Source: a virus
Reading direction: 5' to 3' (one strand)
DNA length: 48,644 bases
IMG/VR virus record: IMGVR_UViG_3300018420_000026
Coordinates: 1-48,644 of that record
Shown in pieces: positions 1-48,644 of this stretch (the stretch's first letter is position 1; the number at the start of each line of letters is the position of its first letter). The notes under the pieces were generated by a model. The model was not told where the DNA came from, did no database searches, and was given only the letters and a program-made list of their open reading frames with translations. The translations under genes were made by a program, and so were the position numbers.

Positions 1-117
1 AACATTTTTATATTCTGATGCTGTTTCACGATACCAGTCACGTGCTTTCTGTGTACGTGCGGGTATTTGTCCAGCACGAACACCTTTGGTTAGTATCTCA
101 TCAAAAAGTGTTGCCAT
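1..117 (-). CDS. Partial gene, N-terminal 39 residues; possibly gp2 (DNA end protector)
   Basis: A minus-strand reading frame starts at the ATG on 117-115 and stays open to the window edge. The first residues are MATLFDEILTKGVRAGQIPA, followed by a basic, helical-looking stretch with a DWYRE motif. The start overlaps the stop of the nuclease gene by one base (TAATG), the same junction as between that gene and gp4, so the three genes look like one co-transcribed unit. In T4, genes 2 and 3 lie next to gene 4 on the same strand. That makes gp2 the first candidate, but this rests on position and a vague resemblance. The product is not firmly recognised. Confidence 0.6.
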   Translation of the reverse strand, partial: MATLFDEILTKGVRAGQIPARTQKARDWYRETASEYKNV

Positions 118-560
118 TATAGTTCTACAATACCTGCCTTGATTAAGTGTCCTCTGTTCTCTAAATGCTCAAAAACAATATCTTGTTTGCTTTGACCATG
201 ATAAGGAACAGCGTGATGCTCTTCAATCATAATTTTTGTGACTGGACGCCATGCATCTGTAGTTGCATCATAGACATCAAAGTCACCAAGGATACGACCA
301 AACTTACCCTTCATATCCTCACCCTTCTTACTGATTTGTGTACGTAACACTGGGTTAGGACCTAATAATTCTTTGAGGCGTGCTTTCGCCGCCAAACCAA
401 ATTTCTTTTCTACTTTGTCTCGTGTACGTGATTCTGGTGTATCAATGCCCATAATCCTTACACGTTCTTTCTTCATCCATATACCGAAACCGAGATCAAT
501 ATCTACATCCACTGTATCGCCATCAATTACTTTCACTACCTTACATTTATAATCGTACAT
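117..560 (-). CDS. Staphylococcal nuclease-like (SNase/thermonuclease fold) protein
   Basis: The 147-residue product has the SNase core. An N-terminal strand carries VIDGDTVDVDID (residues 11-22). It is followed by R35 and the IDTPE motif with D40, T41 and E43, and a later FGR motif with R89. In staphylococcal nuclease the active site is D21, R35, D40, T41, E43 and R87, so the catalytic set appears intact. The family cleaves DNA or RNA phosphodiester bonds with calcium. No signal peptide is seen, so it should act in the infected cell. The gene lies between gp4 and an unidentified partial gene, with TAATG overlaps on both sides, which suggests co-expression with head-completion functions. A role in trimming DNA ends or degrading host DNA is inference. 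Confidence 0.85.
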   Translation of the reverse strand: MYDYKCKVVKVIDGDTVDVDIDLGFGIWMKKERVRIMGIDTPESRTRDKVEKKFGLAAKARLKELLGPNPVLRTQISKKGEDMKGKFGRILGDFDVYDATTDAWRPVTKIMIEEHHAVPYHGQSKQDIVFEHLENRGHLIKAGIVEL

Positions 561-1006
561 TATTTTATCCCTAAGTGATCTTCGTGCATTATTTGAAAGC
601 GATACCCTCTATCAATACAATATTCTTGTGCTGCTTTCCACTTTGCGCTATTGATACCCCATTCTTTTACTTCACGAATATAACGCTGGGTAGGTTTGCT
701 TCCTGATTTTTTTGGCACAGGAGGCGAGCATTGATATTTTGGTTTCACTTCTATTAAAATTTTTTCTTTCTTGTTATCTTTATTTATCATCTCAACATAA
801 AAATCAGGAAAATATCTGTGCATTCTTCCATCAATAGGCGAACGATACGGAATAACAATCTCCTCACTGTTCCATAATAATACGCCAGGATGCTTATCAA
901 GGTAAGACATCAATTTTAATTCCCAACCACTACGATAAATTATATTTGTTGAATCGCCTTTATACTTTTGTGGGTTGCGAGGTTTAAATTTTCCTTGGTA
1001 CTTCAT
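560..1006 (-). CDS. gp4: Head completion protein gp4 (T4 gp4/gp50 family)
   Basis: The 148-residue product matches the family's length (about 150 in T4) and its conserved start: a basic GKFKPRNPQKYKGD, then IIYRSGWELK, then the IPYRSPIDGRMHRYFPDF block. gp4 acts late in head assembly, when DNA-filled heads are made ready for tail joining. The sequence also fits a PD-(D/E)XK nuclease core: E29 in the WELK helix, P67-D68 in RYFPDF, and E86-V87-K88 in ILIEVKPK. Nuclease activity is inferred from this pattern only. The gene is divergent from gp48, as T4 gene 4 is from gene 53, and a late-promoter box on its strand lies at 1048-1041. It overlaps the nuclease gene by one base. Confidence 0.9.
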   Translation of the reverse strand: MKYQGKFKPRNPQKYKGDSTNIIYRSGWELKLMSYLDKHPGVLLWNSEEIVIPYRSPIDGRMHRYFPDFYVEMINKDNKKEKILIEVKPKYQCSPPVPKKSGSKPTQRYIREVKEWGINSAKWKAAQEYCIDRGYRFQIMHEDHLGIK

Positions 1007-1016
1007 AAGTTGCTCA

Positions 1017-1024
1017 TATAAATA
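1017..1024 (+). promoter_or_regulatory. T4-type late promoter box (TATAAATA) for gp48 and the baseplate genes
   Basis: An exact TATAAATA, the T4 late-promoter -10 consensus recognised by the phage gp55 sigma factor, lies 38 bases before the gp48 start. With usual spacing, transcription would start near 1030 and give a leader of about 33 bases with an AGGA ribosome site at 1050-1053. It faces an identical box on the other strand at 1048-1041. Confidence 0.85.
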
Positions 1025-1040
1025 AAGTTATCACTTTATG

Positions 1041-1048
1041 TATTTATA
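1041..1048 (-). promoter_or_regulatory. T4-type late promoter box (TATAAATA) for gp4 and downstream minus-strand genes
   Basis: The plus strand reads TATTTATA, so the minus strand carries an exact TATAAATA, 35 bases before the gp4 start codon. The expected start point is near 1035, so its RNA would cross the plus-strand box at 1017-1024. The two boxes form the ends of a 32-base region that also holds an inner inverted repeat (ATAAAG at 1022-1027, CTTTAT at 1034-1039). Confidence 0.8.
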
Positions 1049-1062
1049 CAGGACAAATGTAA

Positions 1063-2394
1063 ATGGCAGAAACAACCTCAGCGAATATTGCAAATGTAAT
1101 AAAAGGTGCTGCAAAAAATGCTGTACGCTCAATGACGCCAGCAGACGCCAAGGCACAAGCAAAGAATGAAGATGGTATTGTTAAACTTAAATACCCTAAT
1201 CAAGAACCTGCGCATCAAATGATATTAAAATTTTACGAGTATGAATACTCTAGAGTCATATCAGGAGAAGGAAAGTATCAGGCACAAGCATCTATTGCGC
1301 TACCTTTACCACAAAATTTTATCGAGGCAACACGACTCGAGATTGGTGGATCACAACTAGGGATATTAGGTGCTTTGACAACTGATTTGCTAGGTGGAAC
1401 ATTAGCAGGAACTGCAGGATCAAACATTAAACAAGATATTTTTAATGCAGATGGCACATTAAAAGATGCTACATCTTTAGCAAAAGGATTAGGTTCTTCT
1501 TTCGAGGGTGCAATCGCTGCAGGTGCTGATGCCGCTGTATATCTTACAAAAGCAGTTGCGGGTAAAATCTCTCCACAAATAGGACAAGGTATTTCCGCAT
1601 CATCAGGTTCTGCTGTAAACAATCAGGCAACGCTTATATTCGATGGCCTCGACTTAAAAATTCATAACTTCGAATGGGTATTCTCTCCAAAAAATGCTGA
1701 GGATCAAAAATTATTAGATGATGTTATGAGAACAATTAATTATTTTATTCATCCTGATTATAAATCTCCCATAAAAGGTCTTGATTCAAAAACTCTTAAG
1801 AGAACAGTCAGCAGAGGTTTGTTGACTTATCCCGCACTAATGGAAGTAACATTAATCGGTGTGAGTGGTAACCTAGATTTATTGTTCCGCACTAAAAAAT
1901 ATTTAATGGTCAACAACTTTAACATTGATTATAGTGCAGGCGGTAACCTTATGTTGAATAAAGGTGGTCAACCAGGTGTTATTCGTTGCTCGATGAACGT
2001 AACAGAAAGCGAGATACGTACTCGTGCCGACTATCGAGACGGATTGCCGGGTAACCTAGGACAAGATCAAGCGGTTGTTGATCCTGTTTCGAATGAAGAT
2101 GGCGGATTCCAAGTCGATAGCCTTGTAAACGCACTAACAAAACCTAATGAAGATGGACAGGATCAAGACCCTGCTGTTGAGTCAGGCACAGACGATGTTG
2201 CTGGATCAAATGAAGATTCACCTGACGATAGAACAATTGCGTATAGAGTCGCCGTCGGAACTAATTCAAGAGGTCGAACGACTTATGATTTTTATAACGC
2301 CGCTGGTAAAAAATTAAGAAGCAATGAACAAGATCTTCGAAATCAATACCCACCCAAATCACAATTCCTTGCGAATCCTCCAGTCGATAGGTAA
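1063..2394 (+). CDS. gp48: Baseplate tail tube cap gp48
   Basis: The 443-residue product is longer than T4 gp48 (364). Two blocks align by eye with T4 gp48: the IHNFEWVFSPKNAEDQ segment, followed by a helix ending in NYFIHPDY, and the MLNKGGQPGVIRCSMNVTES segment before a final REI-like motif. gp48 sits on the hub and nucleates the tail tube with gp54. The middle (about residues 90-180) is rich in Gly and Ala. After about residue 340 there is an acidic, low-complexity tail (NEDGQDQDPAVESGTDDV) and then a short basic C-terminus that T4 gp48 lacks. The ATG at 1063 is chosen because the nearer ATG at 1057 is followed at once by TAA. An AGGA lies nine bases upstream. Confidence 0.8.
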   Translation: MAETTSANIANVIKGAAKNAVRSMTPADAKAQAKNEDGIVKLKYPNQEPAHQMILKFYEYEYSRVISGEGKYQAQASIALPLPQNFIEATRLEIGGSQLGILGALTTDLLGGTLAGTAGSNIKQDIFNADGTLKDATSLAKGLGSSFEGAIAAGADAAVYLTKAVAGKISPQIGQGISASSGSAVNNQATLIFDGLDLKIHNFEWVFSPKNAEDQKLLDDVMRTINYFIHPDYKSPIKGLDSKTLKRTVSRGLLTYPALMEVTLIGVSGNLDLLFRTKKYLMVNNFNIDYSAGGNLMLNKGGQPGVIRCSMNVTESEIRTRADYRDGLPGNLGQDQAVVDPVSNEDGGFQVDSLVNALTKPNEDGQDQDPAVESGTDDVAGSNEDSPDDRTIAYRVAVGTNSRGRTTYDFYNAAGKKLRSNEQDLRNQYPPKSQFLANPPVDR

Positions 2395-2399
2395 CTTAT

Positions 2400-2978
2400 A
2401 TGTATTTTAAATCATTCCCAACAACAAATTGGAACGGACAGGAGATGGTTGATCTGTCCAGACGTGCGGACATCCTACAAAAATTAAAAGGAGATCCATT
2501 ATTATTCCTTCCATATACATTAGAGGAAGATGATTCGATGGAGTCAGTCGCTGATTTTTATTATGGCGATGCAAAACTATCATGGTTAATCGCAATGGCA
2601 AATGGAATTGTGGATCCTTACACAGATTTTTGGAAGCGTGAAGATGTATTGCATCGCTTTATCGCAGAAAAATATGCCGAGGAATGTAAAGCGTCTTTAA
2701 ATTTAGATTACACACCAGAAGACGATCAAATCATTCGATGGACACAAGACACAAATTACCTCGACAACATAGTTCATTACTATTCAATCAATTCCGATGA
2801 GTTAATTATTTCACGCAAGACACAGGAAGGCGGAAAGTATGCTTCTGCCGAGTTCGTTCCATTAAGATATTATGAATATGAAGTGAAAGAAAACGAAAAG
2901 AAAAGAAATATTTCTGTAATCGCAACGCAATACGTTGCTCAAATCATTGACGAGATGAAAACAATTCTAAATGACTAG
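2400..2978 (+). CDS. gp53: Baseplate wedge subunit gp53
   Basis: The 192-residue product is the same size as T4 gp53 (196). The N-terminus has MVDLSRRADIL. Residues about 38-90 form a LysM-like region: a YTLEEDDSMESVADFYYGD stretch, then LSWLIAMANGIVDPYTDFW, which matches the gp53 family pattern of a short helical unit ending in NDIxDPxxDW. gp53 binds gp6-gp7-gp8-gp25 wedges and lets six of them join round the hub. It lies 5 bases after gp48, with an AGG ribosome site inside the end of the upstream gene, and overlaps the next gene by eight bases, so it should be translated from the same late transcript. Confidence 0.88.
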   Translation: MYFKSFPTTNWNGQEMVDLSRRADILQKLKGDPLLFLPYTLEEDDSMESVADFYYGDAKLSWLIAMANGIVDPYTDFWKREDVLHRFIAEKYAEECKASLNLDYTPEDDQIIRWTQDTNYLDNIVHYYSINSDELIISRKTQEGGKYASAEFVPLRYYEYEVKENEKKRNISVIATQYVAQIIDEMKTILND

Positions 2979-4458
2979 CCCTAAGATCGCACCACATGCA
3001 GGATACGTAGACATTGCTAAACTTCTATTAGTTTCGCATGAATCCGGTTCGTCAATCGATATTCTAGGCAACTATATCGAGATCAATATCAACGAATCAA
3101 TTAAAAATCCATACGTTGACGGATACATTGACATAGTCGACTCATATGGTTTGATATATCCTACCGTCTCCGATAACGCAGAAGGTAACTTCTTTCATGT
3201 GCGAGGAGAAGAGTATCTACATATAGAGTATTACGACTACGAAACATTTAATGACGCCACAAAACTACAAAAAGAAACTTATTTTGTATACGCAATCGAA
3301 CAAATATCTCAATTAGATAAGCGTAAAGAGACAGGATTACAGTATAGATTATACTTTACATCTCCTTCAAAAATATTCTCAGACACAAAACAGATCAATA
3401 AAGCATATAGAAACATGACTTATTCAGAAATGGTCGAAGCAATCTATAAAGAATACTATGAAGATCTCGTGATGGAAGTGTGTCCCACTAAAGATAAAGG
3501 CGGAACTAACCTTATCGTACGTAAAGAGATAGAGATCGAACCCACGCAAGGCAAATTCACAATCGTCATTCCAGGATTAAGTCCTCAGGAAGCAATACAG
3601 ATGATAGGAAGACGAGCGTATAGCGAAAAAAATTCAAGCAGTTTTTTCCTATTTTTCGAGACGAGAGAGAAATTTTATTTTTGTACCTCGGAATACTTAG
3701 TAGAAAAGAATCGAATAAATTTAATTGATCCCTTGCATTCATTTGAGTATTCTCACGGTCAAGATGACAATTCTCCTGACGGACAGCAACGTGCGCAGCA
3801 ACTCATAACCGATGGGACCTTTCCGTCTATCAACTCGATGGAAGCGATCAAAGCGCAAGCGTATTCAGCGAGAGTATCCGAGATCGACTTATCAAATCGA
3901 GACATCAATCACTTCTATTATCATTACAAAGATAACTATTTGGGTTATGAGAACGTAGATGATCGACCACAGTTACAGAACTCTTCTAAGTTTATATCAC
4001 AAACGACTGGAGATGTCAACCATATAGATGAGAGTTATGTGTTTAAAGATTATCATAACATTGGCGAGAACTATGATCGACAAGCGAATTACGATAGAGA
4101 GTATCCATATTATAAAGAAGTTCTTTCGACAAAGCCTGTATTTAATTATCACTTTATGAAGGGTATGATGGGAGGTAACATTCCAGGTCGTATTGCTTTA
4201 TATCCAGGACAGTTAATAGATGTATTGATTCCAGAGTATTCTGTGTTATCTATGAAAGAACACACGATGCCAGATAAATATTTTGGTGGGACGCAAATGG
4301 TTGCGGGAATAATGCATAAAATAGTTGACAACACATGGAAAAGTGCTATACAGTATAGTAAGACATTACGTGGTGGAGGTTCGGAACCGAATAAACCAGG
4401 ATCTGCTGAACCCCCTTCATTTGATTCCACAACAACAACATCAGATATAACAGGATAA
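2971..4458 (+). CDS. gp27: Baseplate hub protein, gp27-like
   Basis: The 495-residue product fits gp27, whose trimer forms the torus between the spike and the tail tube. Support is partly positional: it lies just before the gp5-like spike gene, and gp27 and gp5 form one complex. The sequence is also consistent. The N-terminus has SIDILGNYIEININESIKNP, typical of the first tail-tube-like domain. The C-terminal part has YPGQLIDVLIPEY followed by a GIMHKIVDNTWKSAIQYSKT strand pair, like the end of gp27, where the loop is followed by VDEVIHELSNNNSVTHLY. It ends in a Ser/Thr/Pro-rich tail. Overlap with gp53 is ATGACTAG, which points to coupled translation. It is longer than T4 gp27 (391). Confidence 0.68.
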   Translation: MTSPKIAPHAGYVDIAKLLLVSHESGSSIDILGNYIEININESIKNPYVDGYIDIVDSYGLIYPTVSDNAEGNFFHVRGEEYLHIEYYDYETFNDATKLQKETYFVYAIEQISQLDKRKETGLQYRLYFTSPSKIFSDTKQINKAYRNMTYSEMVEAIYKEYYEDLVMEVCPTKDKGGTNLIVRKEIEIEPTQGKFTIVIPGLSPQEAIQMIGRRAYSEKNSSSFFLFFETREKFYFCTSEYLVEKNRINLIDPLHSFEYSHGQDDNSPDGQQRAQQLITDGTFPSINSMEAIKAQAYSARVSEIDLSNRDINHFYYHYKDNYLGYENVDDRPQLQNSSKFISQTTGDVNHIDESYVFKDYHNIGENYDRQANYDREYPYYKEVLSTKPVFNYHFMKGMMGGNIPGRIALYPGQLIDVLIPEYSVLSMKEHTMPDKYFGGTQMVAGIMHKIVDNTWKSAIQYSKTLRGGGSEPNKPGSAEPPSFDSTTTTSDITG

Positions 4459-4464
4459 TATAGT

Positions 4465-6237
4465 ATGGCAGGTATTGGACAATTTACACACTTTGTTGGA
4501 TTCGTAGTTGGTCGTGAGGATGGGCAGAACTTAGGTCGTGTAAAAGTTAAAGCATTAGGTTATCATGATCTTGATCCGGGAGTTGTGTCTGCGGATGATT
4601 TACCATGGGCGCCTGTTGTTGATGGTACATATGGTGCGGTATCATCTGTGCCACTTGTAGGCGATTGGGTATTGGGTGCGTTCTTGGATGGCAGGGAAGG
4701 ACAACATCCTATTGTCTTGGGTCGTATCCCAGGCTATAACTCGCAGGCTCCTGCTGGAACGGATACTAACGGAACTGAAGTTGCTGAATATACTGTAAGC
4801 GCTGATATGTTTGGTAAGTTTCCTTTACATCCTGCTATGGGCGGTGAAGGTGTTGATGAAATAGAAAGTATTGTTGCGAGTGCGACTCCTACAAGAACAA
4901 ATGACGATGATTTATTAGATGCTTTTAATCGTAAGCATACAGAAGAGTTAGGAGAGATACCAGAAAGAGATCTTGACAATCGTGTATTATCATCTGTAGA
5001 CGATCAACAATATATGTTAATGACTGAAGAAGGTTGTTTACAAATTGTACACCATACAGGTTCTATTATACAATTTAATGATAATGGTGATATATTAATT
5101 AAGACGACTGGTACGAAAGGTATTCAACAAATGGTTGGCGGTGGTGTTGTTGAAGACGCTGCTGGTGATGTGAATAAAATGGTTGGACAAGATTATACAT
5201 TAAAAGTTGACATGAATGGTAAAATGTACTTTGGTGGCGATCTCGATATTGAATGTGAGAACTTTACATTAACGTCTCGTGGCGAAACAACAATCAATGC
5301 AGGCGCCAAGATGATATTGAATACTCATGCGAATATGCAAGTCAATTCTGCTTCGGATATGGATATTGTATCTGAACAAAGATTAAAAATTCATTCAATT
5401 GATTTAACAACACTACACTCTGATCAAAATGGTATTTACCTATATGCAGGTGGTGCGAATAATAATATTGATATTAGTTCCGGTTCATTAAGAATGTCTA
5501 CGTATATTGGTGATGATGAAGATGCCCATACAGGTTCAATCGATATATTAAGTGCAAATAACATGCGTATTGAAACGAAAGGAACCCCTGCAGATTCATC
5601 GCCTAGCTCCCAAGACATTGAGGACTCAGAGGGTTTCTTTGATATTAAGTCATCAGCAGGTATGCGCTTATCAACAGTAGGCGATAATTTAAGTATACAC
5701 TCTGAAAAACAGATGCATGTGAATGCGCAAGAGAAAATAGCAATGAGATCTGCGTACGAAGATATATACTTGTCATCAGAGCAACAAATGAAAATATCAT
5801 CTAGAAGTTCAACAATGGATTTACAATCAAAACAAGATATGCGTATAGGTACAAATGCAAATGGACATTTAGATGCCTCTGCTTGGTATATTGATGATTA
5901 TGTCTATATGGCAGGTGGTGGTGCTACCGCATATAATGAACCAGCAAGTACTTATTTTGAGAACTTAGCTCCTCCCGCTATATTAGCAGAGATTGCTGCT
6001 GATACACGTACTAAAGACGGATCGGGTGATAGTGAAGAGGCGGATCCTGTTAAAGCATCTGCTGTGAATAAGGAAGCATTTAAAGAAGGTAATCTTGTGT
6101 TACACGGTGCAGGTCCTACGCCGCCTAAGAGTCAAGGTGAAGAAAAAGGTTATAAACAAAAAGATCAGGTAGGTACAATACCAAGTCCTGGTAATACGAA
6201 TACCGCATTATCAACGGAGAATGTAGACGATGAGTAA
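4465..6237 (+). CDS. gp5: Central spike protein, gp5-like, without lysozyme domain
   Basis: The 590-residue product starts with the gp5 OB-fold: FVGFVVGREDGQNLGRVKVK, DLPWAPVVDGTYG, VGDWVLGAFLDG and HPIVLGRIPGY, up to about residue 95. In T4 the OB domain is followed by a lysozyme domain with the E-8x-D-5x-T motif. Here that region is a short linker with a conserved EEGCLQIVHHTGS strand pair, and no lysozyme motif is seen. Residues about 240-490 are short beta repeats (NFTLTSRGETTINAGAKM, MQVNSASDMDIVSEQRLKI and so on), as in the gp5 C-terminal triple-stranded needle. It should form the membrane-piercing spike trimer below the gp27 hub. The C-terminus is a Gly/Pro-rich tail. It overlaps the next gene by eight bases (ATGAGTAA). 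Confidence 0.83.
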   Translation: MAGIGQFTHFVGFVVGREDGQNLGRVKVKALGYHDLDPGVVSADDLPWAPVVDGTYGAVSSVPLVGDWVLGAFLDGREGQHPIVLGRIPGYNSQAPAGTDTNGTEVAEYTVSADMFGKFPLHPAMGGEGVDEIESIVASATPTRTNDDDLLDAFNRKHTEELGEIPERDLDNRVLSSVDDQQYMLMTEEGCLQIVHHTGSIIQFNDNGDILIKTTGTKGIQQMVGGGVVEDAAGDVNKMVGQDYTLKVDMNGKMYFGGDLDIECENFTLTSRGETTINAGAKMILNTHANMQVNSASDMDIVSEQRLKIHSIDLTTLHSDQNGIYLYAGGANNNIDISSGSLRMSTYIGDDEDAHTGSIDILSANNMRIETKGTPADSSPSSQDIEDSEGFFDIKSSAGMRLSTVGDNLSIHSEKQMHVNAQEKIAMRSAYEDIYLSSEQQMKISSRSSTMDLQSKQDMRIGTNANGHLDASAWYIDDYVYMAGGGATAYNEPASTYFENLAPPAILAEIAADTRTKDGSGDSEEADPVKASAVNKEAFKEGNLVLHGAGPTPPKSQGEEKGYKQKDQVGTIPSPGNTNTALSTENVDDE

Positions 6238-8086
6238 TTGCCCATCACAATTTGCACTAGCTATTAAGGAAGCAGGCGAACCATTTGCTGATGTATTGAC
6301 AGATGATGAACTTCTGAATCTCGCTGATCCCACAAAACAGTTTGATGATGATACACTTGCGTCTGTTACAGAACAATTAAATAATAAATTAAATGCACAA
6401 AGGAATGTACAAGAACCCGCTACTGTAACTGGTGCGGATTTCGGTAAGACATATCCTGTGTTAGATAGTCGTTTAGATGTAAATACCTTATCGACTGCTG
6501 AAGTTGCTATATTTGCGACTGAAACAGGGGCAACATTAACCAATCCTCCATTGCCAGGTCAAGCATCATTAGATATGTCTGACTGGACACCCGGTGCTCA
6601 AATACCTGCAGGTGTTGATTTGACATTAGGATTACTTGATAATTTCTTTGAAGAGAATATGGGGGCATCATTATCATCCGGTGCTTGTGCGGCATTCGCA
6701 TTGAAACTTGCTGTATTAGGGGGCATATTAAACACAATAAAAGGTAAGGCAGATTCATTAGGTGACATACCTGGACTTGATATTGGTGCATTTCCATCAT
6801 TAAAAGATTACTTAAAAGAGGCATTACCTGCTCAATTATCACTAGAAGCCATTAAAAAATCTATTGAAAAAACAATTGATGGTGTGCTAGAGAAGGTTAA
6901 AAAGCAAGCATCTTCAGTCGCATCGAGTATAGAGAACCTTGATAATACGATAACAGACGCCATTAATAGAGTAAATGCCTTTACATCTGATAAGAATAAA
7001 GACGGAATGATGGATGGTGTAGAGAAAATGGTTGCTAATCTTGCGTCTGGATTTGAGAAAATGGATGCAAAATCATTGGGATTATTGATGTTTCGCTTGT
7101 GTCAAGTGAGTGAAGCTATACAAGCATCCGGTGAAAAACCCATGAATAAATTGATAGCTGTCGCATCAGGTGTTGAACAAACCAAGCGAGCTGCAAAGAA
7201 TTTGAGTGCAAAGGCATCACAAACTGCGGTAGAGAGTGGTGCTACACGTATGGATCCCGCTGATGTGAACACGAAAAAAGAAGAAATACGTGATACACAA
7301 CGTGGTCGTAGCGGTAATGTGTGGGATATGGTTGAAGCATATAAGCAAACATATGGTGAAAATAATGATGGTATAGGTATGTCGAATGATCTTACACTGC
7401 ATGATGTAATGGAACTTAACCTTATGAAGGCATATCCAAAGGTGAAAAAGGCAAGACATTTACCGAAAAATGAACGAGAATGGGTAAAAGCATTACAAAC
7501 TGATACGAGTATTACGGGTGGAATAGGTCCTATTAAGTTTCAAGGTGCTTATAGTAATACTGATGGTAAAGGAGTATTAACACATATTGATAAAGCGGGT
7601 CGTGATACTGGGTCGCCAGGACCGGGTTGGACAAATGTGCATGAATCATTATGGGTACAATTAATAGATATGGCACGACAATTAGGTACCGATATTACAG
7701 TGACTCATGCTTGGAAGTACGAAACAAGGAATAAACTTCAAAAGAAAGGATATGCTGTAAAAATAGTGTATGATGATAATTTAGAAAATGCATTGGCATA
7801 TACTATAGCGGCGTCTCGTGCGGGAGTTAAAGAGATAATAACCGACACGAATGAAATGGTATTATATAAGGCACCTCGTGAATGGTTATTAGGTAAAGGG
7901 TTTTTGCAGAGATTAGATAATGTGACGAATACTACCTTACCTAATTCTCAAGCAAGGATTGATGGATTAAACACACTATCTAGTTTTGCTGTTAAGGGTG
8001 CATTGAGATGGCATAAGATGGATAACTGGCAATATTATGTTGCTCCTGCTGTTGGGGCATCTGCACCAGCCTCTACTGCAACTTAA
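6230..8086 (+). CDS. Hub-associated structural protein of unknown function; degenerate M15 peptidase-like C-terminus possible
   Basis: This 618-residue product was not assigned to a T4 gene. Residues 1-130 are acidic and of low complexity. Residues about 145-330 are helical, with likely coiled coil (LSLEAIKKSIEKTIDGVLEK, then NLDNTITDAINRVNAFT). The C-terminal third (from about 390) is globular. Residues about 474-530 read LIDMARQLGTDITVTHAW, then KKGYAVKIVYDD. This recalls the order of elements in M15 carboxypeptidase-like domains, but the metal-binding HxxGxxxD pattern is absent, so an active peptidase is not supported. Its start overlaps the stop of the spike gene, and it lies directly before gp25, so a structural role near the hub or an adapted wall-contact role is likely. 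The function is inference. Confidence 0.75.
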   Translation: MSNCPSQFALAIKEAGEPFADVLTDDELLNLADPTKQFDDDTLASVTEQLNNKLNAQRNVQEPATVTGADFGKTYPVLDSRLDVNTLSTAEVAIFATETGATLTNPPLPGQASLDMSDWTPGAQIPAGVDLTLGLLDNFFEENMGASLSSGACAAFALKLAVLGGILNTIKGKADSLGDIPGLDIGAFPSLKDYLKEALPAQLSLEAIKKSIEKTIDGVLEKVKKQASSVASSIENLDNTITDAINRVNAFTSDKNKDGMMDGVEKMVANLASGFEKMDAKSLGLLMFRLCQVSEAIQASGEKPMNKLIAVASGVEQTKRAAKNLSAKASQTAVESGATRMDPADVNTKKEEIRDTQRGRSGNVWDMVEAYKQTYGENNDGIGMSNDLTLHDVMELNLMKAYPKVKKARHLPKNEREWVKALQTDTSITGGIGPIKFQGAYSNTDGKGVLTHIDKAGRDTGSPGPGWTNVHESLWVQLIDMARQLGTDITVTHAWKYETRNKLQKKGYAVKIVYDDNLENALAYTIAASRAGVKEIITDTNEMVLYKAPREWLLGKGFLQRLDNVTNTTLPNSQARIDGLNTLSSFAVKGALRWHKMDNWQYYVAPAVGASAPASTAT

Positions 8087-8094
8087 CATAAATA
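8087..8094 (+). promoter_or_regulatory. Possible variant late promoter (CATAAATA) before gp25
   Basis: CATAAATA differs from the T4 late box only at the first base. It lies in one of the few real gaps (34 bases between genes), 27 bases before the gp25 start, with AAGGA as ribosome site further down. Position and near-consensus sequence support it, but it is weaker than the exact copies elsewhere in the window. Confidence 0.5.
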
Positions 8095-8120
8095 ATACAT
8101 AAACCAAGGAATAAGCATAT

Positions 8121-8528
8121 ATGCCATTAGTTAATTCGATGAGAAATAGAATCATTGCATCAGATTTTTTTAAGGATCTGACGATTATTCCTGGCAAAGA
8201 AGATATTAGTCGCAAGTTAAATGAGAATGCGATTAAAGAAAGTATTAAAAATATTGTATTAACGAATAAAGGAGAACGTCTTTTCCAACCACAATTTGGA
8301 TGCGATCTCAATAAGTTATTATTTGATAGTGCAACACCACAAACATTCGACTTAATTAAAACAGTTGTTAGTGACGCTATAGAACAATACGAACCACGAT
8401 GTGATTTATTGGGGGTTGATGTTATAGGGGATATTGATAGCAATCAAGTATACGTGACAATACTGTTTCGCATAATAAATACAGATAACCCAGTATCATT
8501 TGACATACTGCTAGATAGGACACGATAA
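8121..8528 (+). CDS. gp25: Baseplate wedge subunit gp25 (GPW/gp25 family)
   Basis: The 135-residue product is a full-length GPW/gp25 protein (T4 gp25 has 132). The family core is clear: NAIKESIKNIVLTNKGERLF, then QPQFGCDLNKLLFD, then AIEQYEPRCDLLGVDV and a C-terminal strand with YVTILFRIINTDNPV. gp25 joins the gp6-gp53 wedge core and makes the first sheath-like contact that starts sheath polymerisation. The ATG at 8121 has AAGGA upstream. It is followed by gp6 after three bases, the normal gp25-gp6 order in T4-like baseplates. Confidence 0.93.
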   Translation: MPLVNSMRNRIIASDFFKDLTIIPGKEDISRKLNENAIKESIKNIVLTNKGERLFQPQFGCDLNKLLFDSATPQTFDLIKTVVSDAIEQYEPRCDLLGVDVIGDIDSNQVYVTILFRIINTDNPVSFDILLDRTR

Positions 8529-8531
8529 TAA

Positions 8532-10289
8532 ATGGCAAAGATAGCACCGTACACAAAACTCGACTTTACGGATATTAAAGATAATCTAATTGCACATCTA
8601 AGTAATCAAGAAGAGTTTAAAGGTTATGATTTCCTCGGCACTAATATGAATGTATTGGTTGACGTAATGGCATATAATGCGTATCATAATATGCAGTATT
8701 ATAATATGACACTAGGGGAAACATTTTTAGATTCCGCTGTACTGAAAAACAGTATTATATCTCATGCAAAAGAATTAAATTATTTACCACGTAGTAAAAG
8801 AAGTGCGGGTTCATTGTTAAATATCGAAATAACATCAAGCCAGGCACAAGGTAATAATACATTTGTTATACCTCGTGGTCATTCATTCTTAGGTAGATGT
8901 GGTAATATATCATATAGTTTCATTACTACAAAAGCGCATATCGCTACACGAGTGGGTAATTCAAACGTATTTGCCGTGAATAATGTTGCGGTATTTGAAG
9001 GTCGTAATATTACCGAAGTGTTAGATTATCAAAATACAACATTAAGTAATTCATCGATTGACACTCGTTCAGTACGTGTATTTGTGAATGGTGATGAGTT
9101 TGTATATAAGACAGGTATATTCGGTGTTGAACAAAATGATAAAGTATTTTATTTACAACCAGAATTAAATGATAGATACTCTATACAATTTGGGCAAACT
9201 TTATTTGGGTATCAACCAACCGCAACGGATAATATAGAAGTTACCTATCGTGTAACCAGTGGGACTCAAGCCAATGGTGTGAAGTCATTTACCACGAACT
9301 CAGGTGGATTGAATGCATCATCAGTTGTTGTGACTCCTGTTGGATTATCCGTAGGCGGCGCAGATGCTGAATCAATTGAATCGGTGAAAGAGTTTGCCCC
9401 GAAAGCATTTCAGGTTCAGGATCGTGCTGTGACTGCCAACGATTATGAAGTGTTGCTTAAGACACAGTTTCCCGAGATTGAAAATATCTCTGTGTTTGGT
9501 GGCGATGAAGCAACGCCTCCTCAATACGGTCGTGTGATTGTTGTTGTTGATGTACAAGGTCGTGATGGTGCTGCTGATACTGAATTAGCATTATATAAAG
9601 ATTATATTAAGAGTAAGAGTCCATTAACGATTGAACCTATCTTCCAAGAAGCACAATTCATATATGGTAAGACAGATATTAATGTAACTTATTCACGTAA
9701 CAATTCATTATCAAGTGCCGGCGCCTTAGAAGCACTCGTTCGAGATGCGCTTGCTACGTATTCAGAAGATAATTTAAATACGTTCGCTTCGACATTAAGT
9801 TTATCTGATCTGAGTTATGCATTGTCGTTGAGCGATGATTCAATAACATCCATATCTGTTTCATTGGATCCCGTGATTGATTACAAACCTGTATTGTCTG
9901 TATTGGCAAGTCCTACATTTAGTTTCGGGCAACAATTAATTAAACCATATCCATATAATGAAGAAAATGGATTGGTTGATTATAAACCTGCAGTAACATC
10001 CACACAGTTTACTATTGATAATACACTGGTTCAATTACAGGATGATGGTAAAGGTGTAGTACAAGCAGTTGTTGCAAATGATCCATTACGATCTGTATTT
10101 AGAAATAGTTTAGGAACCATCGATTATACAACAGGACAGATTGTATTGAAGGACTTTATGGTATCAAGTTTTGAAGGAGCGTCAATACAGATTAGTGTGA
10201 AACCATTATCAAGAGATTTCACGGCGCCTAAAGATCGTATCTTTAGATTAAGACAAACTGACGTATCAGTTACAACAAGGGCAGTATAA
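8532..10289 (+). CDS. gp6: Baseplate wedge subunit gp6 (J-like)
   Basis: The 585-residue product (T4 gp6 has 660) begins with the conserved gp6 region: LDFTDIKDNLIAHL, then GYDFLGTNMNVLVDVMAYNA, then YYNMTLGETFLDSAVLKNSI and HAKELNYLPRSKRS. The middle has the J-protein-like segment EFAPKAFQVQDRAVTANDYE (about residues 288-308) followed by FPEIENISVFGGDE. gp6 forms the inner ring of the baseplate and ties neighbouring wedges together. Its stop overlaps the gp7 start by one base (TAATG), so translation is likely coupled. No unusual features were seen. Confidence 0.92.
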   Translation: MAKIAPYTKLDFTDIKDNLIAHLSNQEEFKGYDFLGTNMNVLVDVMAYNAYHNMQYYNMTLGETFLDSAVLKNSIISHAKELNYLPRSKRSAGSLLNIEITSSQAQGNNTFVIPRGHSFLGRCGNISYSFITTKAHIATRVGNSNVFAVNNVAVFEGRNITEVLDYQNTTLSNSSIDTRSVRVFVNGDEFVYKTGIFGVEQNDKVFYLQPELNDRYSIQFGQTLFGYQPTATDNIEVTYRVTSGTQANGVKSFTTNSGGLNASSVVVTPVGLSVGGADAESIESVKEFAPKAFQVQDRAVTANDYEVLLKTQFPEIENISVFGGDEATPPQYGRVIVVVDVQGRDGAADTELALYKDYIKSKSPLTIEPIFQEAQFIYGKTDINVTYSRNNSLSSAGALEALVRDALATYSEDNLNTFASTLSLSDLSYALSLSDDSITSISVSLDPVIDYKPVLSVLASPTFSFGQQLIKPYPYNEENGLVDYKPAVTSTQFTIDNTLVQLQDDGKGVVQAVVANDPLRSVFRNSLGTIDYTTGQIVLKDFMVSSFEGASIQISVKPLSRDFTAPKDRIFRLRQTDVSVTTRAV

Positions 10290-13200
10290 TGGAATATCGT
10301 CCGGCTTCGATTTCATCTCACATAGAGGATCAATTTCCTAATATCTATCGTGCCGAAGGTCCTGACTTCATTGCGCTTGTTAAGTCGTATTACGAATTTT
10401 TAGATCAATCAAACACACGAAACTTTAGTGCTCTAGGTGATATTGATAATACTATCGAGTCGTTCCTTAAGTATTATAAAAGCAAGTACCTACATTCTCT
10501 ACCTTTTCCTGAGTCATCGACAGATGATATTGCATTCCTTGTAAAAAATATTTCAGATTTATATCGTAGTAAAGGTACACAAGAAGCACTTGAATTAATG
10601 TTCAAGATGTTTTATAAGCAAGACATTGAAACTTATTATCCCTCGTCCTCTATATTGAAGTTATCGGATTCAAAATGGGTGTTCTCAACATACCTAGAAT
10701 TCAAACCCTCGGCGAACACAAACGATTTTCCTGTGAAAAGAGGTGATGTGATTGAAGGAGATTCATCAAAAGCAACAGCGTTTGTTGATGAAGTTGTGTT
10801 CTATAATATCTCAGGAGTACAAGTTCCTGTAGCGTATATATCAAATGTATATGGCAAATTCACATCTGATGATGCTTTGAAAGTGACACGATCAGGTTCT
10901 GAATCTTTTCCAGGTAAGATAATATATGGTTCACTTAATAAACCTGATGTTTTAATTGAAGGCGGAACCGCTGATAATAAAATAGGGGATAAAGTAAAAC
11001 TCATTTCTTCTAAATCTGGCGTGTTAGGAGAAGGTGTTGTTCGTGCCATATCTGATATTCCTGAGGGTTCAATTGCCTGGGAATTAAAAGACGGGGGTTG
11101 GGGTTATGATACCTCTCTTGCTGTTGATGGTACAGGTAGTTTAATTAGTGAAAACAAAACATTAGTATCAACACAAGTATTAGTTGTTGCATCCGAAATA
11201 GATGCAAAACCTGGAGATACAATAACAACAGATTTTGCGGGAGCAGGTGTATTTGTTAATAATGAAGGTGGTGCGCAAGACAGCGGATTTGTATTAAGAG
11301 GAACATCAACTATTGTTCAATACGAATATCCACTTCTTTATGTATCTGCATATGATCCTGCTGATACAGATTATTCTGATCCTGTTGGTGTGTTATCGCA
11401 AACAGCACCTTATCATGATGGCGCATTCCATGTAAGGAATCAATCTGATTTGTCACAGATTGCAGAAATGCCAAACGGGTATGAAGGTGTAGTTGCATTA
11501 AACGGTTCTACATTATTCAATATTACTACATTAGGAAGTTTTAATGATACAGCATCATATGAAATAGAATCATATGAAAACACGGAAACAGTAACATTCT
11601 TTACTGATACAATAGGCGACTTTGCAAATACGTATTTAGGTCACATTCCTACTCCTGATGGATCAGGCGGATATGATGAAGTATTAGTTGAAGAGTCAGG
11701 TGATGTTGTAGCAGGAAATACATATGAAATAGTAACTGGAACAAATCCAAGAGCAGGTGAACAAGTTACCTGGACAGATATTCCTAATATTAGCACTAGC
11801 TATATCAATGATAGTTCCGACTTTTTTAGACGGACAGATCAAGTCGACCACAATTATATTACGGGGCAATCATTATTAGTTACGCTAACAGGATCGTTTA
11901 ATCCTTTTGTGTCGGGAACAACTTATTATGTCAGAGTTGTAAATCAAGATTTCTTTCGATTGTATAACACACAACAAGGTGCAGTTAATAACGATAACGC
12001 CGACTTAGTGCAATTCACTTCTAGTGATATAAGTAACGCAACAGGAAATTTCATAGTCACATTTCCTACGATTGATTTCACGCATCCATATTTTGGCGCT
12101 CCTAATAGCAATCCTGGGACATTGTTTTCTGTGACTCCTGAACAACTTGTTGATAATGCTTTAGGTGCCGATGCATTCTTGGCAGGAACTGTTATTAATC
12201 GAACAGAGATAAATTATGGAATGTCAGGCAGCATATTCACAGATTACAGAACTAGGTTGGCAGATGCTTTAGGATCAAAAACAGCAAACTTAGGTTCATT
12301 AGAAAATATTAAGATTACGAGCACCGGCGCAGGATATACGAGCAATGTAAGGACATACATCTATAATGATGATATGAAGAAATTTGGTTACGGCCCATTA
12401 TCAGTCAAGTTCAATGTTTCCAATTTTGATATTCAAATAGGTGAAATTATTGAGCAAACGATACAGGTTCCTGATTTGTCGACTAATAGTTTTGGTGACT
12501 TTACTTCTCTTAATTCAACGATTGATTACATTGCCAGAGGAAAATTGATTGGTGTTGACACAGAAAACGATGCATTCCTATTTCAACAATTAAGTTTTTA
12601 TCCTTTCAGGGTAGGCGGAAGTGCAATACAAATAGCGGGAAATAGTTTATCGATAACATCAATAAAAAGATTGAGTTCTGATTCGTATTCACCCTTAGGT
12701 GAAAACGCAGTAGTTGAAGGTCGATCAGATTATCTGGCGGGTCGTATTACTGATGTGGATATTACTAGATCAGGGTTTAGATATGAATCCGGTGAACAAC
12801 TTTCATTAGTAAACAATGACGAAACAAATACAGAAAAGTATGGTAATGTTGTTGGACTAGCAAAGGCTGATGTTACTCAGGCGGGAATCACAGAAGGTCG
12901 ATGGGCAACCACAACTTCACATCTATCAGACAACAATAGATACATACATGATAATCATTATTATCAACAGTATTCATATGATGTATCAACAATATTAGAT
13001 CCTACAGTGTATGAAAACACATTGAAGGATGTTGTACATGTTGCAGGAACTAAGTTCTTCGGAACACCTATGATCTCTACAAATAATGATGTTACTTGTG
13101 CAGTTGATTCTACTGTTGTGAAAACTCCAACATCATTAGAAGTATTGCTTAGGGCAACTCCTGAAGTCATCACACAAACATTAAATGAAATGTACGTGTG

Positions 13201-14035
13201 GTACGTTACTGGTTTGCTACAAGAAAAAGCGCCTTTACTTTATGAGGTAGTTAGGCAACGAGACAATACAGGAAACATGTACATTGATATTGTGCTTACT
13301 AATGGAACTGATGTTGTTGATGCACCTAACGAAGCAACACAAATGGCCGGTTATGTGGGCAACGGCACAACAGGTGATGCAGCAGTTGACACACGTATTC
13401 AAAGTTTAATTCAACATCTTATAAACAATGCTTCTTCAGTTGAAAAATCATTTCAACATCCTTTTCAACCTCCGGGGCAAAATGTTGACGTTTTCAATTT
13501 CCAGACAATTGAATTAATGATTGAAAATGGTGGTCCTAGCACGTATGCTTCAATGTATGATGCACTAGCAACATGTACGCTAGATGGTGATGGCGTTGAT
13601 GAAGTTGAAATTACAAATCAAGGTGTGGGTTATGTTGTACCTCCTATTGTCACATTTAGTGCTCCGCCATCTGGAACAACAGCACAAGGAACAGCATCGA
13701 TAACTAGAGACGGTCGTGTTTCGAAAATTACGATTACCAATGCAGGTACTGGATATACTGTTGCACCGACAATTACAATTAACACACCAACAGAGACATT
13801 AATTGTGAATGCAGGTAGTTTAGATGTAGGAACTACGTATCAAGTTATTGATATGGGATCTGTTGCAGGCGATGATCCGGCATGGGATGCACTTGGTGGC
13901 ACTGATACATATTCACAAGGTTCAGTGTTTGAAGCAAAAAATGATGGAGGCGCATTAACAGGTGCAAAATTTATTCCTGCATTGTTGGCAGCAATTGTCG
14001 AATTGCCTTCAAACACTATAGTAGATTTTGATTAA
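10289..14035 (+). CDS. gp7: Baseplate wedge subunit gp7, with inserted beta modules
   Basis: The 1248-residue product (T4 gp7 has 1032) starts with the gp7-type N-terminus: SHIEDQFPNIYRAEGPDFIA, a helix ending VKSYYEFLD, then SLPFPES and LYRSKGTQEALELMFKMFY. gp7 and gp8 form the peripheral part of each wedge. Downstream the protein is a mosaic. Residues about 470-590 hold two small modules that recur in fibre proteins of this window (VVAGNTYEIVTGTNP, and the one with FVSGTTYYVRVV). Several GxGY repeats follow (IKITSTGAGYTSN, VEITNQGVGYVVPP, ITITNAGTGYTVAP), and another module lies at about 1171-1232 (LDVGTTYQVIDMGSV). These look like insertions into the gp7 frame. It is followed by a 39-base gap with a late promoter. 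Confidence 0.85.
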   Translation: MEYRPASISSHIEDQFPNIYRAEGPDFIALVKSYYEFLDQSNTRNFSALGDIDNTIESFLKYYKSKYLHSLPFPESSTDDIAFLVKNISDLYRSKGTQEALELMFKMFYKQDIETYYPSSSILKLSDSKWVFSTYLEFKPSANTNDFPVKRGDVIEGDSSKATAFVDEVVFYNISGVQVPVAYISNVYGKFTSDDALKVTRSGSESFPGKIIYGSLNKPDVLIEGGTADNKIGDKVKLISSKSGVLGEGVVRAISDIPEGSIAWELKDGGWGYDTSLAVDGTGSLISENKTLVSTQVLVVASEIDAKPGDTITTDFAGAGVFVNNEGGAQDSGFVLRGTSTIVQYEYPLLYVSAYDPADTDYSDPVGVLSQTAPYHDGAFHVRNQSDLSQIAEMPNGYEGVVALNGSTLFNITTLGSFNDTASYEIESYENTETVTFFTDTIGDFANTYLGHIPTPDGSGGYDEVLVEESGDVVAGNTYEIVTGTNPRAGEQVTWTDIPNISTSYINDSSDFFRRTDQVDHNYITGQSLLVTLTGSFNPFVSGTTYYVRVVNQDFFRLYNTQQGAVNNDNADLVQFTSSDISNATGNFIVTFPTIDFTHPYFGAPNSNPGTLFSVTPEQLVDNALGADAFLAGTVINRTEINYGMSGSIFTDYRTRLADALGSKTANLGSLENIKITSTGAGYTSNVRTYIYNDDMKKFGYGPLSVKFNVSNFDIQIGEIIEQTIQVPDLSTNSFGDFTSLNSTIDYIARGKLIGVDTENDAFLFQQLSFYPFRVGGSAIQIAGNSLSITSIKRLSSDSYSPLGENAVVEGRSDYLAGRITDVDITRSGFRYESGEQLSLVNNDETNTEKYGNVVGLAKADVTQAGITEGRWATTTSHLSDNNRYIHDNHYYQQYSYDVSTILDPTVYENTLKDVVHVAGTKFFGTPMISTNNDVTCAVDSTVVKTPTSLEVLLRATPEVITQTLNEMYVWYVTGLLQEKAPLLYEVVRQRDNTGNMYIDIVLTNGTDVVDAPNEATQMAGYVGNGTTGDAAVDTRIQSLIQHLINNASSVEKSFQHPFQPPGQNVDVFNFQTIELMIENGGPSTYASMYDALATCTLDGDGVDEVEITNQGVGYVVPPIVTFSAPPSGTTAQGTASITRDGRVSKITITNAGTGYTVAPTITINTPTETLIVNAGSLDVGTTYQVIDMGSVAGDDPAWDALGGTDTYSQGSVFEAKNDGGALTGAKFIPALLAAIVELPSNTIVDFD

Positions 14036-14040
14036 TAGTA

Positions 14041-14048
14041 TATAAATA
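14041..14048 (+). promoter_or_regulatory. T4-type late promoter box (TATAAATA) before gp8
   Basis: An exact TATAAATA lies 26 bases before the gp8 start codon, in the gap between gp7 and gp8. The expected start point near 14054 leaves a leader of about 20 bases with an AGGA ribosome site. It would give a second late transcript for gp8 and the genes after it. Confidence 0.85.
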
Positions 14049-14074
14049 AAACAAACACTTAGGAAAGTTTTTAC

Positions 14075-15925
14075 ATGGCAAAGGTTGTAACTGAAAATTT
14101 TAGGATCGAAACATCAAACGAGTTCGTCAAATCGTTCGAGGATATGGCGAGCAATGATTATTATATCATGGGATCATCCTATTCAAAGAACAACACTATT
14201 TCTAATAGTCAAAAGGAAATACGGGATTTTGAGCGCAGGGTTATTTTTGGTAACAGAATAACCACAGACGATGTTAGATATATGTTTAACATAAAACCAT
14301 GGTCGACAGGCACTGTGTATGACTCGTTTGACGATACACAAGATATGAGCACTAAAAACTTTTATGTTACTGTTCTTGATGGACCTATCAACGAAACATC
14401 ATATAAAGTTTTCAAATGCATTCGAAATAATAACGGTGCGGCATCGACACAAGAACCATCAACAACTCAAGAGTCAGTAAACTTTGAAACCACAGTTAGT
14501 GATGGATATATTTGGAAATACTTATTTTCTGTTCCTCCTGCAGAATATATATTGTTCGGAACAAACACACTGTTGCCATACGTTAAAAATGACTTAACCA
14601 TCTCGAATGCTCAGCAAGGAATAAGTGATATATTGATTGAAGCAGTCCCTGGTGGCGCATTTAGTTCATATATAACATCGCCCGGAGATGATCCGTCTGC
14701 CGTGACTATAAAACAAGTACAAACAATATCATCAAACAGATTCCAGGTCACTGTAACTGCGCTGAATGAACCGAAGTCAACAGTTGATACATATAGAGGA
14801 TTATATCTCCGCACAAGTAATTCTAATGTGTATGACATAGTTAATAGTAATAGCCCTGCATTTGCCGGAACTGACAATCGTGACATTGAATTAACTATTT
14901 CTGTTGATGGCATTTCTGATGCTGCGGCATTTATTAATTCATTACTCGGAAAGCAAGCACAACTGTTGCCTAAAATTGAAATATCTGCACCTAATGTTGA
15001 GACGGGTACACAGGCAATTGCGTATGGAGTTGTAAACTCTCAAGGTGAATTGGTTGATATAAAATTTAACACTAAAGGCAGCGGGTATTTTTACGCAGAG
15101 GCAACAATAATTCAACCAGGTGTATTGGCATCACAGGCATTGCCTGATTCAACACTTCGTGTTATTTGCTCTCCAGAAGGCGGACACGGATCAGATCCTG
15201 TACATGAATTGTTTATGAGTAGGGTGTCAACTGTAACAACATTTATCAGCGACATAACAACAAACACTCCTGATACAAATACATACACTAAGATTGGTGT
15301 TGTGAAAAATCCTCTGTTTCAGGTTATTGGGACATCAAATATTGTTGCGACATCCAAATACAGAATAACAAATTTGGGAGTAGGCGATCAACAATCTAAT
15401 TGGAACACTGCGGCAGGAACAACAGGTGTTGAATATGTTGTCGGGTCAGTATTTGTTGCATCGCAACCTGTGCAAACTGATGGCGGACAAGTTATGCCGT
15501 TACCAGAAACATTTGATAACAGAGAGCGACTACAGATTGATAATCAAGTATTAACAGATACTGCAGTTGTTGATGTTGGGTTTTATGTGTCTCAGACAAA
15601 TGCTGCAGGAGAAACTGCCTCTGGTATCATTCATGAAGTTAAAACTGTTGATACTACAGGTAACGGTATTGATGATTCTACAATATTATATTTAGTTGAT
15701 ACTGAAAGCACAGGGAGTAAAGGATTTGAAGTTGATGCCGTTGTTCCTGTCATAATTAAAGAAACAAAAGAATCTGTTAGTAGTACATATGTAGCATTAA
15801 TAAATAGTGTTACACAAGAATTATATCAACCATATTCAGGTGAATTGTTGCACTTTGTTGATTTTGATCCTATCACAAGAAACAATACATCTAAAGAAAA
15901 AGTAAAACTTATTTTCGACTTCTAA
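14075..15925 (+). CDS. gp8: Baseplate wedge subunit gp8, enlarged
   Basis: The 616-residue product is nearly twice the size of T4 gp8 (334) but keeps its landmarks. These are an N-terminal FRIETSNEFVKSFEDMASND, the RVIFGNRITTDDVRYMF region, YKVFKCIRNNNGAAS, the hallmark SDGYIWKYLFSVPPAEYILF (T4: GDGYVWEYLFEIPP) and a C-terminal KLIFDF matching the end of T4 gp8. gp8 dimers bind gp7 in each wedge. The extra length lies between about residues 190 and 560. It contains a GxGY repeat (VDIKFNTKGSGYFYAE, near 330) and one copy of a module shared with gp7 and a fibre protein (SKYRITNLGVGDQQSNWNTA, about 425-465). An exact late promoter precedes the gene. Confidence 0.88.
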   Translation: MAKVVTENFRIETSNEFVKSFEDMASNDYYIMGSSYSKNNTISNSQKEIRDFERRVIFGNRITTDDVRYMFNIKPWSTGTVYDSFDDTQDMSTKNFYVTVLDGPINETSYKVFKCIRNNNGAASTQEPSTTQESVNFETTVSDGYIWKYLFSVPPAEYILFGTNTLLPYVKNDLTISNAQQGISDILIEAVPGGAFSSYITSPGDDPSAVTIKQVQTISSNRFQVTVTALNEPKSTVDTYRGLYLRTSNSNVYDIVNSNSPAFAGTDNRDIELTISVDGISDAAAFINSLLGKQAQLLPKIEISAPNVETGTQAIAYGVVNSQGELVDIKFNTKGSGYFYAEATIIQPGVLASQALPDSTLRVICSPEGGHGSDPVHELFMSRVSTVTTFISDITTNTPDTNTYTKIGVVKNPLFQVIGTSNIVATSKYRITNLGVGDQQSNWNTAAGTTGVEYVVGSVFVASQPVQTDGGQVMPLPETFDNRERLQIDNQVLTDTAVVDVGFYVSQTNAAGETASGIIHEVKTVDTTGNGIDDSTILYLVDTESTGSKGFEVDAVVPVIIKETKESVSSTYVALINSVTQELYQPYSGELLHFVDFDPITRNNTSKEKVKLIFDF

Positions 15926-15942
15926 AGGAAAGAGTAAATTAA

Positions 15943-18900
15943 ATGGGCATTAATACAGAATTAAATATCGCACCGTATCATGATGATTACGATGAAACAA
16001 AACAATATGTTCGTGTATTGTTTAAACCCGCACGAGCGGTGCAAGCACGAGAGTTAACTCAACTGCAATCAATCCTTCAAAATCAGATTGAAAGATTTGG
16101 TAACAATGTGTATCAGAATGGTACAATCATTGAAGGTGTGAACCCGACTGTCGATAAAAAAGTTTCATTTGTTAAAATTAACGATCAATCAGCAATTACA
16201 GATTTGACAATCTATGCCTCAACTGATGAGGTTTCATATTACCTTACTGGTCAAACATCAAAATTACGAGCGAAGATTGTTGCGGGTGCCAACGGATTCC
16301 AAACTGATGCGCCTAATCTTAAAACATTCTTTATTAAATATTTGCTATCTAGTCTTTCATCAGAAACTGGAGTTGAATACAAAGAATTTGTTGGTGGTGA
16401 ATTATTATCTATTACTCGAGAACAAGACGGAGTTGAGACATCTGTAACTTCTGTAACAGCGGCAACATCTACTGCCACAGATGGCACTGTTGATAATGTA
16501 GGGCAATCTCTCGCTGTAAATGTTACTAGTGGTATCATTTATCAAAATGGACACTTTAACTTTGTTGCTGAACAATTGATTATTGCATCTAAGTATACGC
16601 CAAATCCTGATAATATTTCTATCGGGTTTACAATTGAAGAAAGTATTGTTGACTCCGCTTTAGATGTATCGCTATTAGATAATGCACAAGGTTTCAATAA
16701 TCAAAATGCTCCTGGCGCAGATAGATTAAAATTAGAACCGAAACTTGCAGTTTATACAACCACAACACGACCAAAAGATTTCTTTGCTCTATTGAGAATC
16801 GAAAAGGGTGAAACTGTTTTTGTTCGTGGCGAAACAGAATTCAATTCCGTTAAGCAGGAGTTAGCAAAAAGAACAAATCATGAATCTGGGAATTATGTTG
16901 TAAAAGGATTTAAAGTAACAACTGAGAAAGATGAAGATACTGGAAAGTTCTTTGCTGCTGTAGGACCGGGAACTGCATATGCGTTTGGGTACGAAGTATC
17001 AACTGTTGGTACGCAAAAATTAGAAATTACTCCGCCGACAACAACAAACAAAAAAATTGGGCAAGCAACAGGTGTTGAATATGGTGCGTGGTTGACAGTT
17101 GATGTGTCTGCATCAGGCACTGATTTTGAACCATTTGACTTCAAAACAAGATATAACTTATATGCGACAAACTATGATGCAAATGATGTATCCACACAAA
17201 CGCCAATAGGATCGTGTTCAATTAGAAACATTGAGCCAGTAGGTGCAAACAAAGTTCGAATTTACGTTTATGGTATTACAAAAGACACTGATGATTCAGG
17301 AAACAATGCATTTAATAGATATGACAACATTGGGTATATCGGATCTGCATCTGCACCTATAAAAACTGAAATCATCGCAACAAGCGAAATAAGCAATATC
17401 ACATTTGCAAATCAATCAACTATGTTATTCCGCACCGGACGTGAGGGAATGAAAAGTATTGAAAACACAGTGTTCACACAAAGAGAGTTGAGAACATATG
17501 CTAATGAGATAGACACAGACGATAATGGCGGCGAAGTTCAGATTGATCAAATTGTTTCAGGTGATGTAACAAAAACACCTATCGTTGAATCATCACTTTC
17601 ATCCGGAGGCATCTTTGGTATTACGACTGCTAATGAGTATGTTGAAGCAACCGGCGCTTCAGTTCAGTCAGGCACAAACTCTATTCAAGTAAACTTCCCT
17701 GCAGGCAAGTTATTAAGACACATATATTACAATGCTACAGTATCAGGTACGACACATGATACTTTAGAAGATATTTCAGTTTGGTTATCGAGTACATTTA
17801 ACAAAGTTGCTAATTATGGCAACCTTGGGTTACCGAACTGCATAAGACTTAACAAAGTTGAGTATGAAGAAACAGCCGGCAATTGGGTTGATATAACAAG
17901 TAAATTTTCTTTGGTCACTAATGCAAAAGATGGATATTACGGGATTTCTTATATAAAACTTAGACAAGGTCAATCACTTGATTCTGATGTCACACCTATT
18001 AGAGTCAATGCAATTGCTCTTAAACGAATTGTGAATGGTGGATACTTAACAGCGAATAGTTACTCTGGCGTTACTAATGCGGCAGATATAGTAAAACCAT
18101 TTGAGGCAAGAAACGGCGTAACATATAATACATTGAATTGTTATGATTTCAGACCTTATGCAGATAGTTCTACACAATATTTTACTGAAGCGGGAAATTC
18201 TGCGCCTGTAACAACACAGTCATTGCAATTTGATCCTGATAGAGCAGTACCATCAATATCAAATAACAGTGTTGTAACTGGCGATCAAGAATACTTTTTA
18301 GGACGTATTGATACATTAGCAATCGATGCTGCGCAAAGCTTTGTGATAGTTAAAGGTCAACCTTCTGATAATCCTATACGTAATTATTCAGATACTACAT
18401 TTGGAATCGCAGACATATATGTTCCCGCTAATGATTTAACAACATCAAATGCAAATGCGCTTAAAGTTAAAAGAAACACGACTAGAAACTTTACTATGCA
18501 GGACATTGAAAGGTTGGATCGCCGTGTTAGCATAAGTAACGAAATATTAGCAATGTCGATACTTGAGCAATCAACACAAAATAGATTTATTCCTGATGCA
18601 AACGGCAATAATAGATTCAAGAATGGTATTCTTGTTGATCAATTTAAAAATTTCGATGTTGCTGATGTGACGAATGGTGATTTCAGATCGTCTATTCATC
18701 CCGGTAGAGCAATTCTTGCACCAGCAATAAAACAAATGCCTATTGATTTAAAAGTAGATGGTTCATCAAACGTAACAACATTTGATAATGTGACAACACT
18801 ATCTTCTGTTGAAAGAGAAACATTATTGTTCCAAGAGAATGCAACTAACTTTAGAAACTTGGCATCTAACTTCTGGAACTTTAGAGGTAATATGCAAATA

Positions 18901-21447
18901 GCACCTCAGTTCGATTCATCGTTTGATGTTACACAAAATCCTGACGCTAACATTGAAATTGATTTGTATGGGTTCGCAGAAGACCTATTAGTTAATATGA
19001 ATGAAATGTATCCTACTACACTCGATACGACAACGTCTGTATTGACTAGTACTCGCAAAGAAAGAATCGGAAATACTAGAAAGGGTTGGCAATTTGATAC
19101 TTATCAAGATACAACTCATCGTCAGGAACTTGTTGTTAATGATAACCTCGTTCAAGCAGATTTAGGTAATTTTGTAACTGACTTCTCATTGAAACCATAC
19201 ATGACACCTAAGTCAATTAAGATATATGTTGCAGGGTTGAGACCTAATACAAGACATTACATTTATTTCGATGGATTGCCAGTGAACAATCATACTTCTC
19301 CTGGTGCTGTTTACGAAAGTGATATTATTCAAGAAAATGGCGGAAGAAGTATTAAAGCAGATGATGTTTACGCATCTGCACCGAAAGGAAGTGCTATTTA
19401 CACTGACGAGTTCGGTAAATTTTTTGCAGTGTTCGATCTTCCTGGAGAATCATTCTATGTGGGTGATAGAGCGATAACGCTTTCTGATTCCCCTCAGTTT
19501 GATAGTATTGAATCAGCAGGAACGTCATTTGCAAGAGAGACATATCATGCTTATAATTTTGCTATAAGCAAAACTCAAGTAGGCACATCAATAAGAGAAG
19601 CCGACTTTGATGTTGAAGAGTCAATATTTATTACTGATAGAACAATTAAAACAAAAGTTCACATGGATCCTTTAGCACAAACATTCCAAGTCGATCCGGT
19701 AGTGGGTGAAGGTTCTTCTTATATATTTACTGATAAAATTGATCTTTGGTTTAGAAAAAAATCATCACCAAACACGAAGAATGGTATTACTGTTCAAATA
19801 CGTGAAACTGCTAACCCGGGGTATTTCCCTAGTGATGTAGTTTTGCCAATGGCAGTGAAGCACATTGACTGGGATTTGATTAACGTATCCTCAGATGCTG
19901 CTGAAGCGAGTAAGACGGAGGTTGTGTTTGATGATCCTATACGACTCGAAGTAGGAAAGCATTACGCAATTGTGATTATTCCTGATGGCACAGATCCCGA
20001 CTACTTTATATTTACATCAGTTTCAGGTGGAAAAGATATTAATGACGATAGTGTCACGGTTGGTACTGACTGGGGTATGGGTATGTTGTTCACATCAACG
20101 AACAACAGAGCATGGAAGGATTATCAAAGCGAAGATATTAAATTTAGAATTTACAAAAAGGTGTTCTCAGAAGAGACGGGATATTTAGATCTTGTTCCAA
20201 ATGACATGGAGTTCTTCAATTTGACACACACCTTTGGTGAATTCATCGATGATGAATATGCTTATGTACAAGCAGCTCCAGGATCAGATGATTCTCAATT
20301 CCAAGGTACACTATTGAATAACAGAAAAGTGCAAGTAGCAAACTTAAGTTCTCAGGATAACACGAATTTCACATCGTTTATCACTGCAGGAAGTACAGTT
20401 ATAGTTACGCAAGGTGCTGCAAATACTCATGTATCTGTTGTTGATTCAATTAGTACTAGCCTTGATGGATCTACTCATACTGTTAAATTAAGAGAGGCGC
20501 CGCCACTGCCATTTGCTGCTGGGCAAACATGTAGTTTGATTCGTGCAATCGGCGGTAAGGTTGTGAATTTTGACAGGACTGATCCTACACGACTTGCGAT
20601 TAAAGAAAGTACTTCTGGTATTGGCGGTGCTTTGTATGACACCTCTTCGGGTAATCAAATAATTACAGGTGCCAAGTCAGGTGCGGCAGCAAGAATTGCA
20701 TCTATATTCAATTCTCCTATATCATATATACAACCTTTCCTAATGGAACAGAATACGTTAAGAACGACTACTTCGCTTCAACTGTTTAAGCATAGTTCAG
20801 CACATGAAGAGTCCCTAGGTGTTGCGACTACTGCAGAAGATATTTCTTTTGCAAACTCAACTTATTTGTCAAATGAACAAAGGTTCATTCCATCTAGACA
20901 AAACGTATTAGTTGACGGAAACTCAAATACAGTTGACAAATTAAGATTCCGTGTTACACTTGACAATACAGGATTCGATAAAGTAACTCCTGTAATTGAT
21001 AATGCTTTGGCGAGCGTTCACACATATAACTATTTTATATCTGATGATAATCAGAATACATCACAATATGTTTCTGCACCTGTTGTGCTGCAACCAGGTC
21101 ATCCTGCTGAAGGACTTACTGTTTTCCTTGCTGCGTTTAGACCTAAAGGTTCAATGGTTGAAGTTCAAGCACGATTCTTACTTCCTAGTGATCCTGATAA
21201 TTATACAGACTGGGTTTCATTAGAAAACAAAAATCCTGCAATGTTCTCAAGTGCTGCTAATCTTGAAGATTATCGTGAATTTGAATATACGTTTGATGAA
21301 CAAGCGTTCATCACTGGCGTGGGTTCACCTAATTCGAGTGACTTTGACGGGTTCCAGATAAAAATTATATTAAAGCATGAGACAGCATCTACAGGATCAA
21401 ATGTATTCCCTCATGTTTATGATTATCGAGCGATTGCATTGACATGA
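15943..21447 (+). CDS. Very large baseplate-associated structural protein, DUF4815-like
   Basis: The 1834-residue product has the start typical of a large structural protein found after gp8 in marine T4-like phages (DUF4815 family as I recall it). It reads IAPYHDDYDETKQYVRVLFK, then PARAVQARELTQLQSILQNQ and IERFGNNVYQNGTII (residues 8-70). A second landmark is RNFTMQDIERLDRRVSISNE near residue 849. A third is MDPLAQTFQVD near 1241, followed by a region with strands such as KHYAIVIIPDGTDPDYF (about 1338). The rest looks all-beta. The position, between gp8 and the fibres where T4 has gp9, gp10 and gp11, suggests it links wedges to fibres. That role is inference. Its stop overlaps the next gene by four bases (ATGA). 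Confidence 0.8.
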   Translation: MGINTELNIAPYHDDYDETKQYVRVLFKPARAVQARELTQLQSILQNQIERFGNNVYQNGTIIEGVNPTVDKKVSFVKINDQSAITDLTIYASTDEVSYYLTGQTSKLRAKIVAGANGFQTDAPNLKTFFIKYLLSSLSSETGVEYKEFVGGELLSITREQDGVETSVTSVTAATSTATDGTVDNVGQSLAVNVTSGIIYQNGHFNFVAEQLIIASKYTPNPDNISIGFTIEESIVDSALDVSLLDNAQGFNNQNAPGADRLKLEPKLAVYTTTTRPKDFFALLRIEKGETVFVRGETEFNSVKQELAKRTNHESGNYVVKGFKVTTEKDEDTGKFFAAVGPGTAYAFGYEVSTVGTQKLEITPPTTTNKKIGQATGVEYGAWLTVDVSASGTDFEPFDFKTRYNLYATNYDANDVSTQTPIGSCSIRNIEPVGANKVRIYVYGITKDTDDSGNNAFNRYDNIGYIGSASAPIKTEIIATSEISNITFANQSTMLFRTGREGMKSIENTVFTQRELRTYANEIDTDDNGGEVQIDQIVSGDVTKTPIVESSLSSGGIFGITTANEYVEATGASVQSGTNSIQVNFPAGKLLRHIYYNATVSGTTHDTLEDISVWLSSTFNKVANYGNLGLPNCIRLNKVEYEETAGNWVDITSKFSLVTNAKDGYYGISYIKLRQGQSLDSDVTPIRVNAIALKRIVNGGYLTANSYSGVTNAADIVKPFEARNGVTYNTLNCYDFRPYADSSTQYFTEAGNSAPVTTQSLQFDPDRAVPSISNNSVVTGDQEYFLGRIDTLAIDAAQSFVIVKGQPSDNPIRNYSDTTFGIADIYVPANDLTTSNANALKVKRNTTRNFTMQDIERLDRRVSISNEILAMSILEQSTQNRFIPDANGNNRFKNGILVDQFKNFDVADVTNGDFRSSIHPGRAILAPAIKQMPIDLKVDGSSNVTTFDNVTTLSSVERETLLFQENATNFRNLASNFWNFRGNMQIAPQFDSSFDVTQNPDANIEIDLYGFAEDLLVNMNEMYPTTLDTTTSVLTSTRKERIGNTRKGWQFDTYQDTTHRQELVVNDNLVQADLGNFVTDFSLKPYMTPKSIKIYVAGLRPNTRHYIYFDGLPVNNHTSPGAVYESDIIQENGGRSIKADDVYASAPKGSAIYTDEFGKFFAVFDLPGESFYVGDRAITLSDSPQFDSIESAGTSFARETYHAYNFAISKTQVGTSIREADFDVEESIFITDRTIKTKVHMDPLAQTFQVDPVVGEGSSYIFTDKIDLWFRKKSSPNTKNGITVQIRETANPGYFPSDVVLPMAVKHIDWDLINVSSDAAEASKTEVVFDDPIRLEVGKHYAIVIIPDGTDPDYFIFTSVSGGKDINDDSVTVGTDWGMGMLFTSTNNRAWKDYQSEDIKFRIYKKVFSEETGYLDLVPNDMEFFNLTHTFGEFIDDEYAYVQAAPGSDDSQFQGTLLNNRKVQVANLSSQDNTNFTSFITAGSTVIVTQGAANTHVSVVDSISTSLDGSTHTVKLREAPPLPFAAGQTCSLIRAIGGKVVNFDRTDPTRLAIKESTSGIGGALYDTSSGNQIITGAKSGAAARIASIFNSPISYIQPFLMEQNTLRTTTSLQLFKHSSAHEESLGVATTAEDISFANSTYLSNEQRFIPSRQNVLVDGNSNTVDKLRFRVTLDNTGFDKVTPVIDNALASVHTYNYFISDDNQNTSQYVSAPVVLQPGHPAEGLTVFLAAFRPKGSMVEVQARFLLPSDPDNYTDWVSLENKNPAMFSSAANLEDYREFEYTFDEQAFITGVGSPNSSDFDGFQIKIILKHETASTGSNVFPHVYDYRAIALT

Positions 21448-21644
21448 TGGATGCTAATAACTTTAAAAGGACTGAAACATCAGCATTAGTGAATACTGAT
21501 GTGAGTGCATATAAAACTGCTAAGTTAAGAAATGCGAAAGAGCAAAAATTCAATCAATTAATCGAAAAGGTTGACAAATTAGAACAGTGTGTTGACAATT
21601 TAAAATCAAGAATAGAAGAGATAGAAAAAAATGGCAATAGATAG
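21444..21644 (+). CDS. Small coiled-coil protein of unknown function
   Basis: A 66-residue product with start overlapping the stop of the 1834-residue gene (ATGA) and end overlapping the next gene by 14 bases. Residues about 35-62 form a heptad-like coiled coil (FNQLIEKVDKLEQCVDNLKS, then RIEEIEK). Both overlaps suggest it is really translated, coupled to its neighbours. The ATG at 21447 is an alternative start one codon later. A role as an assembly chaperone or trimerising element for the fibre encoded next, as small coiled-coil proteins serve in other phages, is a guess. Confidence 0.7.
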   Translation: MMDANNFKRTETSALVNTDVSAYKTAKLRNAKEQKFNQLIEKVDKLEQCVDNLKSRIEEIEKNGNR

Positions 21645-23157
21645 TATTACTAATGTAGACGCAAGTTACACGTTTCAGCAGTGGTGGACAACCACTAATG
21701 AAATTATTAACAAATTGAATAATGTTGTCACGATGGAACCAAGTGATGCTCCTAATGCAGATGATGTCATTCTTGCAGGTTCATTAAAGACAACCGATGC
21801 AGTTGACGGTGTGATGACGAACGTGTTAAAAGCTGCTTCGGGAAATGAATTAAATGTGGACCATACTATTGTTAAGTTTGCACAGCAACAAATAATTTAT
21901 GTTCCTACATCAGGAAAATCTGACACCATTCAATTCACCAAAGCAGGAACTCCTGCAGGTGACTTTACTGATAACACTTGGTCGCTGGGTCCTGTTGATG
22001 CAAGCGGTAGCGGCATTTCGCAACATGCTGATTTCCAAATCACAGGCATAAATGGTTCAGGTAATGTTCTAGACAATGATGCTTTATTCACATTCAGAAG
22101 ATCAAATGGCAATACTAAAGGTAAGATCACAGGAACATTCATAGAAATTGATAACGCAATTCTTCCTGCACAAATAAACAAAAATTGTGCAACTGCAACA
22201 AAATTTTCTGATGATACAGTTATTAATTTCGGTGGTGCGAGTGGTGCTGTTGCGCAAGGTGATGGTCATGTTTCAGGTCAGATTACATTCCATGGTGGCG
22301 AAGGTTCTGCTATTGATGCAGAGTTAGCTGTTGATTTTAGCAGTATACGAGGCGTACAGGATTTACAAGCAGGAAGTGGATTAACAATTGTATCACAACA
22401 TATAGATGGCGTGAGCAATGATGGTAATACATTAGGCGGCAACTATCCTACGGGAACAATGTCACACGCAAATACTAGCGATGTTGCTGATAGTGAAAAT
22501 ACTGGAAACAATGTAATTCAAGATTTAACATTTGATGAGTTTGGTCATGTAGCATCAGTAGGAATTGTTGATCTTGCAAATACACTAGTTAAAGTGAATC
22601 CTAGCACAAACGCTAGTCGAAGCAAAGTATCAAACAAAGGTATTCTGTTTGATTCAGGTACTTATCTCAGTTTCAAAAAGCAATCATCAGCGACCACTGC
22701 TGACGAAGTAAAACTATACACTAGTTCGAATACATTTAATATAGATAGCGGCGGGCATACTGAAATTAAATTAGTGGCTGACGAGCAAGTTATCATTGCA
22801 AGCGACACAGGTAATCAATTTAAATTTGATACGGAATTCGGTGCTTTAACTTGTGAGGGTGATATTACTGCATTTGGTAATGCATCTGATAGATCATTAA
22901 AAGAAAACATCGAACCTATTACTGATGCGCTCGATAAAGTTAATTCAATTAACGGATACACATTTAATTATATTGATGCTCCAGAAAAGGGAAGAGTGCC
23001 AGGTGTCATTGCACAAGAGCTAGAGATAGTGTTACCCGAAGCTGTTTATGAGATTGATGACGGTAAAAAAGCAGTTAGGTATGATAATACCATTGCGTTA
23101 CTTGTTGAGGCAATCAAAGAATTGAAACAGCAGGTTGACGAACTAAAGGGAAAGTAA
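21631..23157 (+). CDS. Tail fibre protein with C-terminal S74 self-cleaving chaperone domain
   Basis: The 508-residue product has a short N-terminal region (SITNVDASYTFQQWWTTTNE), a beta-rich middle, and a C-terminal Peptidase_S74 intramolecular chaperone from about residue 418. The chaperone reads ASDRSLKENIEPITDALDKV, then GYTFNYIDAPEKGRVPGVIA and QELEIVLPEAV. It ends in a coiled coil (LLVEAIKELKQQVDEL). In this family the domain drives trimer folding and then cuts itself off with a Ser-Lys dyad five residues apart. S419 and K424 have exactly that spacing, so cleavage before S419 would leave a mature fibre of about 418 residues. The N-terminus probably docks on the baseplate or a larger fibre. 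It overlaps the coiled-coil gene by 14 bases. Confidence 0.85.
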   Translation: MAIDSITNVDASYTFQQWWTTTNEIINKLNNVVTMEPSDAPNADDVILAGSLKTTDAVDGVMTNVLKAASGNELNVDHTIVKFAQQQIIYVPTSGKSDTIQFTKAGTPAGDFTDNTWSLGPVDASGSGISQHADFQITGINGSGNVLDNDALFTFRRSNGNTKGKITGTFIEIDNAILPAQINKNCATATKFSDDTVINFGGASGAVAQGDGHVSGQITFHGGEGSAIDAELAVDFSSIRGVQDLQAGSGLTIVSQHIDGVSNDGNTLGGNYPTGTMSHANTSDVADSENTGNNVIQDLTFDEFGHVASVGIVDLANTLVKVNPSTNASRSKVSNKGILFDSGTYLSFKKQSSATTADEVKLYTSSNTFNIDSGGHTEIKLVADEQVIIASDTGNQFKFDTEFGALTCEGDITAFGNASDRSLKENIEPITDALDKVNSINGYTFNYIDAPEKGRVPGVIAQELEIVLPEAVYEIDDGKKAVRYDNTIALLVEAIKELKQQVDELKGK

Positions 23158-23166
23158 GGACCTGAT

Positions 23167-25968
23167 ATGCCAATCAAAAAACCTATCTCATTATCAGTAG
23201 ACCCTATAACCGCAGAATATATCACAACTGATGACAGAGATGCTTTAACTCTTAGCGAAATAACTGATGAGCATGGCGGTGATGAACCCGATGCATTGTC
23301 AGAATATTATCTCAATGACGGGTTAGTAAAATCGAAAGATTGGAGATATGGGTTTCGATCAGCATTCGGGTTAAATGAATTTGCGTTTGATGATGACTCG
23401 ATTATACCTGACCCAGGTCATGCTACAGGAACTATATACAAACGTGCGCATGTGCCGACAACATCTAAAGCACTTTTTGATAAAGCAGTCATAATCCATC
23501 GACAACCTTTTTATGCATCTAATACCTGGAGAGGACGAATAGGTGCTGAACTTTATGAGTTTGAACTTGAGGAAGATGTGTATCCTGAGGTGGCGTGGCC
23601 GGCAGAAAGCAATCTTAATCCAAAGTATGACCCGGCAGAAACTACTGGCGTTTATAGAATGAAGTATCGTAAATTTTCGCCAAATAATCAGGTCCCGCAA
23701 AAAGGCAACGAAATAAGTTTTAGTCATTTTTGGGGCACTGAAACATTTGGTAGACCGAACGGCAATATTGAAATAATAGTTGACTCTGTTGATTATGGCG
23801 GCGTTATTGAAGCATATGGATCGCATCCTTACTCAAGTTTGGCTTCAGGTGAACAAAGAATTTTTGCTGATATTCACAGTGATGATTTATTGGCGACCAA
23901 TAGCATATACACAGACACTCCTCAATATGTTTACCAAATAAAGTTTATTATCCCTGAAGATGTTACAATCATCGGTACGCAAAAAGGAGCGGACAAAGCA
24001 GCATTCACCATAGAAAATATACCCGACACCATTAAGGTAATATTTAAACCAAGCGGAAAAATTATCGGTAGAGGCGGAGACGGAGGAAGTGCTTCTAGTT
24101 TAGTTATTTCCGATGCTCGCAATGGAGAACATGGCGGAGCAGCAGTTCGTATTGTTCATGATGGGAAGTTTGAAATAGATCAGTATCACCAAACCACTAA
24201 ATGGCAATTGTGGGGCGGCGGTGGCGGTGGCGCTGGAGGATACTACAGGAATGATCGAGATGATATCTATGGTGGCGGCGGCGGTGGTGGCGCTGGATAT
24301 AGTCTTGGTGGCAATGCTATGTGGCAAAATTTACAAATAACAAATTTTGCTTCGGATTATAATCCTGCAGATTTATCAACTGGTACATCTTTAAGAAATG
24401 TAACCTTTGAAACTGAGCCCGAGTTTTATCAAAGAATAACAAGCGGTTCAGATCTTCTAGCGGATGATGTAATACCTATGTATTCTGTTGATTCGCCATT
24501 TAGATCAGGAAGAAACTGGATTTTTACAAATAGAGCAAGGCATACTGCACAAACAGCAAAGCAAATGGATTTTGCGCTTAAATCAAAACAAGGAACAGGG
24601 CAATCTGGCGGCGGCGCCGGCGGAGGGATTTTTTTCAATACAACACTCCGTCCTCGAATAATGGCATTGCCTTACACAAAACCTGACTATATTGATGATA
24701 ATGATGCATCAAAGAATGGAGATGCACCTGATTATATAGATCAAGTGCCTGCAGGTTTTGAGAACGGGTGGATACTAGGTCATGTAGACGGTACAGGCGC
24801 TGGATTTTATGCGATTGTTGAAGATGGTGAAATTGTCTTTAGCAGAGGTGATAGTTATCCTAGAACTATAAACAGGGTAGAGTTAAAGCATAATGATCAG
24901 ACAGGTGAAGTCGAGTATGAAGTATTTAGACAACAGTTTGGCGAGCAACCCTATAGATCCTCGAAAGGGTATGATGTAGTTTACGAAAAAATATCTTTTG
25001 ATCATCCTGATGCTGAACTTATCAAGCAAGGCAAATCATATTTAAATCAAAGTAATTATGATTTTGAAAAACAAGAATATAGATGGGGTAATTCGGACTG
25101 GAGACAGAAATTTTTCCATGGCGGAGGATTCACTAAACGTAATAACACGAGTTCACCGGGTGATGTACACAAATACTTATACTTTCCTGTCGCAAAATGG
25201 GATCAAGGAATAAACAGACAATTTTTCGGTACAGTAGGAAATATAATTAATTACAAACCTTCCAACGCTTTGTCAATTCAGAATATTGATCCGGAAGCAA
25301 TAGTTGTAGGTCTCGGACAGAATGGTGGAATATACGAAAGTGTGCCGGATGTAAGTGATGGAAATCGGCTTAAGCCAGACGCACTACTCGATTTTTCCTC
25401 TAGTTACAGAAATGTTGTAGAATCACAGTTTATGGTAGATGGTGGAACAAGTGTAGATAAGCAATTAAGGTCCTCACATGAATTCACAAGATATCCTTTA
25501 TATACTGCAGTAGATGAAACAGGGAAATATAAAATTGCTCCAGGTGGATATGCATCACCTTTGCTAGATGGCGGACAGGCAGGAGAGATAATCCCGTCAG
25601 GGGAGGTACAATTCCGAATTAGCACAGTTTCAGGTGGGCCCAATAAGTATACTAGAAGAGCATGGCCACCTTTAAGTGAAAACATCAAAACTTCATTTAC
25701 TGACATATACGGCGGTGGCGGTGGCGGTGGCGCATTTGGAATGAAAGGTGGCGATGCACCATCATACAATGTACCTGCAGATCAATCGCAATATGAGAAC
25801 TATGTTGCACCAGGCGGTAATCAAGGCCCACATTTTGTAGGTAACGCAAATGTGATAAACGGTCTCGCAGGTACTCAACTTTATGGTCAGGACTTTACTG
25901 CGGCAAGAAATATAAGGGGCGGATGGCGAGAAATTGGAAAATATTACTATGGCATTCAACAAATATAA
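23167..25968 (+). CDS. Large adhesin-like tail protein with polyglycine motifs
   Basis: The 933-residue product carries several glycine-rich segments: IIGRGGDGGSAS near residue 298, WGGGGGGAGGYYR and YGGGGGGGAGYSLGG (about 349-384), GQSGGGAGGGIFF near 479, and YGGGGGGGAFGMKGGDAP near 848. Such clusters recall receptor-binding proteins such as the Gp38 adhesin of T4-like phage S16, where glycine stretches pack as polyglycine II helices. Here they are spread over a much larger protein. The segments between them (for example WRYGFRSAFGLNEFAFDDDS) are unfamiliar. Lying between two fibre genes, it is best read as a receptor-binding or fibre-tip protein. The DNA of the Gly blocks is GGC/GGT-rich and stands out from its AT-rich surroundings. 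Confidence 0.75.
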   Translation: MPIKKPISLSVDPITAEYITTDDRDALTLSEITDEHGGDEPDALSEYYLNDGLVKSKDWRYGFRSAFGLNEFAFDDDSIIPDPGHATGTIYKRAHVPTTSKALFDKAVIIHRQPFYASNTWRGRIGAELYEFELEEDVYPEVAWPAESNLNPKYDPAETTGVYRMKYRKFSPNNQVPQKGNEISFSHFWGTETFGRPNGNIEIIVDSVDYGGVIEAYGSHPYSSLASGEQRIFADIHSDDLLATNSIYTDTPQYVYQIKFIIPEDVTIIGTQKGADKAAFTIENIPDTIKVIFKPSGKIIGRGGDGGSASSLVISDARNGEHGGAAVRIVHDGKFEIDQYHQTTKWQLWGGGGGGAGGYYRNDRDDIYGGGGGGGAGYSLGGNAMWQNLQITNFASDYNPADLSTGTSLRNVTFETEPEFYQRITSGSDLLADDVIPMYSVDSPFRSGRNWIFTNRARHTAQTAKQMDFALKSKQGTGQSGGGAGGGIFFNTTLRPRIMALPYTKPDYIDDNDASKNGDAPDYIDQVPAGFENGWILGHVDGTGAGFYAIVEDGEIVFSRGDSYPRTINRVELKHNDQTGEVEYEVFRQQFGEQPYRSSKGYDVVYEKISFDHPDAELIKQGKSYLNQSNYDFEKQEYRWGNSDWRQKFFHGGGFTKRNNTSSPGDVHKYLYFPVAKWDQGINRQFFGTVGNIINYKPSNALSIQNIDPEAIVVGLGQNGGIYESVPDVSDGNRLKPDALLDFSSSYRNVVESQFMVDGGTSVDKQLRSSHEFTRYPLYTAVDETGKYKIAPGGYASPLLDGGQAGEIIPSGEVQFRISTVSGGPNKYTRRAWPPLSENIKTSFTDIYGGGGGGGAFGMKGGDAPSYNVPADQSQYENYVAPGGNQGPHFVGNANVINGLAGTQLYGQDFTAARNIRGGWREIGKYYYGIQQI

Positions 25969-25981
25969 ACGAAACCTTAAA

Positions 25982-25989
25982 TATAAATA
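25982..25989 (+). promoter_or_regulatory. T4-type late promoter box (TATAAATA) before the beta-helix fibre gene
   Basis: An exact TATAAATA lies 32 bases before the next start codon, in a 53-base gap. The expected start point is near 25995, and an AGGAAAGG ribosome site follows. It would start the transcript for the fibre block that runs to the terminator near 43572. Confidence 0.85.
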
Positions 25990-26021
25990 AACATTATACT
26001 TAACAGGAAAGGCAGTTCCAC

Positions 26022-29000
26022 ATGGCAATAAAATTTACAGATTTAACAGCAGTTCAGACTCTAACAGCAAATGATGTGTTTGCTGTAGCAGTTAGTGCAA
26101 CCGGCAATTCTGCTAAGATAAATTTTTCTGATTTAAAATCTATTGTTGTAGATGCTTCGACATTTGCTAACAATGCAGGAAACATGGTATCTGCTTTAAA
26201 CGCATATGATTCGGGTAACGGAACCAACCTACTAAATGCTGATAAATTAGATGGCCAACAAGGGTCATATTACCTAGAATACAGCAATCTTCAAAATACT
26301 CCCACAATACCGACAGACCTACACGACTTAAATAATGCTCAGGTTGAAGCAGGCGGCATTGGCGGATTTATACGATTAAGGCCATCAGATAGTAAACTGA
26401 TTTTCCAGAAAAAGGAAAATGGCGCATTAACATCTGTTCCTGTAATTATCACAACTAGTAATATTGAAGAAGGTCTTAATAAGTTCTATACTGATGATCG
26501 TGTTGAAACATACTTCGATGGCAATTTTGCTGCTTATTTCAACAAGTACAATATTACTTTTGATGAAGGTAATGTAATCGATAGTTATTTTGATACTGTT
26601 GGGTATGCACCTATTGTTAGTCAATCTAACGAAACTAATGTTATTAGAATAAAAACTGAAGGTCAAATTCCTGGCACCAGTGCTGACTTTCCTAAGAGAG
26701 ATCAAACCGGAAGATTTTTATCATATCAACCAGGAACAAACATTAGATTGTTTGGTGCCGATTCTAGTAACGCAGCGACACCAATAACAAATCAGGCAGA
26801 TTTTTCAATTGTTGTTGAAGGATTTAACACATATGCTGATTCAAACTTTTCTGGTGGCGTACCAACATTTGATGCAACTACAGGTATTGCAAATAACACT
26901 ATCACGTTTGCTAGTCCTCATGGGTTTGATAATTATGATGCTGTAATCTATGCATCAGGTGGCGCAGGTGCTGTTATTGGGTTAGAAGAAGGTAAAACAT
27001 ATTACATATATAACCCTAGCAATAATGCAAATTCCGTTCAACTTGTTGATGTTCTAAATGGAACAATAGCAAAAACTTTTGATGTAGGTTCAGGTAATTC
27101 GCATACATTGACTCCAGTTCAAATATCAACGCCTTTTCAGCGCATCACATATAGCATTTGTGAATGGGACATGTCTACAGGAAAGATTTCTGCACCTACA
27201 GGCGAACAATCAGTTAATGTTGGCACTCCTGTAGCACCTGCATTAACTGACCAAGAAAGATTGACATACTTGTCTGAAAATCAAAATAGAATCCTTGAAT
27301 CATTTAGTGTAGAAAATTTTGTCAAATTACAATTGACACATAATAGTGAAGGATCTGTAACATCAGGCATAACCCCAGGTAAAGGGTTGTGTGTATATAG
27401 ACGTGTGGCACAAGTCAACACAATCGCAGAACAATTAAAAGGTGAACCTAAACTAGTTGCTGTTGTAGGTCCACTAGATATGAAAAATGATACATGGATA
27501 GATTATTACACTGACGATGTTTTAACACATTCAGGTAAAAATCAAATCGACAACTCATATTTGCCTGAAAACACTGTACACTTTAAACCATTTCAGGTTC
27601 CCCTTGCATCAAATGGAGCAAGAGGTTGGGTTGATGCGACAATTGAATCTATCGAATATCAAAATGAAGTGAACCCTACCCTTAGCACATACATTGATTT
27701 GACATTGCAAGGCAATGTGATAATGGATTCGGGTGAAACAAATGGTGTTTGGATTTCACATAATGATACTGCCAAGATTCAAACTGCTATCACAGCAAAT
27801 TCTGATTCAGGAAGAAAGGCGATTCAATTCAATCCCAAAACATATATCGTAACACAGTTAGTAGTACCAGATAACTTTAGTATTGCTGGATACGCATATA
27901 ACACAAAATTGACAAAATTGCCTTGGTCAGGATGGACAGGATCAGGAGCAACATCTTCAACAACAATTCTTAAGTCAGCTGATCAAAGTTTAAGAAACAC
28001 AAGTTTTGTAGGATTTGATATTGACGGCAATTCAATAAACTCTATCGGGTTTGATGATACTAGTAATATCACATTAAATTACGCAGTTGACGTAGGACAA
28101 TTTAGTGATAGTGTGTTATTTGATAAAGTCAGAATACGCAAACCTATAGGCGGCGGAATTTATGCACCTGATCCTACTAATTTGAAAGTGATAGGTTGTG
28201 AAGCATTAGATTCAGGCATAACCGATAGGCATGTATTCTCACCGCTTATTGCTAGCGGCGGTATAGTCACTTCAATATCATCCAACAGATTTGAAAACTT
28301 TTCTAAAGGTGCTATTGACATTTCTCTTACTGACAAGGGTTCTGTAGAGGGTAATATCATTTCAAATTGCGGTTCAGGACTTATTGTGTTCGGATCAAAA
28401 TTCATGATTTCATCACCAAATGTGCTTACTGGTCCTGCAGGTGAGTTCTTACCTGCTCCTGACATTTACAATTCAGAATATGATCTTATTAATATTGATC
28501 TTACTTCTGTTAGTTTATCGTCAAGCGGCCCATCTTCATTTGACTCTGATTTCCACAAGTATCAAGAAAACGGAGAAGTTTATGACTTCGGTGCTTCGTT
28601 ACCTGAATATAAAATATTTGCAATTAAGAAAACTGCTAGTGGCGAAGAAAGTATTTGGATCGAGGATTTAACTGCACCCACAGGTACATCTCAAGAAATA
28701 GTAGTTGCAACATTTGATGCTACTGATGACACTGTATACGATTTTGTAAATAATAATATTACTGTTACAGTGCCTGCCGGTATTGTTAATGGTCTTGCTA
28801 CAGGAGATCCTGTGGTATACAATAAAGGATTAGATAGTAATCAAGATGGTGCAGTGTCACCTTCACCTGATTTGGTTGACGGTACAACATATTTTGTTTC
28901 AATACCCATACCTGCTACTCCTAATGTTATTCGTTTGTACACTGACCGAGTAGGTGCGCTAAGCGCTGATCCTGCTAAAGAGGTTACATTCACAAATGCT

Positions 29001-29681
29001 GCTGGGCCACAACAAAACGGTGCAACAGGATCGCAACACACTTTAACACGAAATGCATTCTTAGGAATTGTAAATAGGTACGAATCAGGTAACCTGCCGT
29101 CTGAAGGCGGATTCCAGTGGACAATACCAAGTGACACAGTTCGCAAAATTAAGTTCTCTGGTCAACCATACACTGCGGATTATCTAAAGAATCCGAACAA
29201 CACTATCTATTATAATAATGGTGGGACATTTGCAATGACTACAGGTGATCCTGATCACATAGGAATTGGTTGGTCAGCGACTATTACAGCACCAGTAGAT
29301 GCAGCAATTATAGTGAATAATGCAGGTAATCCTGGAACATGGACCCAACCAGGCGGCCCAGGAACACCTGTTTATTACACCATCACTGTTAGGGATTATA
29401 AATACTTAGGTCTAGGTAGAAAAGTAAGACCTAAAGATTTAGGTGTATCACAGCATTTGAACTTCAGTACAGGTGTAGATCCTAGTCCGGGTGCTACTGC
29501 CCCAGATGAGTTCGGAATTATAACAGATATCAGTGATGGCACAGAACAAAAAATAATACAAATAGAATGGCCGAATGCGTATTTCAACAACACACCAGAT
29601 TCAGGCGGTGCAGTAGGCGGGTCAGGTGGTATACTAGAAGTAGAAGATACGTTTGTAATAGCAACCGGAAGGATTAAATAA
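26022..29681 (+). CDS. Tail fibre protein with right-handed beta-helix (pectate-lyase-like) domain
   Basis: The 1219-residue product begins like many phage fibres (FTDLTAVQTLTANDVFAVAV, then LDGQQGSYYLEYSNLQNTPT, then EGLNKFYTDDRVETYFD). Residues about 283-363 and 895-1010 each hold a module shared with other proteins here (SPHGFDNYDAVIYASGG; NGLATGDPVVYNKG). Residues about 585-830 fit a parallel beta-helix of the pectate-lyase-3 type: KIQTAITANSDSGRKAIQFN, then KTYIVTQLVVPDNFSIAGYA, and later coils such as SISSNRFENFSKGAIDISLT and SVEGNIISNCGSGLIV. Such domains in tailspikes bind or cleave surface polysaccharide. Catalytic residues cannot be assigned by eye. Four bases separate it from the next gene. 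Confidence 0.82.
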   Translation: MAIKFTDLTAVQTLTANDVFAVAVSATGNSAKINFSDLKSIVVDASTFANNAGNMVSALNAYDSGNGTNLLNADKLDGQQGSYYLEYSNLQNTPTIPTDLHDLNNAQVEAGGIGGFIRLRPSDSKLIFQKKENGALTSVPVIITTSNIEEGLNKFYTDDRVETYFDGNFAAYFNKYNITFDEGNVIDSYFDTVGYAPIVSQSNETNVIRIKTEGQIPGTSADFPKRDQTGRFLSYQPGTNIRLFGADSSNAATPITNQADFSIVVEGFNTYADSNFSGGVPTFDATTGIANNTITFASPHGFDNYDAVIYASGGAGAVIGLEEGKTYYIYNPSNNANSVQLVDVLNGTIAKTFDVGSGNSHTLTPVQISTPFQRITYSICEWDMSTGKISAPTGEQSVNVGTPVAPALTDQERLTYLSENQNRILESFSVENFVKLQLTHNSEGSVTSGITPGKGLCVYRRVAQVNTIAEQLKGEPKLVAVVGPLDMKNDTWIDYYTDDVLTHSGKNQIDNSYLPENTVHFKPFQVPLASNGARGWVDATIESIEYQNEVNPTLSTYIDLTLQGNVIMDSGETNGVWISHNDTAKIQTAITANSDSGRKAIQFNPKTYIVTQLVVPDNFSIAGYAYNTKLTKLPWSGWTGSGATSSTTILKSADQSLRNTSFVGFDIDGNSINSIGFDDTSNITLNYAVDVGQFSDSVLFDKVRIRKPIGGGIYAPDPTNLKVIGCEALDSGITDRHVFSPLIASGGIVTSISSNRFENFSKGAIDISLTDKGSVEGNIISNCGSGLIVFGSKFMISSPNVLTGPAGEFLPAPDIYNSEYDLINIDLTSVSLSSSGPSSFDSDFHKYQENGEVYDFGASLPEYKIFAIKKTASGEESIWIEDLTAPTGTSQEIVVATFDATDDTVYDFVNNNITVTVPAGIVNGLATGDPVVYNKGLDSNQDGAVSPSPDLVDGTTYFVSIPIPATPNVIRLYTDRVGALSADPAKEVTFTNAAGPQQNGATGSQHTLTRNAFLGIVNRYESGNLPSEGGFQWTIPSDTVRKIKFSGQPYTADYLKNPNNTIYYNNGGTFAMTTGDPDHIGIGWSATITAPVDAAIIVNNAGNPGTWTQPGGPGTPVYYTITVRDYKYLGLGRKVRPKDLGVSQHLNFSTGVDPSPGATAPDEFGIITDISDGTEQKIIQIEWPNAYFNNTPDSGGAVGGSGGILEVEDTFVIATGRIK

Positions 29682-29684
29682 CAT

Positions 29685-32600
29685 ATGTCTAGTTTAACAA
29701 ATATTAATAACAACTCGAGAGTAGTCAACGTAGGTAGAACTACCCCAGTTGCTCCAGGTCAGCAACCAGCAGCGAAATCAATTCCTGTTGTATTGGCTAG
29801 TGATCAATCTGCTATTCCGGTTGTTGAACAAAACAAAGTTCAATCAGAAGTATCACTATCGTTACTGGGTATTCCTAGATCGGAAGTTGCTCTTGGTATC
29901 TTTGCTGATGTTAATACATACGATGTGAACCCAACAGAATGGTCATCAAGTCCTCAATATTATAATAAGGACCAAGCTAAGGGTTATGGTATTAAGCATT
30001 TGCCTAACGAAGCGGGTGCACTTGTTGAAGCACCTCGTGATAAAAAGGCAGTATTGACTTCTAAGCGTTTCTTCAGATACCAACCAGGTCGTGTATCTGC
30101 GGCAACCTTTGGTGTGAAAGCATCTGTTTCAGACGCACACTACGCTCGCAATCCAGTTATTCGTAAATATGGTATTTTCGATAACTTTGATGGGTATTAT
30201 TGGGAATCGATACAATCGGGACAAGAAGATAATTTTAGTGTTGTACGTAGAACACAATCATTGCTTAAGTTCCCATCATCACCTTTCGGATTAACATCTG
30301 AGTTATTAAGAAAACCTGAAGGATCTGGTGAAGATGACAAAGCAATTCCATTTAATCAAACTGATGATTATCGTGTTGTTGGTAAAGAAGGTACTGAAAT
30401 AAAAGGCGGCAACTATGTACGTGAAGTCGACCAATTATTAGAAGATAGTATTGATCTTGCAGTAGGTGCATTTGACGATTTGTTGACTGGTTCTAATGGT
30501 GCTCCTGCAACAAATGCTTTGAAAACATATTTTGAAGGCATTAATGATGCGGCTGCGGAACAAGTGTATAGAGATAAATGTCATCGTGATGCCAAATTCT
30601 GGATTGACATGATGGCAATGGATTTGGAGTGGGGAGGAAATGGTCACACAAATCTTAATACTAAGAACTACACAACTGCGTTATTGAATAACTCGGGTGC
30701 TGAAGCAGCATTTTATACACAACTGCGGGCGAAGATCGGCAACAGTAATGTGTATGGTAGTAATTCAGGGACTGTTTGGTCAGCAACAAGTGTAGGGTTA
30801 GACGCTTTAACTAATATTCCAATATTATTTTTTACCGCAGTTACCGGAAATAATCAGGGTACATTATACCAAGCATACACAAATTCAACAAATAATAACA
30901 ATCTAAGATTTGGGTCAAAAAGCAGAATTGAAACATTATTCGATACCAGAAAGCATTATTGGTCATACTTTGTTTCATCGTTTCAATACAATTCTAGTGA
31001 TGTTGATGATAAAAACAATTATCAGACGTATGAATTCCAAACCAATTCTATTAACGCTTTGTTTACACCTGACACCGAAGATGATTTAGAAAGTTTGGTA
31101 GGATATAATTTAACATCCGATCCTACTTCTGGTGTATATTATCCTTATTCTGAAGGCAACACACTACTTGCTGCTGACTTGCCCAACTCTGGATCAGATA
31201 TTCCTTTGACTGCCGATCAGGCACTTGCCTTAAACGAATATTATCAAAATATCAAGTTTAAATGCTCTCGAGATATTGAATACGTCATTAACGGGTACAA
31301 GAATGATACTGCTGGTGGTGGTAATGCAGAAACATTATACAACGCTTCAATGTACTATAAAGGTGCAGGACTTTCAATCTACACTCAAACAGAAAATGGT
31401 ATTCCGCAAGAAGTTGCTAAGCACAAACACTTGAGAGATTGGATCAAAACTGATTTGAATGATGGTCAACTATCTTTAGGTGCAACATCAAGTACTGTTA
31501 GTGAAATTGATGAATTGTCAGACGTTGTAATTGATAACTTCACCACAGAAACGACTGAAGGTGTCGAATTAGGGACACGAGGATTTGCAGGTAACTTAGT
31601 TGTTTTCCGTGATGGTTTGTTAATGGTTCATGCTGCTGTAAATGATCCGAACTTGTTAAAAGAAATTAAATCTATAAAAGCGCATGTTGCAAGACCTACC
31701 ATTGAAAGTGAACCCACACGATTTAAATTGACTCGTGGTATTGTTACATTTGGTCAAAAAGTTCGTGTCACTAACCTTGATGGCGAAACAGTTATCGGCG
31801 GCGGCAGTGAAATAACTTTAGGCAACAAAACACTTACTCCTACAGAAACTAAGTACGGCAAGATATATAATGTAAGTCGTGTCTACGGACCAACAGGAAA
31901 CGAATTTAGTTTACAAGATCAAGACGGAAATGATGTGTACGCTGAAAAAAGCGGGAATCTTTCAGATGATACTATTTACATTGAAACAGTTGTTCCGTTT
32001 ATAGGTGATGTCACATATGATCCTGCAACCTATAGGGTTCAAGAAAGACCTGAAGGAATGATTAGAAACGGTGATGGTAGTAATTTTGAAGGCGTGCTTA
32101 ATGAAAATGATGATCCGTTCCCTAAAGGTATGCAATGGCCATTAATGTATTCATCATCAACGCAACTTAAAGATACTACAGCGAAATACATAGGTCATAT
32201 CAACACTACGCTGAGTCCTAATGATGCAACAGAGATCGGAACAATTCGTCAAGAATACGATAAATTAAACTTTACTCCCGAGTATATTAACTGGATTAAG
32301 AATAATGTTAAACCAGAATTCTGGGGCGTTTATGAATATCGTGTGCCACGTTCACGCTTCAGTCATGATAAGTTAGACGGTAAAACGACTAAGAGAGTAT
32401 ACAGTGATTTGGCAACAGGTGCAACGGGTATTGTTCGACCAGGTATGGAAGTTCTTAATGATGACGGTGTATGGGTTGATGCTACATCAGAATATGAATT
32501 TGACTTCACTAAAGTAACGATGCTTAAGATTGAATTCTCATGGTATGGTGCGGTAGGTGCATTGTTCCTTGCATATGTTCCAATTGGTAACGGTGAAGCA

Positions 32601-33896
32601 CGATGGGTACGAGTACATCACCTAAGAGCATCGAATCAGTTGAAGATCGCATCTCTTGGTAACGCAACATTGCCAATCACATACAACGTATGGGGTGGTG
32701 GTTCAACTGATACATTAGGTGACGGCGAAACCAAGACACACACATACGGAACATCGCAAAGTCATCACATTGTTAAGTATGGTGCTTCATACTACATTGA
32801 TGGTGGTGACCGTGGTACTGTTCGCCTATACAGCCATAACAATAACGATACTGTTGCTTCACATGGTAAACAATGGGAGATTGAGTCTGGCAATACCTAT
32901 ACTGCCGCAGAGTACGCATTTGATCCAAGCAACACTCAGACGATTAGTACAGATGCTACTGATTTACCACTAGGTGCTGATCTTGTTTACTTCATGGGTG
33001 CGCAAGTCAAAACTAACAATCCTATTGACACAGGAATCAAAGTAGATTGGATTGATGCAGCGAATAATAAAATTTACTTTACAAGAATGCCGCAAGGTAC
33101 TGGGTTGACACTTATTCCTGATCGTGCTGATTTAGTATACGGGTTAGAGACAAAAGATGTAATTAAGAGTACAATTGAAGGTAATCCTGTTCGTAACCGT
33201 GTTCAAGTTTATCCTACTAAAATGTCTACCGCAAATATGGGCAATAAACCAGTTCGATTAAGAATGAAGCGTACACCCATATTCCAGACTTTAGCACAAC
33301 CTCAGGGGACATTTGCATTAACTGCTGAGCATATCATTTCACCATCGAATAATCCTCTTCCGTTTACTGATGGTTCTACACCTTACTTGCAAAATGGCGA
33401 AGAGTTATTTGGCTGGTTCGAGGGTCTTGTTGGCGGTGTTGATAACGAAACCATTTTTGGTAGATTGTATAAAGAAACTAATCAATATTATTTTGAAGTT
33501 TTACAATCTTTCAATGATGTTGTTGTGCTTAATAATGCTGGCGAATTCTTGGCAGACAGACGATATGTTCGTGGCGGCAACACTGATGGCGAAGTTGTGA
33601 CTTCTACTACTGAAACAAAAAATCTTGTTCCTTTAGCAGATCAATTAACATCTGTAAATGCTATAAATAATACTGTAGTTCCTATTCCAAATACAGGTTC
33701 GAATGTTGCAACATTATATTTACAACCTAACGGAACTGAACAGGTTAATCTTGATACGTATTTTGATTATAACAAAGAATATTTATCATATCCATTGACA
33801 GATCAAGCAGAGACATTGTATTTTGCTATTGATTCTGATAACCCTGTAAGCGAAAAACATGATATTGCAGTAGGATTGACATGGGAAGAACAATAG
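29685..33896 (+). CDS. Large tail fibre/structural protein, first of a tandem paralogous pair
   Basis: The 1403-residue product has an N-terminal motif common in phage tail proteins (AKSIPVVLASDQSAIPVVEQ, residues 28-47), followed by SEVSLSLLGIPRSEVALGIF and ADVNTYDVNPTEW. Later landmarks are RFFRYQPGRVSAATFGVKAS, LKIEFSWYGAVGALFLAYVP, GNGEARWVRVHHLRASNQLK and KYGASYYIDGGDRGTVRLY. The same series, in the same order, occurs in the next gene, so the two arose by duplication. Residues about 230-640 have no obvious equivalent in the second copy. No enzymatic motif was recognised. Position and size suggest a long fibre segment or a large peripheral structural protein. It abuts the paralogue directly: TAG ends at 33896 and ATG begins at 33897. 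Confidence 0.8.
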   Translation: MSSLTNINNNSRVVNVGRTTPVAPGQQPAAKSIPVVLASDQSAIPVVEQNKVQSEVSLSLLGIPRSEVALGIFADVNTYDVNPTEWSSSPQYYNKDQAKGYGIKHLPNEAGALVEAPRDKKAVLTSKRFFRYQPGRVSAATFGVKASVSDAHYARNPVIRKYGIFDNFDGYYWESIQSGQEDNFSVVRRTQSLLKFPSSPFGLTSELLRKPEGSGEDDKAIPFNQTDDYRVVGKEGTEIKGGNYVREVDQLLEDSIDLAVGAFDDLLTGSNGAPATNALKTYFEGINDAAAEQVYRDKCHRDAKFWIDMMAMDLEWGGNGHTNLNTKNYTTALLNNSGAEAAFYTQLRAKIGNSNVYGSNSGTVWSATSVGLDALTNIPILFFTAVTGNNQGTLYQAYTNSTNNNNLRFGSKSRIETLFDTRKHYWSYFVSSFQYNSSDVDDKNNYQTYEFQTNSINALFTPDTEDDLESLVGYNLTSDPTSGVYYPYSEGNTLLAADLPNSGSDIPLTADQALALNEYYQNIKFKCSRDIEYVINGYKNDTAGGGNAETLYNASMYYKGAGLSIYTQTENGIPQEVAKHKHLRDWIKTDLNDGQLSLGATSSTVSEIDELSDVVIDNFTTETTEGVELGTRGFAGNLVVFRDGLLMVHAAVNDPNLLKEIKSIKAHVARPTIESEPTRFKLTRGIVTFGQKVRVTNLDGETVIGGGSEITLGNKTLTPTETKYGKIYNVSRVYGPTGNEFSLQDQDGNDVYAEKSGNLSDDTIYIETVVPFIGDVTYDPATYRVQERPEGMIRNGDGSNFEGVLNENDDPFPKGMQWPLMYSSSTQLKDTTAKYIGHINTTLSPNDATEIGTIRQEYDKLNFTPEYINWIKNNVKPEFWGVYEYRVPRSRFSHDKLDGKTTKRVYSDLATGATGIVRPGMEVLNDDGVWVDATSEYEFDFTKVTMLKIEFSWYGAVGALFLAYVPIGNGEARWVRVHHLRASNQLKIASLGNATLPITYNVWGGGSTDTLGDGETKTHTYGTSQSHHIVKYGASYYIDGGDRGTVRLYSHNNNDTVASHGKQWEIESGNTYTAAEYAFDPSNTQTISTDATDLPLGADLVYFMGAQVKTNNPIDTGIKVDWIDAANNKIYFTRMPQGTGLTLIPDRADLVYGLETKDVIKSTIEGNPVRNRVQVYPTKMSTANMGNKPVRLRMKRTPIFQTLAQPQGTFALTAEHIISPSNNPLPFTDGSTPYLQNGEELFGWFEGLVGGVDNETIFGRLYKETNQYYFEVLQSFNDVVVLNNAGEFLADRRYVRGGNTDGEVVTSTTETKNLVPLADQLTSVNAINNTVVPIPNTGSNVATLYLQPNGTEQVNLDTYFDYNKEYLSYPLTDQAETLYFAIDSDNPVSEKHDIAVGLTWEEQ

Positions 33897-36800
33897 ATGC
33901 CAAGACAGGTAAAAATTGGATTTGATAAGACGCCTGCGCCTATATCAAAATCCTATCATCAGTTAGTTGATTTACAAGGTACCCCGCTTACTGATGCGGC
34001 GGGGAACCCTCTTGTAACTGAAGATAATGCAAGAGATTTAGCGTTTACAGTTGCATCAAACTCGCTTCCTGCCGTTGTAGGTAACAAAGTAAAGAAGGAA
34101 GCGATTCCTGTCACTGAAGTTTTTGCAAACGAATCAGAAGTTAGTTCAACGCTACTCGGCGTAACTCGTGCGGAAGAGCAATTAAGTTTATTTGCTGACG
34201 TATCTACGTACGGCCTCGATCCTGATAATTGGAATTATTATACAGTAGGAAACGGAAAAATACCTGCTGCATGGTATAATAGAAAGCATCCTATTTTTAA
34301 GAAAAGAGGGTTTGCTGAGTTTCACGAAGAAACAAATGAACAAGCGTTATACCTCTCATCATTTCCTGTGCAATACACATTTCCTGATCACCCAAATAAT
34401 GTACAAGATACTGTTCAGGCTTCATCTACCTTTGGTAAATATATAAGATTTCTTGCTTTAGGAAGATGGTTGTATGAGGTTTGGGCTCCTGTCAATCTAA
34501 GATTTGCTGAAGACAATTTTCTAAATGATTGTATAAGAATTGTTGATGTTGAAAATGAACCTTATGTTTTTGATAAGTATTCTGCGCAATCTCAAAATGA
34601 TAACTTTGATTTTGTGGGTACTGATAGTTTTAGGAATGTGAGATACGGAAATACTGCAACAGGTTTTTCAACACAAGATGCAATGGATCAAATTGAAAAA
34701 TGGACATTGTTCTATTTTAAAATTAGGTCAGATACCGATACTTATCCCTTGTTTACACTTGACAATGGTGTACAAATACCGTTTAAGACAGATGTTCAAA
34801 CTGGCAACCCTTTAATCAGACAATATATAGGCGAATATCAAGCGATTCAAAAATATGCAACGCAAGATTATACGCAACCTGGGGGGAATCCTAGCAACTT
34901 TACTGTAGGTGTATTAGAAAGTCGTAAGACATTCAGGTATCAACCTGGTCGTGTATCAGGATTCACTTTTGGATTAAGGGTTAAAAACAACCCAAGAGAA
35001 CAATCAGATAAAATTGAATGGGGTTGCGCAAACGATACCGATCAATATATGTTTCAGGTTACAGGATCTCAGTTTAACATTGTTCAAAGATCTACGATCA
35101 AAATACCCGATGCAGTTTTAGAAGACCCTGAAGGCATGAATTTAAATCCTGCTGATGATTTTAGGACACCTTTTGAAGATCAAGAATTTAATGAATTGAC
35201 TGGGACAAGGCAAGAACCTGCTCAACCACCAGGCAATGATAAATCAGAAAAAATGTATTCTGTCGTTGTTCCAAGAAGCAAATGGAATGGTGATGCCCTA
35301 GATGGTCAAGGACCGTCAGGGTATATTATAGACTTAGTGAATGTAACTATGTACAAGATTGAGTTTTCTTGGTATGGTGCTATTGGTGCTAAATTCTACG
35401 CATATGTTCCTGTAGGCAACGGAGATTGCAGATGGATTCTTTTGCATACTTGGATTATTGAAAACAAGCTAGAAAAACCTGCTTTGAAAGCAGCAGATTT
35501 TAAATTTAGATATGTAATATCAAATAAAAATACTGGCGGCATCGTAGAACCTGCTTATATTTACAAGTACGGGTCATCATATTATATTGATGGCGGCGAT
35601 GAAGGTAATATAACATTAAGCGGAACAACAAGTGATACAAGAACATTCTCTAGTACAAATTTAAGAGGGTCTGTTATTGCGCTTCATACAAAAACAAGAA
35701 TAACAAATTCATTTGGATACGATCCCGATAATAAAGCGTATAATGGCATCTTAAATAATAAAAAAGTTTATCCCATAACATTGGCCGGTATATCAGATAA
35801 AAACGTAAGGGTTGATATTACAAAAGTTAAGGTTAGTCCTGACGGTCATCATGGTACAAAGAGTGTTAGTTTGATTTCATCAGATAGATTTGATAAACCA
35901 GTTAATGTGAGATTCAATAACAGAAATCAAATATATTACGTTGAAAGCGAACAAAATCCTGATGTGTCTGATACGAATATTTTAACACCTTTAGATGCAA
36001 ACGCAAAACTCATCGGCCCAGGCATGGTGGGAATTTACTCTGTGCCTATCGAAGGGGAAACTGACATAGCTAGTGTAGGCAGAAGACGTAAAGGCGAAGG
36101 CAATAATTATTCAATTGCAATTGATCCTGAATATATAACTGTAGGTGAATCTGTGACTATTTCTGGCGATTTAGATGGTGACGGTCTGGCTGAAACCGTT
36201 GATATTAGTGACGGCCTTGATAATAATGTATTTGCTGCACATCTTTCAGGGTACAGAACAATTGTTCCGTCTGATACGCCAATAACTGCAAATAGATTTA
36301 AAATACATTTCTTAAATCCTCGACCAATTGATCCGAGGTCGCCTAATACTAGTGCAGCAGATTTTGCAATAGGAGTAACTCCTGATGTGCCTACCGAGTT
36401 TACTGAGATTGATGGTGATGATGTGATAGGGAATTTGAAATTTGGTACATCAAAACGTGTTTACCCTAAAGATCCGTCTGACTTAACAGTATATGATGAC
36501 ACTGATAACTTTTTTGACCCCCAAAAAGAATTGTTTGTCGAATGGTCTAGAAATTGGACGGCTTTTGACCTTGCAACGGGTGCAGATTTGAGAGAAGTGC
36601 AGAGCGGCAATGGTTCACGATTGGAACAAGATTACAGGATAAGAGGATCTGAGTTACCATTCAATGGCACGAAAGGTGTTCTAAGTTGTGTTCAAGGAAG
36701 AGTTGAAACATTGTCATATGATATTGACTCTGTTGACACTGATTTAACAAATGCGCCTGCAGGTATTATTGCTGATGCAAGAATTATATTCCAATCACTT

Positions 36801-37637
36801 GATGCTCCTGTTGTCTCAGAAAAACGATTGGGTCGTGCAGAGGTTGGTGTTGATAATCAAGGTACGGGATATGTGTATGTTACTACACCTGCTGTTGAAT
36901 CATTACCTGATAACACTACTATTATCACAGCATATGTTAAGAAGGCATATCCTGGAGTCCCTGACCCAGACACGCCAACTACAGGATTGATTGCTGTTGC
37001 CACAGCCGCAGGTTCGATAGATGCGAAGATCATAACACTTTCTGATGACAATAAATTGTCTCTTGCTGATTCTTATCAAAACTTTACTATCTCTGAGGTT
37101 TATGATTTCAATTCTCAACCATTATATCTATTCTTTGCAATGAGAGCAAATTCACGAATAAATAATATTATTGTTGAAGAAATATCTGAAACTACTACTA
37201 CTACACATGTTCCTAATTTTATAGGACTTGCGGGAACTGGTACTGAAAATCAAGCAGGCACTTTGTTTACAAGTGTTGGTTCCGAGTTTAACGTGCCTAA
37301 TAAACAAACGTCCAATGCAATTGTAGTCAAAGATGTTCAAACTAACTCAGATAGAGCACCTTCAAATTTTATAAGTAATGATTACTTATCAGGTGTTAAA
37401 TTTGATACACAAACTGATTTGCCGCTTGCTGACGGAGAAGATGTTTATTCTTTCTACATAGGAGGAGATGAGGCGATTGATTTTGGATTAGAAAATATAT
37501 TCAATATTGACAGGTTGACATTGACTCCCGGATTGTATAATAACAATGCTTTATATTTTAAAGCAACTCCTGTTGCAGCAACAGGTCCTGATTCTAATGT
37601 TAATGTTCAGATGACTATTACATGTAAGGAGCAGTAA
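33897..37637 (+). CDS. Large tail fibre/structural protein, second of a tandem paralogous pair
   Basis: The 1246-residue product repeats the landmark series of its neighbour: SEVSSTLLGVTRAEEQLSLF then ADVSTYGLDPDNW, KTFRYQPGRVSGFTFGLRVK, YKIEFSWYGAIGAKFYAYVP, VGNGDCRWILLHTWIIENKL and YKYGSSYYIDGGDEGN. Outside these blocks the two proteins differ, most of all in the C-terminal third, which is the likely variable part. The shared blocks are probably scaffold or attachment regions, and the differing parts may set what each protein binds; this is inference. The stop overlaps the next start by one base (TAATG). Confidence 0.8.
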   Translation: MPRQVKIGFDKTPAPISKSYHQLVDLQGTPLTDAAGNPLVTEDNARDLAFTVASNSLPAVVGNKVKKEAIPVTEVFANESEVSSTLLGVTRAEEQLSLFADVSTYGLDPDNWNYYTVGNGKIPAAWYNRKHPIFKKRGFAEFHEETNEQALYLSSFPVQYTFPDHPNNVQDTVQASSTFGKYIRFLALGRWLYEVWAPVNLRFAEDNFLNDCIRIVDVENEPYVFDKYSAQSQNDNFDFVGTDSFRNVRYGNTATGFSTQDAMDQIEKWTLFYFKIRSDTDTYPLFTLDNGVQIPFKTDVQTGNPLIRQYIGEYQAIQKYATQDYTQPGGNPSNFTVGVLESRKTFRYQPGRVSGFTFGLRVKNNPREQSDKIEWGCANDTDQYMFQVTGSQFNIVQRSTIKIPDAVLEDPEGMNLNPADDFRTPFEDQEFNELTGTRQEPAQPPGNDKSEKMYSVVVPRSKWNGDALDGQGPSGYIIDLVNVTMYKIEFSWYGAIGAKFYAYVPVGNGDCRWILLHTWIIENKLEKPALKAADFKFRYVISNKNTGGIVEPAYIYKYGSSYYIDGGDEGNITLSGTTSDTRTFSSTNLRGSVIALHTKTRITNSFGYDPDNKAYNGILNNKKVYPITLAGISDKNVRVDITKVKVSPDGHHGTKSVSLISSDRFDKPVNVRFNNRNQIYYVESEQNPDVSDTNILTPLDANAKLIGPGMVGIYSVPIEGETDIASVGRRRKGEGNNYSIAIDPEYITVGESVTISGDLDGDGLAETVDISDGLDNNVFAAHLSGYRTIVPSDTPITANRFKIHFLNPRPIDPRSPNTSAADFAIGVTPDVPTEFTEIDGDDVIGNLKFGTSKRVYPKDPSDLTVYDDTDNFFDPQKELFVEWSRNWTAFDLATGADLREVQSGNGSRLEQDYRIRGSELPFNGTKGVLSCVQGRVETLSYDIDSVDTDLTNAPAGIIADARIIFQSLDAPVVSEKRLGRAEVGVDNQGTGYVYVTTPAVESLPDNTTIITAYVKKAYPGVPDPDTPTTGLIAVATAAGSIDAKIITLSDDNKLSLADSYQNFTISEVYDFNSQPLYLFFAMRANSRINNIIVEEISETTTTTHVPNFIGLAGTGTENQAGTLFTSVGSEFNVPNKQTSNAIVVKDVQTNSDRAPSNFISNDYLSGVKFDTQTDLPLADGEDVYSFYIGGDEAIDFGLENIFNIDRLTLTPGLYNNNALYFKATPVAATGPDSNVNVQMTITCKEQ

Positions 37638-40600
37638 TGTCTATTTTTATTGGGTTAAATGTCAGTAACTACCTTAGTGATGTAGCTGACCAACCTACGG
37701 CCTTAAGAAACATTAACTTGAATAGAGCTGACCTTGATCACATTCGAGGATTACAATCTTCAGGTCTAACAAGAGATGGATTACACAATTTATCTGGGTT
37801 AAATGTTGATCAGGAAAAACAAAACTTTGCAAATGCGGCTGGTGCCGAAGTCGTAACTAGAGAACTTTTAGACACACCTACATTGCTTGATGATTCAAAC
37901 TTTAATATAAGGTTAGATAATCAACTACTTGCAGGTGCAATAAAGTACAACTATTTTGATTATGCATCGATTAATAGTTCAACAGGTGAACCTACTCTAA
38001 AAAGTGCAGACATTTCTACCAGTCGTGTATCATCTTGGTCGCAAATTGGTACCGGACCTATTTTTTATGGTGCTGACACAGTAATTAAGGGTGATGCAAA
38101 TAATGAATCTGTTATTGATCTAGAAAATATTGTTTTTACGGGAGAATTGTCTGCGAAAAGATTTAGCGCAGAAGTCCCAACCCACAAAATTACTGTAGAC
38201 GTGAATGGGCAAGATAGAGAGCTATTCACAATGAGAAATATTCCCTTTAGGTTTGAAGGAAATTTCAATGAGGCTCAAATTTCTCTGACCACAAATAGTA
38301 ATCCAACTGACCTTGCAACTATTGCGCCGACCGTTTTGTTTATAAATCAATCACTACCTGATGATAATCCATTTAAAGAGTATCCTGTAACACCTGCAAT
38401 TCCTAGAACGTCAAGTACAAACACTATTGAATATAATGTTGGCGCACAAGCAGCGGACGTATTCATTGATATATATTATAATCCGCAAAAGATTGAACGA
38501 TTATGGCTTAATTTTGGAAATCCAAAGTCATTGAGAATTAGAGAGTTTCCTAATGTCGAAATGAAGGAGTTGGTAAGCTTGGCCATTGAAAATAATCTTT
38601 TTCCCGAAATGCCGAACCTTTTTAAAATTACAGGCGGCAATGATCCCTCACATACTACTAATGTGTTATACTCTGTGTTTGCTGGCGGAAATCCGTTTAG
38701 CACCTCGGGAGTGAGTGCTCAGAATCAACTTAAAAATTATATTCCTGCTAGCTTGGGACATCTTAATGTAGACGGATGTTTTGTGGATTCAACTCCAATA
38801 GATATCAGAACCTTAAAGGCTAGTGGCACGGGTTTATACGTGCCTGCCGGTCTTCAACTCTTTAGTTGCGGTACTAGGGGCACTGGCGGATCAAATGCTA
38901 TTAGAACATTCGTTTCAACAAGAACAACAAACAGTGTTTCTCCCATACTTAACGGCAATTCGCTGACGTCTTATTATGTATCCAGTCAAAAGTTCAAATA
39001 TCTTCCTTGGGATATTACACATGATTCATTTGATGGTAACGACAACGCTATTACAAATGGTCCCCTTAATAACCTTACCACATTAAGTATTAGTAATAAT
39101 GACATGGTGGGCCAATTGACCGCCAGTAACGATCCTGCCGATGGTTTTACTGCAATACAGGTTCCTGATTCAATAGTAAACATTAAAGTTAGAGGCAACG
39201 AACTTGAAGCAATAAATTGTAGTGGAAAGGCGAATCTTGTACAATATGATCACGATTCAAACTTCGGGTTTGCAAATCCTTCTGGCGGAATTGACGGGTA
39301 TTTTAATGGTTGTACTTCCCTTGAAGAGTTATCTTTTCAACAATCATATGTTACAGCAAACATTGACAATTTATTTTCGGGATTACCTTCATTAACAAGA
39401 GTGAAGTTTAGCGACACTCGTTTACAGAACAGAATGTCAAGTACTAGTTTTGTAGGCACGACTAACTTAGCATCTTTCGTAGTGACTGAAGGCAACTTTA
39501 CTAGCGCTCCAGGCGCAACTAATTTCTTCGGCAATGATTTTGTATTGCCGGCTGCATCACCTCCTGTGGGTGGTGCTGGTCAACCTTATGAGGGTGGATA
39601 TTTTGTAGGAACAATAACACCTCCAGGTGGACAAGCATATCATTTAATTGTTGCTGATGAAAATGATTACGAAGGCTATGATCCTAGATTTATAGATATG
39701 CAAGACGTAGGCAGTGTTGGTAATCCGGACTTTTTGGATGGCGAAACAAATCACGGCGCTGAATATGCTGCTGGTGTTGACTATCTTGCAGCTTACAACA
39801 TTAAGCCGCCGGGAATGGGCTCAATTAACGGATACTCTGATTGGTACATACCGTCTAGAGATGAGCTTGAATTAATTTATCGAACCTTCAAGCCTACTAC
39901 AGATGCAAACGCAATAGTAACTGCATCAGGAAGTAATAACCCAGCATCAAACACTATGGTTAATGGGTTTACTGGTCCGTATACAACTACAACACCTGGT
40001 CAAACAAATTTAGTTAGTTATAGAGGAACAGGAAATCAGGCATTTCATGCATTTGATAATGTTGACGGATCCACTTCTGCTGAAATTCTTGCTAATCCTA
40101 ATTTTACAAACGCCACAAATCATTTTAGCACCCTACAAAATGGCACCACCCCTAACGGTGTGAATCCCACTATATCAGGAAACAGGTTGGTGGTATCAGC
40201 GCCTAGAACTGTAGTTGATTCAGTGCTGTACAGCAGTGGCGCCACTGAAATGGCCGGATTTACTTCGTTAATATTAAGAGACGGCCAGGATCAATATGTT
40301 CTTAGCAAAGGTAGTTATGATTTAGAAATAGAATTTGCAGAAGTCAAATTAGCAGAAGTCGATGCGGGAGATTTCGTATCAGGGGCGTATTATAAGATTT
40401 TAGATTTAGGATCAACACCTGCATTTAATAATATTGACTTTTCTGATTTCAATCAGGGTAGCAACACGATTACTTTAGGGGCTGGTCATGGATTGACGAC
40501 AGGCACAATTGTATCATATTCAGAAGATGGCAATGTCGTAGACGGATTCGCTAATTTGACATCAGGTTCAAATTATCGAGTTCTAAACCCAACTAGTACA

Positions 40601-42289
40601 ACAATTCAATTGCAACCATTAGGGTTTGGAACGGCAATTAATATTGCGCAATCACCAGATCAAACATTTACTTTTGATTTAACAAGCGGCGATGGCAATA
40701 ATTATAATTTCGGAACACCAAGAAATGACAGAACCGGAACGATTGCTGACACCACTGATCCGACCATTCAAATTTATTCGGGCGATACTATTACGTTCGA
40801 TAATAATACTGGAGGACATGTTTTACAACTTGAGGATAGCTCGGGTAATGTTATTGCAACAGAAAGTAATGGAGAGTTGACATATAACTTTACTACTGCA
40901 GGAACATATTATTATCAGTGTGTTAGTCACTCTAGTATGAGAGGGCAAATTACTGTAACCGCAAGATCAGGAACTTTTGACATTGTGGTTGATAGGGCAG
41001 CAAACTGGCAACATGCAGGAGCATCAAATGTTAATGTCGGTCAAACCTTTGAGGCGACTAGTTCAGGAATCGGCATTTACAGCGGAAAGGGTAATGTGAT
41101 TGCGCATTTAGGCGGGTCACTCAAAAAAGTTGGTGGTGCTCCTGGCAACCCCAGCGCAGATTCAATTTTAGATGAAGTTGTCGTGTATGCATGGACTAGA
41201 AAAATAAATAATTCTGCAGGCGGAAGACATTTCTTTATTCAGCAAGGGTTGACCAATTCGCCAACAACGCATAAGGCTACTATTCATGTTCCTGACGGCG
41301 ACATTAATGGCGTAGACCTGGTAATAGCAAGTACTAATGTTGATTATAAGATTAATAGAATTTCTCTTAAAAGACAGGTTGGGGTGTATTGGTCATCAAC
41401 CGAAGGTCTTAATACGGTGCAGTCAGTTTCGAATGTTGGCACAGTGCCTTCCACTTCTAACAACACAATCAACAAAGTTACAGGTATGGCACAAAATTTC
41501 AGAACTGGTGAACAGGTTGAGTTGATTAAGAACGCTGTTTGTAATGTAAGACCTGTGAGAAAAGTTTATGTTACTGGCGGAACATCAATAGAGTTAGAAG
41601 GGACTTCAGACATATTCCAACCCTGTGGAAATAGTTTACATACCTTTACTATGACCGGATCTGGTAAAGAAGTCAGCACAGGATTCAACATTCGTGGAAA
41701 AATGCCTAGCACTAATTACCTGAATTTGATGCTCTTTTTTACATTAACAGGAACACAAATTTCAGGACAAATGCCTCAATTCTCAAATGCGAATTACATA
41801 ACAAAGATACAAATGTTTGATAATATGCTTGAAGGCGCATTTACGTTCGACAGTGGCACAGTTACTGAGATAAATGTACAAAATAATGAATTTACAAGCG
41901 CATCAGTAATTCGTTGCGAAAAGTTAAGTATCTTGAATTTAGCAGATAATAATATAGGTGGAGTATTCCCAGATATGTCAGTGTGCGCAAAACTGTCTAA
42001 ACTGTATTTGCAGAATAACAACATTGTAGAATATCAGCTCGGGTCATTATCTACTAATACAAACATAACAAATGTTGACTTATCAAATAATAATTTAACT
42101 ACTGGCGCAGTTAAAAGATTATTACAAGATTTATGGGATAATTTTTTGTTAAAGCCCGCCGGCCGTATTAGTCCTCAAATAAATATTTCGAGTATACCCG
42201 GAGTTAGGTATTCATTATTTGACTCACAAACAAAACAATTGTATAATGATTTGCAAGCAGAAGAATGGTCAATAAGTGTTGACTCATAA
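37637..42289 (+). CDS. Mosaic adhesin: leucine-rich repeats, split DUF1566 (C-type-lectin-like) domain, cupredoxin domain
   Basis: The 1550-residue product is a mosaic. Residues 4-30 hold an N-terminal motif shared with the next two fibre genes. Residues about 290-620 are irregular leucine-rich repeats (LTTLSISNNDMVGQL; LEELSFQQSYVTANI). A DUF1566/Lcl_C domain follows: YEGGYFVGTITPPGGQAYHL, GYSDWYIPSRDELELIYRTF (D735-W736), and then, about 500 residues later, VGVYWSSTEG (Y1251) and VCNVRPVRKVYV. Between these halves lie a CBM-like segment, two shuffled modules (about 908-1015), a cupredoxin-like domain (about 1035-1112; H1061, C1095, H1098, M1101) and another beta domain. The C-terminus has clear repeats (LSILNLADNNIGGVFPDM; LSKLYLQNNNI; ITNVDLSNNNLTTGAV). 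It is probably a receptor-binding protein. Confidence 0.82.
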   Translation: MSIFIGLNVSNYLSDVADQPTALRNINLNRADLDHIRGLQSSGLTRDGLHNLSGLNVDQEKQNFANAAGAEVVTRELLDTPTLLDDSNFNIRLDNQLLAGAIKYNYFDYASINSSTGEPTLKSADISTSRVSSWSQIGTGPIFYGADTVIKGDANNESVIDLENIVFTGELSAKRFSAEVPTHKITVDVNGQDRELFTMRNIPFRFEGNFNEAQISLTTNSNPTDLATIAPTVLFINQSLPDDNPFKEYPVTPAIPRTSSTNTIEYNVGAQAADVFIDIYYNPQKIERLWLNFGNPKSLRIREFPNVEMKELVSLAIENNLFPEMPNLFKITGGNDPSHTTNVLYSVFAGGNPFSTSGVSAQNQLKNYIPASLGHLNVDGCFVDSTPIDIRTLKASGTGLYVPAGLQLFSCGTRGTGGSNAIRTFVSTRTTNSVSPILNGNSLTSYYVSSQKFKYLPWDITHDSFDGNDNAITNGPLNNLTTLSISNNDMVGQLTASNDPADGFTAIQVPDSIVNIKVRGNELEAINCSGKANLVQYDHDSNFGFANPSGGIDGYFNGCTSLEELSFQQSYVTANIDNLFSGLPSLTRVKFSDTRLQNRMSSTSFVGTTNLASFVVTEGNFTSAPGATNFFGNDFVLPAASPPVGGAGQPYEGGYFVGTITPPGGQAYHLIVADENDYEGYDPRFIDMQDVGSVGNPDFLDGETNHGAEYAAGVDYLAAYNIKPPGMGSINGYSDWYIPSRDELELIYRTFKPTTDANAIVTASGSNNPASNTMVNGFTGPYTTTTPGQTNLVSYRGTGNQAFHAFDNVDGSTSAEILANPNFTNATNHFSTLQNGTTPNGVNPTISGNRLVVSAPRTVVDSVLYSSGATEMAGFTSLILRDGQDQYVLSKGSYDLEIEFAEVKLAEVDAGDFVSGAYYKILDLGSTPAFNNIDFSDFNQGSNTITLGAGHGLTTGTIVSYSEDGNVVDGFANLTSGSNYRVLNPTSTTIQLQPLGFGTAINIAQSPDQTFTFDLTSGDGNNYNFGTPRNDRTGTIADTTDPTIQIYSGDTITFDNNTGGHVLQLEDSSGNVIATESNGELTYNFTTAGTYYYQCVSHSSMRGQITVTARSGTFDIVVDRAANWQHAGASNVNVGQTFEATSSGIGIYSGKGNVIAHLGGSLKKVGGAPGNPSADSILDEVVVYAWTRKINNSAGGRHFFIQQGLTNSPTTHKATIHVPDGDINGVDLVIASTNVDYKINRISLKRQVGVYWSSTEGLNTVQSVSNVGTVPSTSNNTINKVTGMAQNFRTGEQVELIKNAVCNVRPVRKVYVTGGTSIELEGTSDIFQPCGNSLHTFTMTGSGKEVSTGFNIRGKMPSTNYLNLMLFFTLTGTQISGQMPQFSNANYITKIQMFDNMLEGAFTFDSGTVTEINVQNNEFTSASVIRCEKLSILNLADNNIGGVFPDMSVCAKLSKLYLQNNNIVEYQLGSLSTNTNITNVDLSNNNLTTGAVKRLLQDLWDNFLLKPAGRISPQINISSIPGVRYSLFDSQTKQLYNDLQAEEWSISVDS

Positions 42290-42319
42290 TATTTTGACAA
42301 CTAAACCCAAGGTAATCGT

Positions 42320-43525
42320 ATGGCATTAGGATTTGCACAAGACAACAATTTACAAGAATCCGATAACGCATTATCAGCAGCAGGCATACTTAATAACTTA
42401 GGTGGGTCAGGCATTGCAGATGATATTAGCCTTTTTGCAGGCAATTTAAGTTATGTGCATGAGCTGGATTACGGCGCTGATGGATTCAGTGCGACCAATA
42501 AAGCATTCGTTGAACCAGATGAAGTTATATACACCGCTGGCGGATCACTTAACGCTAGTGATTTGACGTATATTGTTATACCCATAACAGTTTTCGGAAG
42601 AATTCCTTACTCTAATGGCACTGTATTGTATACTTTAAATAATGCTAATCAACGTGAATATCACATAACTGCTAACAGTAATGGCATTGACAGATTTCAA
42701 TTATTAGAATATAATAATTCAACCGGAGCTACAGGATCTGCAAGAACATGGGATTACTTTCTTGCGTTAAACACTAAAAAGTTTTTCCGTGCCGAACCTG
42801 TGTATTTTGAAAACATATTAAACTATTCAAGAACACGACCGATAATTAACGATGAAACAGGTGGGTACCGAAACCGATACAACAGCACAAATGCTAATGA
42901 TGAAAGTGAAAACGAAAATTCACCTGAGGCGGATAGAGATGCATCTAATCAAGTAACATTCCTAAAAGTGCAATCTTTAAGTTCATACGACACTACGTTG
43001 GAAATAGCAAGAGGCGAATTAAAATATAGAGAATCAAAAAATCTGGTTAATTATAAACCAAGTATTTTTGACCAAACCTTAGAATTGCTAGGACCTACAC
43101 ACATCGTAAATGATTCTAATATTCCTTTATCTAATCTTGAGGTTCCGGGTTCAGTTCAACCTCCAGGATTATATATCTTTGGCGAAGGTCAAGTTCAAAG
43201 AGCGTTTTCAGATAAAAATAACCCATGGGTTGAAGCATCTAATTATGCGATGGTTGATGGGACTTCGAGAAATGCAATTAAGACGCAAGATATTCAGTTA
43301 GTTGAATCAGGTCCGTTTACACACAGTCAATCCGCTAGGGTTCTTAATTTAATATGGGAAGATAAACCTGTAATATTACTAAAAGGAACGGGAGCAAACA
43401 CTTCAGTCAGGAGTGCCGTAAGTTCGTTTGATGTCGCAAGCAACTGGACGCATAAAGCAAAAGTTACAGTTAATGGCGAAGATTATTTTCTGCTATTAAC
43501 AAATGATGAAACTAAATTTATTTAG
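42320..43525 (+). CDS. Tail fibre/adhesin-like protein, 401 residues
   Basis: The N-terminus (DNNLQESDNALSAAGILNNL) resembles those of the preceding mosaic adhesin and the following minus-strand gene, which suggests the same attachment point on the virion. The rest looks all-beta with landmarks WDYFLALNTKKFFRAEPVYF, FENILNYSRTRPI and SVQPPGLYIFGEGQV. An Asn/Glu-rich, probably disordered stretch lies near residues 190-210. It ends VTVNGEDYFLLLTND. No enzymatic motif was seen. An AAGG ribosome site lies before the ATG at 42320. It is the last plus-strand gene before a terminator hairpin, and its stop is two bases from the stop of the opposing gene. Confidence 0.75.
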   Translation: MALGFAQDNNLQESDNALSAAGILNNLGGSGIADDISLFAGNLSYVHELDYGADGFSATNKAFVEPDEVIYTAGGSLNASDLTYIVIPITVFGRIPYSNGTVLYTLNNANQREYHITANSNGIDRFQLLEYNNSTGATGSARTWDYFLALNTKKFFRAEPVYFENILNYSRTRPIINDETGGYRNRYNSTNANDESENENSPEADRDASNQVTFLKVQSLSSYDTTLEIARGELKYRESKNLVNYKPSIFDQTLELLGPTHIVNDSNIPLSNLEVPGSVQPPGLYIFGEGQVQRAFSDKNNPWVEASNYAMVDGTSRNAIKTQDIQLVESGPFTHSQSARVLNLIWEDKPVILLKGTGANTSVRSAVSSFDVASNWTHKAKVTVNGEDYFLLLTNDETKFI

Positions 43526-43527
43526 GT

Positions 43528-46107
43528 TTAACTAAACACCGCCCAATATTTAGGACCGCCATTGGGCGTTTTAATTAGTAACCCGCCGTTAGCATCAGTT
43601 GCTGTTGTAATTTCAGTAGATGTTGCATCTTCAAACACAATTCCAGTAATCGAAAAATCGCCGCCGACTGATAACGCAGGAAATGCAGGTGGCGTTTCTA
43701 ATCCATTATCAGTCCCTTCAAATGGAGGTGCCGTGTTTAGCGGCATCACACACAATTCTTTATCTGAAGATGTTTTAACACCACCTGATCCTGGGTCATT
43801 AGCACTATTGATGAAAATAACTGTTCTTGCTGCGGGTATTGTTGTGTCTAAATTGTAAGGGGTGGGGGGGTTGGTTGTACCTGTCTGTTTTAATTCGATT
43901 ATATTATCGGTACCCGCATTAATTATGTCAACAACTTGAGCACCATTACCAGCATCTGCTCCAGCGCCTTCTGTGTCATTTTGAATGCCGCCAAAGTATT
44001 GTACGTAATCACCTATTGATATTCCTTCTACTGTAGTTAATGCAAGATATGGTTGCCCAGCAGTATTTGCTGTTGGGTATCCTGCGGGAGGAGATGCAAC
44101 TTCTCTTCCTATAACACCTACGCATTGAGATATAGTAGAATTATCTGTCAACCCACGATGTGCATAAATTAGTGTATACGCATATTGACTTGCCACTCGT
44201 GTTTGTGTTTTCAAACCCGTACACGTTATTTCAACATCATGTGAACTGGGATTCTTATCTATAGTTGTTATTCTGTCAAATACTTGAGGGTTTGTTGATC
44301 CGTCAGGATCTAGAGTAACGACAAGATCGCCGAGCTTTATATCATCTTTAAAAAAGTCAGTTTCCGCCCTAGTTGAGAATTGATCTGAAACATTTGCAAT
44401 ATTTCTAAGATTTACTGTAATAGGGTTTGAGGTACTTGTATTTGTTGCGCTCATGTTCTGATAGATGCCGACAAGTCCCGTAGCTTTAATCAAGTACGCA
44501 TCAAACATTATACCCGTCCCGATACCATACTCTGCAAGCACACTAGATACGGTTTCATCAAGTTTAAATTTATCTACAGTGATTGAAAGTTGATCATTTT
44601 CACCATCTGTCAATGACACATCTGTGACTTGTAAAAAATATTGCTTATTGTCACTATTCAAATCATTAGAATCATTGAAGCAAAATAATATATAATCTCC
44701 TTTTTCGACATTAGATTCTGGATACCCGCCATTATATGCAAATTGGTTAGCCCCACTATGGAAAATTTGTATCGGTTGCACCCTACCACCGTTTAATTTT
44801 TTCGATATATTATCAACTTCATGCTCAGGCGTATACCTAATGTAAGTGGGCATTTGATTTAAATAATATTGCCCCGTTCTTTTATTTCTGCGATTTATAA
44901 CATTTCTTTCAAAATGCTCATATGAATTTTGAGGAGGATTATCGCCGATTATACTTTCACGATTTTGTTTATACCAATGATTAAACGGCAGTCCTCGATC
45001 TGATTCAGCGATGACAGTGTCCATATCAGCACGCATACCGAAAGGCGGGAATTTTGCTCTTGATTTCGCAGGGATAAACTGATCAGGTTTGGGATACCAA
45101 ACAGTCATTCTGATTTTTTGCGTTTCACCTCTTGACATTCTATCTGTAAAAGTAGTTCGATATGTTAATGCATCTTCGCCTAAACTAAAAGAAAAATTCA
45201 TTGTATCGCCAGATGAAGTAGCTGCTAAAGCAGTTGTACCCTGTATAGGCTCAGCGCTGAATATGAATGAGTTTCCACTAACTTGGCCAGAACTAACGTA
45301 ATGTGTAGGATCAGAACCTAATCCGTCTGGCCCCTTTATGAGCATACCATCTAATATGTGTATACCATCAGATTTACTAATCGAATGTACGGAACCGACT
45401 GATGCAGCATTGATTGTGGCGTCAAATGATTCTTGTGTGACACATTTTTCAGGTAAGTAAACACCTGTATTTTGTCCTATATCTTTTTCAAATAAGAAAA
45501 AAGAATTCATTCTAATTATACCCGGTCTGCTTCTAGGATTTGAAAAATGTCCTTCCCAAGTGATTCCTCCAAATGAGTCATTAAATGATGGATGAAACCT
45601 TGAACTGAATCCGAATAACCCATCAATCCAATATTCATCTGTAATCACGTTACTCGGATATGATGCATCATAAATATCGTTTGGTTCAATAAGGCCTGTC
45701 AAAGTAGCAGCCGTAGAGGTCAATGCCTCTCCCGAGAACACTGTTGCTGTTGGACCTGACCCACCAAGAACATAAGGAGGATCTCCTACTACAATTCTAT
45801 CGTTGACTAATTTATCTATAACTCTAATTCTTGGTTGAATGTCTATTGGTGCACCGACAACAATTTGTCCATCATTGCCTAAAGTTAACGGGCTGTAAAC
45901 ATTTGTAGAATCATGTATTTCAGCAAGATCTTGAGCCCATACGTCTGTTTGACCTAATCCATTAATTACGGTTAAGTCACCGGGTATGAAAGGTTGGCTC
46001 GGTATTAAGTCATCTAGTATATTAGCTAGTCCGAGTTGCTCATCAGGCAAATCGTTTAGACTCTTATCTGCTCTTAAACCAATTCTTATATATTTAGATA
46101 CAGCCAT
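43528..46107 (-). CDS. Isolated minus-strand tail fibre-like protein, 859 residues
   Basis: This is the only minus-strand gene after gp4. The N-terminus (IRIGLRADKSLNDLPDEQLG, then LANILDDL) matches the attachment-type motif of the two genes before it in the window, and the short C-terminal end (GGPKYWAVFS) is of a kind seen at fibre ends. The middle is beta-rich, with landmarks GITWEGHFSNPRSRPGIIRM, YYLNQMPTYIRYTPEHEVDN and HRGLTDNSTISQCVGVIGRE. No catalytic motif was recognised. It starts at the ATG on 46107-46105 with AGAGGAAA upstream, and its own late-promoter box lies at 46150-46143. Convergence with the 401-residue gene, two bases apart, shows it is a separate transcription unit. It may be an alternative or additional receptor-binding protein. 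Confidence 0.78.
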   Translation of the reverse strand: MAVSKYIRIGLRADKSLNDLPDEQLGLANILDDLIPSQPFIPGDLTVINGLGQTDVWAQDLAEIHDSTNVYSPLTLGNDGQIVVGAPIDIQPRIRVIDKLVNDRIVVGDPPYVLGGSGPTATVFSGEALTSTAATLTGLIEPNDIYDASYPSNVITDEYWIDGLFGFSSRFHPSFNDSFGGITWEGHFSNPRSRPGIIRMNSFFLFEKDIGQNTGVYLPEKCVTQESFDATINAASVGSVHSISKSDGIHILDGMLIKGPDGLGSDPTHYVSSGQVSGNSFIFSAEPIQGTTALAATSSGDTMNFSFSLGEDALTYRTTFTDRMSRGETQKIRMTVWYPKPDQFIPAKSRAKFPPFGMRADMDTVIAESDRGLPFNHWYKQNRESIIGDNPPQNSYEHFERNVINRRNKRTGQYYLNQMPTYIRYTPEHEVDNISKKLNGGRVQPIQIFHSGANQFAYNGGYPESNVEKGDYILFCFNDSNDLNSDNKQYFLQVTDVSLTDGENDQLSITVDKFKLDETVSSVLAEYGIGTGIMFDAYLIKATGLVGIYQNMSATNTSTSNPITVNLRNIANVSDQFSTRAETDFFKDDIKLGDLVVTLDPDGSTNPQVFDRITTIDKNPSSHDVEITCTGLKTQTRVASQYAYTLIYAHRGLTDNSTISQCVGVIGREVASPPAGYPTANTAGQPYLALTTVEGISIGDYVQYFGGIQNDTEGAGADAGNGAQVVDIINAGTDNIIELKQTGTTNPPTPYNLDTTIPAARTVIFINSANDPGSGGVKTSSDKELCVMPLNTAPPFEGTDNGLETPPAFPALSVGGDFSITGIVFEDATSTEITTATDANGGLLIKTPNGGPKYWAVFS
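43540..43572 (+). terminator. Factor-independent terminator for the plus-strand fibre operon
   Basis: CGCCCAAT at 43540-43547 and ATTGGGCG at 43561-43568 form a perfect 8-pair stem round a 13-base loop, followed by TTTT. It lies 15 bases after the stop of the 401-residue gene, as expected for a plus-strand terminator. The same DNA encodes the last residues of the minus-strand gene, and on that strand no T-run follows the stem, so it should work in one direction only. Confidence 0.75.
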
Positions 46108-46142
46108 TTTTTTCCTCTAAGTTGGGGAACTTGTGTTTATAT

Positions 46143-46154
46143 TATTTATAAATA
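46143..46154. promoter_or_regulatory. Palindromic pair of overlapping divergent late promoters
   Basis: TATTTATAAATA is a perfect 12-base palindrome. It contains TATAAATA on the plus strand (46147-46154), 27 bases before the gene at 46181. It also contains TATAAATA on the minus strand (46150-46143), 36 bases before the start of the 859-residue gene. The two boxes share four bases, so only one polymerase could use the site at a time. Both flanking genes have good ribosome sites and no other candidate promoter was seen in the 73-base gap. Confidence 0.82.
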
Positions 46155-46170
46155 CTAATTAACACTAATT

Positions 46171-46174
46171 GGAG
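46171..46174 (+). promoter_or_regulatory. Ribosome binding site that fixes the start at 46181
   Basis: GGAG at 46171-46174 is six bases before the ATG at 46181 and only three before the ATG at 46178. An upstream in-frame TTG at 46169 would place the site inside the coding region. The ATG at 46181 is therefore the best start. Confidence 0.7.
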
Positions 46175-46180
46175 AAAATG

Positions 46181-46564
46181 ATGGCTATTAAAGCAAATAT
46201 AACAATAGATCAAGGCGCTGACTTTGATGCCACAATTGACTTATCTGATCCATCAGGCGTACCCGTGGATCTAACAGGTTATACTGTTGCTTCACAAATG
46301 CGCAAAAACTATGCATCGCAAACGGCAACAACAACCTTTCAAACAACTCATAATGATGTTTCAGGTCAAATCACTTTAGTATTACCCAAAGATGATTATA
46401 CTTTAAATGCAGGCACAGAATCAGAAGTGACTTATGCAGGTACAACCTCTCTCGAACCAGGCAGATACTTATATGATGTTGAGATTACATCACCTGCGCC
46501 ACAGAAAACGGATCGTGTAGTTCAAGGAACTGTTACAGTCACACCAGGAATAACGAGGATATAG
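46181..46564 (+). CDS. Small beta-sandwich structural protein of marine T4-like phages
   Basis: The 127-residue product begins MAIKANITIDQGADFDATID, then DLTGYTVASQMRKNY, and ends in RYLYDVEITSPAP and RVVQGTVTVTPGITRI. This pattern, an Ig-like or BppU-like beta-sandwich with a final strand ending in TPxxTR, recurs in small proteins beside fibre genes of marine phages; the recollection is general, not a database match. A structural role linking or decorating fibres is likely. It is the first gene of the plus-strand unit driven by the palindromic promoter and lies two bases before the next gene. Confidence 0.75.
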   Translation: MAIKANITIDQGADFDATIDLSDPSGVPVDLTGYTVASQMRKNYASQTATTTFQTTHNDVSGQITLVLPKDDYTLNAGTESEVTYAGTTSLEPGRYLYDVEITSPAPQKTDRVVQGTVTVTPGITRI

Positions 46565-46565
46565 G

Positions 46566-46790
46566 ATGCCCAATATAAAAGCTACTATCACACCAGCAAA
46601 TAGATTGCTTGTAACAAATTACGCAGTCGGAGGGACTGCAGGAAGTATCCAATTGCAAAACTTATTTGATGTTGATGCTTCAGTTTTAGTAGACGGTTCA
46701 ATATTAGTGTATAATCAAAATACAAGAAAATGGACCGCAACAACACAATTAGACAGCGAAGAAACTGTGCTTGAAGGAGGCACTTTCTAA
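46566..46790 (+). CDS. Small structural protein, 74 residues
   Basis: The product has the motif LFDVDASVLVDGSILVYNQN followed by TRKWTATTQLD, which resembles a short repeat found in many phage fibre proteins (DVDxSxLxDGxxLxYNxxTxKW). It ends EETVLEGGTF. The start follows the previous stop by one base, with the ribosome site in the preceding codons (ATAGGATG), and its stop overlaps the next start (TAATG), so the three genes here are translationally linked. The function is unknown; it may be a detached module or adaptor of the large fibre encoded next. Confidence 0.7.
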   Translation: MPNIKATITPANRLLVTNYAVGGTAGSIQLQNLFDVDASVLVDGSILVYNQNTRKWTATTQLDSEETVLEGGTF

Positions 46791-48644
46791 TGAGTATTAT
46801 CAAGGTAAAAAGATCAGCAAATTCGGGCAAACCGCAACCAGGTGTGCTAAAACAGGGTGAATTAGCATATTCATTATTAGACGATGTTGAAGGTAACACC
46901 CTATACATCGGTACAGGCGATGGTGCTGAAGATGCGGCAGTTGCAGTTGGTGGTAAAGCATTTACTGATTTGTTGACAGCAACTCCAGGTACTCCTACTG
47001 CTAATAAAGCTGTTGTTGCTGCCGCAGGAGGAAGATTAGCATCAATTGTAATTGGTGACGAAACTACTGATCTGACATTAACACAAAGCGCATTAACATT
47101 AAACGCCGGTGGTTTAACTTTTAGTGGCGGAAATATTTTATCTGATGGCACAGCAACAATCACAGGTTTGCCTACACCAGGTATCGATTCACCTGATTCA
47201 CAGGTTGCAACAAAGGGTTATGTTGTATCTAGGTCAACCGGCATCAATGTATCTGATTCAGAAGTAACGGCAAATGAAGGATTAATCTCTGGGTCCGATA
47301 CATTTAAATTTGCAGGTGATTCTGGTGTAACTGTTGTTTATGATGATAACCTTAGCACCATGACAATAGGTTTACAACAACAATTAGATGTTGATGATGA
47401 TGTTGCGTTTGGTTCAGTAACAGTTGGCGCAGGATCTAGTAAAACATTACTCGGTGATGATGGCGATGCGACAAATCCTCAAACAATCATAAAGCAATCA
47501 ACTCCTTTTGTCCACCAACAATTTATTTCTGTTAATGGAAATCCTGGCACAGTAGTAACAAGATCAACTACAACTGGCATGACATTCAATATCACGGGTC
47601 ACGGATATTTGTTGGGTGACTTGATAACTTATGAATCTGATCAACCAATTTCAAATCTTACTGATGGTTCTCAATATTACGCTGTTAATGTTACTGATAA
47701 CTCATTCCAATTGTCACTTCAAGAAGGTGGACAACCCATTAATAATGACGGCTCTGACCCCACGGGTGGAGGAACATTAACAGACGTATTATTCACAGAA
47801 AATCCTGTAAGTTTTTACGCAACATCAGATTTGATTTCGATAGGTTCTCCTGTTCGAAGCACAGTAGCGGTCGGCGATAATTTAAGTGTTGCGGGTAATG
47901 CAGTAATTACAGGTGATTTGACAGTAAATGGAACTAGCACAACAGTTAACTCAACCACCGTACAGATTGATGATCCTGTTATGGAGTTGGGTACTCATGG
48001 CACAGTGTATGATGGTCTTGAGCGTGGTATTAAATTTAATTACACAGAAGGCACAGCACAAACTCCTAATAATCTTGTAGGATTTTTCGGGTACGATCAT
48101 AAAAACGCATCAGATGATGCATCTACAACAGCGGGCAAATTTAAATTCTTAGTAGGCGCTACAGAAAGTTCAAATACGTTTACCGGAACAAAAGCCACAA
48201 TCGTAGCAGATGTTGAGGGTAATGTTACAGGTAATGCATCAACGGCAACTGCTTTACAAACTGCTCAAACATTTGCATTGACTGGTGATGTTACAGGTAC
48301 AGTTGAAACTGATCTAAGCGGAGGCATGTCAATAGCAACTTCATTAGCATCTGATGTGTCTTCCTCTCTTGGTGAATATGTAAAAGATCTTCAAGTGAAA
48401 GGCATTTTTGATATAACTGATCCTGATCCCGCAAATTACGCATTTGTTGCAGACGATGACGGATCTTCGCTTGTTATTGGTACAGCAAATAATACAACGA
48501 ATGGTGATATTGCAACAGTTGATGCTAAATTAGCAACTGCAACGGCAAATACTGCACCTATTGTTGATAAAAATGATGCTGAATATGATGCGGGGTGGAA
48601 GAATGATCAAGGTGTTGCTGAATTTAACAGCGATCAATTTTCTG
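46790..48644 (+). CDS. Large tail fibre protein, 3' part beyond the window
   Basis: The frame opens at the ATG on 46790, overlapping the previous stop (TAATG), and has no stop to the window end, giving at least 618 residues. The N-terminus reads MSIIKVKRSANSGKPQPGVL, then KQGELAYSLLDD and NTLYIGTGDG, a common fibre start. Residues about 260-345 hold a module shared with other proteins here (TGHGYLLGDLITYESD, then TDGSQYYAVNV). Near 375-400 comes LTVNGTSTTVNSTTVQIDDP, a hallmark of long phage fibres, then repeats such as VEGNVTGNASTATALQTA. The C-terminal tip is not seen. An S74 domain, as in the 508-residue fibre, is possible but untested. Confidence 0.85.
   Translation, partial: MSIIKVKRSANSGKPQPGVLKQGELAYSLLDDVEGNTLYIGTGDGAEDAAVAVGGKAFTDLLTATPGTPTANKAVVAAAGGRLASIVIGDETTDLTLTQSALTLNAGGLTFSGGNILSDGTATITGLPTPGIDSPDSQVATKGYVVSRSTGINVSDSEVTANEGLISGSDTFKFAGDSGVTVVYDDNLSTMTIGLQQQLDVDDDVAFGSVTVGAGSSKTLLGDDGDATNPQTIIKQSTPFVHQQFISVNGNPGTVVTRSTTTGMTFNITGHGYLLGDLITYESDQPISNLTDGSQYYAVNVTDNSFQLSLQEGGQPINNDGSDPTGGGTLTDVLFTENPVSFYATSDLISIGSPVRSTVAVGDNLSVAGNAVITGDLTVNGTSTTVNSTTVQIDDPVMELGTHGTVYDGLERGIKFNYTEGTAQTPNNLVGFFGYDHKNASDDASTTAGKFKFLVGATESSNTFTGTKATIVADVEGNVTGNASTATALQTAQTFALTGDVTGTVETDLSGGMSIATSLASDVSSSLGEYVKDLQVKGIFDITDPDPANYAFVADDDGSSLVIGTANNTTNGDIATVDAKLATATANTAPIVDKNDAEYDAGWKNDQGVAEFNSDQFS

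Follow-up and report, generated by a model that had tools for sequence, protein, structure and literature searches.

Does the tail of a T4-like aquatic phage carry a working copper site? The question is raised by a stretch of 48,644 bases, an incomplete virus record that we refer to as the window. One of its predicted proteins, 1550 residues long, was described in a preliminary account, made from the sequence, as a phage tail adhesin that contains a cupredoxin domain (residues ~1035–1112) with all four copper ligands in place: H1061, C1095, H1098 and M1101. Here, we ask whether the fold and the ligands are those of a cupredoxin, how the ligands fare among relatives, and what such a domain might do on a virion.

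Fold and ligands of the domain

The open reading frame at 37637–42289 carries IQIYSGDTITFDNNTGGHVL...GTYYYQCVSHSSMRGQITV, and its translation holds all four residues. The copper-ligand motif reads in the frame of this gene, and an aromatic triplet followed by C-x2-H-x2-M occurs only once in the window when all six frames are searched. The positions that matter are as follows.

37637..42289, plus strand: predicted tail adhesin of 1550 aa; an open reading frame with LRR-like segments, a split DUF1566/Lcl domain and an inserted block with the cupredoxin
about 40664..40963, plus strand: cupredoxin domain, residues ~1010–1109 (AlphaFold2, Foldseek, profile of phage relatives)
40817..40819, plus strand: H1061, predicted copper ligand, equivalent to amicyanin His53 (amicyanin alignment; invariant among relatives)
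40919..40921, plus strand: C1095, predicted copper ligand, equivalent to amicyanin Cys92 (same alignment; invariant among relatives)
40928..40930, plus strand: H1098, predicted copper ligand, equivalent to amicyanin His95 (same alignment; invariant among relatives)
40937..40939, plus strand: M1101, predicted axial copper ligand, equivalent to amicyanin Met98 (same alignment; invariant among relatives)

A search of PDB sequences with the domain matches amicyanin (E = 1.3e-4), and the four residues pair one-to-one with amicyanin positions 53, 92, 95 and 98, which are its copper ligands. The amicyanin-type spacing (C-2x-H-2x-M) and the complete ligand set that had been claimed are borne out by this alignment. 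The limits given for the domain need adjustment: the interval 40740–40972 covers the right DNA but starts out of frame, and the domain begins earlier than residue ~1035, with a first strand at about residue 1010.

Profile searches point to the Copper-bind and amicyanin families, in both cases below the curated cut-offs. The NCBIfam amicyanin model TIGR02657 scores the window copy at 20.1 bits (E = 6.5e-4) against an equivalog cut-off of 110.2, and Pfam PF00127 (Copper-bind) at 16.0–19.2 bits (E = 0.016) against a gathering cut-off of 21.2, a threshold that several relatives do pass (24.8, 24.0, 23.8, 26.8 and 25.7 bits). Against a profile of phage copies with the H, C, H, M set, which includes the window copy itself, the domain scores E = 5e-26; a search of the whole window with this profile gives no second significant match besides the cupredoxin domain. 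Independently, tblastn pairs the window domain with a marine phage copy at E = 9e-8. We rejected membership in amicyanin proper on the TIGR02657 score and because the domain is part of a 1550-residue protein rather than a free periplasmic one. The ligand loop of plastocyanin has the form C-x2-H-x4-M; this difference in spacing, along with a weak profile score here, led us to reject the plastocyanin type as well.

AlphaFold2, given residues 1010–1118 and 63 phage relatives, predicts a beta-barrel of 11 strands with high confidence (pLDDT 93, pTM 0.84). In the model, H1061 lies directly before a strand and C1095 at the end of the penultimate one, while H1098 and M1101 sit in the loop that follows; relative to the strands, the predicted placement of the ligands is that seen in cupredoxins. 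In the PDB, the top Foldseek match is a Nitrosopumilus cupredoxin, 5fc9 (E = 1.3e-5), with amicyanin at 4.6e-5 and a probability of 1.00. The best 50 PDB matches are all cupredoxins or proteins with cupredoxin domains, including plastocyanins, pseudoazurin, nitrite reductase and CuA domains. TM-scores of the window model to solved cupredoxins are moderate, at about 0.5; among viral models, cyanophage tail and baseplate proteins match best, with TM-scores of about 0.7–0.8. The predicted fold is thus a Greek-key barrel that many solved cupredoxins match with probability 1.00, and the first description, a cupredoxin domain with four ligand residues, holds.

The closest solved relatives work in other settings. 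Amicyanin (TIGR02657; PDB 1aac/2gb2) shares the fold, the C-x2-H-x2-M loop, the upstream His and the one-to-one ligands; unlike the window domain, which is part of a phage adhesin, it is a free periplasmic electron carrier, and its loop residues differ. The two compared proteins of Nitrosopumilus maritimus are an archaeal soluble cupredoxin, 5fc9, which is the best structural match, and a multicopper oxidase, 9cck, in which the cupredoxin is a C-terminal add-on.

The protein and genes around the domain

The cupredoxin lies within a block that appears to split another domain, and the gene itself lies among those for T4-like structural proteins.

39542..40033, plus strand: first part of the DUF1566/Lcl domain, residues ~636–799 (blastp: Pseudomonas phage PMBT3, E = 6e-14; Medea1, E = 1e-13; DUF1566-type proteins)
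40034..41377, plus strand: inserted block of ~450 aa with the cupredoxin (deduced from the split match to the continuous Medea1 protein)
41378..41572, plus strand: second part of the DUF1566/Lcl domain, residues ~1248–1312, YWSSTE...VRPVR (matches Medea1 residues 133–203)
8532..10289, plus strand: gp6-like baseplate wedge gene (phrog_219, E = 4e-131)
14075..15925, plus strand: baseplate wedge subunit (phrog_438, E = 2e-56)
21631..23157, plus strand: tail-fibre protein (many PHROG tail-fibre families, best E = 8e-32)

The DUF1566 protein of Medea1, a Pseudomonas phage, is continuous and 206 aa long. Its first match covers residues 643–774 of the window protein, and its second, at 1248–1312, has E = 1e-3 with the full protein and 4e-5 with the segment alone. 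Since the Medea1 protein is continuous while the match to it is split, a block of ~450 residues would interrupt the DUF1566/Lcl domain. Pfam Lcl_C matches the window protein below its cut-off (E = 4e-4), and the second part, searched alone, gives no Pfam match; a sub-threshold 'Flavokinase' match on the C-terminal DUF1566 piece was dismissed. LRR-like segments at residues ~555–618 and ~1429–1487 (Pfam LRR_8, E = 2.7e-6; E = 2.3e-8 for the C-terminal piece alone) place leucine-rich repeats on both sides of the split domain and its cupredoxin insertion (39542–41572). The N-terminal domain PF07880 is not among the Pfam matches of the window protein.

The neighborhood is a T4-like structural cluster, with a tail tube cap gene, the gp6-like gene and further baseplate and fibre genes. 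Given the LRR and DUF1566/Lcl domains and this run of baseplate and tail-fibre genes, the name tail adhesin is plausible, as in the preliminary description; the presence of the protein in virions is a prediction, and one we regard as probable. The gp6-like protein has its nearest relatives in Sinorhizobium phages phiN3/phiM12 (37%) and also in Caulobacter phage Cr30, a kinship that hints at an alphaproteobacterial host and not a cyanobacterial one.

Two other loci on the minus strand of the window are worth recording. At the left end (117–1006), a Staphylococcal-nuclease-like gene adjoins a gene resembling TnsA or phage endonuclease I. Within the structural cluster, 43528–46107 holds an opposite-strand open reading frame of 859 aa with no Pfam or PHROG match.

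Ligand conservation and carriers of the domain

Among 20 aligned relatives, six columns are invariant: H, T, Y, C, H and M. A diverse set of 64 relatives reduces these to H, Y, C, H and M, the first His being invariant although it was absent from the search pattern. Scans of IMG/VR with DNA patterns gave at least 120 stretches each; such patterns fix either the C/H/M columns or the H column, so conservation is counted separately for each. Among the matches listed, copies picked via the C-terminal pattern retain the first His in 158 of the 159 with that column aligned, and CxxHxxM is kept in 109 of the 120 complete copies picked via the N-terminal pattern. Nineteen complete copies were picked by neither pattern. 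The full HCHM set is present in 14 of these; in QSGM, HSTL, DSTI and NSSF, two to four ligands are gone together, and HCYM alone shows a single loss. Further losses come from the N-terminal-pattern set: HSDV (three), HSST and HSNL, with no single loss among copies that have an alignable loop. In the small set of 19, conservation is higher at some fold positions, a Tyr and a Gly, than at the ligands; this is what one would expect if a minority of copies keep the fold after losing the site.

These patterns bear on the strongest of the alternatives, namely that the barrel is a metal-free structural scaffold whose H, C, H and M are kept by packing or inheritance. Ligand-free phage copies of the same fold, such as HSDV, HSTL and NSSF, do suggest that the metal is dispensable, and the fold can evidently work without it. 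On the other hand, hardly any column besides the four ligands is invariant among relatives, and packing fails to explain why His, Cys, His and Met should be lost jointly. Loss that is largely joint is expected if these residues serve one site, and it suggests that a metal site is under selection, although the comparison is not a formal test, as some of the sequences are related to one another. We consider a pure scaffold unlikely and a functional metal site in this domain likely. The expectation that H, C, H and M would be conserved in phage homologues therefore holds in large part: they are near-invariant, ligand-free copies exist, and the losses are largely coupled. Similarly, the earlier argument that keeping all four ligands marks a metal-binding virion protein stands as regards their retention across homologues, while the virion location is a deduction.

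Two groups of variants deserve separate mention. In one gp9-like protein (L008:1800-3098), the second His ligand is replaced by Tyr (HCYM), whereas near-identical relatives such as L004:1744-3042 have HCHM; either a natural mutation of the ligand or an error in sequencing may explain this. In addition, a phage subfamily (L165, L212, L220, L231, L243) has Cys, His and Met replaced (e.g., YYISQNDxxVSG) and is, as far as sequence can tell, a scaffold-only version of the cupredoxin fold.

The domain is widespread in marine phages. Neither this spread nor the occurrence of the domain in surface proteins of marine bacteria was foreseen in the preliminary account. With the window domain as query, tblastn matches 227 phage records when E is capped at 0.01 and 359 when it is capped at 10; Synechococcus and Prochlorococcus phages account for nearly all of them. 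A cyanophage copy as query matches 352 records at E ≤ 0.001. For scale, among 2325 T4-like records the gp6-like gene of the window matches 373 Synechococcus records and another 61 named 'Cyanophage'. Set against these counts, the domain is carried by most T4-like cyanophages and is missing from almost every T4-like phage with an enteric host. PF07880 (T4_gp9_10_N) was found in 15 of 15 aligned relatives, with the cupredoxin as their C-terminal domain. Marine cyanomyoviruses thus usually have the cupredoxin as the C-terminal domain of their gp9/10-like baseplate protein. These carriers are annotated as gp9/10-like baseplate protein or wedge-fibre connector, and the cupredoxin goes unmentioned in the records examined. 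The AlphaFold2 model of a whole gp9-like protein is poor (pLDDT 47). Tail fibres, and tail spikes with an S74 chaperone, also carry it, as do large hypothetical proteins in which it occurs twice. The window copy resembles those of cyanophage baseplate proteins and tail spikes (P-RSM4 gp9, P-SSM2 PSSM2_298, S-CAM4) in having the domain and its ligands in a tail structural protein; it differs in being internal, whereas the domain of cyanophage gp9 is usually C-terminal, and in its grouping with Bacteroidetes copies. Some copies (L014:3023-4252 and others) also give a weak match to the Pfam At5g54830-like domain, a family named after a plant protein, which suggests a wider, unrecognized relationship.

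Cells carry the domain too. When one genome per species was scanned with the pattern, the motif was found in marine Flavobacteriia, other Bacteroidetes, PS1-clade alphaproteobacteria, SAR86, ammonia-oxidising archaea and others, and the best cellular copies match the phage profile at E = 1e-36. The carriers are large surface-type proteins with lipoprotein-type N-termini (judged by eye) and LRR, DUF285 or InlB repeats, or with cadherin and TSP_3 domains plus a T9SS sorting domain. The cupredoxin is often the last domain. Several proteins of marine Bacteroidetes (L296, L322, L324, L255) join LRR/DUF285 repeats to a C-terminal cupredoxin, a combination like the LRR and cupredoxin of the window protein. 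Taken together, the marine Bacteroidetes proteins resemble it in having a C-terminal or internal cupredoxin with LRR, DUF285, cadherin or InlB repeats, and differ in that they are predicted to be secreted or on the cell surface and do not belong to phages. In a tree of this short domain, the clade that holds the window copy consists mostly of Bacteroidetes copies, and within it the window copy groups with two from flavobacteria (local support 0.96). The tree hints weakly, the domain being short, that the window copy may have been acquired separately, from bacterial surface proteins.

What the site may do

We favor the view, with a probability of roughly 0.6, that residues ~1010–1109 form a complete amicyanin-type cupredoxin domain that serves as a metal-stabilized surface or attachment module of the tail. 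In this T4-like aquatic phage, the cupredoxin would be displayed on the insertion that splits the DUF1566/Lcl domain of the adhesin, a protein that also contains LRRs. One copper ion would be bound through H1061, C1095, H1098 and M1101, and the metal would tether the C-terminal ligand loop to the barrel. The exposed loop face would then contact proteins or surfaces, as part of the tail region that meets the host. The components of this proposal differ in strength. That cyanophage gp9 is present in virions is highly probable, and copper binding by the domain through the four ligands is nearly as probable. Virions are assembled in the cytoplasm, where copper is scarce and chaperoned, and this counts against a copper-loaded particle.

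An electron-carrier role is less likely. In amicyanin the loop reads CTPHPFM, whereas the variable positions of the C-x2-H-x2-M loop here, around the exposed His, are mostly small and polar (Q/T, N/Y/S, S/A, S/G/A); this loop, together with the adhesin-like cellular relatives, argues against electron transfer. The same evidence weighs on the idea that a redox-active type 1 site senses the host surface, through its redox state or its periplasmic or outer electron carriers, and helps trigger tail contraction. The type 1 ligand set is complete, and the gp9/10-like baseplate protein of cyanophages, annotated as a wedge-fibre connector, would be a sensible place for a trigger. However, there is no known partner, the loop is without the Pro and Phe of amicyanin, and the cellular relatives do not resemble electron-transfer proteins. 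We regard such a trigger as improbable.

Type 1 copper sites are largely buried and exchange metal slowly, which counts against another proposal, that copper held by the tail is bait for a copper-uptake or copper-binding protein on the host surface. The domain is enriched in marine phages, and there is a precedent: iron is bound by HxH motifs in T4 gp37 and its marine relatives, and an iron Trojan-horse hypothesis has been put forward (PMC11705849). Those tail fibres are the nearest precedent for metal-binding motifs in a phage tail, but their iron is octahedral and held in a trimeric fibre, in contrast to the mononuclear copper site predicted here in a cupredoxin barrel. We give metal bait as little credence as the redox trigger. 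Redox sensing and recognition of a surface copper protein, two of the roles offered in the preliminary account, are thus speculative. Finally, the ligand type alone leaves metal and oxidation state unfixed, so that the site might hold a different soft metal, either Zn or copper as Cu(I) only, or act as a copper sink in the cell or lysate, outside the virion; as the top solved relatives are copper proteins and the carriers are structural rather than free soluble proteins, this is very improbable.

A more far-reaching reading is that the virions of most marine T4-like cyanophages, and of other aquatic T4-like phages such as this one, are copper proteins, with several to dozens of type 1 sites each on baseplate and tail adhesins, and that they attach, or fire their tails, under the control of copper or redox state. 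At present we hold this to be unlikely.

Our search of the open-access literature for a cupredoxin or copper-binding domain in phage tails or virions returned no earlier report. Cyanophages do encode another cupredoxin, the plastocyanin PetE (PMC3037559), which is a stand-alone photosynthetic electron carrier (an auxiliary metabolic gene) and not a structural protein. In a comparative study of cyanobacterial myoviruses, phage plastocyanin figures only as a host-like photosynthesis gene and the word 'copper' is absent (PMC3037559). Both the fold and the site that we describe are known; their structural context is new, and they are unexpectedly widespread in it. If our reading is right, copper would be a virion cofactor in some of the most abundant phages of the ocean, and their adsorption and particle stability would be tied to the copper chemistry of seawater. 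The domain is well defined, and its role is testable in laboratory cyanophages. It is also a surface module common to the surface proteins of marine bacteria and the tails of phages.
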